Assembly (NCBI RefSeq): GCF_016756745.1
Contig: NZ_JAESIH010000043.1
Coordinates: forward strand, 1 to 64,000
DNA length: 64,000 nucleotides
Reading direction: 5' to 3'
Source of the DNA: Aminivibrio sp.
GTDB taxonomy: Bacteria > Synergistota > Synergistia > Synergistales > Aminobacteriaceae
The first letter of the stretch is position 1. Every line of letters starts with the position of its first letter. The notes under the pieces were generated by a model. It had not been told where the DNA came from, searched no databases, and worked only from the letters and a program-made list of their open reading frames with translations. A program made the translations under genes and the position numbers. Shown one piece after another: positions 1 through 64,000 of the stretch.

Positions 1-146
1 AACCGACACGGATGTCGGTTTCACAAGCAGGCAACCGGCGAACGCAGGGAGCCGTGTTGATCGCTTGGGCAGTTGTCAAGGACGACAATCTGCACCCCCC
101 GCCCAAGCGTTCCCCGGTGACACTCCCCGCTGCCTGCGGATTTAGG
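1..146 (+). repeat. Palindromic intergenic element, copy A (cut by window start)
   Basis: This is the right part of the recurring element seen whole at 38808-39088. It begins with the hairpin AACCGACA-CGGA-TGTCGGTT, continues through a GCTTGGGC...GCCCAAGC stem that encloses TTGTC/GACAA, and ends with GCGGATTTAGG at 136-146. It lies just beyond the 3' end of the panF-like gene. The left half lies outside the window. Confidence 0.85.
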
Positions 147-187
147 TCCCCTTGTCTGCCTTGCGCTGCTCACCGGTTTTCACCATC

Positions 188-1666
188 TCATTCTCCTCCC
201 CAGAAAGCGGCGAGAGTCGCATCGTCCGGCTTTTTCCCGATATACGACCCGAGAATGAAGACGGCCAAGGCCACCGCTAAGGAAGGTACTATCTGGTGGG
301 TTCCTCCGATCTGGATCTTGCCGATCATGAACCAGATGAAGGTCCCGCAGCCCGCCGCCATGGAAAGCAGCGCCCCCGCGGCATTGGCCCGTTTCCAGTA
401 GAGTCCCAGCACGGTGGGCCAGAAAAAGACGGCTTCCAGTCCGCCGAAGGCGAAGAGATTGATCCACACCAGCAGCGACGGAGGACGGAGGGCCGCAAGG
501 AAAACTATTGCGCCTATCGCCGCCGTGACGACCAGGCTCATCCGTCCCAGTTTCTCCGGCGTGACCGGGAGATTCTTTTTGACCGCATGATGGTGGTAGA
601 GGTCCTTCACTATGGCCGCAGAGGAAATGATGAGCATGGAATCCACGGTGGACATGATGGCGGCAAGGGGGCCGGCGATGAAGACTCCTGCCCAGAAGGG
701 GGACAGCAGCTTCACCGTTATGGTCGGCACGGCAAGATCGCCCACCTCGATCCCGGGCAGGACGGCTCTCCCGAGGGCCCCGACGAGGTGCATGGTCAGC
801 ATGAGGAATCCCACCACGAAGGTGCCGATGATCATGCCGTTGTTCATGGACCGGGCGTCACGGAAGCCCAGGCATTTCTGGGTGGTCTGGGGCAGACCGA
901 GCACGGCGAAGCCGACCAGCACCCAGAAGGAGAGGATAAAGGGTCTGGGTATGGCGTTTCCCGGCCCTGTGGGGGTGAGAAGAGCTGGGTCCGTTTCCCT
1001 GAGAACGGCCATGATCCTGTCCATGCCGCCTCCGGCGTTCACGACCGCCCACAGCAGGGCCGCGGAGGCGCAGATCATGACGCACCCCTGGATGGTGTCG
1101 GTGATCACCACCGCCCTGAAACCTCCCACGGCAGTATAGATCACCACGGTGATGCCGAAGATGATGAGCCCGACGAGATAGGGGTAGCCCGTCACTGCCT
1201 GGAAAAGTCTCGCCCCGCCGATGAACTGGGCCAGCATGGAGGCCATGAAGAACACCAGGATGGCGAGGGAGGCGAGCACCACCACGAGTTCGTTTTTATA
1301 GCGGGCTCTCAGGTATTCCGTGATGGTCACGGCATTGACCTTCCGGGAGACGATGGCGAATTTCTTGCCGAGGACGCCCAGGGTGAGGAAGGCCGTGGGC
1401 ACCTGAATCATGGCGAGAAGGATCCAGCCGAGGCCGAGCTTGTAGGCCACACCCGGCCCGCCGACGAAGCTGCTGGCGCTCGTGTAGGTGGTGATCACCG
1501 CCATGGCCAGGACGAAGCCCCCCATGGACCGGCCGCCGATGAAGTACTCCTCGAGAAAGCCCTTTGCGTCGGACGGTTTGGCGGCGGCCCGCTTTCCCCA
1601 CACTGCGACGGCGAAAACGAGGACGAGATATACTGCCAGGGGCAGAATCATGTCCATGTTGTTCAT
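188..1666 (-). CDS. panF: Sodium:solute symporter, PanF (pantothenate) type
   Basis: This is a 492-residue inner-membrane symporter of the SSS family, with about 13 hydrophobic segments and the usual family length. The N-terminal stretch has the family pattern: an EEYFIGGRSMGG loop followed by a helix with TTYTSASSF, where Na+-binding Ser/Thr residues lie in characterised relatives. The likely job is Na+-driven uptake of pantothenate. The assignment rests on overall resemblance to PanF and on the YhdT-like gene immediately upstream, whose stop codon overlaps the ATG here (ATGA). That pairing is typical of panF loci. Another small carboxylate is possible as substrate, because SSS specificity cannot be read from sequence. 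AAGGG lies just before the ATG. Confidence 0.85.
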   Translation of the reverse strand: MNNMDMILPLAVYLVLVFAVAVWGKRAAAKPSDAKGFLEEYFIGGRSMGGFVLAMAVITTYTSASSFVGGPGVAYKLGLGWILLAMIQVPTAFLTLGVLGKKFAIVSRKVNAVTITEYLRARYKNELVVVLASLAILVFFMASMLAQFIGGARLFQAVTGYPYLVGLIIFGITVVIYTAVGGFRAVVITDTIQGCVMICASAALLWAVVNAGGGMDRIMAVLRETDPALLTPTGPGNAIPRPFILSFWVLVGFAVLGLPQTTQKCLGFRDARSMNNGMIIGTFVVGFLMLTMHLVGALGRAVLPGIEVGDLAVPTITVKLLSPFWAGVFIAGPLAAIMSTVDSMLIISSAAIVKDLYHHHAVKKNLPVTPEKLGRMSLVVTAAIGAIVFLAALRPPSLLVWINLFAFGGLEAVFFWPTVLGLYWKRANAAGALLSMAAGCGTFIWFMIGKIQIGGTHQIVPSLAVALAVFILGSYIGKKPDDATLAAFWGGE

Positions 1667-1953
1667 CCCTTACTGCCTCCCGTCTCTTCGGGATCGGTCC
1701 CCTCGATGGAATCCTCGGAGAAGAAGAGGCGCACCACCACCCATACCAGGAGGGAAATGCCGATGTACCCCACGATGCAGCTGTAAAAGAACCACGACGG
1801 CAGCCCGAGGACGTAGGTATATTCCCCCGGATCTCCCGAGCCGAGACCGTAAGCTGTAAAATACCACCATGCAAAGAACAGGACATACATGCCGATGGAT
1901 ATGACGGCCTCACGGTTCGCCCGTCGGTACCGGCTGTCTTCTTTGAACTTCAC
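1663..1953 (-). CDS. yhdT: YhdT-family small membrane protein (DUF997)
   Basis: This 96-residue protein has two predicted membrane helices (about residues 20-40 and 55-75), an FAWWYFTAYG segment and a GLPSWFFYSCI segment, as in YhdT/DUF997 proteins that accompany PanF. I place the start at a GTG (1953) because GGAGGTG precedes it at ideal spacing. An in-frame ATG further upstream (2076) would add a poorly conserved basic extension. It is translationally coupled to the symporter by an ATGA overlap. Its function is not established; it is probably an accessory subunit of the transporter. Confidence 0.8.
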   Translation of the reverse strand: MKFKEDSRYRRANREAVISIGMYVLFFAWWYFTAYGLGSGDPGEYTYVLGLPSWFFYSCIVGYIGISLLVWVVVRLFFSEDSIEGTDPEETGGSKG

Positions 1954-2116
1954 TTCGCCCACCTCCGTTTTCCTTGTCTGTGCCGCACTTCTTTTTTTCC
2001 GTGCTTTCCATATTACAGTAAAACCCCTCTCTTTGAAATTCCTGAAAAAGAGAGATTCCGGCGAATTCCAGCCCATATTTTGAAAATACCCCTTTTATCT
2101 CTCTTTTGCTTTGGTA

Positions 2117-2145
2117 TTGACATTTCAGGAATCCTTCCCCAAAAT
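2117..2145 (+). promoter_or_regulatory. Candidate leu operon promoter
   Basis: TTGACA at 2117-2122, a 17-nt spacer, then CAAAAT at 2140-2145 (four of six -10 consensus bases). It lies about 40 nt upstream of the leader-peptide start, and nothing else on this strand would need it. Confidence 0.6.
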
Positions 2146-2187
2146 GATCGAAACTTACCAAGCCCCGAAGAAAGGAGGGAACCAGCC

Positions 2188-2283
2188 ATGAAAGGATCAG
2201 TTCAGTACATTCGTACCGTATCCTCTTCTCTGTGCCTCCTCCTCGGTTGCCGGTTCCCCCCTGGAACGCCGGCAGCCTGGTAA
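2188..2283 (+). CDS. leuL: Leu operon leader peptide (attenuation)
   Basis: This is a 31-codon ORF with a strong ribosome binding site (AAAGGAGGG, 2171-2179) and ATG at 2188. Its centre reads SLCLLLG, so four of five consecutive codons are leucine (ctg, ctc, ctc, ctc). It stops at TAA 2281-2283, 19 nt before a perfect intrinsic terminator and about 100 nt before leuA. This is the classic arrangement of a leucine attenuator, in which ribosome stalling at Leu codons when charged tRNA-Leu is scarce changes folding of the downstream RNA. The function is inferred from the layout. The peptide resembles no protein I know. Confidence 0.85.
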   Translation: MKGSVQYIRTVSSSLCLLLGCRFPPGTPAAW

Positions 2284-2302
2284 GCTGCGGAACGGCATTC
2301 CC

Positions 2303-2342
2303 GGGCCGGAACCTCTCTCAAGGAGGTTCCGGCCCTTTTTTT
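2303..2342 (+). terminator. Leu attenuator terminator hairpin
   Basis: A perfect 13-bp stem (left arm 2303-2315, right arm 2323-2335) has a 7-nt loop and is followed by seven T residues. It lies between the leader peptide and leuA. An upstream GGTTCC within the leader ORF can pair with GGAACC of the left arm, which offers an alternative fold. Confidence 0.9.
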
Positions 2343-2381
2343 ATCCCCGGCAGCGGGGACAGTATGAAAGGAGAGACGTAC

Positions 2382-3935
2382 ATGACGGAGAACCACATGG
2401 TACGGATATTCGACACCACTCTCCGGGACGGAGAACAGGCAGCGGGGATCAACCTGAACAGGGAAGAGAAGCTTCAGGTAGCCCTCCGGCTTGCGAAGAT
2501 GAACGTGGACATCATCGAGGCCGGCTTTCCCGCTGCCTCCCCCGGCGATTTCGAGGCGGTGAAACTCATAGCCGACACGGTAAAAGGCCCTGTCATCGCC
2601 GGTCTCGCCCGGACCAGGAAGGAGGATATCCGCTCGGCCGCCGAGGCGGTCCGGAGCGCCGGAAGGGGTAGAATCCACACCTTCATCGCCACGAGTCCCA
2701 TCCACATGGAGTTCAAGCTGAAGATGACCCCCGAACAGGTTCTCGGTGAAGTCGGGCAGGCGGTGACCTATGCCCGCTCCCTCGTGGAAGACGTGGAGTT
2801 TTCAGCCGAGGACGCGAGCCGATCCGACACGGTTTTCCTTGCCCAGGTCTTCCGCACGGCCGCCGACTGCGGAGCCTCCACCCTCAACATACCCGACACG
2901 GTGGGATACGCCGTTCCCGAGGAATTCGGCGCCTTCGTGAGGGCGGTCATCGAGGCAACGGACCGTCCCGGGGTGACCTGGTCGGTGCACTGCCACAACG
3001 ACCTCGGCATGGCTGTGGCGAACTCAATGGCGGCCGTGCGGGCAGGAGCCCGGCAGGTGGAGTGCACGGTGAACGGCCTGGGGGAACGGGCCGGAAACGC
3101 GTCCCTGGAAGAAGTGGTCATGGGGCTTCGGACCAGGAGAGACAGCTACGGCTGCGAAACATTCCTGGACACGACGAAGCTCTGGGACATCAGCTCCCTG
3201 GTGTCGAGGATGACGGGATTCCCCGTGCCCCCCAACAAGGCCGTCGTCGGCTCGAACGCCTTCGCCCACGAGGCAGGCATCCACCAGCACGGCGTGCTCT
3301 GCAACCGGGAGACCTACGAGATCATGAACCCCGAGGACGTGGGTGCCCCGGGCAGCAGGCTCGTCCTGGGCAAACATTCGGGAAAGCACGCCTTCCGGCA
3401 GAGAGTGGAAGAGATGGGTTTCTCCCTCTCAGAGGAGAAACTCACCGAAGCCATGGCTCTCTTCAAAACCCTGTGCGACAGGAAGGAGATCGTCACCACA
3501 GAGGACCTCGAGGCCATGATCAACAACGAAATCCTCTCAGCTGCGGAAAGCCGCAGGATCGTCCTGAAGACCTTCCTCGTTCAGGTGGGACGGGGACACG
3601 GGACCGCCACGGTAACCCTGGAGGACGGCGGCCGGGAGGCCACGGACGCGGCCACGGGCAACGGGCCGGTGGACGCCGCCTACAGGGCCATCCGCCGCAT
3701 CGTCGGCATCGAGCCGGAGCTGGAGAACTATTCCATCCGCTCGGTCACCGAGGCCTCGGACGCCACCGGGGAAGCGAGGATTACCCTTTTCTTCGAGGGA
3801 ATCCGGGTTTCCGGCCGGGGAGCCGGCACCGACGTCATAGAAGCGAGCATCAAGGCATATATCGACGGAATCAACCGCCTCTTCCAGAAGGCGGTATCGA
3901 AAGGAGTGCGTTTGTATGGGAAGAACGTTGGTTAG
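2382..3935 (+). CDS. leuA: 2-isopropylmalate synthase
   Basis: It catalyses the first committed step of leucine synthesis: acetyl-CoA + 2-oxoisovalerate to 2-isopropylmalate. The protein has 517 residues, close to the 520-residue family norm. The DRE-TIM barrel starts with [10 protein letters not shown] (10-19), and HCHND (about 203-207) gives metal ligands. The C-terminal region after about residue 370 matches the regulatory LeuA dimer domain that binds leucine. The ATG at 2382 is chosen because AAAGGAGA precedes it by 7-8 nt; the ATG at 2364 would overlap that site. Homocitrate or citramalate synthase is less likely given leuCDB directly downstream. Expression should respond to the upstream attenuator. 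Confidence 0.95.
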
Positions 3936-5205
3936 CGCAATCATAGCGGCTCATTCGTCGCAGAAGGCCGTAGAGGGGGAAATCTGCCAGGTGAAGGTGG
4001 ATTTCGCCTTCGCGAACGACATCACCGGGGCGCCTGCCGCGGCGGCGTTCCGTGAGATGGGGGCGGAAAGGGTGTTCGACCCTGAGCGGTGTGCCCTCCT
4101 CCCCGACCATTTCACCCCCAACAAGGACATCGCTTCGGCGGAACAGACCAAGAACGGCAGGGAGTTCGCCAAAGAACAGGGAATGCTCTACTGGGAAGTG
4201 GGCAGGGTGGGCATTGAGCACGCCTTCCTTCCCGAAAAGGGCTATATCCTCCCGGGGGACATCGTCCTCGGGGCGGACAGCCATACATGCACCGGCGGCG
4301 CCCTTGGCGCTCTCTCCACCGGTGTGGGAAGCACGGACCTCGCTGCCGTCTGGGCCCTTGGAGAAACATGGCTCAAGGTGCCTCCCACCATCCGGGTCGA
4401 TTTTCGGGGAAAGCGCCCCGGGTGGGTGACCGGCAAGGATATGATCCTCTCCCTCATCGGACGCATCAGCGTCCAGGGAGCCAGGTACATGGCCCTCGAG
4501 TTCGGCGGCGAGGGAATCGAAAACCTGCCCATGGACGACAGGTTCACCATTGCCAACATGGCCGTGGAAGCCGGCGCCAAAACGGGAGTCTTCGTCCCCG
4601 ACGAGAAAACCATCGAGTACGCCCGGTCGAGGGCGGCCCGGGAGTTCACACCCCGCTACCCCGACAGTGACGCGGTCTATACCCGCCGGGAGATCTTCGA
4701 CTTTGACGAGATGGACCCCGTGGCGGCCATGCCCCACTCCCCCGACAACGTGAAACCCGTCCGGGAGTGCGGATCGCCCGAGATCGACCAAGTGTTCATC
4801 GGGGCCTGCACCAACGGCCGCTTTCGAGACGTCGAAACCGCGGCGAAGCTGATGGAGGGGAAAAAAGTGGCCCCCAACGTACGGTGCATCGTCATCCCGG
4901 CCTCCTACGAAGTCTACAACGCCGCCATGGACAAAGGGTATCTCCGCATCTTCACCGAGGCCGGAGCCGTGGTCTGCACTCCTACATGCGGTCCCTGCCT
5001 CGGAGGGCACATGGGCATTCTCGCCGCAGGCGAACGGTGCGTTTCCACCAGCAACCGCAACTTCGTGGGCCGCATGGGCAGCCCGAAGAGCGAGCTGATC
5101 CTCGCCAGCCCCCTCACCGCGGCCGCGAGCGCCGTTACGGGAAGGCTCACCGATCCGAGGGACGTTATGCCGGAAGATTTCTTCAAGAATCTGGAGGGGA
5201 AATAA
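3916..5205 (+). CDS. leuC: 3-isopropylmalate dehydratase, large subunit
   Basis: A 429-residue aconitase-family catalytic subunit that isomerises 2- to 3-isopropylmalate together with LeuD. The 4Fe-4S ligands are visible: Cys of GACTNGR (about 298) and the two Cys of CGPC (about 358 and 361). [10 protein letters not shown] is the family signature. The length matches the shorter archaeal/anaerobe-type LeuC rather than the 466-residue enterobacterial form. The start overlaps the end of leuA by 20 nt, and AAAGGAG lies 9-10 nt upstream, so translation is probably coupled. Confidence 0.95.
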
Positions 5206-5207
5206 CC

Positions 5208-5723
5208 ATGACGAATTCTTTTTCAGGAAAAGCGTGGAAATACGGAGATCATATCGACACTGACGTGATCATTCCCGCCCGCTACCTCGTCTCCAGCGAC
5301 GAGGCCGTACTGGGGAAACACTGTATGGAGGACATCGACAAGGACTTTGTCCGCAACATGTCCAAGGGCGACATGATCGTCGCCGGGGAGAATTTCGGCT
5401 GCGGTTCCTCAAGGGAACACGCCCCCCTGGCCATCAAGGGTGCCGGGTGCAGCTGCGTCATCGCGGCCTCCTTCGCCCGGATATTTTACCGGAACGCGAT
5501 CAACGTCGGCCTTCCCATCTTCGAGTGCCCCGAGGCTGCCGCCTCCATCGAAACGGGGGATGAGGTGGCCGTGGACCCCGTCGCCGGGACCATCGAGAAC
5601 CGGACCAAGGGAGTGACCTTCCGGGTGGCCCCCTTCGCACCCTTCCTCCAGGAGCTTATCAGCGTAGGCGGTCTCATCCCCTACGCCCGCAGGCGGATCG
5701 AAGAGCGGAGGAAGAGAGCATGA
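5208..5723 (+). CDS. leuD: 3-isopropylmalate dehydratase, small subunit
   Basis: A 171-residue swivel-domain subunit of isopropylmalate isomerase. Conserved segments are [15 protein letters not shown] near the N-terminus, then [13 protein letters not shown], which contributes substrate-binding residues, then [12 protein letters not shown]. Its size fits the stand-alone short LeuD that pairs with short LeuC. The ATG follows the leuC stop by 2 nt, with GGAGGGG inside the leuC end. Its stop overlaps the leuB start (ATGA). Confidence 0.95.
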
Positions 5724-6853
5724 GCGGAAAGGACTACGTGGTGGCCCGGATTCCCGGAGACGGCATCGGCCCCGAGGTCATCGGCGAAACATCGCGGATC
5801 CTCGAGGCGGCGGGCCGGAAGCACGGATTTTCCCTGACCTGGGCCGACTACCCCTTCGGCGCCGACCATTACCTGAAGACAGGGGAAATCCTGCCTGCCT
5901 CCGCCGTAGACGAGATGAGTTCCATGGACGCCCTGCTCCTTGGTGCGGTGGGAGACCCCCGGGTCAAGCCGGGAATCCTCGAAAGGGGGATTCTCCTCAC
6001 CATACGGTTCCACTTCGACCAGTACGTGAACCTCCGGCCTGCGAAGAGCTATCCCCGGGTTCCCCTTCCCGTGGCACCGAAGGGAGGAAAGGGGCTGGAT
6101 ACTCTCGTCGTCAGGGAGAACACGGAAGATTTTTACATCGGCATCGGCAGCAGGACGGAAAAAGGGACGGCGGACTTCAGCCTTGACACGAAACGGGGGC
6201 TCTATTCTCTCGAGGGTAATCTTAGAGGGACCTTCTCCGGAGGCGTGGAAGGGGCCTTCCAGCTCGGAGTGGCCTCCGAGCCGGGCGTCCGCAGGGTGGT
6301 AGCCTATGGATGCAGGGCGGCAAAGGCCCGGGGCGAGGAGAAAATCACCCTGGCGTCAAAGTCGAACGCCCTCCCCCAGATCTACGGTTTCTGGGAGGAC
6401 ATCGCCAAAGACGAGACAGCCCGCCACGGCGTGGGGCTCGGCATAGTGAACGTGGACGCCATGTGCTACCACCTGGTGCGCACCCCTGACCTGTACGGGG
6501 TGGTGGTGGCCCCCAACATGTTCGGCGACATCGTGAGCGACCTCCTCGCCGGGCTGGCCGGAGGCCTCGGGGTGGCCGCAGGAGCCGACATCGGCGACGG
6601 CCTTTCCATGTTTGAGCCCATCCATGGGTCGGCCCCGGACATCGCCGGGACGGGAAAGGCCAACCCCATTGCCGCCATCCTCACGGGGGCCCTCCTGCTT
6701 GAGCATATCGGGGAGCGGACCGCCGCGAAAGCCGTGGAGAACAGTCTCACCGCCTTCCTTGCGGAAGCGGCTCCCGGGGATCTTCCCGTGGAATTCGGCG
6801 GACAGGGAACGACCCGCGCCGTGGGAGAGGCCATACTGGAACGGATCCGGTGA
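5720..6853 (+). CDS. leuB: 3-isopropylmalate dehydrogenase
   Basis: A 377-residue NAD-dependent beta-decarboxylating dehydrogenase that converts 3-isopropylmalate to 2-oxoisocaproate. The N-terminus IPGDGIGPEV and the metal-binding NMFGDIVSDLLAGLAGG segment place it in the IMDH/ICDH family. LRPAKSYPRVP holds the substrate arginine region. Tartrate or isocitrate dehydrogenase cannot be excluded from the fold alone, but position at the end of leuACD decides it. A strong terminator begins at its stop codon. Confidence 0.92.
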   Translation: MSGKDYVVARIPGDGIGPEVIGETSRILEAAGRKHGFSLTWADYPFGADHYLKTGEILPASAVDEMSSMDALLLGAVGDPRVKPGILERGILLTIRFHFDQYVNLRPAKSYPRVPLPVAPKGGKGLDTLVVRENTEDFYIGIGSRTEKGTADFSLDTKRGLYSLEGNLRGTFSGGVEGAFQLGVASEPGVRRVVAYGCRAAKARGEEKITLASKSNALPQIYGFWEDIAKDETARHGVGLGIVNVDAMCYHLVRTPDLYGVVVAPNMFGDIVSDLLAGLAGGLGVAAGADIGDGLSMFEPIHGSAPDIAGTGKANPIAAILTGALLLEHIGERTAAKAVENSLTAFLAEAAPGDLPVEFGGQGTTRAVGEAILERIR

Positions 6854-6900
6854 CGTAAAAAAGCCCGGTGCGGCGAATTCCGCACCGGGCTTTTTTACGT
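6853..6900. terminator. Bidirectional terminator between leuB and the aldolase gene
   Basis: Perfect 21-bp inverted repeat (6853-6873 and 6880-6900) with loop CGAATT. A GC-rich core is flanked by A6 and T6, so it works for both converging units. The stop codons of both genes abut it. Confidence 0.95.
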
Positions 6901-7661
6901 CAGGCCCTAATCCCCCCGACAATGTTTCTGCAGACTTCCGCGAAGATCAGGCTGTCCATGCTGTAGGCTATGTAGGAAAACCCCTGTTCAATCCTGGCCT
7001 TTGCCTCCTCCACCGACCCCACGAAGATCCCCGCAGGCTTTCCCGCTTTTTTCGCCGTGGCCAGGGCCCTGGCCACGGCGTCGACCATCACGGTATGATA
7101 AATCTGCCCCGGAATGCCGAAAGACTGGGAGAGATCGTAGGGACCGACGAATATGACGTCCACGCCGTCCACGGCGGCAATGCCGTCAAGGCATTCAAGC
7201 CCCTGGCGATTTTCGCAGTGGACGACCACCAGGGTCTCTCGGTTGGCCTCCTCGAAGTACTCCGCCATGCCGGGAACGAAGCCGTACCGGGACGACCTGG
7301 TGAGGCACGCCCCCCGGTCGCCCTTCGGAAAATACTTGGCTGACCGGACCACGTTCTCCGCCGTTTCGGGAGAGTTCACCTGGGGCACCTGGATTCCCGC
7401 CGCCCCCACGTCGAGGGTTCGGAGAATGGTGGTGGGCGCCGTATCGGTCACCCGGACGATGGGGGCCATTCCCCGGAGCTCCGCGGCCCGGATCATGTGC
7501 TGGATGGATTCGGGGCTCCCTGGGCCGTGCTCCGTGTCGATGATGCAATAGTCGAACCCTGCGAGCCCAGCGATTTCCACGAGGTCGGGGCAGTTGAGGG
7601 TGATGAAGGTCCCGAGCGCGACCCCGCCCTCGGCAAGTTTCCGCTTCAGATGGTTGATCAC
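6900..7661 (-). CDS. HpcH/HpaI-family class II aldolase
   Basis: A 253-residue TIM-barrel aldolase that cleaves 2-keto-4-hydroxy acids to pyruvate (or oxaloacetate) plus an aldehyde. DTEHGP (about 42-47) and the GIQVPQVNSPE segment carry the metal and substrate residues of HpaI-type enzymes. The GTG start is preceded by GGAGGG. It is the last gene of a (-) unit with a PEP-mutase-like lyase, a TRAP transporter and a GntR regulator, so it probably serves catabolism of an imported hydroxy- or keto-acid. Relatives act on 2,4-dihydroxyhept-2-enedioate, 2-keto-3-deoxy-rhamnonate or ketodeoxyglucarate. The actual substrate is unknown. Confidence 0.85.
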   Translation of the reverse strand: MINHLKRKLAEGGVALGTFITLNCPDLVEIAGLAGFDYCIIDTEHGPGSPESIQHMIRAAELRGMAPIVRVTDTAPTTILRTLDVGAAGIQVPQVNSPETAENVVRSAKYFPKGDRGACLTRSSRYGFVPGMAEYFEEANRETLVVVHCENRQGLECLDGIAAVDGVDVIFVGPYDLSQSFGIPGQIYHTVMVDAVARALATAKKAGKPAGIFVGSVEEAKARIEQGFSYIAYSMDSLIFAEVCRNIVGGIRA

Positions 7662-7735
7662 TTGGTATCCCTCCGTTGGAGTAATAATCTCAGAGCTTTT
7701 CCATTATATACTCCGCGCTCCGTTTCCCGGCAACC

Positions 7736-8653
7736 TTACTCGACGATTTTCTTCTTCCCCCGATATTTTTCCTCCAGGACGCTCGGTGGAATGTACTTCT
7801 CCTCCATTTCACGAATTTCGTCCAGCCGGACCAGTTCGGCGAACTCCCTGAAGGTGAAGAGCCGGTCAAGATACCCCTCGGAGACGCCTTCTTTCCGGAT
7901 CTGCGTCATTACCTCGTACATACCCCTCGCGGCAGCGAACAGGGCCGACAGGGCGGGAACGATCATCTTGAAGCCCATGGCCTCCGCTTCCTTTACGGGA
8001 ACGAGAGGAGTCTTCCCCCCCTCGATGAGGTTGAGCATGAGGGGCACGCCGATTTCCTTCACGGCCCGTTCCATCTGCTCCCGGGTCTCCAGGGCCTCCA
8101 CGAAGACCATGTCGACACCGGCGGCAACCGCAGCTTTCGCCCGGTCGAGGGCATCCTCGAATCCCGTGACGTGGATGGCGTCCGTCCTGTACATTATCAC
8201 CACATCGGGGTCAAGTTCATTCCGTGCGTCGATGGCTGCCCGAAGCTTCCCCATCATCTCCTCCCTGGAGATGACCTGCTTGCCCTCCATGTGGCCGCAG
8301 CGCTTGGGAGACACCTGGTCCTCCATGAAGAGGCCCGCCGCTCCGGCCCAGATGTACTCCCGGACGGTCCTGTCGGCGTTCACGGCATTGCCGAAGCCGT
8401 TGTCGGAGTCGCCAAGGACGGGAATTCTCACCGCCCGGGTGATGGATTTCAGCTGGGCGGCCATCTCGGTGAGGGTCAGCAGGCCGATGTCAGGCTGACC
8501 AAGCCTGACAGCCGCCGTTCCATACCCGGAATGGAAGACCGCTTCGAAACCTGCCATTTCACAGATCCTGGCGCTCAGCGAGTCATACACCCCTGGAACA
8601 ACAACAGCGCCGGGTCGTTCGAGGAGGGTTCTCAGCTGTTTTGACGTTTTCAT
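7736..8653 (-). CDS. Isocitrate lyase/PEP mutase superfamily lyase
   Basis: A 305-residue (beta/alpha)8 enzyme. The catalytic loop KRCGHMEGK is the C-C lyase form of the family (Cys as general acid), as in 2-methylisocitrate lyase and 2,3-dimethylmalate lyase, and unlike phosphonate-bond enzymes. GDSDNGFGNA supplies metal-binding acidic residues. In a TRAP-linked operon with an HpaI aldolase, the reaction is probably cleavage of a substituted malate or citrate to pyruvate or a similar product plus a carboxylate. No prpC or prpD neighbour is seen, so methylisocitrate lyase is not favoured. AAAGGAG precedes the ATG. Confidence 0.8.
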   Translation of the reverse strand: MKTSKQLRTLLERPGAVVVPGVYDSLSARICEMAGFEAVFHSGYGTAAVRLGQPDIGLLTLTEMAAQLKSITRAVRIPVLGDSDNGFGNAVNADRTVREYIWAGAAGLFMEDQVSPKRCGHMEGKQVISREEMMGKLRAAIDARNELDPDVVIMYRTDAIHVTGFEDALDRAKAAVAAGVDMVFVEALETREQMERAVKEIGVPLMLNLIEGGKTPLVPVKEAEAMGFKMIVPALSALFAAARGMYEVMTQIRKEGVSEGYLDRLFTFREFAELVRLDEIREMEEKYIPPSVLEEKYRGKKKIVE

Positions 8654-8702
8654 AGGTCGTCTCCTTTCATTATAAGAACGCCGGCGGAGGAAACCCCGCT
8701 CC

Positions 8703-9983
8703 TCAGTGCATGACCGAGGGAAGCCAGGTGCTCATTCCGGGGAACGCGATGACGAGTATGAGGAAGAAAATCATGATCACAAGGAAGGGGAAAACCCCGG
8801 AGATGATATCGCTCATCCGGATGTCCTTCCTGAGGCTGTTGATTACGTAGAGGTTCATTCCCACCGGCGGCGTGATGAGGGCCAGCGTCATGTTCACCGT
8901 CACCACGATGGCGTACCAGATCGGGTCGATGCCCAGGGCGTGAAGAATGGGGGTGACCAGGGGCATGGTGAGGAGGACGATGGACACCGTCTCCAGGACG
9001 CACCCCAGGATCATCATCAGGACGTTCATGGCGAGGATGAACATGAGGACCGAGAAGTTGTTGCTGATGATCAGTTCCGTGAGCTTCTGGGGAATCATCA
9101 GCAGGGTCATGACCCTGCCGAAGAGCACGGCGCCCGCGATGATAATGGCGATCATGCAGGATGTGGTCACGGACCGGAGGCAGATGGCCGGAATGTCACT
9201 GAGCTTCAGCGTTCGGTACACCACCAGGGTGATGAAGAGCCCGTACACCAGTCCCACCGCCGCCGCCTCCGTGGGTGTAAAGACCCCGGTATAGATGCCG
9301 CCGATGATGATGAAGGGAAGGAGAATTCCCCAGAAATTTTTCCTGGTGATCCGAAGCCGTTCGCCCCACGATGCTTTTTCCATGGGAGTGAACCCGCCTC
9401 TCCGGCTCTTGTAAACGGCGTACACCACAAAAAAAGCGGTCAGCAGAAGACCGGGAACGACACCGGCGATGAAGAGCTTGCCGACGGATTCCTCCGTGAT
9501 AGAGCCGTAGAGGATCAGGGGGATGCTCGGCGGTATGAGAATGCCCAGGGTCCCTCCGGCCGCGAGAAGACCGAGGGTGAATTTCTTGTCATATCCCCGT
9601 TCGATCATGGCGGGGTAGGCCACCATGCCGATGGTGGCCGCCGTGGCCGCTCCCGAGCCCGTGATGGCGGCAAAGAAGGCGCAGGCGAGGATCGTGGCGA
9701 TGGCGAGTCCTCCGGGAAGATGCCGTACCCAGGCGTTCATGACGTCGAAAAGATCGTCCCCGATCCGTCCGTCGAGAAGGATCTGGCTCATGAGGACGAA
9801 GAGAGGAATGGAGAGGATGGTGAAACTGTCCAGGGACGAGAAAATGGTCGCCCCCACGATCTTCATGGGAAGGTCGAAGAGAGCGATGAGCATAAGGGAT
9901 GTGCCCCCGAGGGAAAAGGCCACCGGGAGCCCCATGAAGAGAACGCCGACGAGCAGGAGTACCACCATGGAAAAGCTCAGCAT
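8703..9983 (-). CDS. dctM: TRAP transporter large permease, DctM type
   Basis: A 426-residue membrane protein with about 12 helices, the Na+-coupled translocation subunit of a TRAP system. It has the GSGAATAATIGMVAYPAM region and the LGCVLETVSIVLLTMP region typical of DctM. GAGGAGGG lies upstream of the ATG. The start overlaps the dctQ end by 7 nt. It works with DctQ and the DctP binding protein encoded upstream in the same orientation. Confidence 0.93.
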   Translation of the reverse strand: MLSFSMVVLLLVGVLFMGLPVAFSLGGTSLMLIALFDLPMKIVGATIFSSLDSFTILSIPLFVLMSQILLDGRIGDDLFDVMNAWVRHLPGGLAIATILACAFFAAITGSGAATAATIGMVAYPAMIERGYDKKFTLGLLAAGGTLGILIPPSIPLILYGSITEESVGKLFIAGVVPGLLLTAFFVVYAVYKSRRGGFTPMEKASWGERLRITRKNFWGILLPFIIIGGIYTGVFTPTEAAAVGLVYGLFITLVVYRTLKLSDIPAICLRSVTTSCMIAIIIAGAVLFGRVMTLLMIPQKLTELIISNNFSVLMFILAMNVLMMILGCVLETVSIVLLTMPLVTPILHALGIDPIWYAIVVTVNMTLALITPPVGMNLYVINSLRKDIRMSDIISGVFPFLVIMIFFLILVIAFPGMSTWLPSVMH

Positions 9984-10492
9984 GACTGTCCCTCCTCATG
10001 TTTTCCGAAGACGGAGTTGAAGCGGTCGACGATGATGATGGCGAACTGGAGGGTCAGGAGGGCGAACCCGAGAAGGAGGGCCATCTGGGGAATCCACATC
10101 GGCACCCGGAGAAGGGTCGCCGAAACCTTGTTATAGCCTATGGAGGCCACGATCATCTCGTAGGCCTGCCATGTGATGACCGCGCAGAAGATCATCCCCG
10201 CCACGCTGGTTATCATCTCCAGGAAGTGCTGGGTGCGGAGGGAAAGATGCTCGATCACGAGGTCGATACGGACGTGTTTGCCTTCCTGGAGAGTGTAGGC
10301 TCCCCCGGCGAGCATGGTCCACATAAAGAGATAGATGGACATCTCCTGGGCCCAGATTGTGGGGGACCGGAAGAAATACCGGCAGACCACCTCGTAGAAG
10401 AGCACGAGCCCCATGAGGAGAATGCCGAGACCGCTGACGTACCCGAGGATCAGGTTGCCCTTTTCCACAGCGTTGCGAATGATTTTGAACAT
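9977..10492 (-). CDS. dctQ: TRAP transporter small permease, DctQ type
   Basis: A 171-residue protein with four membrane helices and the family motif ending in WAQEMSIYLFMW after the first two helices. It binds DctM to form the membrane complex. It is separated from dctP by about 90 nt containing a stem-loop, and overlaps dctM. The ribosome site is modest (AAAGGGG at long spacing), consistent with lower production than the binding protein. Confidence 0.9.
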   Translation of the reverse strand: MFKIIRNAVEKGNLILGYVSGLGILLMGLVLFYEVVCRYFFRSPTIWAQEMSIYLFMWTMLAGGAYTLQEGKHVRIDLVIEHLSLRTQHFLEMITSVAGMIFCAVITWQAYEMIVASIGYNKVSATLLRVPMWIPQMALLLGFALLTLQFAIIIVDRFNSVFGKHEEGQSC

Positions 10493-10529
10493 GCGAGACT
10501 GCCCCTTTGCTCGTATTTGAGAAAAGAAG

Positions 10530-10549
10530 CGGGAGGGACTCCCCTCCCG
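10530..10549 (-). terminator. Stem-loop between dctP and dctQ
   Basis: CGGGAGG/CCTCCCG inverted repeat followed on the minus strand by CTTCTTTTCTC. It is probably a leaky terminator or RNA-stabilising hairpin that keeps the periplasmic binding protein mRNA more abundant than the permease part. Confidence 0.5.
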
Positions 10550-10585
10550 TTTCGGAAATCCTGGAACTCGTTCTTCGGGGAAATA

Positions 10586-11581
10586 TTACTTTGAAACCGT
10601 TATGGCCATCTCGATAAGTGTCTGACCGACTTCTCCTGTCTTTTCACCGAAGGCCTTGCGTACAGACTCGGTGGCCTTCACGAAGGCTTCCCGTTCTTCA
10701 GCGGTGGGAACGTAAATTTCCACACCGGCCTCGCGGATAACCTTTTCTGCCGCGTTTTCAGACTCGGCGATGGCTCCGCGGATCCATTCCTCGGCATCGT
10801 GTCCGGCTTTCATGACGGCCTCCTTGAGCTCGGCGGAAAGGCCGTTCCACCAGTCGAGGTTGCCCTGAACGGCAAACTGGGCGGTGGTGTAATTCGCCAT
10901 GGTCATGAACTTCTGAACTTCATGCACTTTCCGGGAAACAGCCGCCGGCATGCCGGTGGTTGCTCCGTCCACGGTGCCCCTCTGGAGTGCCATGTACATT
11001 TCGGAGGAACTCATGACGGTGGGGGCTGCGCCCAGGACTTTCAGGGTTTCTGCATCACCGCTGCTGAAGGTTCTCATGGTCAGGCCCTCGAAATCCTCGG
11101 GCTTTTTCAGGGGGCGCTTGTTGTTGAAGAACTGGATGTAGCCGTAGTCAACCCAGAAAAGGTTTTTGACGCCCTTTTTCTGGAACTCTCCGTCGAGAAT
11201 CTTGTCGGCGCCGGCCGCAAGGAACTTTTTGGGGGACTCGAGATCCTTAAACACGAAGGGCATCTCGAAGACGTCGGCGATGGGAATCATGCCCGACCAC
11301 TTGTTCACGGGCACAAGGCCTGCCTCGATAAGACCATCCTGAAGGGCTTCCACGATTTCAGTGTCCTTGAAAAGCTGGGCGGAGTCGAAGATCTTCACCG
11401 TAAGCTCGCCCTTGGAATACTCGGCCACTTTTTCCGCAAACACGATGAGGCCCTTGGAAACGTGGTGGGACGGGGGGAACTGGTTCGAAAGCTTGATCTC
11501 GGCTTTTGCGAACGCGGAGCCGCAGAAGAGCCCGAGGGCTAGAACCATTGCCGCTGCTGCAGTGAACGTTTTTCTGAACAT
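10586..11581 (-). CDS. dctP: TRAP transporter substrate-binding protein, DctP type
   Basis: A 331-residue periplasmic protein. Residues 1-25 form a signal peptide ending near GSAFA-KAE. The mature part has the DctP pattern, including the GLTMRTFSSGDAETLKVLGA region with the conserved arginine that salt-bridges a substrate carboxylate. I use the ATG at 11581 because GAGGAGG lies about 9 nt upstream and the signal peptide starts there; an upstream in-frame extension lacks these features. The ligand is an organic acid. With the lyase and aldolase downstream, a branched or hydroxylated dicarboxylate is a reasonable guess. Confidence 0.9.
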   Translation of the reverse strand: MFRKTFTAAAAMVLALGLFCGSAFAKAEIKLSNQFPPSHHVSKGLIVFAEKVAEYSKGELTVKIFDSAQLFKDTEIVEALQDGLIEAGLVPVNKWSGMIPIADVFEMPFVFKDLESPKKFLAAGADKILDGEFQKKGVKNLFWVDYGYIQFFNNKRPLKKPEDFEGLTMRTFSSGDAETLKVLGAAPTVMSSSEMYMALQRGTVDGATTGMPAAVSRKVHEVQKFMTMANYTTAQFAVQGNLDWWNGLSAELKEAVMKAGHDAEEWIRGAIAESENAAEKVIREAGVEIYVPTAEEREAFVKATESVRKAFGEKTGEVGQTLIEMAITVSK

Positions 11582-11692
11582 AGTGTCACTCCTCCTCATA
11601 TAGGTTGCATCGGTACAAACGGAACCGGAATCTGCGCCGGCACTGACTGCGTATACATTGAAAACGCCCGGTGACATCACTCCCTTTTCTCC

Positions 11693-12445
11693 TCATATGC
11701 CGGAAGCTTCAACCTTCTCCCGCTTCCTCAGCCTTCTCTGAAAATAGCTGTAGCGCCTGCTCTCCCGCAAAGCATCGAGATCCCCTTCCTTCAGGGACCG
11801 GATAATCTTCAAATGCTCCCGGGCCGAATAGGCCAGTTCCTCCTCACTTTCAAGGTACTGCACCATTGCCTGCTGAAGCTGAAAATACACGCTCCTGAGA
11901 ATCCGGATGGTCCAGGGCCTCCCGGAACGTTCCGCAATAAAGAGATGGAATTCGAGATCGATCCTGCTGAAAGCGATGACCTTCTCGTCTTTCTCCATGG
12001 AGCTCGACGCGACGGCAAGCAGATCATTGAAAAGGCTGTTCATCCGTTCGCAGTCATCGTCGGAAAGAAGCCTCTCCTTGACCAGTGCCTCGAAAACCTG
12101 GGTTTCGAGGGCGAAACGGATATCATACAGCTCCTCCACGTCCTCCGGGGAAAAACCGAGGACCATGGAACCCTTCCTTGGGATGGACCGCACAAGTCCC
12201 TGCCCTTCGAGCTCCTTCAGGGCCTCTCTCACCGGGGCACGGCTGATGTTCAGCTCCCTGGCCAGCTCCTCCTCGCGGATAAAGGTCCCCTGGGGGTATT
12301 TCGCTGAAATGAGAAGCTCGCGGCGGAGAAAATCCGCCACTTCCTTCGCGAGCGACTGATGGTTCGCTATGCTGTTTATGGAGAAACCTCCCCTGCTTAA
12401 CCTATCGTCTACTGTCGACAGACGGTTATATAGGTACCACTGCAC
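11693..12445 (-). CDS. GntR-family (FadR/FCD) transcriptional regulator
   Basis: Up to 250 residues: an N-terminal winged helix (EEELARELNISRAPVREALK is the recognition region) and a C-terminal all-helical FCD ligand domain with acidic/His metal-site residues. It heads the TRAP/lyase/aldolase unit and most likely controls it. The start is uncertain. The GTG at 12445 lacks a ribosome site and lies inside a likely promoter. The best Shine-Dalgarno sequence (GGGGAGG) is 7 nt before an ATA codon at 12379, which would give a more usual N-terminus of 228 residues. The residues before that point look untypical for the family. Confidence 0.88.
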   Translation of the reverse strand: MQWYLYNRLSTVDDRLSRGGFSINSIANHQSLAKEVADFLRRELLISAKYPQGTFIREEELARELNISRAPVREALKELEGQGLVRSIPRKGSMVLGFSPEDVEELYDIRFALETQVFEALVKERLLSDDDCERMNSLFNDLLAVASSSMEKDEKVIAFSRIDLEFHLFIAERSGRPWTIRILRSVYFQLQQAMVQYLESEEELAYSAREHLKIIRSLKEGDLDALRESRRYSYFQRRLRKREKVEASGI

Positions 12446-12480
12446 TGACGGTCTGTCAAGAAAATCTCATAGTGTATAAT
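12431..12480. promoter_or_regulatory. Overlapping divergent promoters between the GntR gene and UPF0182
   Basis: Plus strand: CTGTCA (12453-12458), 16-nt spacer, perfect TATAAT (12475-12480). Minus strand: TTGACA (12459-12454), 17-nt spacer, TACCTA (12436-12431) followed by TATATA. A near-palindrome, CGTCTACTGTCGACAGACG, lies about 30 nt further along the minus-strand transcript and could be a GntR operator. Confidence 0.6.
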
Positions 12481-12547
12481 GTATCCATAAAACGTATCCG
12501 CCATCTTCGTTTTGACATCCCGGGAAAGTACTATAGAATGAATCATT

Positions 12548-15355
12548 ATGACAAAAAAAGACTGGTTCCCAAACAACGAATGGTTCCCTGGGGAGGACTC
12601 CTCCCCGAAGCGCCCGTTCCCTTCCTTTCCGTTCCGCATCAACAAGGGCATCCTGCTCGCCGGAGGAGCCGCGGTTGTGCTGTTTGTGCTTCTTCCTGTC
12701 CTTGCGGATTTCTATACGGATTATCTCTGGTACGATACCGAAGGATACGGTTCCGTCTTCTGGACCCGTCTTCTTGCTCGACTTCCCCTCTTCGGGGCGG
12801 GGTTTCTGCTCTACGCCGCCTTCCTGTGGCTGAATCTCTCCGCAGCCAGGAAAAACCTGAGGGCGCTTTACCCCGAACAGGAGGGGCTTCTGGGAGCGAA
12901 GGCGGCAGGAGTCGCCGTCGCGGCGGCCGCTTTGTTCCTCGGCTTCACCAACGGTGCGGCCATGACCGGGGAGTGGACCATGGTCCTCCGGTACTTCCAC
13001 GGCACCCCCTTCGGCGTGACCGACCCCATCTTCGGTCATGACATCGGTTTCTACGTCTTCGGTCTTCCTTTCTGGAGATTTCTCCACGCGAAAGCCCTGA
13101 ACATCGTTTTCCTCTGCCTTGTGACCGCGGGAGGCGCCTATGCGGCCTTCCTTCTGCCGAGGAACAGGGATCTGGCGTCCCTTTCCGTCCCTGCAAAAAT
13201 GCGGAACCACCTTGTCCTTCTTGCCTCCGCAGGAGCTTTCCTCTGGTCGGCCGGGTATCTTCTGGACAGGTACGACCTGCTGTTCTCCCCTACCGGGGTG
13301 GTTTTCGGGGCAGGGTATACGGACGTGAACGCCGAACTCCTCGCCCTGAACGTTCTTGCGGTCCTTTCGCTGCTTCTCGGTCTCTCCCTCCTCGTGAGCC
13401 TTCTCCGGAAGACATGGAAATTCTCCCTGGGACTTGCGGGACTCGTCCTGGTCACGGCAGTCCTGCTGCAAGGCGTTTACCCTGCCGTGGTGCAGAAGTA
13501 TTTCGTGGGACCCAACGAGTTCGAACGGGAGAAGCGGTTCATCGAGTACAACATCGATGCAACCCTCAAGGCCTACGGACTCTCGAACATCGCCCTGAGA
13601 ACGGTCACCCCTGACGATTCCATCACTTGGGAAAACGTGGAGCAGAACAGGGACACCATCGACAACATCCGGCTCTGGGACCATGCCCCCCTTCTGAGAA
13701 GCTACAAGCAGCTCCAGGAGATCAGGACCTACTATGACTTCTCCAACGTGGACATCGACCGGTACACCTTCGACGGAGAGTACCGGCAGGTCATGCTCTC
13801 ACCGAGGGAACTGGACCTCAAGGGCTTGCAGAACCCCACCTGGATCAACACCCGCCTCGAGTTCACCCACGGCTACGGCATCGTTATGAACCCCGTCAAC
13901 GAGGTCGCCGGCTCGGGACTGCCCAGGCTCTGGGTCCGGGACATTCCGCCGAAGACGGACGTCCCCCTCTCCATCACCAGGCCGGAAATCTACTATGGGG
14001 AGAAACCGAGCTCCTACATTTTCGTGGGGACCACCGTGAAAGAGTTCGACTACCCCATGGGAGAATCAAACGTGCGCACCACCTATGAAGGAAAGGGCGG
14101 TGTCCCCATGGGCACCCTGTTCCGGAGGATTCTCTATGCGATCAAGTTCGCCGACTTCAAGATCCTTTTCTCCGATGTCTTCACCGAAAACAGCCGGGTG
14201 AAATACCACCAGAACATCCGGGAGAGACTCACCCGAGTGGCGCCCTTTCTCTATTTCGACCGGGACCCCTACCTCGTGGTCTCCGAAGGACGGCTCGTGT
14301 GGATGCAGGATGCCTACACGGCCGCCGACAGGTACCCCTACTCCCAGCCCGTCTCCCTCGGCAGGGGAGGGACGATCAACTATATCCGGAACAGCGTGAA
14401 AGCCACCGTGGACGCCTATGACGGTACCATGAAGTTTTTCGTCTCCGACCCTGACGACCCGGTGCTGAAGGCATGGAGCGGCGTTTTCCCCGGCCTCTTC
14501 CGCCCCATGTCCGAGATGTCTTCGGGCCTGAAGGCCCACCTCCGGTACCCCCAGGATCTTTTCAGCATCCAGAGCGAGATCTACAGGATCTACCACATGA
14601 CCGACGCCAATACCTTTTACAACAAGGAAGACTCGTGGGATCGCAACAGCAGCACCGACAGAAAGGGCATCATCGAGGCCTACTACGTGAACATGCGCCT
14701 TGTCGGGGAGGAGAGATCGGAGTTCGTTCTCATCACTCCCTTCATGCCCGTCAACCGGGACAACATGATCGCGTGGATGGCGGGACGCTCCGACGGGGAC
14801 AATTACGGTGAACTGCTCGTCTACCAGTTCCCGAAGCAGAAGCTCATCTACGGTCCCTCCCAGGTGGAGGCCCTCACGAACCAGAATTCCGAGATTTCCG
14901 CCCAACTCTCCCTGTGGGGCCAGAGGGGATCCTCCGTTATAAGGGGCAATATGACCGTCGTACCGGTAGGCAACGGAATCCTCTACATTCAGCCCCTGTA
15001 CCTCAGAGCGGAGAACAGCGAACTCCCCGAACTGCGCCGTGTCATCACCTCCACCGGAGGCAAGGTTGTATGGGGAGAAACGCTGGATGATTCCCTGGTC
15101 CGCCTCCTCGGTCCCTCCGACGGCCGGCCCGCTCTCCCCTTACCCTCTGCGGGCGAGACCCCGCTCCGACCCGTCCGTCCTGAAGGCGAATCTCCGGCCC
15201 TCTCCGTTCTTGCCGGGGAGGCTTCCGATGCCTGGGACGCGGCAAGAAAGGCCCTCCGGGAGGATGACTGGGAGAAGTATGGACGGGAAATGAAAAAACT
15301 GGAGTCGGTGCTGAAGGAAATGCAGGAGATTTCGGCTCAAAACTCTCAAAACTGA
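12548..15355 (+). CDS. UPF0182-family large membrane protein
   Basis: A 935-residue protein of the UPF0182/COG1615 family. After a polar N-terminus, about seven hydrophobic helices occupy residues 30-310. A long extracytoplasmic domain follows (about 310-850), then a charged C-terminal tail with Gly/Pro/Glu-rich and helical parts. Conserved stretches such as DFYTDYLWYDTEGY and TRLEFTHGYG fit the family. No function is established. No good Shine-Dalgarno sequence is visible before the ATG. It stands alone, divergent from the GntR gene, and ends at a terminator. Confidence 0.88.
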   Translation: MTKKDWFPNNEWFPGEDSSPKRPFPSFPFRINKGILLAGGAAVVLFVLLPVLADFYTDYLWYDTEGYGSVFWTRLLARLPLFGAGFLLYAAFLWLNLSAARKNLRALYPEQEGLLGAKAAGVAVAAAALFLGFTNGAAMTGEWTMVLRYFHGTPFGVTDPIFGHDIGFYVFGLPFWRFLHAKALNIVFLCLVTAGGAYAAFLLPRNRDLASLSVPAKMRNHLVLLASAGAFLWSAGYLLDRYDLLFSPTGVVFGAGYTDVNAELLALNVLAVLSLLLGLSLLVSLLRKTWKFSLGLAGLVLVTAVLLQGVYPAVVQKYFVGPNEFEREKRFIEYNIDATLKAYGLSNIALRTVTPDDSITWENVEQNRDTIDNIRLWDHAPLLRSYKQLQEIRTYYDFSNVDIDRYTFDGEYRQVMLSPRELDLKGLQNPTWINTRLEFTHGYGIVMNPVNEVAGSGLPRLWVRDIPPKTDVPLSITRPEIYYGEKPSSYIFVGTTVKEFDYPMGESNVRTTYEGKGGVPMGTLFRRILYAIKFADFKILFSDVFTENSRVKYHQNIRERLTRVAPFLYFDRDPYLVVSEGRLVWMQDAYTAADRYPYSQPVSLGRGGTINYIRNSVKATVDAYDGTMKFFVSDPDDPVLKAWSGVFPGLFRPMSEMSSGLKAHLRYPQDLFSIQSEIYRIYHMTDANTFYNKEDSWDRNSSTDRKGIIEAYYVNMRLVGEERSEFVLITPFMPVNRDNMIAWMAGRSDGDNYGELLVYQFPKQKLIYGPSQVEALTNQNSEISAQLSLWGQRGSSVIRGNMTVVPVGNGILYIQPLYLRAENSELPELRRVITSTGGKVVWGETLDDSLVRLLGPSDGRPALPLPSAGETPLRPVRPEGESPALSVLAGEASDAWDAARKALREDDWEKYGREMKKLESVLKEMQEISAQNSQN

Positions 15356-15382
15356 GGAAGAAAAAGAGAAAGAGAACCACGT

Positions 15383-15436
15383 CGGGCCGGTTACAGTCGG
15401 GGGTTTCTGGTTCCCGCCGTACCGGCCCGGGGTTTT
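15383..15436 (+). terminator. Terminator after UPF0182 gene
   Basis: CGGGCCGGT (15383-15391) pairs with ACCGGCCCG (15421-15429), enclosing a smaller GGGTTTCTGGTTCCC hairpin. GGTTTTATTT follows. Confidence 0.75.
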
Positions 15437-15511
15437 ATTTCAAGGAAGAAAAAAGAGGGGAAGAAAGCTGCCCCTCCCTGAAAAACTGAGCTCAAAACAT
15501 GGCCGCCGGAA

Positions 15512-15979
15512 TCAGCGGACCTTCATCTCCACCTTGGTTCCCTCTTCAGTGTACGAGACGGGGGTAGCCGGCGGGACTGAAGTTCCCTCCTTGAGCAGAC
15601 CGGATGAATCGGCCATGAGGGCCAGTTTTTTCTTCACTCCGGGGGATTTGCCCTTGTTGTTCGAGAGATCATAGCGGATAAAGGCATACTCGTCCCCGCT
15701 GGACATGAGGCTGAAATTTTCCAGGGAGGCTCCTCCGAACAGCCGTTGTATCTCGGCGTCATCAGAGGTACGTTCCGGCCACCGTCCCTTTTCCAGCTTG
15801 AAAATAACCATGGCGGATTTCATGGACCGCATATCGCTGAGGATGACGGTTGCCTCCGCCTTGTCCTCGGCGTTGTTCATGAGAAGGAGCATGGTCGAAG
15901 TGAGAATCCCGACGATGATGATGACGATAAGAAGCTCCACCAGGGTGAATCCTTTTTTCTTCCATGCATTTTCCGCCAC
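15512..15979 (-). CDS. Type II/IV pseudopilin-like protein
   Basis: A 155-residue prepilin. After a short basic leader, the prepilin peptidase site is KKG-FTLVELL, with Glu at +5 of the mature protein and a 20-residue hydrophobic helix, as in GspG/PilA-like proteins. The C-terminal part resembles a small soluble pseudopilin head. GTG start with GGAGGGG upstream. No other pilus or secretion gene is nearby, so it must be assembled by machinery encoded elsewhere, or be a lone minor pilin. The exact subfamily is unclear. Confidence 0.85.
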   Translation of the reverse strand: MAENAWKKKGFTLVELLIVIIIVGILTSTMLLLMNNAEDKAEATVILSDMRSMKSAMVIFKLEKGRWPERTSDDAEIQRLFGGASLENFSLMSSGDEYAFIRYDLSNNKGKSPGVKKKLALMADSSGLLKEGTSVPPATPVSYTEEGTKVEMKVR

Positions 15980-16345
15980 GATGACCCCTCCGGAAGAATG
16001 GGATTAAAAGCTCTACGTTTTCTTATTCTATAGATTCAAACCTAATGTGGCAACACAAAAAAAGGACGAATCCTCTTTTTTGTTTTTTTATTTTATCGCA
16101 TTCAAAGCTAACGTAAGTTCAGGAAATCCTTTGAAAATGATATTTTCCGGTTGATTTTCCACTTTTTGTACACATTTTTACGGTAATTTTCAGATACCCT
16201 TTTTCAGTATGAACTTTTCTCATGAAAAGGTTAACTTTTTTGGACAAAATTTGCCAAAAAACACCTTTGAGTTATAATCAAAAACCCTTCCGGGAGTTCT
16301 CTTTCTGCGGAAGGAATTTTTTCTCCTGAAAAGGGAGGGAGCACC
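15980..16345. other. AT-rich intergenic region between pilin and transglycosylase genes
   Basis: The 366 bp are much richer in A and T than the surroundings and have no convincing ORF. The region holds the pilin upstream sequence, a weak A-run/GGA...TCC/T-run hairpin near 16050-16085, and at its right end the promoter of the next gene. Confidence 0.6.
16251..16278 (+). promoter_or_regulatory. Promoter of the lytic transglycosylase gene
   Basis: TTGCCA (16251-16256), 16-nt spacer, perfect TATAAT (16273-16278), about 70 nt before the start codon, in an AT-rich setting. Confidence 0.65.
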
Positions 16346-17050
16346 ATGAAACACATGATCCGGAAAAGCATGGCCGCTCTTCTGATACTTTCATCGGCTG
16401 GATTTCTCCTGACAGCCGCCATGGGACAGCACGGAAGCTCTTTCTTTCCCGCACTGCACCTTCCGGGACAGTGGGCCGATGAGCCTGAAACAGCGGCTCT
16501 CGTGCGGAAAACCGCGTCCGCCCTCGCGTCGCCCGCCCTTTCAGCGGCCGGAGCCGCCCTTGACGCACACAGAACGGCATGCACGGCCATTGCGGCAGCC
16601 ACGGAAAGCATAGGTTCCCTTTCCCGGTTCATCCGGTCCCAAAACGGGGACGTGAGTCGTGAATCCTCCCTCGTGCAGGCCAACGCATTCTGGAAGTACT
16701 CCCTGAAGTACAATGTTCCTCTTGACCTTCTCGTGGCAGTAGCCAACACGGAAAGCCATTTCCGCCCCGAGGCGCGGAGCCCGGCTGGGGCGGCGGGGGT
16801 GATGCAGGTCATGTGGAAGGTCCACGCCGGGCTTCTCCAGGCGAACGGCATCATGACAGACGAGGATCTCCTCGATCCGGAGATGGGCATCGCGGCGGGA
16901 AGCCTTCTCCTCTCGCGTTATATCAAAGCCTACGGCGACACGAAAGCGGCCCTGGGGCGCTACTACGGGGGATCGGCCACGGTGTACTGGAGCCGGATTT
17001 CCAGGAACCTGGTGAAGGTCAAGAACGCAAAGGTGGTTGCGGCGTTTTGA
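16346..17050 (+). CDS. Lytic transglycosylase, SLT domain
   Basis: A 234-residue secreted protein. An N-terminal hydrophobic signal (about 8-27) precedes an Ala-rich linker. The SLT fold begins at about residue 115, with catalytic Glu136 in ANTESHF, then the GAAGVMQVM signature and the AAGSLLLSRYI helix. It cleaves peptidoglycan between MurNAc and GlcNAc to leave 1,6-anhydroMurNAc. GGGAGGGAG precedes the ATG. It is a single gene with its own promoter, with a small palindromic element just after its stop. Confidence 0.9.
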   Translation: MKHMIRKSMAALLILSSAGFLLTAAMGQHGSSFFPALHLPGQWADEPETAALVRKTASALASPALSAAGAALDAHRTACTAIAAATESIGSLSRFIRSQNGDVSRESSLVQANAFWKYSLKYNVPLDLLVAVANTESHFRPEARSPAGAAGVMQVMWKVHAGLLQANGIMTDEDLLDPEMGIAAGSLLLSRYIKAYGDTKAALGRYYGGSATVYWSRISRNLVKVKNAKVVAAF

Positions 17051-17064
17051 CCGGAGAAGGGACC

Positions 17065-17123
17065 CTAAATCCGCAGGTTTTTCAGGCAGAGGGAGTGTCA
17101 CCGATGCCTGCGGATTTAGGGGG
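17065..17123. repeat. Mini-derivative of the palindromic element, copy B
   Basis: Only 59 bp, with perfect 15-bp terminal inverted repeats (CCCTAAATCCGCAGG and its complement). Inside is CAGGCAGAGGGAGTGTCACCG, the short join seen near both ends of full copies. It looks like an internal deletion derivative. It also forms a hairpin just after the transglycosylase stop. Confidence 0.8.
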
Positions 17124-17205
17124 ACTGCCCTCGATCGTTTTTAATTCCCGCGCTGTGATAGAATCCCTCCGGGTAAGTTACGGGAGGGATTCTTCCTTCA
17201 AGTCA

Positions 17206-17390
17206 CGTAAAAACCGGCGTGGAATCGGACACCGAGGGCCACGGCTCGGACATCTTCGTCATCTTCGTCTACAGCCCCTTCAACAACGGCGGGGATTCCT
17301 GGCCCAAGGGCGCGTTCAGGGTGGAAATTTTCGTCGACGACAGGACCGACCCGGACCAGATCATAGACTTCGAGGCCGAACAGGACGGCA
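17206..17390 (+). pseudogene. Unidentified gene remnant
   Basis: A reading frame of about 60 codons with protein-like composition (GHGSDIFVIFVYSPFNNGG then RVEIFVDDRTDPDQ) lacks a plausible ribosome site and start, and runs without a stop into the following terminator. It resembles the end of a secreted or surface protein, but I do not recognise the family. Confidence 0.4.
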
Positions 17391-17434
17391 GAAAAAAAGG
17401 ATTTCCGGGGAGTTCCCCGGAAATCCTTTTTTTC
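17391..17434. terminator. Bidirectional terminator downstream of the M20 gene
   Basis: Perfect 20-bp arms (17391-17410, 17415-17434) with an AGTT loop. The GC core is flanked by A7 and T7. It serves the minus-strand amidohydrolase gene, whose stop is 10 nt away. Confidence 0.95.
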
Positions 17435-17443
17435 TCGTCTCCG

Positions 17444-18640
17444 CTAGCTGGAACGTTCGGTCATCCGGACAGCGAAGGCCGCGAGGAGAGCTGCGCCGGA
17501 GGGGAGGACGTCGTCGTTCACGTTGAATTTGGGATTGTGGTGCTGGTTGCCCGTTCCCTTTGCCTCGTCCGCTATGCCCAGGAAGACGTAGGCGGCAGGG
17601 ACTTTTTCACCGTAGTAACTGAAGTCCTCGGACCCCATGGCTACGGGGACTTCCTCGATGTTTTCCTCTCCGAGCATTTCTGCCGCCGCGGACCGCATTA
17701 CCGCCGTCACTTCAGGATCGTTCACCGTGACGGGATAGATGGGGGTATAGGTAAGTTCGGCGGTGCATCTCATGGCGGCGCAGATGCCGTCGGCGACCCT
17801 TTTCATGATGCCCTCCATCTGGGCCCGAACGTCCCGGCTGGTGGTCCGCACGTTTCCGGCCACCCTCGCCGTATCAGGGATGATGTTGACCGCCGTCCCC
17901 GCTTCCATTTTTCCTACGCTGAGCACCACCGTCTCCTGGGGGTCCATCTCCCTGCTCACCACCGTCTGGAGCGTCGAAATCACCGTTGCGGCAGTCACCG
18001 TGGGGTCGATGGCCTTGTGGGGCATGGCGCCGTGGCCGCCCTTTCCCTGGATCTTGAGATCCCAGATATCAGCGGAGGCCATGATGGGCCCCACCCGGCA
18101 GCCGAGTTTCCCCGCCGGGAGGAGGGACCAGACATGGAGCCCTCCCACGGCGTCGACACCGTGCAGGGCTCCTTCCTCAATCATTTTCGGGGCGCCGGAA
18201 TTGTACCCCGCTTCCTCGGCGGGCTGGAAGAGGAACCGAACCGTGCCGGAGAGATCATCCTTCATGGAGGCGAGAATCTCCGCCGCGCCGAGGAGGATGG
18301 CGGTATGGGCGTCGTGGCCGCAGGCATGCATGACGCCCGGGCGGGTGGAGCGGTAGGGAAGATCGTTTTCCTCTTCGAGAGGAAGGGCGTCCATGTCACC
18401 CCTCAGGGCAACGCACGGCCCCGGCTTCGCACCCCTGAGGTCCGCCGCTACGCCGCTTTCGGTACCGCCGAAGCCCCTCCGGATGTTCTCAAGGCCGAGG
18501 TTCACGAGGTATTCCTCCACGAAGATGGATGTCTCCTTTTCCTGCCAGGGGAGTTCGGGGTTGGCGTGGAATTTCCGCCGCAGTTCCGTGAGTCTCCCGG
18601 AAAGGGAAACTGCTTTTCTCATGATGGGCGAGTCAGTCAT
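17444..18640 (-). CDS. M20-family amidohydrolase (N-acyl-amino-acid/hippurate hydrolase type)
   Basis: A 398-residue cytoplasmic metallo-amidohydrolase of the M20D/IAL-type group. Metal-site motifs are RGDMDALPL, HACGHDAHTAILLG, FQPAEE and MGSEDFSY; the central dimerisation domain lies around residues 180-290. It releases amino acids from N-acyl forms or trims short peptides, which suits an amino-acid fermenter. The start is ATG at 18640 with AAGGAGAG upstream. The small DMT-type transporter gene downstream is transcribed the same way but is probably unrelated. The acyl substrate cannot be read from sequence. Confidence 0.9.
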   Translation of the reverse strand: MTDSPIMRKAVSLSGRLTELRRKFHANPELPWQEKETSIFVEEYLVNLGLENIRRGFGGTESGVAADLRGAKPGPCVALRGDMDALPLEEENDLPYRSTRPGVMHACGHDAHTAILLGAAEILASMKDDLSGTVRFLFQPAEEAGYNSGAPKMIEEGALHGVDAVGGLHVWSLLPAGKLGCRVGPIMASADIWDLKIQGKGGHGAMPHKAIDPTVTAATVISTLQTVVSREMDPQETVVLSVGKMEAGTAVNIIPDTARVAGNVRTTSRDVRAQMEGIMKRVADGICAAMRCTAELTYTPIYPVTVNDPEVTAVMRSAAAEMLGEENIEEVPVAMGSEDFSYYGEKVPAAYVFLGIADEAKGTGNQHHNPKFNVNDDVLPSGAALLAAFAVRMTERSS

Positions 18641-18733
18641 AACGTAGGTTCTCTCCTTTCTCCTTGTGCGGTTCGTTGCTTTTTTCCGTCGTTCCGGCGG
18701 AGAGTCTCTTCCGCCTGATTTCCCCGTTCCTGT

Positions 18734-19105
18734 TCAGCCTTTCATCGAAATCAGCCAGATGCCCGCCAGGATGGCCGCCATTCCCGCGAGGCGCCAGAGA
18801 GAGACCTGTTCCGAAAAAAAGACCACGGAAACGCACAGGACCAGCAGGAACACCAGCCCGGCCATGAAGGGATAGGCAAGGGAAAGATCGGTTCTCGTCA
18901 GCGCCGCGCTGAGAAAGATGAAGGATATGCCGAAACATCCCACCCCCGCAGCAGCCCAGGGATTGAGGACGATGCGGAGTACGGCGTTCACCGCTCCGCC
19001 GTCGAGCAGATCCTTCTGGTGGCCGAAGGCCAGCTTCATGAGGGTATTCGCCGAGGCGTTGAAGACCGCCGATCCGGCAAGAAGCAAAATTGTGAGCCTG
19101 TCCAT
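18734..19105 (-). CDS. Small EamA/SMR-type membrane protein, ArnE/ArnF-like
   Basis: This 123-residue protein has four hydrophobic helices with the small multidrug-resistance/EamA half-unit pattern (SANTLMKLAF in helix 1; LSLAYPFMAGLVFLLV in helix 3; EQVSLWRLAGMAAILAG in helix 4). In enterobacteria such proteins (ArnE, ArnF) flip undecaprenyl-phosphate-L-Ara4N to the periplasm. Its place next to, and divergent from, an arn locus with no other flippase gene makes that role likely here. Only one subunit is present, so it may act as a homodimer. The start at 19105 is preferred because AGAGAGG lies 7 nt upstream. A drug/metabolite exporter is the alternative. Confidence 0.75.
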   Translation of the reverse strand: MDRLTILLLAGSAVFNASANTLMKLAFGHQKDLLDGGAVNAVLRIVLNPWAAAGVGCFGISFIFLSAALTRTDLSLAYPFMAGLVFLLVLCVSVVFFSEQVSLWRLAGMAAILAGIWLISMKG

Positions 19106-19257
19106 GGACATACCTCTCTTTCAGGTGCATTGAAGGATTATACTCCATGATACTTCCAAAAACGGAGGGACTTCGTATAGAATTCTTCCACACCGGGAAG
19201 AGTATCATGTAGAATAAAATTCCCGGCTTCAACTTATTCTCCGGAAGGATGGGTTCG

Positions 19258-20910
19258 ATGAATTTCTCTCGCCCAGGCGGCGCCGCAAAACTGCTTCTTC
19301 TCGTTCTCCTGTCGTTTTCTCTCTATTTCTGGGGGCTCGGCAGCTACGGTCTCCTCGAACCAGACGAGGGACGGTACTCCGAAATCCCCCGGGAGATGCG
19401 GGAGACGGGGGACTACATTACCCCAAGGCTTAACTATATCAAATACTTCGAAAAGCCGGTGCTTCACTACTGGCTCACCGCTTCCGCCCAGGCGGTTTTC
19501 GGGGAAAACGAGTTTTCCGGCCGCTTCTGGCCGGCCCTCCTCGCCCTCGGCGGCGTCCTTCTCACCTACCTGACGGCGAGGTCCATGTTCGACCGTGATA
19601 CGGCGCTGTACTCGTCGGTCATCCTGACCACGAGCCTTGTCTATTTCACCTTCTCCCGGATCAACATCACCGACATGCCTCTCTCCTTCTTCCTCACCGC
19701 AGCCATGACGGGTTTCTGGTTCGGCCTGCAAAAGGACAGGCGCTTCTACCTGCTTCTCTACGGGGGAGCGGCCCTCGCCCTTCTGACCAAGGGGCTCATC
19801 GGCATCGTCCTGCCGGGCGGGATCATCTTCTGGTACATGGTCCTCACCAGGCGGTGGGACATCGTCCGCTCGGCCCTCTACCTTCCCGGCATCATCCTCT
19901 TCGCCGCCCTCTCCCTCCCGTGGTTTGTTGCGGTCTGCGTCAAAAACAGCGATTTTTTCTACTTCTTCTTCATCCGGGAGCATTTTCTCCGCTACGCGAC
20001 GAAGATGCATGGGAAGTACGAACCGGTGTGGTTCTTCATTCCCATCCTGGTTGCGGGACTTTTCCCGTGGACGGGCCTGCTGCCCGGAGCGATCAGGTCT
20101 GTGCTGCCCTCCCGGATCCGCGCCATCGGTACGGAAAAGAGGGAGGAACTCTTCCTCTTCCTGTGGTTTGCCGTTATCTTTCTTTTTTTCTCCCTGTCGA
20201 GATCCAAGCTCGTTCCCTATATCATTCCCGTGTTCCCGCCCCTCGCCGTTCTCATGGGAAGGGTTTTCCGGGAAATCGTCTCCGACGGCGACGGGCGGGG
20301 GATGAAATGGTTCCTCCTGTGGAACAGCGCTTTTCTTGTTCCCTTCATCCTGGCCCTCTTTGTGTATCCCTTCTTCAACAGCCGGATTTCGGCAGGCAGG
20401 CTGCTGCCCTACACCCTTCCCGTAGCTCTCGCTCTCTCGGCCTTCGTCGCCGCGGGGTGGTACTTCTACAGGAAGAGCCGATTCCGCCTTCCGGCCCTCT
20501 TCCTCTGCCTTCTCGCCTTCCTTGTCATGTTCTCCTTCAGCAGGGTGTTCACTCTCTATGACGGACTGATTTCCGCCAGGGACCTGGCCGGAATCGTGGC
20601 CGAACTCCGCCGCCCCGGGGACGTGATCGCCCAGTACGGAAACTACGATCAGGGACTCCCTTTCTACCTGAAGCAGCGAATCGTCCTCGTCAACTATCTC
20701 GGCGAGCTCGAGTTCGGAGCGAAGCAGGAAGAGGACCCCTTCTGGTTCATCGGTACGGAGCAGCTCCAGGAACTCTGGAGGGGGAACAGGAGGGTGATCC
20801 TGGTGATCAACTCGGAGCATGAGAAGACAGTTTTCGCCCTGCTCGCCCCCAACATTTCCTCGGTCGCGGCGAGGACGGAACGGCGGATTATCCTGGTGAA
20901 TCACCCCTAG
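19258..20910 (+). CDS. arnT: Lipid A 4-amino-4-deoxy-L-arabinose transferase, ArnT-like
   Basis: A GT39/GT83-type membrane glycosyltransferase of about 550 residues and 12 or so helices. The first periplasmic loop has EPDEGRYSEI with the acidic pair Asp36/Glu37, followed by YFEKPVLHYWL, both characteristic of ArnT. It transfers L-Ara4N from undecaprenyl phosphate to lipid A phosphate on the periplasmic face, which lowers negative charge and polymyxin binding. ATG 19258 is preferred over 19249, which overlaps the GGAAGGA ribosome site. It begins the arn gene series on this strand. Other PMT-like sugar transferases share the fold, but the context supports ArnT. Confidence 0.88.
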   Translation: MNFSRPGGAAKLLLLVLLSFSLYFWGLGSYGLLEPDEGRYSEIPREMRETGDYITPRLNYIKYFEKPVLHYWLTASAQAVFGENEFSGRFWPALLALGGVLLTYLTARSMFDRDTALYSSVILTTSLVYFTFSRINITDMPLSFFLTAAMTGFWFGLQKDRRFYLLLYGGAALALLTKGLIGIVLPGGIIFWYMVLTRRWDIVRSALYLPGIILFAALSLPWFVAVCVKNSDFFYFFFIREHFLRYATKMHGKYEPVWFFIPILVAGLFPWTGLLPGAIRSVLPSRIRAIGTEKREELFLFLWFAVIFLFFSLSRSKLVPYIIPVFPPLAVLMGRVFREIVSDGDGRGMKWFLLWNSAFLVPFILALFVYPFFNSRISAGRLLPYTLPVALALSAFVAAGWYFYRKSRFRLPALFLCLLAFLVMFSFSRVFTLYDGLISARDLAGIVAELRRPGDVIAQYGNYDQGLPFYLKQRIVLVNYLGELEFGAKQEEDPFWFIGTEQLQELWRGNRRVILVINSEHEKTVFALLAPNISSVAARTERRIILVNHP

Positions 20911-21010
20911 GAGCATTTTTCAGGAAAGCGCCGGCGGATCTGCCCGCCGAACTTAAAAAAACCCATTCTGCGTTCCGGGGAAAAGTCCCCGAAAAAAGGA
21001 GATGTCCGTC

Positions 21011-21949
21011 ATGCCTGAACCAGGCCTCGTTTCTGTGGTCATACCTGTGTACAACGAGGAAGAATGCCTGCCCCACCTTTTTCCCCGCCTTCGTTCCGCC
21101 CTGGAGGGGATGAACCGGCCCTATGAGATCATCTTCGTGAACGACGGCAGCAGGGACAGGTCCCTCCAGCTGCTCTACGAATTTTACAAGGAGAACCCGA
21201 AGACCGTCCGCATCATCGACTTCAACGGCAATTTCGGCCAGCACATGGCCATCATGGCCGGTTTCGACCATTCTCGTGGGGAGATCATCATCACCCTGGA
21301 CGCCGACCTCCAAAATCCGCCGGAGGAAATCCCCCGGATCGTGGCGAAGATCGACGAGGGGCACGACGTGGTGGGAACGGTCAGGCAGAACAGGCAGGAC
21401 CCGAAATTCCGCAAGATAACGTCCAGGATCGTCAACTCCATCACCAACAGGATCACCGGTCTGAACCTGAACGATTACGGCTGCATGCTCCGGGGCTACA
21501 GGCGGGATATCGTCAACATCATCAACCAGAGCTGCGAAAGCACCACCTTCATCCCCGCCCTGGCCCAGAAGTTCGCCGTGAATCCCGTGGAGATCCCCGT
21601 GGGCCACGCAGAGCGGGAGCACGGTACCTCGAAGTACAGCATCTTCCGGCTCATCCGCCTCAATTTCGACCTCATGACGGGATTTTCCCTCTTTCCCCTC
21701 CAGGCGGTGACCATGATCGGCATGGCCGTGTCGGCACTGAGCTTCCTCTTCGCCATTTTCCTCCTTCTGCGTCGCCTCATCGTGGGCCCGGAGGCGGAAG
21801 GTGTCTTCACCCTGCTGAACATCAACTTTTTCCTCATGGGAATCACCATGTCCTGCGTGGGCATCACCGGCGAGTATATCGGCCGGATCTATTCCGAGGT
21901 GCGCAAGCGGCCCCGGTACGTCATCCGGCGGGAATGGGACCATGACTGA
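21011..21949 (+). CDS. arnC: Undecaprenyl-phosphate 4-deoxy-4-formamido-L-arabinose transferase
   Basis: A 312-residue GT2 enzyme that loads formylated Ara4N from UDP onto undecaprenyl phosphate. The GT-A domain has VVIPVYNEE at the N-terminus and DAD (97-99) as metal motif, then DYGCMLRGYRR and STTFIPALA as in ArnC. Two C-terminal membrane helices (about 225-300) anchor it. AAAGGAG is 10 nt before ATG 21011; the ATG at 21002 is too close. Its 3' end overlaps the formyltransferase gene by 8 nt, so the two are coupled. Confidence 0.92.
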   Translation: MPEPGLVSVVIPVYNEEECLPHLFPRLRSALEGMNRPYEIIFVNDGSRDRSLQLLYEFYKENPKTVRIIDFNGNFGQHMAIMAGFDHSRGEIIITLDADLQNPPEEIPRIVAKIDEGHDVVGTVRQNRQDPKFRKITSRIVNSITNRITGLNLNDYGCMLRGYRRDIVNIINQSCESTTFIPALAQKFAVNPVEIPVGHAEREHGTSKYSIFRLIRLNFDLMTGFSLFPLQAVTMIGMAVSALSFLFAIFLLLRRLIVGPEAEGVFTLLNINFFLMGITMSCVGITGEYIGRIYSEVRKRPRYVIRREWDHD

Positions 21950-22862
21950 CCTCCGGGCGGCGGTTTTCGCCTACAGCGAAGTGGGGTACGTCTGCCTCGA
22001 GGAACTGCTCCGGAGGGGAGTGACGGTGGAGGTCCTCTTCACCTACGAGGACGACCCCGGCGAGGAAATCTGGTTCCCCTCCGTGGCGAAGCTGGGCCGC
22101 GAGGCGGGCGTCCCTGTCCATACCCCCCCTTCCCTGGGGGACGATGAATACGAGCTTCTCCTCTCCCTCCGCCCCGACGTGATCTTCTCCTTTTACTACA
22201 GGTCCATGATCCCGGAACGATTCCTGCGGATCCCGCCCCTGGGGGCCTTCAACATGCACGGCTCCCTGCTGCCGAAATACAGGGGGAGGGCCTGCATCAA
22301 CTGGGCCGTCCTCAAGGGGGAGCATGAGACGGGAGCAACCCTCCACCGGATGGTCAGGCGCGCCGACGCCGGGGACATGGTGGACAGGGAGCGGGTTCCC
22401 ATTCTCTTCGAGGACACCGCCTTCGACGTGGGAAAGAAGGTCGCCGGGGCAGCCAGGCTCCTGATCGCACGAAATCTTGACGCCATCGCCGCAGGGACCG
22501 CGCCGCGCATCCCCCAGAACGAGGCGGAAGCCACCCTCTTCGGGAGGCGCACCCCCGCCGACGGGAAGATCGACTGGCGAGGGAGCGCCCATGAGATATA
22601 CAATCTTGTCCGGGCCGTGACCCATCCCTTTCCCGGAGCCTTCGCCTTCCGGGAAGGGAAAAAGCTCTTCGTCTGGAAAGCCCTGCCGGAGGAGTGGCCG
22701 GACGACGGTACGCCTCCGGGCACGGTTCTCTCCCGATCACCCCTGAGGGTGAAAGCCGGAACAGGCTGCATCCTCATCCTCCGCGCCCAGTTCGAAGGAG
22801 AATCGGAGCAGGAGGGCGGAACCATCGGCGGGACATTCTGCGAGGGCTCCCTGCTGGAATAA
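21942..22862 (+). CDS. arnA: UDP-L-Ara4N formyltransferase (ArnA N-terminal half as a separate gene)
   Basis: A 306-residue formyltransferase that uses 10-formyl-tetrahydrofolate. The catalytic triad is visible: Asn104 and His106 in FNMHGSLLPKYRG, and Asp142 in ADAGDMV (Asn102, His104 and Asp140 in E. coli ArnA). An OB-like C-terminal domain follows. In enterobacteria this domain is fused to the UDP-glucuronate decarboxylase; here the protein ends after the formyltransferase part, and the decarboxylase is a separate gene 100 nt downstream. No N-terminal methionyl-tRNA features are seen, and context excludes Fmt. Confidence 0.92.
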   Translation: MTDLRAAVFAYSEVGYVCLEELLRRGVTVEVLFTYEDDPGEEIWFPSVAKLGREAGVPVHTPPSLGDDEYELLLSLRPDVIFSFYYRSMIPERFLRIPPLGAFNMHGSLLPKYRGRACINWAVLKGEHETGATLHRMVRRADAGDMVDRERVPILFEDTAFDVGKKVAGAARLLIARNLDAIAAGTAPRIPQNEAEATLFGRRTPADGKIDWRGSAHEIYNLVRAVTHPFPGAFAFREGKKLFVWKALPEEWPDDGTPPGTVLSRSPLRVKAGTGCILILRAQFEGESEQEGGTIGGTFCEGSLLE

Positions 22863-22962
22863 CCCCCGTTCCCCAGGGAGCGCGAGAACGTGATATACTG
22901 CACGGGGCGAAGGGTGCCCTTCGTTCAAGGAACAAAAGAACAGCGTTGGGAGGTTTCAAAAA

Positions 22963-23973
22963 GTGAACATACTGATTCTCGGGGCCAACGGCTTCATCGG
23001 ATCCCACCTCATCGAAGGCATTCTGCACACAACGGACTGGAAGGTAAACGCCTTTGACCTTTCAGGAATGAACCTCGAAAAATTTGAAGGGAACCGAAAT
23101 TTCTCCTTCACCCAGGGGGACATCTTCACCGCCGATGACTGGATGAGAAAGACCGTAGCGGAAAGCGACGTGGTCCTCCCCCTCGCGGGAATCGCCAAGC
23201 CGGCCTACTACCTCAGCAAGCCCCTCTGGACCTTCGAGCTCGATTTCGAACAGAACCTGAAGATCGTCCGCATGTGCGTGGACGCGAAGAAGCGGGTCAT
23301 CTTCCCATCCACTTCCGAAGTTTACGGCATGAGCAGCGACACCGTCCTCAAGGAAGACGAAAGTCCCCTCATCGTGGGCCCCATCTGCAAGATGCGCTGG
23401 ATCTACAGCTGCGGCAAGCAGATGATGGACAGGGTCATCGCAGCCTACGGCCAGGAAAGGGGACTCCGGTACACCCTTTTTCGCCCCTTCAACTGGATCG
23501 GCCCCAGGCTCGACACCTTCAGGGACGCCGAGGAACGGACCGCCCGGTCCATTACCCAGATGGTCTTCGATGTTCTCTCCGGCAGGCCCATCACCCTCGT
23601 CAACGGCGGTGAACAGCACCGGAGCTTCACCTACGTCTCCGACGGCATCGACGCCCTCCTGGCCATTATCGCTGATGAAAAGGCCTGCGACGGGAAAATC
23701 TTCAACATCGGCAACCCGGGCAATAACGCATCCATAAAGGAACTGGCCCACCTGGTCATCGACATCATGAAGGGAATCCCCGCCTTCCGGGAAGCCGCCG
23801 AAAGCGCGAAGTTCACCGTCTTACCTGCCGAGCGATATTACGGCAACGGCTACGACGACATGCAGAACAGAGTTCCCTCCATCGAGGCCATCGGCAAAGC
23901 CCTGGGCTGGGCTCCGAAAATCCCCCTCCGGGAAGCTGTGGAGAAGACCATTCTCAGTTACGTCGAAGGATAG
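22963..23973 (+). CDS. arnA: UDP-glucuronate decarboxylase (ArnA C-terminal half as a separate gene)
   Basis: A 336-residue extended SDR enzyme that oxidises and decarboxylates UDP-glucuronate to UDP-4-keto-pentose. GANGFIG (7-13) binds NAD. Active-site residues are Thr117 and Glu119 in STSEVYG, Tyr148 and Lys152 in YSCGK, and the ArnA-specific Arg within QNRVPS near residue 305. LFRPFNWIGPRLD is diagnostic of ArnA rather than of UDP-xylose synthase. GTG start with GGGAGG 10 nt upstream. The 4-keto product needs the aminotransferase ArnB, which is not in this window. Confidence 0.92.
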   Translation: MNILILGANGFIGSHLIEGILHTTDWKVNAFDLSGMNLEKFEGNRNFSFTQGDIFTADDWMRKTVAESDVVLPLAGIAKPAYYLSKPLWTFELDFEQNLKIVRMCVDAKKRVIFPSTSEVYGMSSDTVLKEDESPLIVGPICKMRWIYSCGKQMMDRVIAAYGQERGLRYTLFRPFNWIGPRLDTFRDAEERTARSITQMVFDVLSGRPITLVNGGEQHRSFTYVSDGIDALLAIIADEKACDGKIFNIGNPGNNASIKELAHLVIDIMKGIPAFREAAESAKFTVLPAERYYGNGYDDMQNRVPSIEAIGKALGWAPKIPLREAVEKTILSYVEG

Positions 23974-23985
23974 GAGGGATATTCC

Positions 23986-24912
23986 GTGGCAGAAACTATT
24001 CTCGTCATCAAGACGGACGTGGACACCCGGAAGGGGTACCGGGAAGGAGTCCCGAGGCTGCTCGAGATCTTCAGGACCCGGAACATCACTGCGTCCTTTT
24101 TCTTTTCCTTCGGTCCGGACAACTCGGGCAAGGCCATCCGGCGCATCTTCCGCAAAGGATTCCTCAAGAAGATGCTCCGGACAAAGGCGCCGTCCACCTA
24201 CGGATTCCGCACCCTTCTCTACGGCACCCTCCTTCCGGCCCCCCTCATCGTCCAGCCCGAACCTGGAATCTTCATCCGTGCGGTGGAGGAAGGGCACGAC
24301 TGCGGCATTCACAGCTGGGACCACGTAAAGTGGCAGGACCGGCTTCCCCGCCTCACCGAGGAGCAGATCCGGGAGGACTTCCGGAAAGCCATGGATCTCT
24401 TCGAGCTTTACACCTCCCAAAAGCCCAAGAGCTGCGCCGCCCCGGGGTGGCAGGTCACTCCCTCAAGCCTGGCGGTCCAGGACGAACTGGGCTTCGACTA
24501 CTGCAGCGATATCCGGGGATCGGGCTACGCCTTCCGCCCCCGCATGGAAGGGAGAACCTTCAAGACCCTGCAGATTCCCACCACCCTTCCCACGCTGGAC
24601 GAAGTCTACGGCAGGGAAGACATTCCCGGGGACGGGATCGTCGACTTCTATCTCGACCAGCTCCAGCCCGGCCTCAATGTCCATACCATCCACGCTGAAA
24701 TGGAAGGGCGGTCCCAGAGCGCCCTCTTTGAAAAATTTCTCGACGGCTGCGCCGCGAGAGGGGTCACGTTCCGCACGCTCCACGACGTCGCCTACGAGAT
24801 CTCCGTCCGGAAACCTCTCGTCCACGTGTGCAACGTGGTTCCCGGAGAGCTTCCGGGAAGATCCGGAACGGTGGCCGTCCAGAAGTGCGCCAGGGAGGAG
24901 GGCAAAGAATGA
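23986..24912 (+). CDS. arnD: 4-deoxy-4-formamido-L-arabinose-phosphoundecaprenol deformylase
   Basis: A 308-residue polysaccharide-deacetylase (NodB) fold enzyme that removes the formyl group after transfer to the lipid carrier. Metal and catalytic motifs are TDVDT (Asp11, Asp13) and HSWDH (His109, His113). Segments GVPRLLEIFRTRNITASFF and SFGPDN match ArnD well. GTG start at 23986 with AGGAGGG at good spacing. The last codons overlap the ugd start (ATGA). The C-terminal 25 residues after about 285 are not conserved in the ArnD proteins I know. Confidence 0.92.
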   Translation: MAETILVIKTDVDTRKGYREGVPRLLEIFRTRNITASFFFSFGPDNSGKAIRRIFRKGFLKKMLRTKAPSTYGFRTLLYGTLLPAPLIVQPEPGIFIRAVEEGHDCGIHSWDHVKWQDRLPRLTEEQIREDFRKAMDLFELYTSQKPKSCAAPGWQVTPSSLAVQDELGFDYCSDIRGSGYAFRPRMEGRTFKTLQIPTTLPTLDEVYGREDIPGDGIVDFYLDQLQPGLNVHTIHAEMEGRSQSALFEKFLDGCAARGVTFRTLHDVAYEISVRKPLVHVCNVVPGELPGRSGTVAVQKCAREEGKE

Positions 24913-26228
24913 AGCTCGCCGTGGTGGGCACGGGATACGTCGGCCTGGTGACCGGCGTCTGCCTTGCGAAATTCGGAAACGACGTGGTCTGCGTCGATAC
25001 AAACGCAAAAAAAATAGAGGCTCTCTCCAGGGGAACAGTCCCCTTTTACGAGCCGGGACTCGAGGAGATCATCCGGAACAACCTGGAGGCGGGGCGGCTT
25101 TCCTTCTCCACCGATCTGCCCTCCGCCCTCGACGACGCCCTCATGTGCTTCATCACTGTGGGCACTCCCTCCCTCGAGGACGGGAGTGCCGATCTCTCCG
25201 CAGTAAGGTCCGTGGCCGAGACTATCGGCCGTTCCATGAAGGACTACAAGCTCGTGGTGGTCAAGTCCACAGTCCCGGTGCGCACATGCGACTTCGTCCG
25301 GCAGACCGTGGCCGCCGAGCTCGGGAAGCGGGACGAGGACATCCCCTTCGACGTGGCGTCGAACCCGGAATTCCTCCGGGAGGGCGCCGCCGTCCGGGAC
25401 TTCCTCGAACCGGACAGGGTGGTGGTGGGAGTGGACTGCGACCGCTCAGCTGAAATCATGAAGGAGCTCTACAGCTTCCTCCCCCCAGAAAAGATCATCT
25501 TCATGGACATCCGCTCGTCGGAAATGACCAAGTACGCCGCCAACGCCATGCTCGCCACGAGGATCTCCTTCATGAACGAGATCGCCGCCGTCTGCGAGCG
25601 TCTGGGAGCCGATGTGGAAAAGGTCAGGATGGGCATGGGTTCCGATGCCCGCATCGGGTACGCCTTCCTCAACGCCGGGTGCGGCTTCGGCGGCTCGTGC
25701 TTCCCGAAGGACGTCAGGGCACTGAAGGAGTTCGCCCGGAAGGAAGGGCTGGAAATGCAGATACTCCAGGCGGTGGAAGAGGTCAACGAACGGCAGAAAC
25801 ACGTCCTCTTCGGCAAGCTCCTCCGACACTTCGGCTGCCTGAAGGCAAAGACCATCGGCATCTGGGGGCTCTCCTTCAAGCCGAAGACCTCGGATGTCCG
25901 GGAGGCGCCCGCCCAGGCCCTCATCGCCGACCTCGCCGCAGCGGGAGCCAAAGTGCAGGCCCATGACCCGAAGGCCATGGACGAAACCAGGGAGGCCCTG
26001 GGAGACCTCCAGGGCGTTCTCTACGTCAACAACCAGTATGACGCCGTCAACGGCGCCGATGCCCTGGTGTTGGTCACCGAATGGGACATCTACAAGCAGC
26101 CCGACTTCAAAAAGATACGGTCCCTCCTCGCCTCTCCCGTGATTTTCGACGGTCGGAACCAATACTCCCCGGCGGAGATGAAGAGGCAGGGCTTCGTCTA
26201 TTATTCCATCGGCCGCGGAACGGTCTGA
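24909..26228 (+). CDS. ugd: UDP-glucose 6-dehydrogenase
   Basis: A 439-residue NAD-dependent enzyme that makes the UDP-glucuronate which feeds the arn pathway. Rossmann motif GTGYVGLVTG (7-16). The catalytic Cys264 is in GFGGSCFPKD, and a second nucleotide-binding domain in the C-terminal third has the WGLSFKPKTSD motif. It overlaps arnD by 4 nt and is preceded by GGGAGGAGG. Having ugd as the last gene of the arn series supplies the precursor within the same transcript. Confidence 0.95.
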   Translation: MKLAVVGTGYVGLVTGVCLAKFGNDVVCVDTNAKKIEALSRGTVPFYEPGLEEIIRNNLEAGRLSFSTDLPSALDDALMCFITVGTPSLEDGSADLSAVRSVAETIGRSMKDYKLVVVKSTVPVRTCDFVRQTVAAELGKRDEDIPFDVASNPEFLREGAAVRDFLEPDRVVVGVDCDRSAEIMKELYSFLPPEKIIFMDIRSSEMTKYAANAMLATRISFMNEIAAVCERLGADVEKVRMGMGSDARIGYAFLNAGCGFGGSCFPKDVRALKEFARKEGLEMQILQAVEEVNERQKHVLFGKLLRHFGCLKAKTIGIWGLSFKPKTSDVREAPAQALIADLAAAGAKVQAHDPKAMDETREALGDLQGVLYVNNQYDAVNGADALVLVTEWDIYKQPDFKKIRSLLASPVIFDGRNQYSPAEMKRQGFVYYSIGRGTV

Positions 26229-26766
26229 CTGACTCCCCCTTCCGGGTGGGAAAGCCGGCCCTGGGGGCATCCTTCGTGGAGCTGAACGCCCCGTCGAAGT
26301 GGGACCCGAAGGCGAAGGTCCCTATCGTGGTCAAAAACGCCCTCCGGAGCAATCTCGAGGCGGTCATTCTGGAAAGGGACATCAACGCCGCCCTCAGCGG
26401 GTATGCCGGCAGCGACTGGAACAAAATTTCCGTGGACCTCAGGCCGGGAATCATCAGCGCCAGGGGATATTACCACGCAAAAAGCCCCGGCCTCACCCTC
26501 CTGGCGGAGGTGAAGACGGGGCTTGAGATACGGCAGGGCAAAGAACTCTGGCTGAAGGACGTGGAGCTGAAGATCAACCACGACGAGCAGACCGACGCCG
26601 TCAGGCAGGCCATACAGGGCCTTCAGCCCGTGGTGGACATCCGGAACTTCCCCTTTTTCGGTGACCCTCGCGGTGCTCTCGGTGGACGACCAGAAACTCA
26701 GACTCTCCACCCGCACGGCTCCGAAACCCTTCGGGGGATCCTCCTCCGCTACGTCCGGGGTTCCTG
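26229..26766 (+). pseudogene. DUF2993 (LmeA-like) gene remnant
   Basis: Directly after the ugd stop, a frame encodes about 145 residues of a DUF2993-like lipid-binding protein (PIVVKNALRSNLEAVILER, then GIISARGYYHAK and LEIRQGKELWLKDVELKI). There is no start codon or ribosome site, and the N-terminus is missing. Near 26660 the frame shifts, and the C-terminal strand (VTLAVLSVDDQKLRLSTR) continues in another frame. The end overlaps the converging truD gene. The 5' truncation and the frameshift together make it non-functional. Confidence 0.65.
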
Positions 26767-27927
26767 AACCCTTCCCACCGACTTCAGCAGCATGGTGGCA
26801 TAGCTCCCCCTCGACAGGAAGAACCGGAGCCGAAGAGCGACTTTTCCAGGGAAGAGGGCATCCTCTTCCCTTTTCCATTCCATTTCTTCCGGTAGCACGG
26901 CGCACTGCCTCGGAAAAGAAGCGAAATAGGCCTGGGAGATCTCTTTCATGCGGAATTTGGATAGCCGCACCCCCCGCTCGCCCAGGAGGCGGTAAAAAAC
27001 CCTCTCCAGATCGGGGGGAAGAGGAGGCATGTCCGGCCCCACGGTATGCAGGGGTTCCGACAGGAGCCTCCGCTGCAGTTCTTCCGGAAGACCGGCATAC
27101 TGGTACACCTGCCCTGTCCTGAGCTCAACGGGGAAAAGCTCCCCGTCCTCCCCCTGGAGAAACCGGGAAAGGGTTTCATTCCAGAGAAAGCTCGAATAAG
27201 CGGAGAAATACATCCCCATCTCCTCGGCCGGTATGAGCCTGAGACAGGCAAGTACCCCGTCCCGCCCCTTCTTCTTCAGGAGGGCCAGCATCTTCTTCAG
27301 CAGGGGCTCCGTGCAGAGGGGCTCCATCTCCTCCCATTGCCCCCATTTCTCGGCGAGCAGGGCTTTCCGTTTTTTCAGGTAGGCCGGCGCCTCTGGGTGG
27401 CAGAAGGAGAAATACTTCCTGAGGGCGGCATCGAAGCGTCTCTTCACCAGCATCTCCCCGAAAAACTCGCCCTTGCTTCCCACGTTGCCGAACCGCTGGT
27501 CGTCGAAATAATTGGCGAATCCCCTTCGGGATACCTGTTCAAGCCTGATCTCAGCCCTTTCCGCTTCACGATCGCCCATGTCCCGGAGAACGAGAGAAAA
27601 CCGGTTGCCCTTCAGCACGGCGGGCTCGAGCTGTTTCAGGCTGTACCCCGCGCTCCGGACGGAAAACCCCTCCCCCTCGCAGGCGAGGTCAAACTTCTCC
27701 GGGACGGAAAGAAACTGGACTGTCCTGGCGTGGCGGTCCTTTCTGCCGAGAGAGCGGATCTCACCGAGGGGCACTTTTTTCCGCGATGCCGCCTCACGGA
27801 TGGCGTCGGATGTGTTCCATCCCTCCTTTTCCAGCAGGAATAGCCGGAAGGGCATTTCCTTTTTTGCCGGGGTGAAGTGGAGCACTTCCTCTACACAAAA
27901 ATCGTCTGCCGTTGTTTTTATTCGCAT
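26749..27927 (-). CDS. truD: tRNA pseudouridine synthase D
   Basis: A 392-residue TruD-family enzyme that converts U13 of tRNA to pseudouridine. The catalytic Asp64 is in GRKDRHARTVQ, and NYFDDQRFG is the second signature. The N-terminal DFCVEEV is also typical. It is the last gene of a long minus-strand operon and starts 2 nt after the preceding gene's stop. The length is within the family range. The 3' end runs into the DUF2993 remnant on the other strand. Confidence 0.92.
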   Translation of the reverse strand: MRIKTTADDFCVEEVLHFTPAKKEMPFRLFLLEKEGWNTSDAIREAASRKKVPLGEIRSLGRKDRHARTVQFLSVPEKFDLACEGEGFSVRSAGYSLKQLEPAVLKGNRFSLVLRDMGDREAERAEIRLEQVSRRGFANYFDDQRFGNVGSKGEFFGEMLVKRRFDAALRKYFSFCHPEAPAYLKKRKALLAEKWGQWEEMEPLCTEPLLKKMLALLKKKGRDGVLACLRLIPAEEMGMYFSAYSSFLWNETLSRFLQGEDGELFPVELRTGQVYQYAGLPEELQRRLLSEPLHTVGPDMPPLPPDLERVFYRLLGERGVRLSKFRMKEISQAYFASFPRQCAVLPEEMEWKREEDALFPGKVALRLRFFLSRGSYATMLLKSVGRVQEPRT

Positions 27928-27929
27928 AT

Positions 27930-28424
27930 TTACCGTACCAATCCGGCGAACCCTTTCAGGTCCACCTTTCCGAGAAGCTTTTCGATTTCAGCCCCCGTCA
28001 TTCCGTCTCCCCCGAGAAGAAGCCATCCTTTCCCGTCCAGGTCGACCCAGATAGTGGCGCCGCTTTCGTCCTTCAGTTCAACTTTCACTGCAGGAAACCC
28101 CCCAAGGGTCAGGAAGGAAAACACCGCCTCCTCCGTTTCAGCCCTTCCCGCCGCCCTGTCCTGCTCCAGCTCTTCAGGCAGGGGGCCAGCGGACGGGGCA
28201 TCAGGGCCGGCGATCACCATGAACTGAAAAAAACGGTCCCCCTGGTAATAATCGGCGCCCACGGTGACAAAACCGTCCTCCGGCATGGAAAAGGGTGTTT
28301 CCATCTTCCACCCCTCGAACCGGGGAAGAGCTTTTCTAAGACTCTCCGTAGTCGGGGCAGCCAAAAGCCGTCCCGCGAACAGCAGCGCGAAGAGCAGGGC
28401 CGCCGCACACAGACATTTCCTCAT
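27930..28424 (-). CDS. Small secreted protein of unknown function
   Basis: A 164-residue protein with an N-terminal signal peptide (residues 1-22, cleavage after LLAA). The mature part is about 140 residues, slightly acidic, with alternating strands (FFQFMVIAG, FPAVKVELKD, ATIWVDLDG, GWLLLGGDG). No Cys follows the signal, so it is not a lipoprotein. It is encoded between an FAD enzyme (4-nt ATGA overlap) and truD (2-nt gap). I do not recognise the family. Confidence 0.75.
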   Translation of the reverse strand: MRKCLCAAALLFALLFAGRLLAAPTTESLRKALPRFEGWKMETPFSMPEDGFVTVGADYYQGDRFFQFMVIAGPDAPSAGPLPEELEQDRAAGRAETEEAVFSFLTLGGFPAVKVELKDESGATIWVDLDGKGWLLLGGDGMTGAEIEKLLGKVDLKGFAGLVR

Positions 28425-29821
28425 AGTCCGTCATCTCCGCCCCATTGGCCGAGAATCGCCCGGGCGGCCACCACGCCGCTCGCTGCGGCCTGGATGATCC
28501 CCCGGCTAACCCCGGCGCCGTCTCCCGCCATGAACAGTCTCTCGATGACGGGAACCTGAAGATTTTTCCGCAGTTCCAGCCTCAGGGAATACAGCTTGAT
28601 CTCCACGCCGTAGAGCAGCGTGTCGTTCTGGTTGACCCCCGGCATGATGGAGTTCAGGGCATCCAGGAACTCCACAATGTCAGTGAGATAGCGGTGAGGG
28701 AGGACAAGGCTCAGGTCGCCGGGCTGGGCGTTCGCCGTCGGGGTAATCATGCCCCTGTCGATCCGCGACTGGGTGGACCGCCTGCCGTTACGAAGATCGC
28801 CGAGCCTCTGCAGGAGGATGCCTCCCCCGGCGAGCATGTTCGCCAGCTTCGCCACGTGGGTCGCGTAACCTATGGGGTCGTTGAAGGGCTGGGTGAAGTT
28901 CTTCGTCACGAGAATGGCGAAGTTGGTGTTCCTCGACTTCACGTTTTTGAGACTGTGGCCGTTCACCGTCACCAGGTCGTGGGACTTGTTGTATTCGTAC
29001 ACCACGAATCCCGAGGGGTTCATGCAGAAGGTGCGGCACCGGTCATCGAAGGTGGGGGTGTTGTAAAGGCACTTGACCTCGTAGAAGTACTGGGTCAGGT
29101 CCTCGCAGACACTGTCGGGCACTTCTACGCGGACGCCTATATCAACGGGCATGGAGGCAATGGGAATCTTCAGCTTCTCCACAAGTCCCGCCAGCCACGA
29201 CGCCCCTTCCCTGCCCGGGGCGGCGATGACGTACTCTCCCCGGCGTTCGGTTCCGTCGTCGAGGCGAATGCCCACGGCCCGACCGTTTTCGACGAGAACG
29301 TCCTCCACGAAGGTGTTCATGAGGATGTCGCATTTCTGCAGCAGATCCTCGTACATATTGTTGAGCACTTCCCGGGAGGCGTCCGTCCCGATGTGCCGTA
29401 TCCTGGCGGGAAGAATCTTGAGCCCCACGCTGGATGCCTTCCGGATGGTGTCCTTTACTACGGGGCCCTTCGGTTCGTAGGAGTTGTTGTCGGCGCCGTA
29501 CTCGACAAAGGTCTTGTCCACGTAGGAGATCATGTCGAGGAGAGCCTCTTCGCCGATGTTTTCCTCCAGGTTGCCGCCGAACCCCGTGGTCAGTGTCAGT
29601 TTCCCGTCCGACGCCGCCCCGGCTCCCCCCCAGCCCGACACGATGCTGCAGGACTCGCAGTTGAGGCAGGTCTTGCTCTTTCCCTCCATGATGGGGCACT
29701 TCCGCTCCCGGATCACCTGCCCCTTGTCGACGATCAGGACTTTCTTTCCGTGCCGCACAAGTTCCATGGCGGCGAAAATTCCGGCAGGGCCGGATCCGAC
29801 GATTATGGCATCATATATCAT
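28421..29821 (-). CDS. FAD-dependent oxidoreductase of the COG2509 type
   Basis: A 466-residue protein with an N-terminal FAD-binding Rossmann motif (VGSGPAGIFAAMEL) and a C-terminal FAD motif (LFMAGDGAGVSRGIIQAAASG). A Cys-rich insertion (CPIMEGKSKTCLNCESCSIVSGWGGAGA) follows the first motif, as in the uncharacterised dehydrogenases of COG2509. It is probably a cytoplasmic flavoenzyme; the substrate is unknown. The cysteines could bind a cluster or be redox active. It is in an operon with a zinc-ribbon protein upstream (61 nt) and a secreted protein downstream (overlap). Confidence 0.85.
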   Translation of the reverse strand: MIYDAIIVGSGPAGIFAAMELVRHGKKVLIVDKGQVIRERKCPIMEGKSKTCLNCESCSIVSGWGGAGAASDGKLTLTTGFGGNLEENIGEEALLDMISYVDKTFVEYGADNNSYEPKGPVVKDTIRKASSVGLKILPARIRHIGTDASREVLNNMYEDLLQKCDILMNTFVEDVLVENGRAVGIRLDDGTERRGEYVIAAPGREGASWLAGLVEKLKIPIASMPVDIGVRVEVPDSVCEDLTQYFYEVKCLYNTPTFDDRCRTFCMNPSGFVVYEYNKSHDLVTVNGHSLKNVKSRNTNFAILVTKNFTQPFNDPIGYATHVAKLANMLAGGGILLQRLGDLRNGRRSTQSRIDRGMITPTANAQPGDLSLVLPHRYLTDIVEFLDALNSIMPGVNQNDTLLYGVEIKLYSLRLELRKNLQVPVIERLFMAGDGAGVSRGIIQAAASGVVAARAILGQWGGDDGL

Positions 29822-29882
29822 AAGTTTTCCGCGCCCGTGGGCGCGCTGTTCCCTCCCGTCTGTCGTGTGCGAAGCCGCCGCA

Positions 29883-30236
29883 CTACCGGCGTCCCTTCCG
29901 CTCTCTGCCGCCTCCGGACAATCCCCGCCTGAGCGCTTTCAGGGTTTCCAGGTCCTTCCCGGATGCCTTTTTCGACAACGAAGCGGATGTCTGGATGCGG
30001 TCCATCTTTACCAGCACTTCGATACTTTTTGCGTCAACGCCGAGTACCTCCGCCAATCTGGCAGAGGTTACCCTCCTGGGTTTTCCGTCGGCGGACGAAT
30101 GGTCCCGAAGCCAGGTCCATGCCTGCCGGTAGAGCGCTTCCAGGTAATCGGCACAATCAGGACACAGAGGAGTCTTCTCTTCCTCCCCGCCGTCGAGATA
30201 GGCCTTGGAGCAATGCTCACAAATTTTCAGTGCCAC
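29883..30236 (-). CDS. Zinc-ribbon protein resembling flagellar-operon regulators (TIGR03826/YvyF-like)
   Basis: A 117-residue protein. Two Cys pairs (CEHC near residue 6 and CPDC near 25) form a zinc ribbon. A helical domain with a winged-helix look (SARLAEVLGVDAKSIEVLVKMDRI) follows, then a basic tail. The same order occurs in the TIGR03826/YvyF proteins of flagellar operons, but no flagellar gene is near, so the role is open. GTG start with GAGGAG upstream. It lies 9 nt after the dNK stop. Confidence 0.65.
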   Translation of the reverse strand: MALKICEHCSKAYLDGGEEEKTPLCPDCADYLEALYRQAWTWLRDHSSADGKPRRVTSARLAEVLGVDAKSIEVLVKMDRIQTSASLSKKASGKDLETLKALRRGLSGGGRERKGRR

Positions 30237-30245
30237 GGACGCTCC

Positions 30246-30914
30246 TCACTCCTCTGATGTTCTTTTCTCTCCGGGCTGAGGCTTTTCCATGCCCAGCCGT
30301 TCTTTCACTTCTCCGACAAAACGGTCCACTCTCGAGGGCGTGGTGATGAACGCAGGGTCGGAGAGGTCCAGGGTCATGAGCCCTCCGTTGGAAAGCCCCG
30401 TCTCGGACCGGACGAACTCCCGGAAAGAGGAATAGGCATCGTAGAGGGATTTCCAGTAGGGTTCCCCCGCGGCAAGTTCATCCTCCCGCCCTCTGGCCCG
30501 TATCCGGCGCATTATCTCTTCGAAGGGGCAGGTGAGCACGATCATCAGCCGGGGCATGGCAAGGTGCTTCAGCAGCGAATCATAGAGCATGAGATACGTT
30601 CCGAACTGGCTGTCCCGGAAATAACCCAGCCGGTAGTACAACGTTGCGTATATTTTGTCGCCGAAGACACTCCGGTCAAGAATATAGTTCTCCGATTCGG
30701 AGGCGCATAGATACTGGGCAAACCTGGTGACAAGAAAATTCAGCTGCATGGGAAACGCCCACCGTCGCTCATGGTGGAACCTCCTGAGAAGATCGTACTG
30801 GTCCCGGAATTCCTCAGGCATGACCCGCAGGCCGAGACGATGGGAGAGCAGGTTGACCACGGTGGACTTCCCGCTTGCCGTCATTCCTTCGACAACCACC
30901 TGAACCCTTCCCAT
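30246..30914 (-). CDS. Deoxynucleoside kinase (dNK/dGK-dCK family)
   Basis: A 222-residue P-loop kinase. GMTASGKST (10-18) binds ATP phosphate, DRSVFGDKIYA carries the catalytic Arg, and the lid region RIRARGREDE is arginine-rich. It phosphorylates a deoxynucleoside for salvage; specificity is unclear. The start is set at ATG 30914, 5 nt after GAGGTGG. A TTG ten codons upstream overlaps the end of the preceding gene. Confidence 0.85.
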   Translation of the reverse strand: MGRVQVVVEGMTASGKSTVVNLLSHRLGLRVMPEEFRDQYDLLRRFHHERRWAFPMQLNFLVTRFAQYLCASESENYILDRSVFGDKIYATLYYRLGYFRDSQFGTYLMLYDSLLKHLAMPRLMIVLTCPFEEIMRRIRARGREDELAAGEPYWKSLYDAYSSFREFVRSETGLSNGGLMTLDLSDPAFITTPSRVDRFVGEVKERLGMEKPQPGEKRTSEE

Positions 30915-30924
30915 TTCTTCCACC

Positions 30925-32685
30925 TCAGGGAATGGGCGGGGCAAGAACGGCCCGGTTGCCGCCGGCCCTCTTCGCTTCCCTCAGGGCGATTCCGGCCCGT
31001 TTGAGGAAGGCTTCGTCGGACATCCCCCTGCGGTATTCGCACACACCAAAGCTGCAGAACACCCCGCGCCCCGTAAAGAAACGGGAATGGCAGATCATGT
31101 CCCGTATCTTGTCCGCCATCTGGTGGGCCAGGTAGCCGCTCATGGGCGTAAGGACGGCGAATTCGCCGCCGCTGAGCCGGGCGAAATGATCAGTCGGGCG
31201 GATACGGCCTTTCACCGCGGCGCAGAAATCCCGGAGGAACTTTTTCCCCGCATCCTCCCCCACTTCCTCCATCAGTTCCCGAAATCCGTCGATATCCATC
31301 AGGATAACGGAGAGGCTTCCCCGGTATCTGCCGGTTTTGTCCTTCTCGGCTGAAAGGATCCTTCCGAACTCTTCCCTGTCTGGCAGACCAAGGAGATCGT
31401 CGGCGCCTCCGTCCCTCTCCTGAGGAGAGTTCTCCCCGAAGGTCTCCGGGGTGGTCGGTGCCTCAACCGCAGGCACGGTCCTTTCTTGGAGGGACAGGAG
31501 AAGAACCTGCCTGCCGACCCGCTCGAGGGGAATGGCGGATAGAAGGACAGGAACGGCTTCGCCGGAGGGAAGTGTAATGGACTGCTTCATCTCCCGGACC
31601 GAGCCGTTTTCGCCGATTCCCGAGAAAAGAGCGTTTTTTAATGATCCGAAGGGAAGGAGTCCCAGATCATCCAAGGTCTTCCCTTCAGGTCGTTCCCCCG
31701 AAAGGCCCGTTCTTTGCAGGAACGCCCTGTTACATTCGATGATCCGGCCCTCGTCCCTGCTGACGATGACACCAAGGTCGGACACAAGGGAAAACAGTCT
31801 GCGAAATTGCTCCTCTACGGCGCGGATTTTTCGCTCTGCAGCCCGTTGCCCGGTTTTTTCGCAGAGCACGAGGGAAACGCCCGAGATCTGCCCCTCAGGT
31901 GAAAAAACCGGGGCAAAGGAAATGGAAAAAAACCTGTCGCCCGCTTCCTGCCCTATTTCAGCGCATTCACCGGAAAGAGCCTTTTCCACGGCCAGGCGGA
32001 AGGGGAGCCCCCTATCCCCTTCGGGAAGGAGATCCAACATGGAGCGCCCCGCTTCGGGGGGCTCTTTCCACATGGGAGCGGCCTCTCTCCGAAAGCCTTC
32101 GGTCATGAACTGCAGGACGCAGTTCTTGTCCGTGACCGCAGCCAGCAGGTTTTCCGCGGAACAGGGGAATCCGGCCGAAAGGCCTGTTTCTTCTGCGGCA
32201 TCATTTTGTCCCGGGGCCGGAATCTCGCACCCCACGGCGAGCATGGAGGGTTCACCCTTGTATTCCACCGGGGTAACCGCCATATCGAGCCATTTTTCCG
32301 TGCCTCCCTCGGAAACCACGGGGAAGGACCCGCGCCTTTCCCAGAGTTCGGGTCCGTCGCACTGCTCCAGGAGTCTTTCCGCCTCGGCGCAGTATCCCGG
32401 GGCCACGTAGTCCGTCAGGAGGAATCTCTGCCTCTCCCTGAGGGAAAACCCGAAGAAGGCTTCTGCTCTGCCGTTCAGGTAGGTCACTCTTCCTCCCGAG
32501 AAGATCATCAGTATAAAAATCGGGTTTTCCGAAAGGGCGAGGTACCGGCGCTCCATATCACGCAGAGCCGCTTCCTCCCTCTTCCATCTGGCGGCGTCTT
32601 TCTCGAGCCGGATGGTTTTCTTGATCAGGAAGTTGATTTTATCGGTTCCTTCATTGCCGAGGGGCTTTTCGAAATTCTCGCTCAT
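30925..32685 (-). CDS. PAS-domain protein with degenerate GGDEF domain
   Basis: A 586-residue protein without membrane helices. A helical N-terminus leads into a PAS domain (about 45-155), a second PAS-like domain (about 170-285) and a third (about 290-400). A GGDEF-type domain starts near residue 425. Its signature reads RLSGGEF, so the usual GGDEF has become SGGEF: the Asp/Glu that coordinates metal is changed and the first Gly is lost. The following AVLTP strand and the C-terminal end are intact. Diguanylate cyclase activity is therefore doubtful, and it may be a GTP sensor or scaffold. It is the first gene of the operon that runs to truD. Confidence 0.85.
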   Translation of the reverse strand: MSENFEKPLGNEGTDKINFLIKKTIRLEKDAARWKREEAALRDMERRYLALSENPIFILMIFSGGRVTYLNGRAEAFFGFSLRERQRFLLTDYVAPGYCAEAERLLEQCDGPELWERRGSFPVVSEGGTEKWLDMAVTPVEYKGEPSMLAVGCEIPAPGQNDAAEETGLSAGFPCSAENLLAAVTDKNCVLQFMTEGFRREAAPMWKEPPEAGRSMLDLLPEGDRGLPFRLAVEKALSGECAEIGQEAGDRFFSISFAPVFSPEGQISGVSLVLCEKTGQRAAERKIRAVEEQFRRLFSLVSDLGVIVSRDEGRIIECNRAFLQRTGLSGERPEGKTLDDLGLLPFGSLKNALFSGIGENGSVREMKQSITLPSGEAVPVLLSAIPLERVGRQVLLLSLQERTVPAVEAPTTPETFGENSPQERDGGADDLLGLPDREEFGRILSAEKDKTGRYRGSLSVILMDIDGFRELMEEVGEDAGKKFLRDFCAAVKGRIRPTDHFARLSGGEFAVLTPMSGYLAHQMADKIRDMICHSRFFTGRGVFCSFGVCEYRRGMSDEAFLKRAGIALREAKRAGGNRAVLAPPIP

Positions 32686-32727
32686 CGGGTTTTATTTACC
32701 CCTTCCTTCCAAGGATGCACCTTGAAA

Positions 32728-33243
32728 TCACTTCCGCTGCATACGAAAATACCCGCCCGTACAGCCCTTGACGTCCGTGATGCAGATGAATCCCCTGTTT
32801 TTTGTGTGGGCCCTTATGACGGGGATGTCGCTTCGCCTGCAGATTATCTTGATGATCGTCCTCACGCCGCTCCTCCCCTGGCCGTACAACACCGTGGCTC
32901 CATAGCCGTCCTCCCGGATGTTTTCTATCATTTCCTGTGTCTCCGGGGTCCTGTCCATTATGAGCTCAAGAAGGACATAGGCATTGAGCAGACGTTCCTC
33001 CACCAGGGATCCTATAAAATTCCCCGCAGAGAATCCTCCGCAGTAAACCACCATCTGAATCAGGTTCATTTCCCTTCCTCCGCCGAGGATCTGGCCCAGA
33101 GCCGTCAGGTACACCATTACTTCCACGAAACCGATGGCGGCAGCAAGAGCTCTTTTTCCCCGCACGAGAAACAGGATGCGGACAGTTCCGCAGCTCACAT
33201 CCACGATCCGGGCGCAGAAAATGAAAAGCAGCCCTAGGTCCAT
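32728..33243 (-). CDS. UPF0316/DUF2179 membrane protein
   Basis: A 171-residue protein with three N-terminal helices (FIFCARIVDVSCGTVRILFLVRGKR is the family opening) and a cytoplasmic DUF2179 domain (about 100-170) that resembles a small ligand-binding fold. The function is unknown. The ATG at 33243 is the natural start by family alignment. However, the only strong ribosome site (AAGGAGG, 33282-33288) serves a 13-codon ORF in another frame that overlaps this ATG, so synthesis may depend on re-initiation. Confidence 0.82.
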   Translation of the reverse strand: MDLGLLFIFCARIVDVSCGTVRILFLVRGKRALAAAIGFVEVMVYLTALGQILGGGREMNLIQMVVYCGGFSAGNFIGSLVEERLLNAYVLLELIMDRTPETQEMIENIREDGYGATVLYGQGRSGVRTIIKIICRRSDIPVIRAHTKNRGFICITDVKGCTGGYFRMQRK

Positions 33244-33275
33244 TGTGTCCGTCCGCAATGACGTATTTTCTTCAT
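33234..33275 (-). CDS. Overlapping 13-codon upstream ORF of the UPF0316 gene
   Basis: AAGGAGG then ATG at 33275 opens the peptide MKKIRHCGRTQWT with a TAG stop, which ends 7-10 nt inside the UPF0316 coding start. This looks like a translational-coupling ORF. A single-base indel that separated the true N-terminus is the alternative. Confidence 0.45.
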   Translation of the reverse strand: MKKIRHCGRTQWT

Positions 33276-33428
33276 TGAAAAACCTCCTTGCAAAACATCC
33301 ATATTATCCTACCATAGAGCGAAAAAAGAAAAAGGGGCCTGATACGGAAAGGGCGGCGCTATCATACAAGAGAACATATCCTTCATCAGGGCGGAAGGCA
33401 ATCACCCCCGGGGGGAGGGTGACGGGCA

Positions 33429-33812
33429 ATGAACAAGGACCGGACGGCCATTCTTCTTGAAGCGCCGCCTTTCTTTCCTTGGAAAGAAAGGCGGCGCTTG
33501 GTAACCGAAGTGAGGTACAGGGCCTACCTCGACGCCCTTACCACAGGGCTCCCCCGACAAGGATCTCTTCTCCGCCCGTCTCCAGGAGACCTCTACAGGA
33601 ACGAAGCCGTGGGGGATCTCGCGGCCCCCATCCTCCGGAGGGCTTCGAAAAAAGTGCTCCGTGCCGGAAAGGAGATTTCCGTGACCGCCGGCATCAGCCT
33701 CTCTTCCCTGACGACGGCCCCTCTGTCCAGGACCTCATGAAACACGCCGATGCGGCCATGTACACCGCCAAGGGCCTGTCCAAAAACAGGCTCGCTTTCA
33801 GGACGAGCCTCT
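33429..33812 (+). pseudogene. Decayed GGDEF-domain gene
   Basis: The frame contains YLDALTTGLPRQGSLLR, like the DALTGLPNR opening of GGDEF domains, then jumps to RRASKKVLRAGKEISVTAGIS from the domain's second half. The central part with the GGDEF motif is missing. Near 33705 the frame shifts, and the family end (LMKHADAAMYTAKGLSKNRLAF) continues in another frame. So one internal deletion and one frameshift are visible, and no N-terminal sensor remains. Confidence 0.75.
33460..33499. other. Long perfect hairpin
   Basis: Two 19-nt arms (33460-33478 and 33481-33499) are separated by TT, without a T-run. The palindrome lies at the start of the GGDEF remnant and may mark a rearrangement point or act as a factor-dependent or plain RNA hairpin. 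Confidence 0.7.
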
Positions 33813-33824
33813 CCCTGACCCAAA

Positions 33825-33856
33825 AAAGGGGAAGGCCCGTCAGGGGCTTCCCCTTT
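33825..33856 (-). terminator. Terminator of the PpiC gene
   Basis: AAAGGGGAAG (minus strand, 33856-33847) pairs with CTTCCCCTTT (33834-33825), followed on that strand by TTTG. It lies 29 nt beyond the ppiC stop. Confidence 0.8.
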
Positions 33857-33885
33857 GAGTGTTTTCCGCAGCCCCGGAAAACCTA

Positions 33886-34833
33886 CTACTTGCCGGTTTC
33901 CCCGACTGTATCTTCCTTCACTTCTTCCTTCGGTTCTTCCTTCTTTTCCCCGATGATCTCGACCTTGTACTTTTCCCTCAGCCTGGCAAGCTCTTCCTGG
34001 TATATCTTACCTTTTTTATCGTTTTCAAGAGCCTCTACGATTTCTTCCCTGACCTCGTCCAGGGGGCGGACCGAGGCTTCCTTTCTCTCTGTGAGCTTGA
34101 TCAGGTGAAGGCCAAACTTGGTTTTCACAGGCTCCGCGGAAACATCGCCCACCTTCAGGGCGAAAGCGGCATCCTCGAACTCCTTGACCATTTGGCCTCT
34201 GGAGAAGTAGCCCAGATCTCCGCCCTGATCCTTCGACGGGCTGATGGAATGCTTTTTCGCCGCATCTTCGAAGGACATGCCCGCTTTCAGGTCTTCCCTG
34301 ACTTTCTCCATTTCCACATCACCGCTCACGAGAATATGGGAGGCTCTCACGCTCTCGGGAACGGTGAAGTTCTCCGTGTTCTTTTCATAGAACTCGGCGA
34401 TCTCTTCAGGAGTGACCTTCACGTCCTTCATCACCCTGTCGACGGCGAACCTGCGGATGATGTCCTTTTTCACGTTTTCCAGCATCTCAACGAAACCGGG
34501 GTCCTTCTCCACCTCGAGTTCCCTGCCGAGAAGAAGAAAAAGCTCCATGTTGACCATTTCCTCGACAATGGCCCGGTGCCCCATCTCGTTGTCGTACATG
34601 GCGGCTCTCTGGGGATCAAGCCTGCCCAGAATTTCCCTCACGTCCTTCAGCCGGATTTCCGTCTCACCCACCCGGGCCATGACTGTCTCGGGATCGACAG
34701 GAGCCTTGACTTCGGGAGCCGGGGCCTTGATTTCGGGAGCCGGGTCGTCAATCTTCGCCGTTTCAGCGCCGGCGGCAAAGGCGAGAAGAAGCAGGACAAG
34801 CAGTGCGGAACTCAGAGTACGAAATACTTTCAT
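33886..34833 (-). CDS. Periplasmic peptidyl-prolyl isomerase, PpiC/SurA-like (parvulin)
   Basis: A 315-residue exported foldase. It has a signal peptide (1-23, GAETA), a Pro/Lys-rich linker of repeated PAPEIK/PAPEVK units, and a SurA_N-like helical region (about 45-145). A parvulin domain follows at about 150-245 (RASHILV, then SKDQGGDLGYFSRGQMVKEFEDAAFALKVGD), and the tail is Lys/Glu-rich. It helps fold secreted or outer-membrane proteins. ATG 34833 follows AAGGAGG. Single-gene unit with its own terminator. Confidence 0.9.
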   Translation of the reverse strand: MKVFRTLSSALLVLLLLAFAAGAETAKIDDPAPEIKAPAPEVKAPVDPETVMARVGETEIRLKDVREILGRLDPQRAAMYDNEMGHRAIVEEMVNMELFLLLGRELEVEKDPGFVEMLENVKKDIIRRFAVDRVMKDVKVTPEEIAEFYEKNTENFTVPESVRASHILVSGDVEMEKVREDLKAGMSFEDAAKKHSISPSKDQGGDLGYFSRGQMVKEFEDAAFALKVGDVSAEPVKTKFGLHLIKLTERKEASVRPLDEVREEIVEALENDKKGKIYQEELARLREKYKVEIIGEKKEEPKEEVKEDTVGETGK

Positions 34834-34978
34834 AAAAATTCCTCCTTGGATGATGAACATAGTGAACAGCGTCAAAACTGGAAAAGTGTATCACAAGCGG
34901 GTGGGAAAAAAACGGCAGAAATGCTGAACCTCCCCTTCCGAGGCACCCCTCGGCATGGGAAAGCAGAAATCGCCGGAA

Positions 34979-35146
34979 TCAGGGGTTTCCCAAAGACCAC
35001 CCCAAGATGGCGATAGTCCCTGCCCCCACGATATCAATAACACCCTTGAGGGGACTCCCCAGCCGGATTCTTCTGAACCCGAGCAGAACCAGCACAGCGG
35101 AGCAACCGTACAAAATCAGGGGAGCCACGGAATGGGCAAAAAACAT
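34979..35146 (-). CDS. 55-residue two-helix membrane protein
   Basis: A short but well-formed gene. GGAGG lies 10 nt before ATG 35146, and 55 codons end with TGA at 34979-34981. The product has a hydrophobic helix APLILYGCSAVLVLLGF, a basic turn RRIRLGS, and a second helix GVIDIVGAGTIAILGW. It resembles small integral membrane proteins, but I know no family. It stands alone between the PpiC gene and a palindromic element. Confidence 0.6.
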   Translation of the reverse strand: MFFAHSVAPLILYGCSAVLVLLGFRRIRLGSPLKGVIDIVGAGTIAILGWSLGNP

Positions 35147-35216
35147 TCTCTATCGTCCTCCTTCGGTTGGCCTTCATATTGACTCCGGCCCGAAGGATTG
35201 TCAATACCGTGAAAAG

Positions 35217-35263
35217 CCTAAATCCGCACCCCAGCGGGGAGTGTCACCAGTGCTCGCTTGGGC
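35217..35263 (-). repeat. Palindromic element fragment, copy C
   Basis: One end only: CCTAAATCCGCACCCCAGCG then GGGAGTGTCACC and CTCGCTTGGGC, matching the outermost 45 bp of the reverse-oriented copies. The rest of the element is missing. Confidence 0.75.
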
Positions 35264-35586
35264 CGCCGGATGCGGCTCCGGACCTCCAGGGAGGAAACAA
35301 CCCAGGAAGAAGTGGACGCCTTCTTCGGAAGCGGCCGCCAAACATCCGGCAGCTTCACGGCGCGGAGATACCTCGAATACCTCGCCGGGAAGGGGGGTGG
35401 CGTAAATCAGTTTCGATTGCCGCACCAGCGGACGGCCCCTGCCGGTCTCGAACAAGCCATGAAAGAGGCGGCAAAAAACATGGCTCCTGAAGGACTCCTA
35501 TTTTTCTCTACGCCCACATTTCCGAGGTGGACCGCCTCCTCCCCCCGACATACAAAAGGAATGGGGCCCCGGAAGTTTCCCGCCCC
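35264..35586. other. Region without a recognisable intact gene
   Basis: Several frames have short protein-like pieces. One is TSREETTQEEVDAFF in a plus frame, reminiscent of the end of a class V aminotransferase; another is LYAHISEVDRLLPP. None has a start, ribosome site or continuity, so this is probably decayed coding DNA. Confidence 0.4.
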
Positions 35587-36414
35587 CTAGCGGAGCCTCA
35601 GACGGGTAAACTCGTCATCAGCGAGGTCGATCCACAGGAGCTGCTCCGAAAGAACCGTTCCCTTCCCCGTGAGGAGCTTCACAGCCTGTGCACACTCAAG
35701 GGCCGCCACAAGCGCCGGGGTGAAGGGAGGATTGCCTGTTTCCGTCTCGACACCCGTATCCGATTCGCCCGCCAGGTAGCCGGTAAGCGTCTCGTCCCCC
35801 GGGAGCACGACGCCCACCTGGCCCCAGAACCCCGCGATGGCTCCGGAAACCAGAGGAATCCCCCGGGAAGCGCACTCCGCAAACAGCACCCTCCGGGATG
35901 TGAGGCTGTCGAGACAGTCCACCGCCAGATCCACGCCTTCGAGAATTCCCCCCGCCGTAAAGGAGTCGAAGCGGCACTGCCTTCCCTCGACATCCACGGC
36001 GCCGTTGATTTCCATGGCCCGTGCCGCCGCTGTCCTTGCCTTTGACTTCCCGAGCAGTTCTTCCGTTGCAAGGAGCTGCCGGTTCAGGTTCGTTTCGTCG
36101 AAAACATCGCCGTCCACAAACACGAGGCGACCCACCCCCGCCCGGGCCAGCAGGTCACCCACGAGCCCGCCCAAACCTCCGCAGCCGATGACGGCCACGC
36201 AGGACGAGAGCAGGCGAAGCTGACCATCGGGACCAATCGTTCCCATGCTCCGGATGTACCTCGACGGAACGTAGCCGTTTTCGAGACAATAAATCTCAGC
36301 TTCGGCGGGGGACAGACCTTCCATGGCAGCGGCCTTCCTGAGCTCGAGAAAGGAGACCATTTTCCAGGAACCGACCGCTTCTGCGGAATACGCCACTGTA
36401 TCAAACCAGCTCAC
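35587..36414 (-). CDS. ThiF/MoeB/HesA-family E1-like adenylyltransferase
   Basis: A 275-residue enzyme that adenylates the C-terminal Gly-Gly of a ThiS/MoaD-type protein. ATP-binding GCGGLGG (near 80), then the FVDGDVFDETNLNRQ motif with the Arg finger, and DCLDSL lower in the fold are all present. The CxxC zinc pairs of classical MoeB are absent. It sits back-to-back with an aldehyde:ferredoxin oxidoreductase, and a MoaD gene follows that enzyme, so activation of MoaD for tungstopterin synthesis is likely. GTG start with GGAGGTGAG upstream. The N-terminal 60 residues form an extra helical segment. Confidence 0.85.
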   Translation of the reverse strand: MSWFDTVAYSAEAVGSWKMVSFLELRKAAAMEGLSPAEAEIYCLENGYVPSRYIRSMGTIGPDGQLRLLSSCVAVIGCGGLGGLVGDLLARAGVGRLVFVDGDVFDETNLNRQLLATEELLGKSKARTAAARAMEINGAVDVEGRQCRFDSFTAGGILEGVDLAVDCLDSLTSRRVLFAECASRGIPLVSGAIAGFWGQVGVVLPGDETLTGYLAGESDTGVETETGNPPFTPALVAALECAQAVKLLTGKGTVLSEQLLWIDLADDEFTRLRLR

Positions 36415-36455
36415 CGGAACTCACCTCCGTTTCTGGAATTATACAGGAAAGATTA

Positions 36456-36713
36456 CCCTAAATCCGCACCTCAGCGGGGAGCGTTACCGGGGGCCCCTTG
36501 GGCGGAAAGTGCGGATTGTCGTCCGTGACAACTGCCCGGGCGCGTCCCGCGGCTCCCTGCGTTCGCCTGCTGCCTGCCTGTGAAACCGACATCCGTGTCG
36601 GTTTCACTCACCTCGGGCGCCCCCCCAGGGGATAATCTCTTCGCCCCCGGGGAGGGCGAATTCACCGTATGCCCGGCTACGCTCCCTCTCCCTGAAAAAC
36701 TAACGGATTTAGG
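36456..36713 (-). repeat. Palindromic element, copy D
   Basis: A full copy of about 258 bp in reverse orientation to copy E. It starts CCTAAATCCGC and ends ACGGATTTAGG, and includes the ACCGACA...TGTCGGT hairpin and the GGGCGAATTCACCGTATGCCCGG block. It separates the E1-like gene from the AOR promoter, which begins 11 bp after its end. Confidence 0.88.
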
Positions 36714-36723
36714 AATACAATAA

Positions 36724-36750
36724 TTGACAGAATTCACGAATTGGTATAAA
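36724..36750 (+). promoter_or_regulatory. Promoter of the AOR leader
   Basis: TTGACA (36724-36729) and TATAAA (36745-36750), spacer 15. TAAAAA, two bases further, gives spacer 17. It lies about 215 nt before the AOR start codon, upstream of a structured leader. Confidence 0.6.
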
Positions 36751-36799
36751 AAGTAACAGGGAGAGCAGAATTATTCCCCGAAAAAGAATAGGCCTTCGA

Positions 36800-36911
36800 C
36801 CTGCACAGTCTCACGAAGATTCTGCAGGCACTGGGTCCGGAAAGCGATTTCCAGACCTGCCGAGTTTGCAAAGGAGGATCAGCCGGCTTCAGCCGGTGGT
36901 CCTCCTTTTTT
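36800..36911 (+). ncRNA. Structured AOR leader with terminator (candidate riboswitch)
   Basis: Three helices lie in series before the AOR gene. Hairpin 1 is 36800-36828 (CCTGCA/TGCAGG, extended after one mismatch). Hairpin 2 is 36833-36858, GGGTC-GGAAA closed by a GCGA tetraloop. The third is a strong composite terminator, 36870-36911 (AAAGGAGGA/TCCTCCTTT enclosing CCGGC-TTCA-GCCGG, then T-run). The leader, GNRA loop and terminator are seen directly. That it senses molybdenum/tungsten cofactor, as Moco-type riboswitches do, is inference from the downstream enzyme. No peptide with diagnostic codons was found in it. Confidence 0.6.
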
Positions 36912-36965
36912 CATTTCAGCCTTTTCAAAACACAGGAAGCACAAAATCAAGGAGGCGAAGAGATT

Positions 36966-38765
36966 ATGGACAAGTTCGGCAAAGTACTGCGCATCAATCT
37001 CTCCAACGGAACCGTCGCGAGGGAGGAGCTCTGCGAAAAGACTCTGAAGGACTACATCGGGGGCCGAGGATACGCCACGAAGGTGCTTTACGATGAGCTC
37101 CCCATCGGCACTGATCCTCTCTCCCCCGAGAACAAGCTCATTTTCGCCAACGGCCCCCTTACCGGCAAGGGAGCTCCCTCCGCCGGACGGTACATGGTCA
37201 TCACCAAGAGCCCTCTCACGGGATACATCGCGAGCAGCAACTCCGGCGGATTCTGGGGAGCCGAGCTCGCCAGGGCGGGCTGGTTCATGATCATTCTTGA
37301 GGGCAAGGCCCCCAAACCCACCTACATCTGGATCAACGACGACAAGGTGGAGCTTCGGGACGCCGCCGCCGTCTGGGGCAAGGATAGCCACAAGGCCACC
37401 GATGCCCTTCTCGAGGCCGTGGGTGATCCCAAGGCGAAGGTCACCTGCATCGGCCCTGCCGGTGAAAGGCTCTCGAAGATCGCAGCCGTCATGAACGACA
37501 AGAACCGTGCTGCCGGCCGCAGCGGCGTCGGTGCCGTCATGGGCTCCAAGAACCTCAAGGCGATCGTGGTCAGGGGCAGCGCCCGTCCGTACGTTGAAAA
37601 CCAGGACGAGATGAAGGCCGTCCTCGCCGGGGCCATGGAAAAACTGAAGACCAACCCCGTCACGAGCCAGGGCCTTCCCACCTATGGAACGGCAGTCCTC
37701 GTGAACATCATCAACCAGCTCGGCGCTTACCCCAAGAACAATTGGCAGGGAGCCTACTTCCCCGAGGCGGACATCCAGTCCGGCGAAACTCTCGCCAAGA
37801 ACTTCCTCACCAAGAGATACTCCTGTTTCGGCTGCCCCATCGGCTGCGGCCGGGTCACCAAGGTCGGAGACCGCGAAGGTGAAGGGCCTGAGTACGAGAC
37901 CATCTTCGCCTTCGGCGTCTGCTGCGGCGTCAAACGGCTCGAACCCATCATCGAGGCCAACTATCTCTGCAACGAATACGGCCTCGACACCATCAGCGCG
38001 GGCGTCACCATCGCCGCCGCCATGGAGCTCTACGAAAAGGGATTGATCAAAAAGGAAGAACTGGAAGGCGGCCCCGAACTTCGCTTCGGCAACGAAGACG
38101 CCGTCACCTACTGGACGAAAAAGATGGGTCTCGTGGAAGGGCTCGGCAAGAAACTCGCCGAGGGCTCCTACAGGCTGTGCGAAATGTACGGCCATCCCGA
38201 GTTCTCCATGACGGTCAAGAAGCAGGAGATGCCCGCCTATGACGGACGGGTCATCCAGGGAATCGGCCTGAACTACGCTACGTCAAACCGGGGCGGATGC
38301 CACGTGAGAGGCTACACCATTTCCCTCGAAGTCCTCGGCCTGCCCGAGAAACTCGACCCGGTGGACATCAGCACGAAACCCACGTGGGTCATGATTTTCC
38401 AGAACCTCTCAGCGGCCATCGACGCTTCCGGCGTATGTCTCTTCACCTCCTTCGCCCTCGGAGCGGACGATTACGCAGCGTTCCTCAAGGCAGCCACTGG
38501 TTTCGATTATGACGGCACCGCGGTCCTGCAGGCAGGAGACCGCATCTGGAACATCGAACGGATGTTCAACCTCCGGGAAGGCCTCGATCCTGCGAAGGAA
38601 GACACCCTGCCCGACAGGCTGCTGAAAGAACCCGTTCCCGACGGCCCCGCAAAGGGAATGCTCAGCCGCCTTCCCGAAATGATGCCCGAGTATTATAAGG
38701 CCCGCGGATGGGATGAAAAGGGCGTTCCCACCGATGCCAAGCTCCAGGAACTGGGACTGAGGTAA
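36966..38765 (+). CDS. aor: Aldehyde:ferredoxin oxidoreductase (tungstopterin enzyme)
   Basis: A 599-residue cytoplasmic enzyme that oxidises aldehydes to acids with ferredoxin as acceptor, useful for 2-oxoacid- and amino-acid-derived aldehydes. The 4Fe-4S ligands are Cys287, Cys290 and Cys294 (CFGCPIGC) and Cys491 (GVCLF). The N-terminal domain has YIGGRGYATKVLY and the GPLTG and SNSGGFWG segments that wrap the bis-pterin. The length is normal for AOR/FOR. AAGGAGG is 8 nt before the ATG. Transcription is probably controlled by the upstream leader. No dedicated ferredoxin gene adjoins it, unlike the second AOR at 49388. Confidence 0.93.
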   Translation: MDKFGKVLRINLSNGTVAREELCEKTLKDYIGGRGYATKVLYDELPIGTDPLSPENKLIFANGPLTGKGAPSAGRYMVITKSPLTGYIASSNSGGFWGAELARAGWFMIILEGKAPKPTYIWINDDKVELRDAAAVWGKDSHKATDALLEAVGDPKAKVTCIGPAGERLSKIAAVMNDKNRAAGRSGVGAVMGSKNLKAIVVRGSARPYVENQDEMKAVLAGAMEKLKTNPVTSQGLPTYGTAVLVNIINQLGAYPKNNWQGAYFPEADIQSGETLAKNFLTKRYSCFGCPIGCGRVTKVGDREGEGPEYETIFAFGVCCGVKRLEPIIEANYLCNEYGLDTISAGVTIAAAMELYEKGLIKKEELEGGPELRFGNEDAVTYWTKKMGLVEGLGKKLAEGSYRLCEMYGHPEFSMTVKKQEMPAYDGRVIQGIGLNYATSNRGGCHVRGYTISLEVLGLPEKLDPVDISTKPTWVMIFQNLSAAIDASGVCLFTSFALGADDYAAFLKAATGFDYDGTAVLQAGDRIWNIERMFNLREGLDPAKEDTLPDRLLKEPVPDGPAKGMLSRLPEMMPEYYKARGWDEKGVPTDAKLQELGLR

Positions 38766-38807
38766 GACCGGCTGACAGGGGGCTCTCCCACGGAACCGGG
38801 GGAACCC

Positions 38808-39088
38808 CCTGAATCCGCTAATTTTTCAGGCAGAGGGAGCGTCGCCGGGCATACGGTGAATTCGCCCTCCCCAGGGGCGAAGAGATCTCGCTCCGCGCTC
38901 CTTGCGGAGAGGCCCCTGGGGGAGGGCGCCTGAGGTGAGAGAAACCGACACGGATGTCGGTTTCACAGGCAGGCAGCCGGCGAAAGCAGGGAGCCGCGGA
39001 ACTCGCTTGGGCAGTTGTCAAAGGCGACAATCTGCACCCCCCGCCCAAGCGAGTTCCGGTGACGCTCCCGCTGAGGTGCGGATTCAGG
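38808..39088 (+). repeat. Palindromic element, copy E (longest)
   Basis: 281 bp with terminal inverted repeats CCTGAATCCGC and GCGGATTCAGG. In order: GGGAGCGTCGCCGGGCATAC, GGTGAATTCGCCCTCCCC with a paired GGGGGAGGGCGCC, the AACCGACA...TGTCGGTT hairpin, and a GAACTCGCTTGGGC/GCCCAAGCGAGTTC stem enclosing TTGTC/GACAA. No ORF of note. It sits 42 bp after the AOR stop. Confidence 0.9.
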
Positions 39089-39124
39089 TCTTCATTTCAA
39101 TGTGGATTTTTTCGCCTTTTCAGT

Positions 39125-39213
39125 TATAATGATCGTACCTCTCTGGTGACGGGTTGTGCCTTCCTAAACACTACCTTACCACTGTTCTCCGAACAGTCCA
39201 GAGAGGTTTTTTA
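39125..39213 (+). ncRNA. Candidate small structured RNA with own promoter and terminator
   Basis: Perfect TATAAT at 39125-39130 (weak -35 TGTGGA). A 10-bp closing helix follows: ACCTCTCTGG at 39137-39146 pairs with CCAGAGAGGT at 39198-39207, and T6 comes next. Inside are GGTTGTG/CACTACC (about 39152-39175, one mismatch) and CTGTTC-TCC-GAACAG (39182-39196), which gives a three-way junction. There is no ORF. It could be a riboswitch-like or trans-acting RNA of about 75 nt. It ends before an independent moaD promoter. I do not recognise a known RNA family. Confidence 0.55.
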
Positions 39214-39220
39214 TTTTTTA

Positions 39221-39235
39221 GGGTGCGGATTCAGG
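39221..39235 (+). repeat. Palindromic element end fragment
   Basis: GGGTGCGGATTCAGG, the right terminus of the element family, follows directly after the small RNA's terminator. The small RNA thus lies between a full copy (E) and this stray end. Confidence 0.6.
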
Positions 39236-39249
39236 GGGCCCTTTCACTC

Positions 39250-39278
39250 TTGTAAAACCCTCCGTTTTCGGATATCAT
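39250..39278 (+). promoter_or_regulatory. Promoter of moaD placing the start at the AUG
   Basis: TTGTAA (39250-39255), 17-nt spacer, TATCAT (39273-39278). Transcription would begin at about 39284-39286, that is, at the ATG of moaD. Confidence 0.55.
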
Positions 39279-39284
39279 GCACCC

Positions 39285-39557
39285 ATGATAAAGGTATTGT
39301 TTTTTGCCACCATCCGGGATCTCACCCGGGAAAAAGAAACCATGGCAGAAGGTGCCGATACCGTCATGGAACTCCTTCTTCAGCTATCCGACCGCTACGG
39401 GCGGGAGTTCCGGGAAGAAGCCCTTGACGGGGAGGCGGTCTCCGACAGAATTATCGTTCTTGTCAACGGGCGGAATATCGCCCACACCGGGGGAGGAGAA
39501 ACCCGCCTCGCCGAAGGGGACACCGTAGCCATCTTCCCCATCATCGGGGGGGGCTAG
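39285..39557 (+). CDS. moaD: MoaD/ThiS-family sulfur carrier (molybdopterin synthase small subunit type)
   Basis: A 90-residue beta-grasp protein ending in IIGGG, so the C-terminal Gly-Gly for adenylation and thiocarboxylation is present (a third Gly follows). The N-terminal MIKVLFFATIRDLT is typical of MoaD. It donates sulfur for the pterin dithiolene, which the two AOR enzymes here need. No ribosome site is visible. The promoter position suggests a leaderless mRNA. Its likely activating enzyme is the E1-like protein at 35587-36414. Confidence 0.85.
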   Translation: MIKVLFFATIRDLTREKETMAEGADTVMELLLQLSDRYGREFREEALDGEAVSDRIIVLVNGRNIAHTGGGETRLAEGDTVAIFPIIGGG

Positions 39558-39616
39558 CTCTCCCGCTTTGCCGGCGTAACAACCTGCCGGAACCACCCTG
39601 CAAAGGAGAAAACCAG

Positions 39617-40648
39617 GTGAAAAGGCCCGTCGAGCTTACCGATCTCCTGCGGTACCGCATTTTTTTTGTGCCCGAATTTTCCCCTGACGGCAGCACCGTC
39701 TGCTTTTTCGTCCACCAGGCCGACTAAGACAACAACGGCTACACGTCCAATCTCTGGATGTACGACCTTGTTTCAGACTCCCTCCGGCAACTGACGTCCT
39801 CGGGCAGGGAGAAAGCCTTCGAGTGGATGCCCGACGGTCGTTCAGTCCTCTTCTCCAGCGGCCGGAACGATGCGAAAAGACGGAAACGGCCCTCTACGTC
39901 ATCGACATCTCCGGCGGAGAGGCTGCGCACCTCCGCACCCTGCCGAGAGCCCTGTCCTCCCTCTCCCCCCTGGCCGACGGTTCCCAGATCGCCCTGGGCG
40001 TGGACGCCCCCCTTCGAGAACCCCTACGATGCGGACATGCATGCTGTTCTTCGACCAGGTCCCCTTCTGCTCCAACGGCAAGGGCAACGGCTTCGACGAC
40101 ATCAGGGGAAAATACGGTACCGTGGACTACGACGACCTTATGACCTTTACCGACTGGATCGTGGACAACATACCCTTCGTGGACGGAGAAAAACTTGCAG
40201 TTACAGGCGGATCCTACAGAGGCTACATGACAAATTGGATCATCGGCCACACGGACCGCTTCAAGGCCGCCGTCTCCCAGAGGAGCATCAGCAACTGGAT
40301 CTCCAAGATGGGCATCTCCGACATCGGATACTACTTCGTTCCCGACCAGCAAGGGGCCGATATCTGAAGCGACCATGAAAAACTCCGGCGGCACTCGCCC
40401 CTGAAATACGCCGACCGGGCGAAGACCCCTACCCTCTTCATCCATTCCGAGGAGGGCCACCGGTGCGAACTCACCCAGGGACTCCAGATGTTCACCGCCC
40501 TCAAGCTCCACGGCGTGGAGACGCAAATCTGCGTCTTCCGGGGCGAAAACCACGAGCTCAGCCGGAGCGGCCGTCCGAGACCAAGGCTCACCCGCCTGAG
40601 GAAGATGACGGAGTGGTTCGACCGGTTCCTCACCACCGGCGAAGAATA
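39617..40648 (+). pseudogene. Decayed S9 (prolyl oligopeptidase) family peptidase
   Basis: The start looks normal (AAAGGAG, GTG at 39617; beta-propeller opening FSPDGSTVCFFVHQAD). A TAA then follows at about 39725, frames change after 39870, and most of the propeller is gone. The catalytic domain resumes with FTDWIVDNIPFVDGEK and the Ser motif GGSYRGYMTNW, is interrupted by TGA at 40366, then continues with TPTLFIHSEEGHRCELTQGL and ENHELSRSG. Several lesions together exclude a working enzyme. Confidence 0.88.
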
Positions 40649-40651
40649 GCA

Positions 40652-40690
40652 AAAAGGGGCAGTCTCCCGAAAAACGGGCCCGCCCCTTTT
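40652..40690. terminator. Bidirectional terminator between the S9 remnant and ChrA genes
   Basis: AAAAGGGGC (40652-40660) pairs with GCCCCTTTT (40682-40690) around an inner CCCG-AAAAA-CGGG hairpin. Confidence 0.85.
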
Positions 40691-40713
40691 GTCCCTTCAG
40701 ACCTCCGCTGCGG

Positions 40714-41238
40714 CTACAACCCGAGCAGGGCCCCCGCCACTGCCCCCGCCACCACGAACAGGGCGGGGTGGATCTTCGTGAAAATCATCAGAAGCAGGGT
40801 CACCCCTCCGATGATCCACGTCAAAACCCCCGTCAGGGAACCGAAGGACATGTCGTAGGCTGCATAGGCGAGCAGGGCCACCACCACTGGACGGAGCCCT
40901 CTCAGCATGCTCGTGACCCTAGGGTTGCCGCTGATCATGGCCACAAACCTCAGGAGCAGGATCAGGACGATGACGCTCGGAAGCACCGTCCCCGCCAGGG
41001 CGGCAAGGGCTCCGAGGACCCCGTCCACGCCATATCCTATCACCACCGCCAATTTTGTCGCTATGGGGCCCGGGAGGGCATTCCCTATGGCCAGTATATC
41101 CACAAAGTCGGTGACGGACATCCACTGCTGGATGTTCACCACTTCCTCCTTGATGAGGGGCACCATGGACGGTCCTCCGCCATACCCCACACACCCTATT
41201 TTGAGAAAAGACCAGAACAACGCCAGGACCGCGTTCAT
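40714..41238 (-). CDS. chrA: Half-size chromate transporter-family protein (second of pair)
   Basis: A 174-residue membrane protein equal to one half of the two-domain ChrA. FLKIGCVGYGGGPSMVPLI and AIGNALPGPIATKLAVVIGY are the family motifs; about six helices. Half-size ChrA proteins usually occur as adjacent pairs that make a heterodimer, as here. They export chromate in some bacteria; in others the natural anion is unknown. ATG 41238 follows GGGGAGAG. Confidence 0.88.
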   Translation of the reverse strand: MNAVLALFWSFLKIGCVGYGGGPSMVPLIKEEVVNIQQWMSVTDFVDILAIGNALPGPIATKLAVVIGYGVDGVLGALAALAGTVLPSVIVLILLLRFVAMISGNPRVTSMLRGLRPVVVALLAYAAYDMSFGSLTGVLTWIIGGVTLLLMIFTKIHPALFVVAGAVAGALLGL

Positions 41239-41296
41239 CTCACACTCTCCCCTTCCGGGCAGGCATTCCCTTGCCGGCAACCATCTCGACCCGCCC

Positions 41297-41824
41297 CTAC
41301 AGCTTCAGCGCGATGCCCGCCACGGCCCCGGCCACGATGATCAGGGCGGGGTGAAGGGGCGTAAAAATCATGACTGCCAGGGAAACCGCGCAGATCACCC
41401 ACGTGGTCCTGTTTTTCAGGGCGTTCGGCCCCATATCCCAGGCAGCATAGGCGAGCATGGCCACCACCACTGGACGGAGGCCCCTCAGCATGCTCGTCAC
41501 CAGGGGGTTGTCCTTCACAAGGGAGACAAACCCCACCAGAACCAGCAGGGCCAGGGCACTCGGAAGAATGATGCCTGCAATAGCCACCAGGGCACCAGCC
41601 CACCCGGCCTTACGGTAGCCGATAGCGGCGGCCATCTTGGTGATGATGGGCCCGGGAAGAGCATTGCCTATGGCCAGGGCATCCATGAAATCCTCCGTGC
41701 CGATCCATTTCCGGCGCTCGATCACCTCGGCCTTCAGCAAAGGCACCATGGACGGGCCTCCTCCGTAGGCTACGGACCCGGTCTTCGCAAAGGACACGAA
41801 AAGGGCCAGAAGATCCTTTCCCAA
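41297..41824 (-). CDS. chrA: Half-size chromate transporter-family protein (first of pair)
   Basis: A 175-residue partner of the gene 58 nt downstream, with the same motifs (FAKTGSVAYGGGPSMVPLL and AIGNALPGPIITKMAAAIGY) and high similarity between the two, which points to a local duplication. The TTG start at 41824 is chosen because AAGGAGG lies 7 nt upstream; longer in-frame starts pass through this ribosome site. No chrR or other chromate gene adjoins. Confidence 0.85.
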   Translation of the reverse strand: MGKDLLALFVSFAKTGSVAYGGGPSMVPLLKAEVIERRKWIGTEDFMDALAIGNALPGPIITKMAAAIGYRKAGWAGALVAIAGIILPSALALLVLVGFVSLVKDNPLVTSMLRGLRPVVVAMLAYAAWDMGPNALKNRTTWVICAVSLAVMIFTPLHPALIIVAGAVAGIALKL

Positions 41825-41981
41825 AACAACTCCTCCTTCATTCCATTTCCTGATGTACGGCAAAAATGTTCCTGCGAAGAAGCCTTCGCAGGAACGGCGA
41901 CTCTCTCGGAACATCTCCCGTGTACTGTGCATTTTCGATTTTAGACGATCCTCCGGCATTTTTCAATCGGAAGGGTCTTCC

Positions 41982-42241
41982 CCTAAATCCGCTCCCCAGC
42001 GGGGAGCGTCACCGGAACTCGCTTGGGCGGGGGGTGCGGATTGTCGTTCGTGACAACTGCCCAAGCGAGTCCCGCGGCTCCCCGCGTTCGCCGGTTGCCT
42101 GCTTGTGAAACCGACATCCGTGTCGGTTTCTCTCACCTCAGGCGCCCTCCCCCCAGGGGATAATCTCTTCGCCCCTGGGGAGGGCGAATTCACCGTATGC
42201 CCGGCGGCACTCCCTCTGCCTGAAACATTTGCTGATTCAGG
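41982..42241 (-). repeat. Palindromic element, copy F
   Basis: A full copy of 260 bp, reverse to copy E. Starts CCTAAATCCGC, ends CTGATTCAGG. All internal blocks are present, with the CTCGCTTGGGC...GCCCAAGCGAG stem and ACCGACA...TGTCGGT hairpin. It fills the gap between the ChrA pair and the amidase gene, 56 bp from the amidase stop. Confidence 0.9.
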
Positions 42242-42297
42242 TCTTCTTGGTGACCCCGGGTCTGGAAATCACCCGGGAAGAGGGTTCCCGGCCGGCT

Positions 42298-43212
42298 TCA
42301 CCAGTCCGAAAGAGCGGCCTTCGCTTTTTCCCAGGGCAGGACCGACAGGGGCATGACCGCCCGGACAGTCTTCTTCGGGTCCACCACCTGGCCGATCCTC
42401 AGGTCCATGGAAAGGGAACAGAGAATCAGGGCATCCTCGAAGGGAATGCCCAGGCCCTTCCGCACCAGGTCCGTCATGACTTCGCTCGCCGAGGCCACGG
42501 CCTGGTCCAGGGTATCTTCCGAGGCGATAACCATGATCTCCTTCTCCGTCACTGCCAAAGGCCACGGAGAAGAAGCCCCTTTCACCAGGTCCAGTTTCAC
42601 CGTGACTTTCGCAGGAACTTCCGCCCCCGAGCATCCGATTTCTCCGTCCCCCATCACCGCGTGGCAGTCCCCCAGAGCCAGCATGGCTCCCTCCCGGCGC
42701 ACGGAGAACCAGACGGTCGTTCCCCTGCGGATGTCGGAAGTGTCCATGTTTCCTCCATGGGCCCCGGGTGTCCCCGTGGGAAAGGTTCCTTCTTCCGGGG
42801 CCACCCCGATGACACCGATCATGGGCTTCAGTGGCAGGGTGATGCCGGCGAAGGTACAGGTACCCTTCTCCGCATCGATCATGACGGTTCTCGTCACGGG
42901 AGCCCCGACCCTGCCCGGAAGAACCCCTGCCCCTGGAACCACGACGGAGACGGCCTGTTTCCCGACCTCGACGTCTTCGATCGTCACTCCGAGAAGATCT
43001 CCCTTCCCTGCACCCGATACTGCCACGGGCCCGGTGGCGGGATTAACGTAGTCGAAGTTGATTTCCGTGCACAGGTCTTTTTCCGATCTGATCTGCCCCG
43101 CAAAACAGTCGTCCGTCTCGAAGAGAATCCGGTCCCCGGGAGAAATCTCCAGAACAGGCTCCATCTCGGGGAAAAATGCGTAAACGTGATGGTCCGAACT
43201 GATCATTTTCAT
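42298..43212 (-). CDS. Acetamidase/formamidase-family protein (304 aa)
   Basis: A cytoplasmic beta-rich metal-dependent amidase of the FmdA/AmdA family. GTPGAHGGNMDTSDI and ALGDCHAVMGDGEI carry the conserved His/Asp residues. It hydrolyses formamide, acetamide or another small amide. The length equals the short AmdA-type form. It follows a gamma-glutamyltransferase-like gene (115 nt) and a transporter in a LacI-headed unit, so it may process an amide released by that pathway. No strong ribosome site is evident beyond GGAG near the ATG. Confidence 0.85.
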   Translation of the reverse strand: MKMISSDHHVYAFFPEMEPVLEISPGDRILFETDDCFAGQIRSEKDLCTEINFDYVNPATGPVAVSGAGKGDLLGVTIEDVEVGKQAVSVVVPGAGVLPGRVGAPVTRTVMIDAEKGTCTFAGITLPLKPMIGVIGVAPEEGTFPTGTPGAHGGNMDTSDIRRGTTVWFSVRREGAMLALGDCHAVMGDGEIGCSGAEVPAKVTVKLDLVKGASSPWPLAVTEKEIMVIASEDTLDQAVASASEVMTDLVRKGLGIPFEDALILCSLSMDLRIGQVVDPKKTVRAVMPLSVLPWEKAKAALSDW

Positions 43213-43285
43213 GGGCTTTTCCTCCAGTTCCCCTATAATCCCTTTTTTTCAAAATATCCGAATCAAGAGTACCATATTTTAAACA

Positions 43286-43318
43286 GGGGGCAATCGCAAC
43301 ACGAACGCCCCCTTTTTT
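43286..43318 (+). terminator. Stem-loop with T-run, plus-strand orientation
   Basis: GGGGGC (43286-43291) pairs with GCCCCC (43307-43312), followed by T6 on the plus strand. It lies between two minus-strand genes, so it may stop antisense transcription into the GGT-like gene. In the minus direction no T-run follows. Confidence 0.5.
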
Positions 43319-43327
43319 CCGGACGAT

Positions 43328-44944
43328 CTACCAGGCAGCCACGTTTCCGTCAGTTCTCGGCTCCGTCGCACCTGCGTAGGACCCTTCGTCCGTTTTCCAG
43401 ATGATCTCCCCCCGCCCGAAATCGTTGGACGTCACTTCGGGAACGATCTCGTGGCCCATGGCAGCCAGTTTCAACGCCTCCGGAGCAGGGAATCCCGGCT
43501 CGACGATGACCTTCATTCCGCCTGTCCACTGCCACCTGGGGGCATCCAGGGCTTCCTGGGGATTCATCCCGAAATCGACCACGTTCGATATCACCTGGAG
43601 GTGTCCCTGGGGCTGCATGAAGCCCCCCATGACACCGAAGGGCCCCACGGGTTTCCCGTTCTTTGTCAGGAACGCGGGGATAATTGTGTTGTAGGGCCGC
43701 TTGCGGCCGGCGATGACGTTGGGGTGGGACGCATCCATGGTGAAACATGCCCCCCTGTTATTGAAAGCAATGCCGGTTCCCGGACATACGACCCCTGAAC
43801 CGAAGCCCATGTAGTTGCTCTGGATGAAGGAGACCATGGTACCATCCTCGTCGGCGGCAGCGAAATACACCGTACCCCCCCGCATGGGATCCCCTGCCCT
43901 GAAGTCGGTTGCCTTTTCAGCAATGAGCTTTCTCCGGGCATCGGCGTAGTTCTCGCTGATCATCTCCCTGACGGGAACGGCACTGAAGCGCTGGTCCGCC
44001 ACATATCTGTGTACATCAGCGAAAGCGAGTTTGATCGCTTCGATTTGCTTGTGGTAGGTATCCGCTGAATCTCTCTCGCGGAGTTCCAGCCCCTTGAGAA
44101 TGTTGAGCGCCATCAGGGCGCAGATTCCCTGGCCGTTAGGGGGAATCTCCCACACGTCGTATCCCTTGTAGTTTATGCTGATGGGTTCCACCCATTCCGG
44201 AGCAAAAGCGGCGAAATCCTCCATCGTGAAGAAACCGCCTGTTTTCTCTGCGAAGGCCACGATTTTCTCTCCCAGGGCCCCCCTGTACAGGGCATCCCCC
44301 ATGGAATCGGCAATGGCTTCCAGGGTGGACGCATGCCCTTCGGACCGAAAAATTTCGCCCGCCCTGGGCGCGCGGCCCTTTGGAGCGAACGTCTGAACCC
44401 ATCCTACGAACTCGGGCGACTCCATGACACTATATTTCTGATACGCTTTTTCCCAGTTGTAGGCCGTGGTCACGGAAACGGCATATCCTTTCCGAGCATA
44501 ATCGATGGCCGGAGCAAAGACCTCCTTCAAGGAAAGTCTTCCCATTTTTTTCGAGAGTTCGCACCACGCGGCTACGGCTCCAGGTACGGTGGCCGCCGCC
44601 CAGCCAAAGGTTGGAACCTTCTCCCAGCCCCGGGACCTGTACGACTCCACCGACCAGCTCTTCGGGGCAAAGCCGCTCCCGTTTATTCCATGTAGCCTGC
44701 CGTCTCTCCAGATCAGGGCGAAGGCATCACTGCCCAGACCGTTTCCGGTAGGCTCAACCACAGTCAGTGCCGCGGCTGTGGCTAGAGCGGCATCAACCGC
44801 GTTTCCGCCCTTCTTGAGAACATCCAGACCCGCCTGGGCTGCAAGGGGCTGGGAAGCCGCCACCATTCCCCTGGAACCGTACACAACGTTCCTGTGGGAC
44901 GGATACCGATAATGATGGGGATCAAATGAAAGCACATCACTCAT
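43328..44944 (-). CDS. Gamma-glutamyltransferase-family Ntn hydrolase
   Basis: A 538-residue enzyme of the GGT family (YwrD-like group, no signal peptide). The autoprocessing/catalytic Thr358 is in RGGTVYFAAADEDG, and GGNAVDAALATAAALTVVEPTGNGLGSDAF is the N-terminal signature. After self-cleavage it would transfer or hydrolyse gamma-glutamyl or similar amide groups in the cytoplasm. ATG 44944 follows GAGAGGTG. It belongs with an upstream transporter and a downstream amidase, so it may act on an imported amide or N-acyl compound. Confidence 0.88.
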   Translation of the reverse strand: MSDVLSFDPHHYRYPSHRNVVYGSRGMVAASQPLAAQAGLDVLKKGGNAVDAALATAAALTVVEPTGNGLGSDAFALIWRDGRLHGINGSGFAPKSWSVESYRSRGWEKVPTFGWAAATVPGAVAAWCELSKKMGRLSLKEVFAPAIDYARKGYAVSVTTAYNWEKAYQKYSVMESPEFVGWVQTFAPKGRAPRAGEIFRSEGHASTLEAIADSMGDALYRGALGEKIVAFAEKTGGFFTMEDFAAFAPEWVEPISINYKGYDVWEIPPNGQGICALMALNILKGLELRERDSADTYHKQIEAIKLAFADVHRYVADQRFSAVPVREMISENYADARRKLIAEKATDFRAGDPMRGGTVYFAAADEDGTMVSFIQSNYMGFGSGVVCPGTGIAFNNRGACFTMDASHPNVIAGRKRPYNTIIPAFLTKNGKPVGPFGVMGGFMQPQGHLQVISNVVDFGMNPQEALDAPRWQWTGGMKVIVEPGFPAPEALKLAAMGHEIVPEVTSNDFGRGEIIWKTDEGSYAGATEPRTDGNVAAW

Positions 44945-44993
44945 AGTATTCACCTCTCTGCCTGTTTGACATGCCGTCGGCACCCTGAAGGGG

Positions 44994-46202
44994 CTACAGC
45001 ATGGGGGCGAAAACGCCCGCAATAATGATTGAAACGCTCGTCACCGAAATGAAATTGGAGACGACAAACGCCGGAATGAGTTTTCCCAGTACAGCCTGCC
45101 GCTCTTCTTCGTTTTCACTCGCTGCCGCAGCCACCTCGTTGATGATGAGGTAAAAGGCGGGGAAACCCAGGAGCTGCGTCATGGAAAGGCCAAGAGCAAG
45201 ATTTTTGCTGCCCACGACCTTCCACATCGGGATGAGGTAGATGAAGATATAGAGGGCAAGGAATACGACTCCGAAAATAAGGACGGTCTGCAGGGCGAGG
45301 GGTTTCAGGTCCTCGAGCCGGATCTTGGCGAGGGAAGGGATTATGCTCGTGAAAACGACGCATGTCACCAGCCCGGAAGCCTTTGCCCTGTCGAGGATAT
45401 TCTGGGGGACAATCCCGATGTAGGAGGCAAAAACACCGAAAACAAGGGCCCAGATGGAGTAGTTTATAGGAGTAATGCTTCCGAGGTACATGGACATCCA
45501 GGCAAAGAAGGCCGTTGCGCCGAGACAGACGAAGGGAGTGTAATAGATGTCCAGGTTGTGCCTTTCATAGAAACCGGGCTTCCCCTCCGATGAAACGTCT
45601 CCCGAAGCTCCCTTCTGCTTTCCGGCGGCTTTCCTGGCCCGAAACTCCTCCACGATCAGCCTGGCTTCCTTCATGGCGCAATAGGAAGTGGGAGGTGTGC
45701 CGACAAGCTTCTGGACGGCAAAGATCGCTGTGCCAAGGGCAGCTGCAAGCTTCAGCACATCCGCTGCCGAACCTCCGACCATAGCCGCCTTGTCCATGGC
45801 TGCGGTGGTCATGATCTGGGTTGCCACGATGCCTCCGTTGATTATGGGAATACTCACATAGGCTGCAGCTTTTCCGATAATGGGAATAAGGAGGTAGATC
45901 GCACCCACTGCGACAAACATGCCCCAGAGAGCTATAACGACCGTTCTCCACTCTTTTTTCAGCTCGTTCATCTGCACCATGGTGCCCATGTGGAATACAA
46001 TGAACGGCGCCGCCCATTTCCCTATTTCAGTCAGCCAGGCCCTGTTCATGACATCGGGAGGAATGATGCCGGTCATGAAACCGATAAGGAAAAGAAACAT
46101 GGCGACGAAAACAGATGAAATTTTCGCCTTGGAAATAGTCCCCATCAGGTCACCGATAGAAAAGATCGCAATACAGACAAAGAGCCACATGAAATTTTCC
46201 AT
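44994..46202 (-). CDS. Secondary transporter of unknown specificity (about 11 helices)
   Basis: A 402-residue inner-membrane protein with two repeats of five or so helices around a central cytoplasmic loop (about 200-235, Lys/Arg-rich). GFMTGIIPPDV, IINGGIVATQIMTTAAM and GLSMTQLLGFPAFYLIINE suggest the GltS-like or a related Na+-symporter fold, but I cannot assign a family firmly. ATG 46202 follows GGAGGAGGG. It is the first structural gene after the LacI-type regulator, followed by the GGT-like enzyme 49 nt later. Confidence 0.75.
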   Translation of the reverse strand: MENFMWLFVCIAIFSIGDLMGTISKAKISSVFVAMFLFLIGFMTGIIPPDVMNRAWLTEIGKWAAPFIVFHMGTMVQMNELKKEWRTVVIALWGMFVAVGAIYLLIPIIGKAAAYVSIPIINGGIVATQIMTTAAMDKAAMVGGSAADVLKLAAALGTAIFAVQKLVGTPPTSYCAMKEARLIVEEFRARKAAGKQKGASGDVSSEGKPGFYERHNLDIYYTPFVCLGATAFFAWMSMYLGSITPINYSIWALVFGVFASYIGIVPQNILDRAKASGLVTCVVFTSIIPSLAKIRLEDLKPLALQTVLIFGVVFLALYIFIYLIPMWKVVGSKNLALGLSMTQLLGFPAFYLIINEVAAAASENEEERQAVLGKLIPAFVVSNFISVTSVSIIIAGVFAPML

Positions 46203-46350
46203 TGTTTTCCCTCCTCCAGTTTTTCGCTTCAAATCAGCGTCCGCTCTCCATGGTTCTACCATATTGCAGGTCCCCGACTGTTGCCGCTGCGCATCACTCC
46301 CTCCCTTCGGCGTTTCTGCCGCTATTTCCGGCGGACTGGGGCACCCCTTC

Positions 46351-47364
46351 TCATCCGCGGCAGGTTGACTCTCTCAGCAGAAGTTTTCCGGGAAACACAA
46401 CGTGCCTTGGTCCCATGCCTGCAGCCCCGCCTGAAATACGGTCCGTCAGAAGCTCGGCCCCGCTGACCCCGAGAGCAAAGGCAGGCACTTCGTTGCAGGT
46501 GAGATTGGGCCGTATAAGGTCATCATATTCCCCAAAGGAGTCGAAGGAGGCGACAAGACAATCACCGGGAATCCGGATCTTCCTGTCCCGGCAGAACCGC
46601 AGAACTCCGGCCGCCAAAACGCTCGAGGTAGCATATACGGCATCAGGTCTGCACCTTCCGGTGATCTCTTCCATGGCTTCATAGCCTTTCTGGGGCGAAG
46701 AATGACAGTACTGGACATACTTTTCATCGACGGGAATCGAAGAGGCTTGAAGAGCCCGGGTATATCCCTTCAACTGCGGGCTCTCGTACACTATGTCCGC
46801 CTTCCGGCAGATAATGGCAATCTTTCTGCATCCCGCATCGACCAGATGGCTCGTCAGTCTGAAACTGTCATTCTCAAAATCAAAGCCCACGTAATCGGCC
46901 GAAATGCCCGGAACACGCCGGTCAAGAAACAAAAGGGGGATTCCCCTGTCCAGGACTTCCTGCAACGGTTCACTCCTGTTTGAACAGGGAGCGAGAATCA
47001 TGCCGTCAATCTGCTTCTGCATCAAAATATCGAGATATTTCTGTTCCTTTTCTTCTGAGAAATCTGTGTTGCAGATAAGGAGGTTGTACCCCTTCTGAAA
47101 ACTTATATTTTCGATGCCTTTGATCGTCAGGCTGGACATGGGGCTGGAAACATTGCCCAGCAAAACGGCGATGTTGCCTGTTTTCATCGTCTGGAGGCTT
47201 TTTGCGATCTGGTTCGGACGGTACTGCAGTTCCTTGATGGCCTGGGAAATACGTCTGGAGGTTTCCCTGTTCACGTATCCGGATTGATTGATAAACCTGG
47301 ATACCGTCATAACCGAAACCCCTGCTCTTTGTGCCACGTCCCGTAGATTGGATCCTCTCACCAT
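46351..47364 (-). CDS. LacI-family transcriptional regulator
   Basis: A 337-residue repressor. The HTH (NLRDVAQRAGVSVMTVSRFIN) and hinge helix region precede a periplasmic-binding-protein-like effector domain (about 60-335). ATG 47364 follows GGAGGG; the in-frame upstream stretch lacks such a site. It probably controls itself and the transporter/GGT/amidase genes: two palindromes of LacI type stand just upstream of its promoter region. The effector is unknown. Confidence 0.92.
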   Translation of the reverse strand: MVRGSNLRDVAQRAGVSVMTVSRFINQSGYVNRETSRRISQAIKELQYRPNQIAKSLQTMKTGNIAVLLGNVSSPMSSLTIKGIENISFQKGYNLLICNTDFSEEKEQKYLDILMQKQIDGMILAPCSNRSEPLQEVLDRGIPLLFLDRRVPGISADYVGFDFENDSFRLTSHLVDAGCRKIAIICRKADIVYESPQLKGYTRALQASSIPVDEKYVQYCHSSPQKGYEAMEEITGRCRPDAVYATSSVLAAGVLRFCRDRKIRIPGDCLVASFDSFGEYDDLIRPNLTCNEVPAFALGVSGAELLTDRISGGAAGMGPRHVVFPGKLLLRESTCRG

Positions 47365-47443
47365 CGCAAATTCCCTCCTCGCTGAAAAGACTGCCTTCCA
47401 TATCGCCTGCAACATTATTTAGCGACTTTTGCCTGCCCATGTT

Positions 47444-47473
47444 ATGTTAACGATAACATGTTAGCGTTAACAT
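47444..47473. promoter_or_regulatory. Tandem LacI-type operators
   Basis: Two palindromes share two bases: ATGTTA-ACGA-TAACAT (47444-47459) and ATGTTA-GCGT-TAACAT (47458-47473). They lie 80-110 nt upstream of the LacI gene start, on its promoter side. The centre-to-centre distance of 14 bp places them at a near-integral helical offset. Confidence 0.8.
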
Positions 47474-47550
47474 ACTTCTTGCAATTTAGAGATATTAATA
47501 CATGTCTCTTAGACTGGTGTCAAGAGTGTTTTTCAAAAGGCCGGGAATTT

Positions 47551-47646
47551 AGGGAAGCTCTGAAAAAAGAATATTTTGTCCTCACGCGACCCGATAGAAT
47601 CTGTTTTTTTAACACATTAATCGACATTATTCAGAGGTTCCTTAGG
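47551..47646 (+). repeat. 96-bp AT-rich repeat, copy 1 (MITE-like)
   Basis: The ends AGGGAAGCTCTGAAAAAA and TTATTCAGAGGTTCCTTAGG form imperfect inverted repeats. The inverse of this sequence recurs at 51208-51303 with only two or three differences. AT-rich, no ORF. Between it and 47770 nothing else is recognisable. Confidence 0.85.
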
Positions 47647-47771
47647 CGACACCGCTTCCTTACTATAGCTATTCTGCATATCACTAAAAAAACAAATAGC
47701 CTTTACATGTTTTTGCCTTTCTCTCTTTTCTTCTCGGCAGTCGTATTCAGACTTTCCCGAAAAAGACGAGC

Positions 47772-47798
47772 AAAAAAAACCGCCCCTGCGGGGGGCGG
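47772..47798 (-). terminator. Terminator of the deaminase gene
   Basis: CCGCCCC/GGGGCGG stem (minus strand) with a short CCGCA loop, followed by T8. It lies 18 nt beyond the stop codon. Confidence 0.9.
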
Positions 47799-47815
47799 CG
47801 GAAGGACCAGGAATC

Positions 47816-48385
47816 CTACTTCAGGACCATTTTCTTCTCTCCGGCCTGATAGACCGCGGAAAGCCCGGCATAGATCTCCCGGATCTTCGCTATACGCATC
47901 TCGGCCTTTTCCGGTTCCTGGACACCCTGGGCTATGTCCATCAGCGACCGGCTCGTGTAGTAGATATTCTGCTTCGTGGGGGCGACGCACCCGAACACCT
48001 CCCGGAGCATTCTCAGGTCGTGGGGAATGTTGAAATCGTCCTGGGTCTGCTCGTAGCCGAAGAAATAGTAGATGTCCCGGAAGCCCGCCCACGCGAGAGC
48101 GGAGATGCACATGGAGCAGGGTTCGTGGGTGGAGAGGAAAAGGCACTCCGAGGGATCAGGATGTCCCTGAAGCTCGTAGAACAGCTTGATCGTATAGACC
48201 TCGCCGTGCCAAAGGGGCGAAAAGGCTTCATGATTCGTCCCCGCCACCACCAGGGAGAGATCGTCCTTCCGGAGCACCGCCGCACCGAAGACCTTGCAGC
48301 CGATGGCGACGCCCCTGGCGGTAAGGGGCACGATATCCCCCTCAATCACATCAAGCATGCGGTACAACAGCTTTTCCTTCTCCAC
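47816..48385 (-). CDS. CMP/dCMP-type zinc deaminase family protein
   Basis: A 189-residue cytidine-deaminase-fold protein. HGEVYTIKLFYEL carries the zinc His and catalytic Glu, and EPCSMCISALAWAG has the two zinc Cys (PCxxC). The C-terminal 70 residues are an extension not found in small tRNA or cytidine deaminases. The substrate may be a nucleobase, nucleotide or related aminated ring. GTG start at 48385 with AAAGGGG upstream. It lies in the segment flanked by inverted 96-bp repeats. Confidence 0.82.
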   Translation of the reverse strand: MEKEKLLYRMLDVIEGDIVPLTARGVAIGCKVFGAAVLRKDDLSLVVAGTNHEAFSPLWHGEVYTIKLFYELQGHPDPSECLFLSTHEPCSMCISALAWAGFRDIYYFFGYEQTQDDFNIPHDLRMLREVFGCVAPTKQNIYYTSRSLMDIAQGVQEPEKAEMRIAKIREIYAGLSAVYQAGEKKMVLK

Positions 48386-48509
48386 ACCATCATCCCCTTT
48401 CGGCGTATTATTTCTTTTCCGACAGAATACTGAACACCACTGCGACGATCTTTTCCTGGACAGATCCTGTCTCAACGGGCCTCCACGAGGCCCACTCGGG
48501 AAAGATCGT

Positions 48510-48836
48510 TCACTGGTCCACCAAACCCTTGGTATCCAGAGCATAGTCAAAGGAATCCTGGACCCGGTACTCCGTCCCGTCGAGACGAATGTTCCACTGC
48601 AGTATCTCGATCAGGTTCTGCCCCGGGATCACAAGGTGAACATAGGTCTCCGCCACCTGCTCCGCCCCCGGGACACAGTCGTCTACAAGCCTTGTGCGGT
48701 CGGCGTAGAGAGAATATACCACGCCGTCAACTTCGGCGATTTCCCGCAGGTCCCCCTTCCATGCCGGATGCCCCCAGGCGGATACGCTGCCGAGGAACAC
48801 CAGGAGAAAGGCGGTAAAAAACAGCCCTTTTCTCAT
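48510..48836 (-). CDS. Small secreted protein of unknown function
   Basis: A 108-residue protein with a clear signal peptide (residues 1-22, MRKGLFF...SVSAWG). The mature part of about 85 residues has two Trp and one Cys and resembles a single small beta domain. ATG 48836 is preferred because AGGAG lies about 10 nt upstream. It is followed 124 nt later by the deaminase gene in the same direction. No family recognised. Confidence 0.65.
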   Translation of the reverse strand: MRKGLFFTAFLLVFLGSVSAWGHPAWKGDLREIAEVDGVVYSLYADRTRLVDDCVPGAEQVAETYVHLVIPGQNLIEILQWNIRLDGTEYRVQDSFDYALDTKGLVDQ

Positions 48837-48900
48837 AACCATTCACTCCTTCTCTTCCGGATATACCGGTTCTCGCGCGCTCCGGCCGTTATTTTACCAG

Positions 48901-48929
48901 TTGACAGGGATAAAACTACAGGGGATTAT
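48901..48929 (+). promoter_or_regulatory. Promoter of the ferredoxin/AOR pair
   Basis: Perfect TTGACA (48901-48906), 17-nt spacer, GATTAT (48924-48929), about 28 nt before the start codon region. Confidence 0.7.
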
Positions 48930-48962
48930 GGCTGAGAGCGAAAAAACTGAGAGGTGACATTT

Positions 48963-49391
48963 ATGGCTGTTCAGTACCTGAGAGTTGTGAACCGGGACCA
49001 GTGCATCGGATGTTTCAGCTGCATGTACGCATGCTCCCGAATGGTTCGGAATGTGGGAGGCAGCGGCAAGGCGGCCCTCAGGGTGAAGGGGTACGCCGGT
49101 GTCGAGGGGGCCTTCTCCATCCGTGTCTGCGCCCGATGCGAAGATCCCGACTGCGCAAAAGCCTGCCCGTCGGGAGCCCTGACGGCTGCACCGGACGGCG
49201 GCGTACGGCTGAAAAAAGATCTCTGCATCTCCTGCGGCGCCTGCGTGAAGGCCTGTGCCATCAGCGCACTTCAGTGGGACGAGGAGGAGAGGCATCCCAT
49301 TCCGTGCATTTTCTGCGGTCAGTGCGTAAAGTACTGCCCCAACAACGTCCTCGCCATGACCGAAAAACCAGAAGGAGGCGACCGGAGATGA
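48963..49391 (+). CDS. Polyferredoxin subunit of an aldehyde oxidoreductase
   Basis: A 142-residue protein with four 4Fe-4S motifs: CIGCFSCMYAC near residue 14, CARCEDPDCAKACP near 55, CISCGACVKAC near 85 and CIFCGQCVKYCP near 110. This is the layout of electron-transfer subunits encoded with AOR-type enzymes. ATG 48963 follows GAGAGG by 8 nt. Its stop overlaps the AOR start (ATGA), so the two are probably made in equal amounts and form a complex that passes electrons from the tungstopterin site to ferredoxin or another acceptor. Confidence 0.9.
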   Translation: MAVQYLRVVNRDQCIGCFSCMYACSRMVRNVGGSGKAALRVKGYAGVEGAFSIRVCARCEDPDCAKACPSGALTAAPDGGVRLKKDLCISCGACVKACAISALQWDEEERHPIPCIFCGQCVKYCPNNVLAMTEKPEGGDRR

Positions 49392-51121
49392 CGGGAAGAA
49401 CCCTGCACGTCGACCTGGGCTCCGGGACTGGTCGGATACTCGATGACGGCCCGGTTTTTTCTGAGTGGCTCGGAGGATCGGCAGCGGCCACGGAACTCCT
49501 TTTCCGGCACGGAGACCCGAAGGGCGACCCATTGGCCCCGGAAAACCCGGTGATCTTCGCCATCGGTCCCTTCAGCGCCCTCTACCCCGTGGCCACGAAG
49601 ACCGCAGCCCTCTTTAAGTCCCCTCTCTCCGGGGAGCTGGGAGAATCCCACGCGGGGGGACGGCTTGCCATGTCCCTCCGGGAGGCGGGCATCGACGCCA
49701 TCGTCATTACCGGCAGGGCGGCGCACCCCTCCTATCTGGCCATAGAGAACGACACCGTCGCCGTCAAATCGGCCTCCACTTTCTGGGGACAGTCGGCCAC
49801 GGCCACAGACCGGATTCTGCGGGAAGCGGAGAGCAAAACGGGGCGGAAGATCTCCGTGGTCCGTGTCGGCCCCGCGGGAGAACGGCTCTCTCCCATAGCC
49901 TGCGCCACCGTGGACGGCTCCCGCCATTTCGGCCGTCTCGGGCTCGGCGCCGTCATGGGGAGCAAGAACCTCAAGGCCATAGTCGTCAGCGGAACGAAAA
50001 CCCTGCCCCTGGCCAGGCCGAAGGAATTCAAGGCCGTCTATGACATCCTCTACGACCGGGTCGTCAAGTCAAAGGAAATGAAAAAGTACCACGACCTCGG
50101 AACGGCGTCCAACGTCCGCCCCCTCTCCATGATACGGGGGCTCCCCACCCGGAACTTCTCCCAGGGTAACTTCGAGGGGGCCGGAGACATCTCCGGGGAA
50201 CGGTTCGCCGAGGAATTCCTGGTGCAGCACACAGCCTGCGCCCACTGCCAGTGCGGCTGCATCCACCTCGCCGAGCTGCGGGAAGAGTTCGCCCCGTACC
50301 ATTACAGCACGAACAGGGTCTCCTACGACTACGAGCTGATCTACGCCATGGGAAGCATGCTCAGCCTTTCCTCACCCGAGGATATAATGAAGCTCCTCCT
50401 GGTCACAGAAAAACAGGGCTGGGACGTCATTTCCCTGGGCTGTACCCTGGCCTGGGCCACGGAATCATTCCTTCGGGGAACTCTTTCCCTTGCGGAAACG
50501 GAAGGGCTGCCCCTCTCCTTCGGCGACGGTGCGGCGTACCTTGAAGTACTCGAACGTATGGTAAAAGGGCAGGGCGAATTCTACAGAGACCTGGAGAAGG
50601 GGTGCGACTTCTGTGCCGGCAGATACGGCGGGGAGGAATGGGCCGTCCGGTACGGCGGTGTGGAGCCCGGCGGATACATGACCGGGGAGAACTTCGCCGT
50701 CACCTGCATGATGGGCGTGCGTCACTCCCACCTGGACGATACGGGATACTCCATAGACCAGAAACTCCTGAACGCAGATCAGCCCCTGGAAGATCAGGTA
50801 AGGACCCAGGTGAAGGAAGCCCGGTGGCGCATGGTGCTCAACTCCCTCATGATCTGCCTCTTCGCCCGGGGCGTCTACGATGAAGAAGTTATCCTCCGGG
50901 GCCTGGATGCCCTGGGTCTGGAGTGGGATGCCGAAACTCTGCAGGCCATGTCGGAAAAGGCCCTGCTCCGGAAATACGAATGGAAGGCCCTCTGCGGCTT
51001 TGACCACAGGTCGGTGAGGATTCCGGGGAAAATGTACTCTGTCCAGACCACCACCGGGCTCATCGGACGGGAATCCCTGGAGGAGCGGCTCCGGCTGTAC
51101 AGGAAATTCGCGGGACTCTGA
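49388..51121 (+). CDS. Aldehyde:ferredoxin oxidoreductase family, large subunit
   Basis: A 577-residue AOR-family enzyme. The cluster ligands are Cys284, Cys287 and Cys291 (CAHCQCGC) and Cys490 (MICLFARG). The N-terminal pterin-wrapping segments are divergent from the first AOR of the window (WLGGSAAATELL in place of YIGGRGYATKVL), so it belongs to a different subgroup that works with a four-cluster partner. The substrate is unknown; relatives include broad-specificity WOR-type and benzoyl-CoA-linked enzymes. The ribosome site is GGAGG within the partner's end. No gene follows before the repeat block at 51208. Confidence 0.9.
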   Translation: MTGRTLHVDLGSGTGRILDDGPVFSEWLGGSAAATELLFRHGDPKGDPLAPENPVIFAIGPFSALYPVATKTAALFKSPLSGELGESHAGGRLAMSLREAGIDAIVITGRAAHPSYLAIENDTVAVKSASTFWGQSATATDRILREAESKTGRKISVVRVGPAGERLSPIACATVDGSRHFGRLGLGAVMGSKNLKAIVVSGTKTLPLARPKEFKAVYDILYDRVVKSKEMKKYHDLGTASNVRPLSMIRGLPTRNFSQGNFEGAGDISGERFAEEFLVQHTACAHCQCGCIHLAELREEFAPYHYSTNRVSYDYELIYAMGSMLSLSSPEDIMKLLLVTEKQGWDVISLGCTLAWATESFLRGTLSLAETEGLPLSFGDGAAYLEVLERMVKGQGEFYRDLEKGCDFCAGRYGGEEWAVRYGGVEPGGYMTGENFAVTCMMGVRHSHLDDTGYSIDQKLLNADQPLEDQVRTQVKEARWRMVLNSLMICLFARGVYDEEVILRGLDALGLEWDAETLQAMSEKALLRKYEWKALCGFDHRSVRIPGKMYSVQTTTGLIGRESLEERLRLYRKFAGL

Positions 51122-51207
51122 TCCTGTCGAGAGGGCTCTTCTCTTCGCGGTTCACCTGGAACTCCATTTCCTCTTTCCCCGTCAGGTCAACAAGAGGAGG
51201 CAGTTTT

Positions 51208-51303
51208 CCTAAGGAACCTCTGAATAAGGTCGATTAATGTGTTAAAAAATCAGATTCTATCGGGTCGCGTGAGGACAAAATATTCTTTTTTCAGAGCTTC
51301 CCT
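51208..51303 (-). repeat. 96-bp AT-rich repeat, copy 2 (inverted)
   Basis: Reverse complement of 47551-47646 with two or three differences. It ends exactly where palindromic element copy G begins (shared CCT), so the two mobile-looking units are nested or abutting. Confidence 0.85.
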
Positions 51304-51536
51304 AAATCCGCACCCCCGCGGAGAGCGTCACGCGGACCGCTTGGCCGGGGGGTGCGGATTGTTGTCCGTGACGACTGCCCAAGGGATCACCGCGGCTCCC
51401 TGCGTTCGCCGGCTGCCTGACTGTGAAACCGACATCCGTGCCGGTTTCTCTCCCCTCAGGCGCCCTCCCCCGGGGAGGGCGAATTCACCGTATGCCCGGC
51501 GACACTCCCTCTGCCTGAAAAGCCTGCGGATTCAGG
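51301..51536 (-). repeat. Palindromic element, copy G
   Basis: 236 bp, reverse to copy E. Starts CCTAAATCCGC, ends GCGGATTCAGG. The CCCTCCCCC...GGGGAGGG part is shorter than in copies D and F. It lies between the 96-bp repeat and the ArsR promoter. Confidence 0.88.
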
Positions 51537-51614
51537 TTCCTCCATAGATCCCTTTTTCGGGAGTTTCCCTGAACCGTGACCATAATTCTCGTCCTGATCC
51601 CAAACCCTGTCCCC

Positions 51615-51659
51615 TTGACACTTCACCCGGATAGTAATAAAGTATTTCAGCAAATACTT
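51615..51659 (+). promoter_or_regulatory. ArsR-type promoter with overlapping operator
   Basis: TTGACA (51615-51620), 17-nt spacer, TAAAGT (51638-51643). A perfect palindrome AAGTATTT-CAGC-AAATACTT (51640-51659) covers the -10 and transcription start, just 17 nt before the ArsR start codon. Binding there would block transcription. Confidence 0.8.
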
Positions 51660-51675
51660 AATCAAAGGAGATACC

Positions 51676-51960
51676 ATGACCAGCCCAGAAAGCCTGGCCG
51701 GAATGTTCAAGATCCTTTCCGCGGATACGCGGCTCCGGATATTGAATCTTCTTAAGGAGCGCTCCCTGTGCGTCAACTCCATCGCATGCAGCCTGAAAAT
51801 GACAGCCCCGGCCGTTTCACAGCACCTGAGGATACTGCGTGAGGCGCAACTCGTAACACCTGAACGGAGGGGCTATTTCATCCATTACCGGCTGAACGCC
51901 GGGAAGCTGGAAGAGATGCTCCGTGAAACACAGGCTTTTCTCGGGAGAGGTGAAGAATGA
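51676..51960 (+). CDS. ArsR-family transcriptional repressor
   Basis: A 94-residue winged-helix protein: LSADTRLRILNLLKERSLCV at the start, recognition helix TAPAVSQHLRILREAQLV, and wing RRGYFIHYRLN. It has one Cys (in SLCVNSIACSL two Cys, near residues 35 and 41) but not the ELCVCDL metal site of ArsR proper, so metal sensing is unproven. AAAGGAG precedes the ATG. The stop overlaps the ABC ATPase start (ATGA), and a palindromic operator covers the promoter, so it regulates its own exporter operon. Confidence 0.92.
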   Translation: MTSPESLAGMFKILSADTRLRILNLLKERSLCVNSIACSLKMTAPAVSQHLRILREAQLVTPERRGYFIHYRLNAGKLEEMLRETQAFLGRGEE

Positions 51961-52928
51961 AAGACGCAGTGACCGTTAGCAGACTGAAAAAACGCTTCGA
52001 TGAAGTGGAGGCTGTGGCGGGTATTTCCTTCTCCGTCCGGCAGGGGGAACTGTTCGGTTTTCTCGGCCCCAACGGGGCGGGGAAAACGACCACGATCAAC
52101 ATGCTTACCGGGCTTGCGCGGCCCGATTCGGGAACATTCAGCATAGGCGGCATAGACTGCCTTGAAAATCCCAGGGGAGCACAGCACCTCATCGGAGTGG
52201 TTCCCGACGAAAGCAACCTGTATCCTGAGCTGAGCGGCTTCGACAACCTGTGTTTCTGCGGAGCCCTCTACGGAATGCGAAAAGCAGAACGGGAAGCACG
52301 GGCCCGGGGTCTCCTGGATTCTTTCGGCCTCGCAGGAGCGGGCAGCAGGAAGTTCAGCGTCTACTCCAAGGGAATGAAGCGGAAACTCACTATAGCGGCG
52401 GGCATCATGCACAGCCCGGGCATCCTTTTCCTCGACGAACCCACCACGGGAATCGACGTGGCAAGCGCCCGCCAAGTCAGGGCGCTCATCCAGGACCTCC
52501 ATGACAAGGGAACCACCATCTTCCTGACCACCCATTATATCGAGGAGGCCGAACGCCTCTGCGGCCGCATCGCCTTCATCGTGTCGGGGCGCATCGTCCG
52601 GACCGACACGGTGGAAAATCTCCTCCAGCCCGTGCGGAACAGGCACGTCGTCCACCTTACCTGCGAAAGCCTACCGGACACCATCCGGGAAGGTCTGGCT
52701 TCATCTTTTCCCGCACTCACCTTCACCCTTCCGGAAAAAACGATGATCCGGGCGGAGGCGGATTCCCCTGTACCGGTCGGGCCTGTGGTGCGGTTTCTCG
52801 AAGAGGCCGGTGCCGTAGTCCTCGAGGCGAGAAGGATTCGGCCGTCCCTTGAGGAAGTCTTCGTCGAGGTGACGGGCATCGAGGCAAATACCATGCAGAC
52901 GGGGAAAAGGAACGGTGGCGGCAGATGA
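51957..52928 (+). CDS. ABC exporter ATP-binding protein (DrrA/CcmA type)
   Basis: A 323-residue ATPase. Walker A GPNGAGKTTT (near 37-46), signature YSKGMKRKL (a variant of LSGGQ), Walker B ILFLDEPTTGID and the switch His in TTHYIEEAE. The C-terminal 90 residues form the extra domain of drug/antibiotic-type exporters. It overlaps both the ArsR gene before it and the permease gene after it (ATGA at each join), which indicates one polycistronic unit. The substrate could be a lipid, drug or antimicrobial peptide. Confidence 0.92.
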   Translation: MKDAVTVSRLKKRFDEVEAVAGISFSVRQGELFGFLGPNGAGKTTTINMLTGLARPDSGTFSIGGIDCLENPRGAQHLIGVVPDESNLYPELSGFDNLCFCGALYGMRKAEREARARGLLDSFGLAGAGSRKFSVYSKGMKRKLTIAAGIMHSPGILFLDEPTTGIDVASARQVRALIQDLHDKGTTIFLTTHYIEEAERLCGRIAFIVSGRIVRTDTVENLLQPVRNRHVVHLTCESLPDTIREGLASSFPALTFTLPEKTMIRAEADSPVPVGPVVRFLEEAGAVVLEARRIRPSLEEVFVEVTGIEANTMQTGKRNGGGR

Positions 52929-53662
52929 ATATCCTGACGGCATTCTGGAACATCTTCGTAAAGGATATGCGGACCTATTACATGAAGCCGCCCAATGTCA
53001 GCTGGGGAATCATCTTTCCCCTGGCATGGACCGCGATGTTCTTCATCAGGTCGGGAAGCGGCCTCGAAAGCATTCCGGCCCTTCTCCCCGGCCTCGTGAC
53101 CATTTCGATTCTTTTCGGGACCACATCCATGATTTCGGTCACCGTCACGTTCGAGAAGAAAAACCGGTCCTTCGAGCGCCTTCTCCTGGCCCCCATTTCC
53201 CTGAACGTCCTCATGCTGGCCAAGACAGGAGGCGCCATCGTGTTTGGGGTGATCAACGCCTTCATCCCGGTGATCATGGCTGTCTTTTTGGCCGATGTAT
53301 CCGGGATTTCATGGACCGTTTTTCTCGCCGCCGTTTTCTTCATTGCCGTGGCCTCCACTTTCCTGGGATTGTTCATAGCCGTCTCCGTCAGCGAGGTCTT
53401 CGAGGCCCAGACGTTTTCAAACTTTTTCAGATTTCCCATGATCTTTCTGTGCGGGCTTTTCTTCCCGATCAGCAGGCTCCCGTGGCTCCTCAGGCCAATC
53501 TCCTACTGCATTCCCCTGACCTATGGGGCAGATCTGCTCCATGGCGCCATCGGGGGAAGCAATTCCATGCCCATTCTGCTGGACCTCGCGCTTCTGGTTT
53601 TCTTCTGCGCCGCGCTCTTTGCGGCAAGCCTCTGGAACATACGGAGGAAATGGATAGCATAG
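52925..53662 (+). CDS. ABC-2-type permease
   Basis: A 245-residue membrane protein with six helices and the ABC-2 pattern ([24 protein letters not shown] loop between helices 2 and 3, [17 protein letters not shown] before helix 6). It pairs with the ATPase upstream to make an exporter. The last gene of the ArsR-controlled unit; after it begins decayed DNA on the other strand. Confidence 0.9.
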
Positions 53663-53701
53663 ACAACGGGACGAAGAGAACCGTGGAGGAATATCCAATG
53701 A

Positions 53702-54118
53702 GAGTGAGGCTTGCTCGTGAGCACTTTCGACAAGGATGCTTCCGGTCCGCAGAACCTTGTCGAAGTCCTCGAAGGCCGTCTCGAGAAAGGGCTGCTCATG
53801 GTGGATTCCGGCGTTATTCACCAGGACGGACACGGGGCCGAACCGCTCTTCCACCGTCCGGGCAAACTCTTCCGCACCCCGGGTGTCCGTCACGTCACCG
53901 GCAAAGTACCCGGCCCTGTCTCCCAGCTTTTCAGCAGCGGTTCGCAGCAGATCTACCCTGCGCCCGGGAAGAACAGTCACGTTTCCCACCTCGAGCCTGC
54001 ATCGGTAGTCCGCAACCTGGGTCCGCACCGAAGAATCCTGGGCGTAGCACCCCATGCTGAACACCGGCCAGTTTTGCTCCAGTACCTGGGGCGTGTCCCT
54101 GTGCCGGCTGCCCACCAC
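53702..54118 (-). pseudogene. In-frame chimera of RraA-like and SDR gene remnants
   Basis: A frame of about 139 codons begins with the middle of an RraA/demethylmenaquinone-methyltransferase-like protein ([15 protein letters not shown], then [17 protein letters not shown]). It passes without a break into a short-chain dehydrogenase ([18 protein letters not shown], then [26 protein letters not shown]). The RraA N-terminus, SDR Rossmann motif and SDR catalytic Tyr/Lys are all missing. It is best explained by a deletion joining two former neighbours. Non-functional in either role. Confidence 0.7.
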
Positions 54119-54137
54119 GGTGCTTGACCCCCGCAGA

Positions 54138-55184
54138 CTACAGGTAATCCTCCAGGTTGTTCCGCAGCACCACCCCGATGCCGATGGAATCCCATTCGGC
54201 CTGCCGTCCCGTCAGGTGCCGGTACAGCGCGAGCACGGCCCGTTCCGCCTGGGCCTGCTGGTTCTTCCACACCGTAGCCCGGAGGATGCCCTGCTCAAAA
54301 AAAGGAACCAGCTCCCGGAACACGTCACTCCCCACAAGGCGGACCCTGTCCGCAAGGCCCCTTTCCTCTATTTCCCTACAGGCGAGGAGGGTGTCCCGGG
54401 AGGTGATGGCGTACACTCCGCCTTCGTTCACGATTCCGTCGAGGGCCCGGTTGAAGTTCTTCCTCACCCGCCCGGGATCGCCATCGCCCCCCACTTCCTC
54501 TATGGGAAAAGAATATCCGGTCTCTTCCATGAAGGCCCGGAATCCCCGCCGGTGGGCGTTGTGAATCTCCACGCCAGTCCTGCCCCCCACCATCACGATC
54601 TTTCCTCCGCCGGGAAGAAAGCCTCTCAGCAGCTCGGCGGCCAGTCTCCCGATTCTTTCGTTGGGGCCCGATACGCAGGCGATGCGTTTAGATCCCACGG
54701 CATCGGAATTCGCCGTCACCACCGGGATGCCAAGGTCGTACAGGCGGTCGATGGTCCCGTTGAGCCGGGTTTCGTCCCAGCACTGGATCACCACACCGTC
54801 GATGTCCTTCCGCTCCGCTACGCCGGCAAGGATCTTCTCCTGGCTTTCCCAGTCGTCACCGCACTCGAAGCGGGTTATCCTCACCCGGTAATCCAGGAGA
54901 TCCCGCTCCACCTTGTCTATTCCGGCCCACATGCTGCGGAAAAAATAATTCACCGGGTTGGAGACGCTCTGCAGAACCACGGCAATGTGCAGAGCCCCTC
55001 GCTTGAGGGACGACGCCGCGGCGTTCACCGAATAGTCCATGGCTTCGGCGAGCCTCAGGATTTTTTCCCTTGTCTCGCTGCTCACGCCTTTTTTCGAGTA
55101 GATCGCCTTGTGGACCGTCACGGAAGAAACCCCCGCCGCCCTGGCGATGTCCTTCATGGTCGTCCGCGTCTTCATGCCGCTCAT
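54138..55184 (-). CDS. LacI-family transcriptional regulator with sugar-type effector domain
   Basis: A 348-residue repressor: [24 protein letters not shown], hinge [17 protein letters not shown], and a periplasmic-binding-protein-like domain similar to D-galactose/ribose sensors. GGGGGAG lies 10 nt before the ATG at 55184. It probably regulates the adjoining hydroxy-acid/sugar-acid genes; a palindrome inside the promoter at 57370-57398 is the best candidate site. Confidence 0.92.
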
Positions 55185-55227
55185 TCAGCAACGCTCCCCC
55201 GAAGTCCGAATGTCCGTCCCAAGCCCT

Positions 55228-56301
55228 CTACTCTAAGGGCGTCAGGCTCTCCCGCCTGAAGGTGAAGCCCCAACCAGGGGCCGTACGGGGATAGGCGAAC
55301 CCGTCCTCAATCCTCATGGTGTTGTCGATGATGCCATCGATCCAGTCGAAGGACTCTGCCCCCACACCGTTGGGGATGGTGCACAGCAGGGGAACGTCAT
55401 AATCCTTGTAGTAATGGGGCAGTACGGGGACGGAATATGCTCCGGCGAGGGCGGCCGTGTTCCTCCATTCCTCCACGCCGCCGATACGGATCAGGTCAGG
55501 CTGCCAGAGGTCGATCCCCCGCCGCTCGATGAGTGCCTTCAGGGCCTGGGTGTCATACTCCCGCTCGCCCATGGCCAGCGATATGGAGGTCCTGCTCCTG
55601 AGGACGGCATACCCCTCGTAATCCCGGTGGTCGATGGGTTCCTCGAACCAGAAGATGTCCAGTTCCTCAGCCTTTCTCGACAATGCGAGGGCGTCCTGGA
55701 GGTTCATCCCCTGGTTGGCGTCCATCATGATCTTCAGTCCCGGCCCCACAGCCTCCCGGACCTTCCTGAGCCGTTCCAGGTCCCGCTCCAGGCCGCCGCC
55801 CACCTTGATCTTCACCGCGCTGAACCCGCGCCGCCGGTACTCCGTGACCTCGTCCAGGAGTTCTTCGATCGTGTAGGAGAGCCATCCTCCGCTGCCGTAG
55901 ACGGGAACCCGGGACACTGTGCTCCCCAGCAGCTTCCACACCGGCACCCCGAGCATCCTTCCCCGGCAGTCCCACATGGCCACGTTCGCCGCTGCGAGGG
56001 CCCATTTCTGGAGCCCCTCGCAGCCGAAATATTCATGCTCCGCCGCCGCCCTTTTGGCGAGAACCCCCGTCTCATGGGGCTCGAGGCCGAGCACCAGGGG
56101 ACGGATGTCCTTCAGGGCCCCGGAAATGGCATGGGGAGAATAATGGAAGGAGAGCAGGTATCCCTGCCCCTTCTCACCATTTTCCGTCTCCACTTCCACC
56201 ACGTAAAACGAAATTTCCGTCAGGGAGTGGGTGGCGTCGGCGATGGGGCGGCTCAGGGGGGACACCGCCCGGAATATGCGCACATCTGAAATGACCGGCA
56301 T
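55228..56301 (-). CDS. Mandelate racemase/muconate lactonising enzyme-type enolase-superfamily protein
   Basis: A 357-residue acid-sugar-dehydratase-like enzyme. KIK (Lys164, Lys166) is the first catalytic motif; metal ligands are Asp194 (DANQG), Glu220 or 221 (FEEPI) and Glu246 (GERE); His296 in LPHYYKDYD is the second base. This set fits the mandelate racemase subgroup. The natural reaction is probably dehydration or epimerisation of a sugar acid or hydroxy acid. It stands between the LacI gene and the UxaA remnant; the local genes suggest a hexonate or aldarate pathway, now partly lost. Confidence 0.9.
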   Translation of the reverse strand: MPVISDVRIFRAVSPLSRPIADATHSLTEISFYVVEVETENGEKGQGYLLSFHYSPHAISGALKDIRPLVLGLEPHETGVLAKRAAAEHEYFGCEGLQKWALAAANVAMWDCRGRMLGVPVWKLLGSTVSRVPVYGSGGWLSYTIEELLDEVTEYRRRGFSAVKIKVGGGLERDLERLRKVREAVGPGLKIMMDANQGMNLQDALALSRKAEELDIFWFEEPIDHRDYEGYAVLRSRTSISLAMGEREYDTQALKALIERRGIDLWQPDLIRIGGVEEWRNTAALAGAYSVPVLPHYYKDYDVPLLCTIPNGVGAESFDWIDGIIDNTMRIEDGFAYPRTAPGWGFTFRRESLTPLE

Positions 56302-56356
56302 TCTCTTCTTCCTTTCCTTCTTTCTGCGGGAAAGAGGTCGTTTCTTCCACTTCCCG

Positions 56357-56960
56357 CAGGTTGTTTCGAAACACCATTAGTCGATGGAGATCATCCCGGG
56401 CGACAAAGTCCACCGCCTGGACAACGGTCTCCGTCAAACCGATGGCCTCGAGCACCACCGCCGGGGTAGTGGCCGCCGGTGATCTCCATTACCCGCTCCT
56501 GCAGGTTTTCCTTCTTTGAATTCACCGTGAAAGCCGCACCGATGGAGCGCATCATCTCAAGCTTGGAATCGTCCACGTCCACAGCTATGACCTTCGCCCC
56601 GGCCCGTTTCCCCTCGGCGACTGCCGTGGTCGTACCTCCGACGTCCTGGATGAAATACCAGTCCGCAGGCCGTCCCGAGGCCGCCGTTGCCTCCGCGAGC
56701 CGTCGGGGCTGAGTGTACTCGCACCCCAGCCCCACGAACAGGGCGCCCCCGGCGTTGGGGTGGCGGGACAGGGCAAGCATAAGACGGATGGCGTAATCGT
56801 TGTCGTTGCAGGGCTCGTAGCCGATACAGCAGACATTTTCCTCACCGGAGGCGATTTTTTCCGCCGTGAACCGGGCGCATTCCACAGTATGGACAACGAG
56901 AATCCAGTCCCGTATCCCCTTCGATCCGTCAGGCCGCAGATACCCTGTCCAGGAGGTCAT
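56357..56960 (-). pseudogene. In-frame chimera of UxaA (altronate dehydratase core) and MDR dehydrogenase remnants
   Basis: Starts with a UxaA-family core ([52 protein letters not shown]). At about residue 125 it changes, in frame, to a zinc-type alcohol dehydrogenase segment ([20 protein letters not shown], then [17 protein letters not shown]). A frameshift near 56458 follows, and [18 protein letters not shown] continues in another frame. The UxaA C-terminal half and the MDR N-terminal half are missing. A second case of deletion-made fusion in this locus. Confidence 0.75.
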
Positions 56961-57328
56961 TCGTACTGCCTCCCGGTGTCAACGCCCGTATGAAGGTCCA
57001 GGGAGGACGATTTTTCGTCGAGAAAACTTTCGAGGTTGTGCAGGTGGACCCAGGCGCCGGCGGGAATGTCCTGCCCGGCGCGGCCGATGGCCACGCTGTA
57101 TTTCAAAACCGGCTCCCCCCGGGGAATGAAACGCAGGGCCATTTTATGATACACAGGTATGGAGTCGACGGTTTCAAGAGTTCCGCCGCCTGAAAGAATA
57201 CGGACTTTGTCCCCTCTTTCCGCAGGGAAAAGCAGGGTGATCACGTTGTCCTCCTCTGAAAGAAGGATGGCAGGAATTCCCTTGCTTTCTTCGTCCGTTC
57301 CATTCATGGGGTTCGCGGTTCCATTCAT
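56957..57328 (-). CDS. UxaA-family SAF-domain protein (altronate/galactarate dehydratase small part)
   Basis: A 123-residue protein with the SAF-type beta-clip domain found at the N-terminus of UxaA/GarD ([42 protein letters not shown]). In many bacteria this small subunit is a separate gene placed before the large one, as here. The large partner that follows is broken, so the present function is doubtful. GGAGG is 10 nt before the ATG. First gene of the unit, with its own promoter and operator. Confidence 0.8.
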
Positions 57329-57369
57329 GCAGGTCCAGCCTCCACAGGAGAGGGTAATCGTTTTCTATT

Positions 57370-57398
57370 ATTATCGGGCATGATAACCGTTTTTGCAA
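57370..57398 (-). promoter_or_regulatory. Promoter of the sugar-acid unit with operator in the spacer
   Basis: Minus strand: TTGCAA (57398-57393), exactly 17 nt, GATAAT (57375-57370). The spacer and -10 contain the palindrome TTATC-N6-GATAA (57371-57386). A LacI-type repressor bound there would cover the promoter. Confidence 0.7.
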
Positions 57399-57445
57399 GA
57401 AAGGAAAGTTTACCTGTATATCGGGAACAGACGGCTGTGCACCAT

Positions 57446-57473
57446 AAAAAAAGCGCCGGAATGCACCGGCGCT
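57446..57473 (-). terminator. Terminator of the 435-residue amidase gene
   Basis: AGCGCCGG/CCGGCGCT 8-bp stem with a 6-nt loop, followed by T6 on the minus strand; 28 nt beyond the stop. Confidence 0.9.
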
Positions 57474-57500
57474 TTCCGCTCCCATTCACCTTGAAAAGAG

Positions 57501-58808
57501 TCAGAGGCTGTACTGCTGCCTCACGAAGGGCATGAGGCCTATGCGCTCGAGCCTGTCCACCGGGCAGCGGAAGGTCACCATAACCACTCCCGGAGCCCGG
57601 CCTATCTCGATGGCCCCGGCCAGGGTGGCCCTGTTCTTCACCTCCGGCACGGCCATTTCCAGCACGGAGGACGCTCTTTCGAGCCCGTTGTCGATGGCCT
57701 CGTTCATGGATGCTCCGGTGCCGATGAAGCAGACGGGAGCGTCCTCCTCCATCTTCGCCACGCACCACTTCTCCGCCAGCGACTTCAGGACATGCTTCTC
57801 CGCGCAGGTCAGGGGCTTCGCCAGGTGAGGGAGGTCCTCCTCCAGGGGCAGCAGGATGGGACCGTCGATCTTCAGCCCCTTGATCACGGAAACCTGCAGG
57901 GTCACCACTCCCGCCACGTCGGCTGTGTGCCCGGCAATCTCGCCGTTTCCCTGGAAGGCGTGCATGTCCCCCACGTAGACGCCGCCGCCCGGCACCTTCA
58001 CCGGGCAGATGAGCACCGCCCCGGCCCGGACCGTGTTCACGTCCATGTGGCCGTCGGTGCGGCAGGCAAGCTCCTCTTTTTTCTTGGCGTACTCATGGGG
58101 AGCTCCAACGAGGAAGGCGCCGAAGTCCCCCGCGTTGTGAGAATCGGGGAAAGGAAGGGACGGCGTGGTCCCAAGCTGGCCAAGGAAGGGGCGCATTCGG
58201 GTCGCAACCCCCACAAGGTCCGCCGGGGCGAAGGCGAGGATGGGGTTCTGGATGGAATGGTCCGGCTTGGCGGAGTAAAGCTGCGAATCCTTCGCCACCA
58301 TCTCGGCTCCCTGCTTGTCCAGGGTCAAGGCCAGCTTCCGTTCATGGTCGAAGACGATGGAGTAGCCGCTGGTGAAGGCAAAGGGGGAAATCTCCGCGCC
58401 GCAGAATGCGCACCGGACGGCACCCTGGCCGATTCCCTCCAGCACCGTCTTCGGGTGGTAGGCCCCGCAGGAGGGACACTGCTTCGCCACGTAGGGGTCG
58501 CCCTTGAACCGGCTCGCGTCAGGCGTGGTATCGTTCCCTGACGCCGTGGCGATGGACGTCACCACCACTTCCTTTATCCTTATGGCGATGGCGTCACCGG
58601 GTTCGGCCCCCTCGACCGCCACGGGCACCGTCACCTCATGGCCGCCCTTCAGCTCCGGCGTGATCATGGGCCCCCAGCACCCCGGCGCCGTGTTCGCGAC
58701 GATGAATCCCCCGTCCCTCACCGGACCGAGCATAGGCTTCGAAGGATCGAGCACCCCGTCGGTGAACCTGTCTACAAACACCGTTCCTGAACATTTTTTC
58801 AAACTCAC
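57501..58808 (-). CDS. Acetamidase/formamidase-family protein with inserted zinc ribbon (435 aa)
   Basis: A 435-residue FmdA/AmdA-family amidase, longer than the 304-residue paralogue at 42298. Cys pairs CPSC (111, 114) and CAFC (133, 136) form a zinc ribbon inserted between the first and second beta layers. The active-site region is GGVYVGDMHAFQGNGEIAGHTADVAG. It would hydrolyse a small amide in the cytoplasm. GTG start with AAAGGAG 9 nt upstream. A single-gene unit with its own terminator, although it points toward the sugar-acid unit. Confidence 0.85.
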   Translation of the reverse strand: MSLKKCSGTVFVDRFTDGVLDPSKPMLGPVRDGGFIVANTAPGCWGPMITPELKGGHEVTVPVAVEGAEPGDAIAIRIKEVVVTSIATASGNDTTPDASRFKGDPYVAKQCPSCGAYHPKTVLEGIGQGAVRCAFCGAEISPFAFTSGYSIVFDHERKLALTLDKQGAEMVAKDSQLYSAKPDHSIQNPILAFAPADLVGVATRMRPFLGQLGTTPSLPFPDSHNAGDFGAFLVGAPHEYAKKKEELACRTDGHMDVNTVRAGAVLICPVKVPGGGVYVGDMHAFQGNGEIAGHTADVAGVVTLQVSVIKGLKIDGPILLPLEEDLPHLAKPLTCAEKHVLKSLAEKWCVAKMEEDAPVCFIGTGASMNEAIDNGLERASSVLEMAVPEVKNRATLAGAIEIGRAPGVVMVTFRCPVDRLERIGLMPFVRQQYSL

Positions 58809-58900
58809 GGAGCAACACTCCTTTCCAGAGCATGAAAGCCGCCGACTCTCGCTTCGCCCTTTTCCGAAAAAGCAAACTTTTTACAAGTGTAGCAGATATT

Positions 58901-58917
58901 CCTCAATCCGCACCCCC
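58901..58917 (-). repeat. Palindromic element end fragment, copy H
   Basis: CCTCAATCCGCACCCCC resembles the left terminus of reverse-oriented copies; no other part follows. It lies between the amidase and the efflux operon. Confidence 0.5.
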
Positions 58918-58997
58918 AAGAATATCTCTTCGGGCCGCTCTAGAGTGATTCGGCCTGTATTTTAGTCCATGCGGTAATACCCCTCCGCTTTCTGGAA

Positions 58998-60581
58998 TTA
59001 CTCCCCCTTGCTTTTCAAATCCTTTCGTATCTGATCAAGATAGGCCCGGCTTTCACTCGAAAGCGTAGTCTCCGGAGTCGCCGTCTCGCTTTTGACAGCC
59101 GGCCGAAGCTGATTATCCTCAGCCGTCAAAGGGACCCATCCGCCGCCCAGGGCCTTGAATATACGAACGATGTTCGAGAACATTTCGCCCTCACTCATTG
59201 CGTACTGTTCTTCAAGGTTGAGCAAAGCGCTTTGGGCACTTATTACATTGTTGAAGTCCGTGAGACCGTTCATGTATTGGTCCTGAGCAACTTCGCGCGC
59301 ATTCCTTGCCGCCTCGACGCCGCGTTGAAGAGATTGGTTGCGCTCGCGTTCCTGCGTTTCCGAGGTCAACGCATTGCGCACTTCCGCAACGGCGTTCAGT
59401 ACGGTCTGTTCATACGCTGCCAGCATCTGTTCCTGTTTCGCCGTCTGGACTTTGATATTGTTTCGTATCTCACCGCCATGAAATATCGGCCACAATATGC
59501 TGGGCCCGAACCTGTAGCTTTCCCCGCCGGAGGTGGACAACCCTCGCGTTGTCGTAAGAGATTCAAGGCCGATTGAACCCAACAGGTTGAATTTTGGCCA
59601 AAGATCCTTTTGTGCCGCTTTCTTTCGCGCAATCTGCGCTACCAGCCGGCGTTCGGCCGAATAAATATCAGGGCGCTGACGGAGCGAGTTCGCGGGGATA
59701 CCGACGAGATTGACCGAATCAAGCTTCGGCAGGGGCTTTTCAGCCAACATCTCCTTCAGACTCCCAGGCACTTCACCGACAAGGATTGCAAGTATATTCA
59801 TCGTTTCCTCAATACTGGCACGCAACGGAGGAATTGTCGAGCGCGTCTGTTCCACTGTGTACTTTGCCTGGCTCAGCGCAAGTTCGTCTTTGAGCCCGGA
59901 ATCATACTGCGACTGAAGCAGCTCCAGTGTCGACATTTGCAGAGCCAGGTTGTTCTCGGCTATCTGCAGTCTTTTCTGCAAAGTACGAAGAGACGCATAA
60001 TTCAGGGCAACCTCGGAAGAAAGCGTTACCCACGCGTTATGGAGTGCTCCATATTCCGCCTGGAGATCGGCCGCACTCGCCTTGATTTTTTGCGACCGCC
60101 CGCCGAAAATGTCGATTTCCCACGACGCATCAATTCCAAGACGATAGGTATCGATAGGCCCTAGCTGTTTTCCTGTGGCGGATGCGTTCTCTCCGGTTTT
60201 TGAACGAGTCAGTGTATTGACATTGTCCAGCCAGGGCAGAATTGCAGCCTTGCTGATTCCCAGCGCGGCACGGGCCTCTGCGAATTTCGCCCTTGCCGAT
60301 ATCAGATCCCTGTTGTTTTCAAGCGAGGACATTATGAGTTGAGTCATTGTTTCATCGCCAAGAGTATTCCACCAGTTCGCGAGGATTTCTGGAGAAGGAG
60401 CTTCCGCAACCTCGCCATCCGCCGCTAAATAGGGCATCGGGTATCTCTTCGCCAACTCCGTCCATTTGCCCGCCTCAAGCTCCGCGTCTTTTAAAACCGG
60501 AACCTTGTCCGCTGCACACGCTCCAAAGGGGAGGAGAGTGAGCAGCCATAGCGACACAATTATAGCTGCCAATTTTTTCAT
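58998..60581 (-). CDS. Outer-membrane efflux channel, TolC/OprM (NodT) family
   Basis: A 527-residue outer-membrane factor with two OEP repeats (about 70-270 and 280-480) of long coiled-coil helices. The signal peptide MKKLAAIIVSLWLLTLLPFGAC may be lipoprotein-type (Cys at its end, lipobox FGAC not ideal). The tail after residue 490 is polar. AAAGGAG precedes ATG 60581. It is the third gene of the RND operon and takes the drug path across the outer membrane. Confidence 0.92.
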   Translation of the reverse strand: MKKLAAIIVSLWLLTLLPFGACAADKVPVLKDAELEAGKWTELAKRYPMPYLAADGEVAEAPSPEILANWWNTLGDETMTQLIMSSLENNRDLISARAKFAEARAALGISKAAILPWLDNVNTLTRSKTGENASATGKQLGPIDTYRLGIDASWEIDIFGGRSQKIKASAADLQAEYGALHNAWVTLSSEVALNYASLRTLQKRLQIAENNLALQMSTLELLQSQYDSGLKDELALSQAKYTVEQTRSTIPPLRASIEETMNILAILVGEVPGSLKEMLAEKPLPKLDSVNLVGIPANSLRQRPDIYSAERRLVAQIARKKAAQKDLWPKFNLLGSIGLESLTTTRGLSTSGGESYRFGPSILWPIFHGGEIRNNIKVQTAKQEQMLAAYEQTVLNAVAEVRNALTSETQERERNQSLQRGVEAARNAREVAQDQYMNGLTDFNNVISAQSALLNLEEQYAMSEGEMFSNIVRIFKALGGGWVPLTAEDNQLRPAVKSETATPETTLSSESRAYLDQIRKDLKSKGE

Positions 60582-60598
60582 AAAATTACATCTCTCCT

Positions 60599-63500
60599 TT
60601 AATTTTTTGAGAACGCACGGCGTATTCCCGCCTTTATTTTTTCCCTGCATGTCTGCAGGAAGACGTACAACCCCGGGATCAGGAAAATACCCAGTCCCGT
60701 CGCCAGGCTCATTCCGAAGAACATGGTCGTCCCCACGTGAAGGCGGCTTCCCGCACCCGCACCCGTTGCGACGAGCATGGGAGTGACTCCTATAACGCAG
60801 GTAAGGGCGGTCATCATGACTGACCGGAACCGTTCAGACGCCGCGATCCCGGCGGCCTCCATTATGGAGTGCGAGTGTTCGTCATGTTGTTCCTTTGCAA
60901 ACTCGATGATGAGGATGGCATTCTTCGCCGACAGCCCGACAAGCAGCAAAATACCCAACTGGGCGTAAATGCTGAGCGAAATTTTCATTATGAATATACC
61001 GATCATAGCCCCGAGCAGAGCTACCGGGAGAGAGAGTATGACTCCCAGAGGTACCGACCAGCTTTCATATTGCGCCACAAGGAACAGGTACCCGAACAGA
61101 ACGGCGATTACCATTATCAGGCCTGTTTGTCCTTGCGCTTCCTGCTCTTGATATGTCATTCCCGACCATTCAAGAGAATATCCTTCAGGCAGGGTTGAAG
61201 CAAGTTCCTTTACCTTTATGATACCTTGTCCCGTCGAGTTCCCAGATGCCATAAAGGCCGTTATCGCAGCGCTGGGAAAGAGATTGTAGCGGCTGACCGC
61301 ACGGGGCGCAAGGATCTTTTTGAGCGTCAGAAAGCTTTGCACCGGGACATGCTCACCCGTCATACTGTTGACGTAAATACTCCCGATATTGTTTATTTTA
61401 TTTCTGTACGGCCAGTCGGACTGTACTATGACCTTGTTTACCGTCGTCCCTATGTTGATATCGTTAATGTACGCGGTACCAAAGTACGTCTGCAGCGTAT
61501 TGAAGACATTTTCAACCGGAATGCCGAACATTTCCGCCTTTTCTCTGTCCAGATCAAGATAGAGGTGGGGCGTATCGGCGGTATAGGAACTGAAAGCGTA
61601 AAGAAACTCCGGTGACTGGTTGATTTTTCTTAGAAAATCGTTGAGAACCTCGGCGAGTTTTTGCGGGTCGTTGTCCAGCGTCGCCTGTAGTCGAATATCC
61701 AATCCCCCGGACATTCCGAGTCCCTGGATCGCCGGAGGCGTGAACACGTTAATATTCGCCTCAGGAACGGAAGCCGCAATCGCACGAACCTGCCCTACAA
61801 TGCCAGCCTGGCTCGTTTCCTCTGTTTTTCTGAGAGACCAGTTATCGAGACCCAAAACGATGGATCCGACGTTTTCTCCGGAATCTCCCATAATACTGAA
61901 ACCGATTATGCCAATAACGTCTTTAATCCCGGGGATATTTTTGAGCTGCGGAACTAGTTTGTTCATTACAGCCTGAGTTCTTCCCTGTGACGCCCCTTCG
62001 GGAAGCTGGACGACAGAGAACACCGCGCCCTGGTCCTCGTCCGGGACAAATGCCGTCGGCGTACTTTTCATGATTCCCACCGAAGCCGCAATCACCAGTG
62101 CAAGAAACCCGAGGGTGACAAGCGTTCTGCGGGCGATCCAAAGCGCACCGGAAACATACCCCCTGGAGGCGCTGGCCACCAGCCTGTTGAACCAGGCAAG
62201 AGGTCCCCTCGTTTTCGGCCTGACATCGTTGAGCATATGGGCGCACATGGCCGGGCTGAGCGTCAGCGCGACAATGAGCGAGAAGACCACCGAGAAGGAC
62301 ACCGTCACGGCGAACTGACGGTATATCTCTCCCGTGATGCCTCCCATAAACGCGACGGGAACGAATATGGCAAGGAAGACCAACGTTGTGGCGGTCATAG
62401 GTCCCGTTACGTCTTTCATGGCCTGAAGGGTCGCGTCCACGGAGTTGACCCCGTCCCTTTCCATGACGTACATAACTCGTTCCACGACTATGATGGCGTC
62501 ATCGACGACAGTTCCTATGACGAGAACGAACGCGAACAGGGTGAGGATGTTGATGCTGAAGCCAAGCGCAATCAGACCTGTAAACGTCGCCAAAAGGGAA
62601 ATCGGTATGGCCATGACGGGAACAAGGGTAACTCGCCAGTCCTGCAGAAAGAGGTAACAGACCAGAACGACGAGAGAGAACGTAAGAACCAGTGTCTGGA
62701 GAATTTCTTCGATTGTCGCCCTTACATAGTCAGTGGAGTCGTATCCAATCCGGAACGCCGTGTCGTCGGGCAGGTTCTTTTCCAGCTGTGACAGCGCTTT
62801 CTTCGTTGCAGCCATGGCGTCAAGAGCATTTGAACCGGATGCCTGCGAGAGCAGCATTACAGCGGAAGGAGATCCGTTGAGAGCGCCGTGGAAGGAGTAA
62901 TTCTCAGATCCGAGCTCTATTCTCGATACGTCCTTCAGCTTGACAAGCCCACCTTCCGCCGTCGTTCGCAGGACGATGTTCTCGAACTGGCGTACGCTTC
63001 CAAGACGACCGGTCGTCGTCAACGTATAGACCAGCGGCGTATTTTCGTTTCCGGGAGCCGCTCCGATTGAACCGAGGGATGCCTGTTTGTTCTGGCTCGT
63101 TATCGCATTGGCGACATCCACAGTGCTGAGCCCAATTGAAGCAAGGCGTTCCGGGTCAAGCCACACGCGAAGGCTGTATTTTGCTCCGAGCACTTCGACA
63201 TCGCCCAACCCCGGCACTCGCTTCAAGGTATTGCTCACGCTGTTGTAGGCATAGTCCGCCAGGAAGAGCTCGTCTCTCGTTCCATTCGGCGACATAAGGG
63301 CAACGAATCCAAGTGTGTCCGAGAACATGGTCTCCGTCGTTATCCCTCTCTTCGTAACTTCACTCGGCAGAAGAGGCGTTGCCTGCTGGACACGGTTCTG
63401 GACCTTAACCAGCGCCATATCCGGATCCGTTCCTGTTTTAAATGTGATAGTCAATGAGTAAAGCCCTGTGTTGCTTGACGTCGAGCTCATATAGATCATG

Positions 63501-63724
63501 TCGTCGACGCCGTTGATCGCTTCTTCAAGGGGAACGCCGACGGTATTCGCCAATGTTTCTGCGTCGGCGCCGGAATATGTCGCCGACACTCGTACCTCGG
63601 GCGGCGCGACATCGGGATATTGTTTCACAGGGAGGTTGAACGCCGCTATTATCCCCGCCAGCGTAAGGACAACGGCTATGACCATTGCGAACCTCGGGCG
63701 GTTTATAAAGAACTTCGAAAACAT
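60599..63724 (-). CDS. RND multidrug efflux pump, inner-membrane subunit (AcrB/HAE1 type)
   Basis: A 1041-residue proton antiporter with 12 helices and two large periplasmic loops. The proton relay Asp pair is in GTVVDDAIIVVE (helix 4), and the helix-10 Lys is in GLSAKNAILIIEFAK. N-terminal FFINRPRFAMVIAVV is the HAE1 opening. It exports hydrophobic drugs, bile salts or solvents. It starts 3 nt after the adaptor stop and ends 17 nt before the channel start, so the order is adaptor, pump, channel. Base composition and codon choice look less GC-biased than in the arn or leu genes. Confidence 0.96.
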   Translation of the reverse strand: MFSKFFINRPRFAMVIAVVLTLAGIIAAFNLPVKQYPDVAPPEVRVSATYSGADAETLANTVGVPLEEAINGVDDMIYMSSTSSNTGLYSLTITFKTGTDPDMALVKVQNRVQQATPLLPSEVTKRGITTETMFSDTLGFVALMSPNGTRDELFLADYAYNSVSNTLKRVPGLGDVEVLGAKYSLRVWLDPERLASIGLSTVDVANAITSQNKQASLGSIGAAPGNENTPLVYTLTTTGRLGSVRQFENIVLRTTAEGGLVKLKDVSRIELGSENYSFHGALNGSPSAVMLLSQASGSNALDAMAATKKALSQLEKNLPDDTAFRIGYDSTDYVRATIEEILQTLVLTFSLVVLVCYLFLQDWRVTLVPVMAIPISLLATFTGLIALGFSINILTLFAFVLVIGTVVDDAIIVVERVMYVMERDGVNSVDATLQAMKDVTGPMTATTLVFLAIFVPVAFMGGITGEIYRQFAVTVSFSVVFSLIVALTLSPAMCAHMLNDVRPKTRGPLAWFNRLVASASRGYVSGALWIARRTLVTLGFLALVIAASVGIMKSTPTAFVPDEDQGAVFSVVQLPEGASQGRTQAVMNKLVPQLKNIPGIKDVIGIIGFSIMGDSGENVGSIVLGLDNWSLRKTEETSQAGIVGQVRAIAASVPEANINVFTPPAIQGLGMSGGLDIRLQATLDNDPQKLAEVLNDFLRKINQSPEFLYAFSSYTADTPHLYLDLDREKAEMFGIPVENVFNTLQTYFGTAYINDINIGTTVNKVIVQSDWPYRNKINNIGSIYVNSMTGEHVPVQSFLTLKKILAPRAVSRYNLFPSAAITAFMASGNSTGQGIIKVKELASTLPEGYSLEWSGMTYQEQEAQGQTGLIMVIAVLFGYLFLVAQYESWSVPLGVILSLPVALLGAMIGIFIMKISLSIYAQLGILLLVGLSAKNAILIIEFAKEQHDEHSHSIMEAAGIAASERFRSVMMTALTCVIGVTPMLVATGAGAGSRLHVGTTMFFGMSLATGLGIFLIPGLYVFLQTCREKIKAGIRRAFSKN

Positions 63725-63727
63725 GGG

Positions 63728-64000
63728 TTATTTTCCCTCTCCCGCAGATGTCCGCGTGTCACCGCCGGTATTTCCGGATACTATTGGCTTCAGATCGTAA
63801 TCCGACTCCATCGCCCTCTCCGCCGGCGTTTTAGAATCATTTCCATTCGTCGCGGATACAGGCCTCACTTTCACTTCCGGTCGGACTGACTGCAGGCCGC
63901 GGAGAATAATCCTTTCGCCCGGCTCCAGCCCTGAAACTACTTCACGCATCGTGCCGAATTCTTCGCCGAGTTTCACCCTGCTCTTGTGAGCAATATCGTT
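63728..64000 (-). CDS. RND periplasmic adaptor (AcrA/MexA family), C-terminal part
   Basis: Cut by the window end; the last 90 or so codons are present. The sequence (HKSRVKLGEEFGTMREVVSGLEPGERIILRGLQSVRPEVKVRPV) matches the membrane-proximal beta-barrel end of HlyD/AcrA-type adaptors. A polar tail follows. It links the pump encoded downstream to the outer-membrane channel. The start and any linked regulator lie beyond the window. Confidence 0.88.
   Translation of the reverse strand, partial: NDIAHKSRVKLGEEFGTMREVVSGLEPGERIILRGLQSVRPEVKVRPVSATNGNDSKTPAERAMESDYDLKPIVSGNTGGDTRTSAGEGK

Follow-up and report, generated by a model that had tools for sequence, protein, structure and literature searches.

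Several insertion sequences are known in which the start of the transposase gene is also a site of RNA-based control. The RNA-OUT of IS10/Tn10, 69 nt long and produced close to the element's outer end, is antisense to the stretch of transposase mRNA where translation initiates (PMC5006887). In IS200, read-through tnpA mRNAs bury their own Shine-Dalgarno sequence (PMC12594629). In ISPpu9 of Pseudomonas putida, the RNA Asr9 is antisense to a leader in which the ribosome-binding site (RBS) is hidden, the -10 box of its promoter overlaps the transposase RBS, and it is reported to stimulate translation, an effect countered by a second RNA, Ssr9 (PMC8450116).

Here, we analysed a 64,000-nucleotide stretch of the Aminivibrio sp. 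contig (hereafter the window), in which a compact structured RNA upstream of moaD had been pointed out in a first-pass annotation. By its alignment with copies that still carry a transposase gene, this feature is the reverse complement of the 5' leader of an IS1380-family transposase, present in the window as a decayed solo end. Like RNA-OUT, the predicted RNA is a short antisense RNA over the transposase initiation region, near the outer end of the element and covering the Shine-Dalgarno sequence, but it belongs to another transposase family and, in Synergistota, takes the form of a three-way junction with a closing helix that also serves as the terminator stem. Its layout is that of art200 and the tnpA leader of IS200, including a predicted Shine-Dalgarno lock in read-through transcripts; again the transposase family differs, and both layers are experimental in IS200, whereas here they are read from sequence. 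The closest geometry is that of ISPpu9, with the difference that Asr9 is reported to stimulate, whereas repression is what the arrangement of the Synergistota copies leads us to propose. Bacteroides IS1380-family elements of the ISBf12 type share the transposase family and have a similar end (CCTTAATTCCGC), but their leaders contain a different hairpin and do not match our model of the RNA.

Results

A three-way junction followed by a T-run

On the plus strand, TATAAT can be read directly at 39125-39130, and the predicted antisense RNA occupies 39137-39219. It is closed by a perfect 10-bp helix, P1, in which 39137-39146 pair with 39198-39207, and contains two inner hairpins: P3 (~39151-39176), which a stem change weakens in the window copy, and P2 (~39181-39197). 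A T-run, TTTTTATTTTTT, lies directly 3' of P1 (39208-39219) and forms a terminator-like end together with it. For the 72-nt core, the folding energy is -27.8 kcal/mol (z -3.9), with one of 200 dinucleotide shuffles equally good, while a longer stretch that includes the flanks reaches a z of only -2.1; the minus strand forms the same helix, which in the window copy is slightly more stable (-32.0, z -4.6). With a covariance model of the antisense strand, the window copy scores 96.4 bits. The coordinates and the fold of the core thus bear out the helix, the two hairpins and the T-run after TATAAT that had been described at first sight.

As to the further claim that the RNA has a promoter and a terminator of its own, TATAAT, P1 and the T-run are all there, but a simple consensus scan calls neither. 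The putative promoter (39103-39130, plus strand) consists of TGGATT, a spacer of 16 nt and TATAAT, and its -35-like hexamer is weak; the terminator escapes the scan because the closing helix is multibranched and lies outside the scan's definition. That the feature lacks coding capacity is true of the plus strand but not of the minus strand, which is the start of a transposase gene. An Rfam scan, which the first-pass annotation had proposed, returned no family at 39125-39219, neither at the gathering threshold nor at E<=10; the only relaxed matches were spurious microRNA hits on the neighbouring palindrome. A tRNA or tmRNA identity was also considered, and none was found.

The other strand is the leader of an IS1380-family transposase

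A search of the genome itself gave 13 matches, i.e. 12 besides the window copy, and in most of these similarity stops exactly after a terminal repeat, GGTGCGGATTTAGG. On the minus strand of intact copies, the transposase ATG usually lies 8 nt from P1, the preceding Shine-Dalgarno sequence AGAGAGGTG falls within P1, and the terminal repeat CCTAAATCCGC lies beyond; from the ATG, other copies read into MTEKAKKIHIE.... The predicted RNA is therefore complementary to the part of the transposase mRNA where translation starts. Open transposase frames span 524 codons in L037, 559 in L038 and approximately 533 in C76, the one intact copy of the same genome, and L037 and L038 match the IS1380-family transposase profiles NF033539 (E 1.1e-58) and PF13701 (E 3.4e-22). 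The element L037 begins with CCTAAATCCGC and ends with GCGGATTTAGG, ~1.9 kb apart, so it has terminal inverted repeats at both ends. It is these intact relatives that identify the family, since the window copy retains only ~13 codons of the gene and one terminal repeat.

What is left in the window is a solo end on the minus strand (39089-39235), comprising the terminal repeat, the leader and ~13 codons. Its terminal inverted repeat, CCTGAATCCGCACC at 39222-39235, corresponds to CCTAAATCCGC of other copies and is the point where similarity between copies stops. The Shine-Dalgarno region of the transposase mRNA (39136-39146) lies inside P1. Comparison with L009 and intact copies reveals that in the transposase stub (39089-39127) the ATG has become ATA, one base is deleted and the frame is cut after ~13 codons, where a palindromic element begins; two further copies share this arrangement of a stub abutting a palindromic element. 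The apparent TATAAT overlaps the transposase start codon. Most intact copies have CATAAT at this place, the antisense of ATTATG, and the window copy reads TATAAT because its start codon has mutated to ATA. No target duplication was seen at the window elements or, by eye, at L037.

While the transposase can no longer be made from the window copy, the RNA may still be, and the solo end does retain TATAAT and a perfect closing helix after the destruction of the gene. This would fit a scenario in which solo ends are kept as anti-transposon genes, their surviving antisense RNA silencing remaining or incoming IS1380 elements in trans; we regard this as a long shot.

Distribution and covariation

The covariance model was built on the antisense strand from nine close copies, and the remaining copies were aligned to it. 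With this model, the RNA was found in 42 of the 183 genomes of the order (Synergistota), spread over six families. It also occurs in congeners and elsewhere in the order, contrary to the possibility, left open at the outset, that it is confined to this genome. A second, partial copy lies near the first in L035 of G002 (711-772, 25.6 bits). Neither two Bacteroides IS1380-family loci nor 13 viral contigs that share a 17-base motif matched the model. Two loci on Bacteroides plasmids, L145 and L146, have a strong and different hairpin upstream of IS1380-family transposases (in L145, CCTGAGCAAC...GTTGCTCAGG), and other branches of IS1380 may own distinct leader structures. Contig starts inside the repeat, considered as a common element boundary, were judged to be an assembly artefact because the contigs start ~126 bases ahead of the unique flank, which is what a constant k-mer overlap would produce.

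The three-way junction covaries. In an alignment of 75 distinct copies, pairing holds in 87% of cells, and changes on both sides are seen in 20 of the 26 pairs, with covariation in P1 and P2; the covariation score was reached by none of 500 shuffles and is also far above those of slid registers. Such a conserved fold at an insertion-sequence end could also point to an RNA on which the transposase depends as a guide or for structure. This we hold to be very improbable: DDE transposases, to which those of IS1380 belong, act on terminal inverted repeats without a guide, and the RNA covers the Shine-Dalgarno sequence and the start codon, as an antisense regulator should.

Which strand is the RNA

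As a palindrome looks alike on both strands, we used wobble pairs to tell them apart, a G-U on one strand being a C-A on the other. Among the open-frame copies (19 distinct, several of them read only as far as the end of a contig), we count 18 wobbles that are G-U on the antisense strand against two on the sense strand; the copies are related, so these are not 20 independent events, and they reduce to seven versus two distinct classes. The two kinds are almost balanced in decayed copies (28 and 24). The sequences were aligned by fitting them to the antisense-strand model, and P1, which is nearly gapless, is where the wobble counts should be least affected by this. In addition, 19 of 20 open-frame copies have at least five T in eight positions beside P1. 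Folding energies do not decide between the strands, the antisense strand being the better one in 12 of 18 comparisons (p 0.12, not significant).

These data bear on a simpler explanation, namely that only the sense strand matters: the leader palindrome would bury the Shine-Dalgarno sequence in read-through mRNA, and the plus-strand RNA would be its untranscribed mirror image. The device is known from IS200, the Shine-Dalgarno sequence does sit in P1, and the sense strand folds about equally well, but the wobbles of open-frame copies are G-U on the antisense strand by 18 to two, and the conserved T-run after P1 serves no obvious purpose on the sense strand. We thus consider the sense-only explanation unlikely. 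Together, the wobble bias and the conserved T-run indicate a real antisense RNA, and the structure seems to have been selected on that strand; the plus-strand RNA is thus probably a genuine antisense RNA. Upstream of it, most open-frame copies have a CATAAT-like box, mostly preceded at 17 nt by TGG- or TTG-type hexamers (spacing judged by eye), with the qualification that the conservation of both boxes is confounded by their overlap with coding sequence and the Shine-Dalgarno spacer.

Palindromic elements and the moaD locus

The stub abuts a palindromic element (38808-39088) that has the same ends as the IS1380 element. Both share CCTRAATCCGC, a pattern that occurs 312 times in the genome as compared to 15 times for the reversed control pattern. 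The palindromic elements are very abundant in the genome, with others in the window at 17064-17120 and 51301-51536, and are probably miniature elements mobilised by the transposase of the IS1380 element. The suggestion that the RNA is a passenger of that element family is right insofar as it belongs to a transposon with the same ends; the palindromic elements themselves, however, rarely carry it, and ~40 places in the genome match the palindromic element only, without the RNA. Left of the RNA copy in L010 (G000:C49), a small palindromic element is nested in another element and has CCGG on both sides, which by eye looks like a 4-bp target duplication.

The RNA lies 66 bases before moaD, and it had been proposed as a riboregulator of pterin genes. 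We give a role in the control of moaD or other pterin genes almost no credence. In the congener G001, only 31 bases, with a terminator-like hairpin but without the insertion, separate the match to the upstream gene from that to moaD, while the same two points are separated by ~460 bases in the window and by a gap of ~54 bases in G002, indicating that the element pair at 38808-39235 is an insertion of this lineage and not a part of pterin regulation. Elsewhere, copies of the RNA occupy many different places. The RNA ends in a T-run, and moaD has, as had been noted, a separate promoter-like pair downstream, which the consensus scan finds at 39250-39278. At 38760-38812 and 39235-39250, the insertion sits where G001 has the terminator-like hairpin after the upstream gene, and may have split that terminator. 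Two other features were observed nearby: a molybdenum/tungsten cofactor riboswitch (Rfam RF01055, 40.9 bits) at 36782-36892 on the plus strand, upstream of the gene whose end is at ~38765, and, after moaD, what looks by eye like a broken peptidase gene with in-frame stops (39610-40560).

Discussion

The conserved position of the RNA on the strand opposite the transposase start, its covarying fold and its conserved U-run lead us to propose, with reasonable confidence, that intact elements make a ~75-80 nt antisense RNA of the transposase leader that represses the transposase. The antisense promoter would overlap the first transposase codons, and the RNA would start on the complement of the Shine-Dalgarno sequence, fold as a three-way junction and stop at the closing helix and U-run. 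By pairing with the transposase mRNA across the ribosome-binding site it would keep transposition low, and repression would grow with rising copy number. A second layer may protect against transcription from outside the element, as a read-through mRNA would carry both arms of P1 and could bury its own Shine-Dalgarno sequence.

The same RNA could instead activate the transposase by opening an inhibitory leader, as Asr9 is reported to do in ISPpu9, whose geometry is very similar down to the overlap of the antisense promoter with the RBS (PMC8450116). We infer repression rather than stimulation because the Synergistota RNA appears to start on the complement of the Shine-Dalgarno sequence, so that a full duplex would cover that site; activation therefore strikes us as distinctly unlikely.

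Antisense RNAs to transposases are well known as a kind, and it is the family and the fold that appear to be undescribed. We found no paper on an antisense RNA of IS1380 in the literature searched, which covered few subscription journals. On a practical matter, the locus is a caution for annotation, as what looks like an 'sRNA with its own promoter' next to a gene may turn out to be the leader of a transposon seen from the opposite strand.

We believe that these results add a covariation-supported RNA family without an Rfam match, tied to IS1380 transposases across Synergistota. In it, a single palindrome appears to act as RNA fold, terminator and ribosome-site lock. Repression by this RNA would mean that antisense RNAs control transposases in one more DDE family and in bacteria beyond the usual models.
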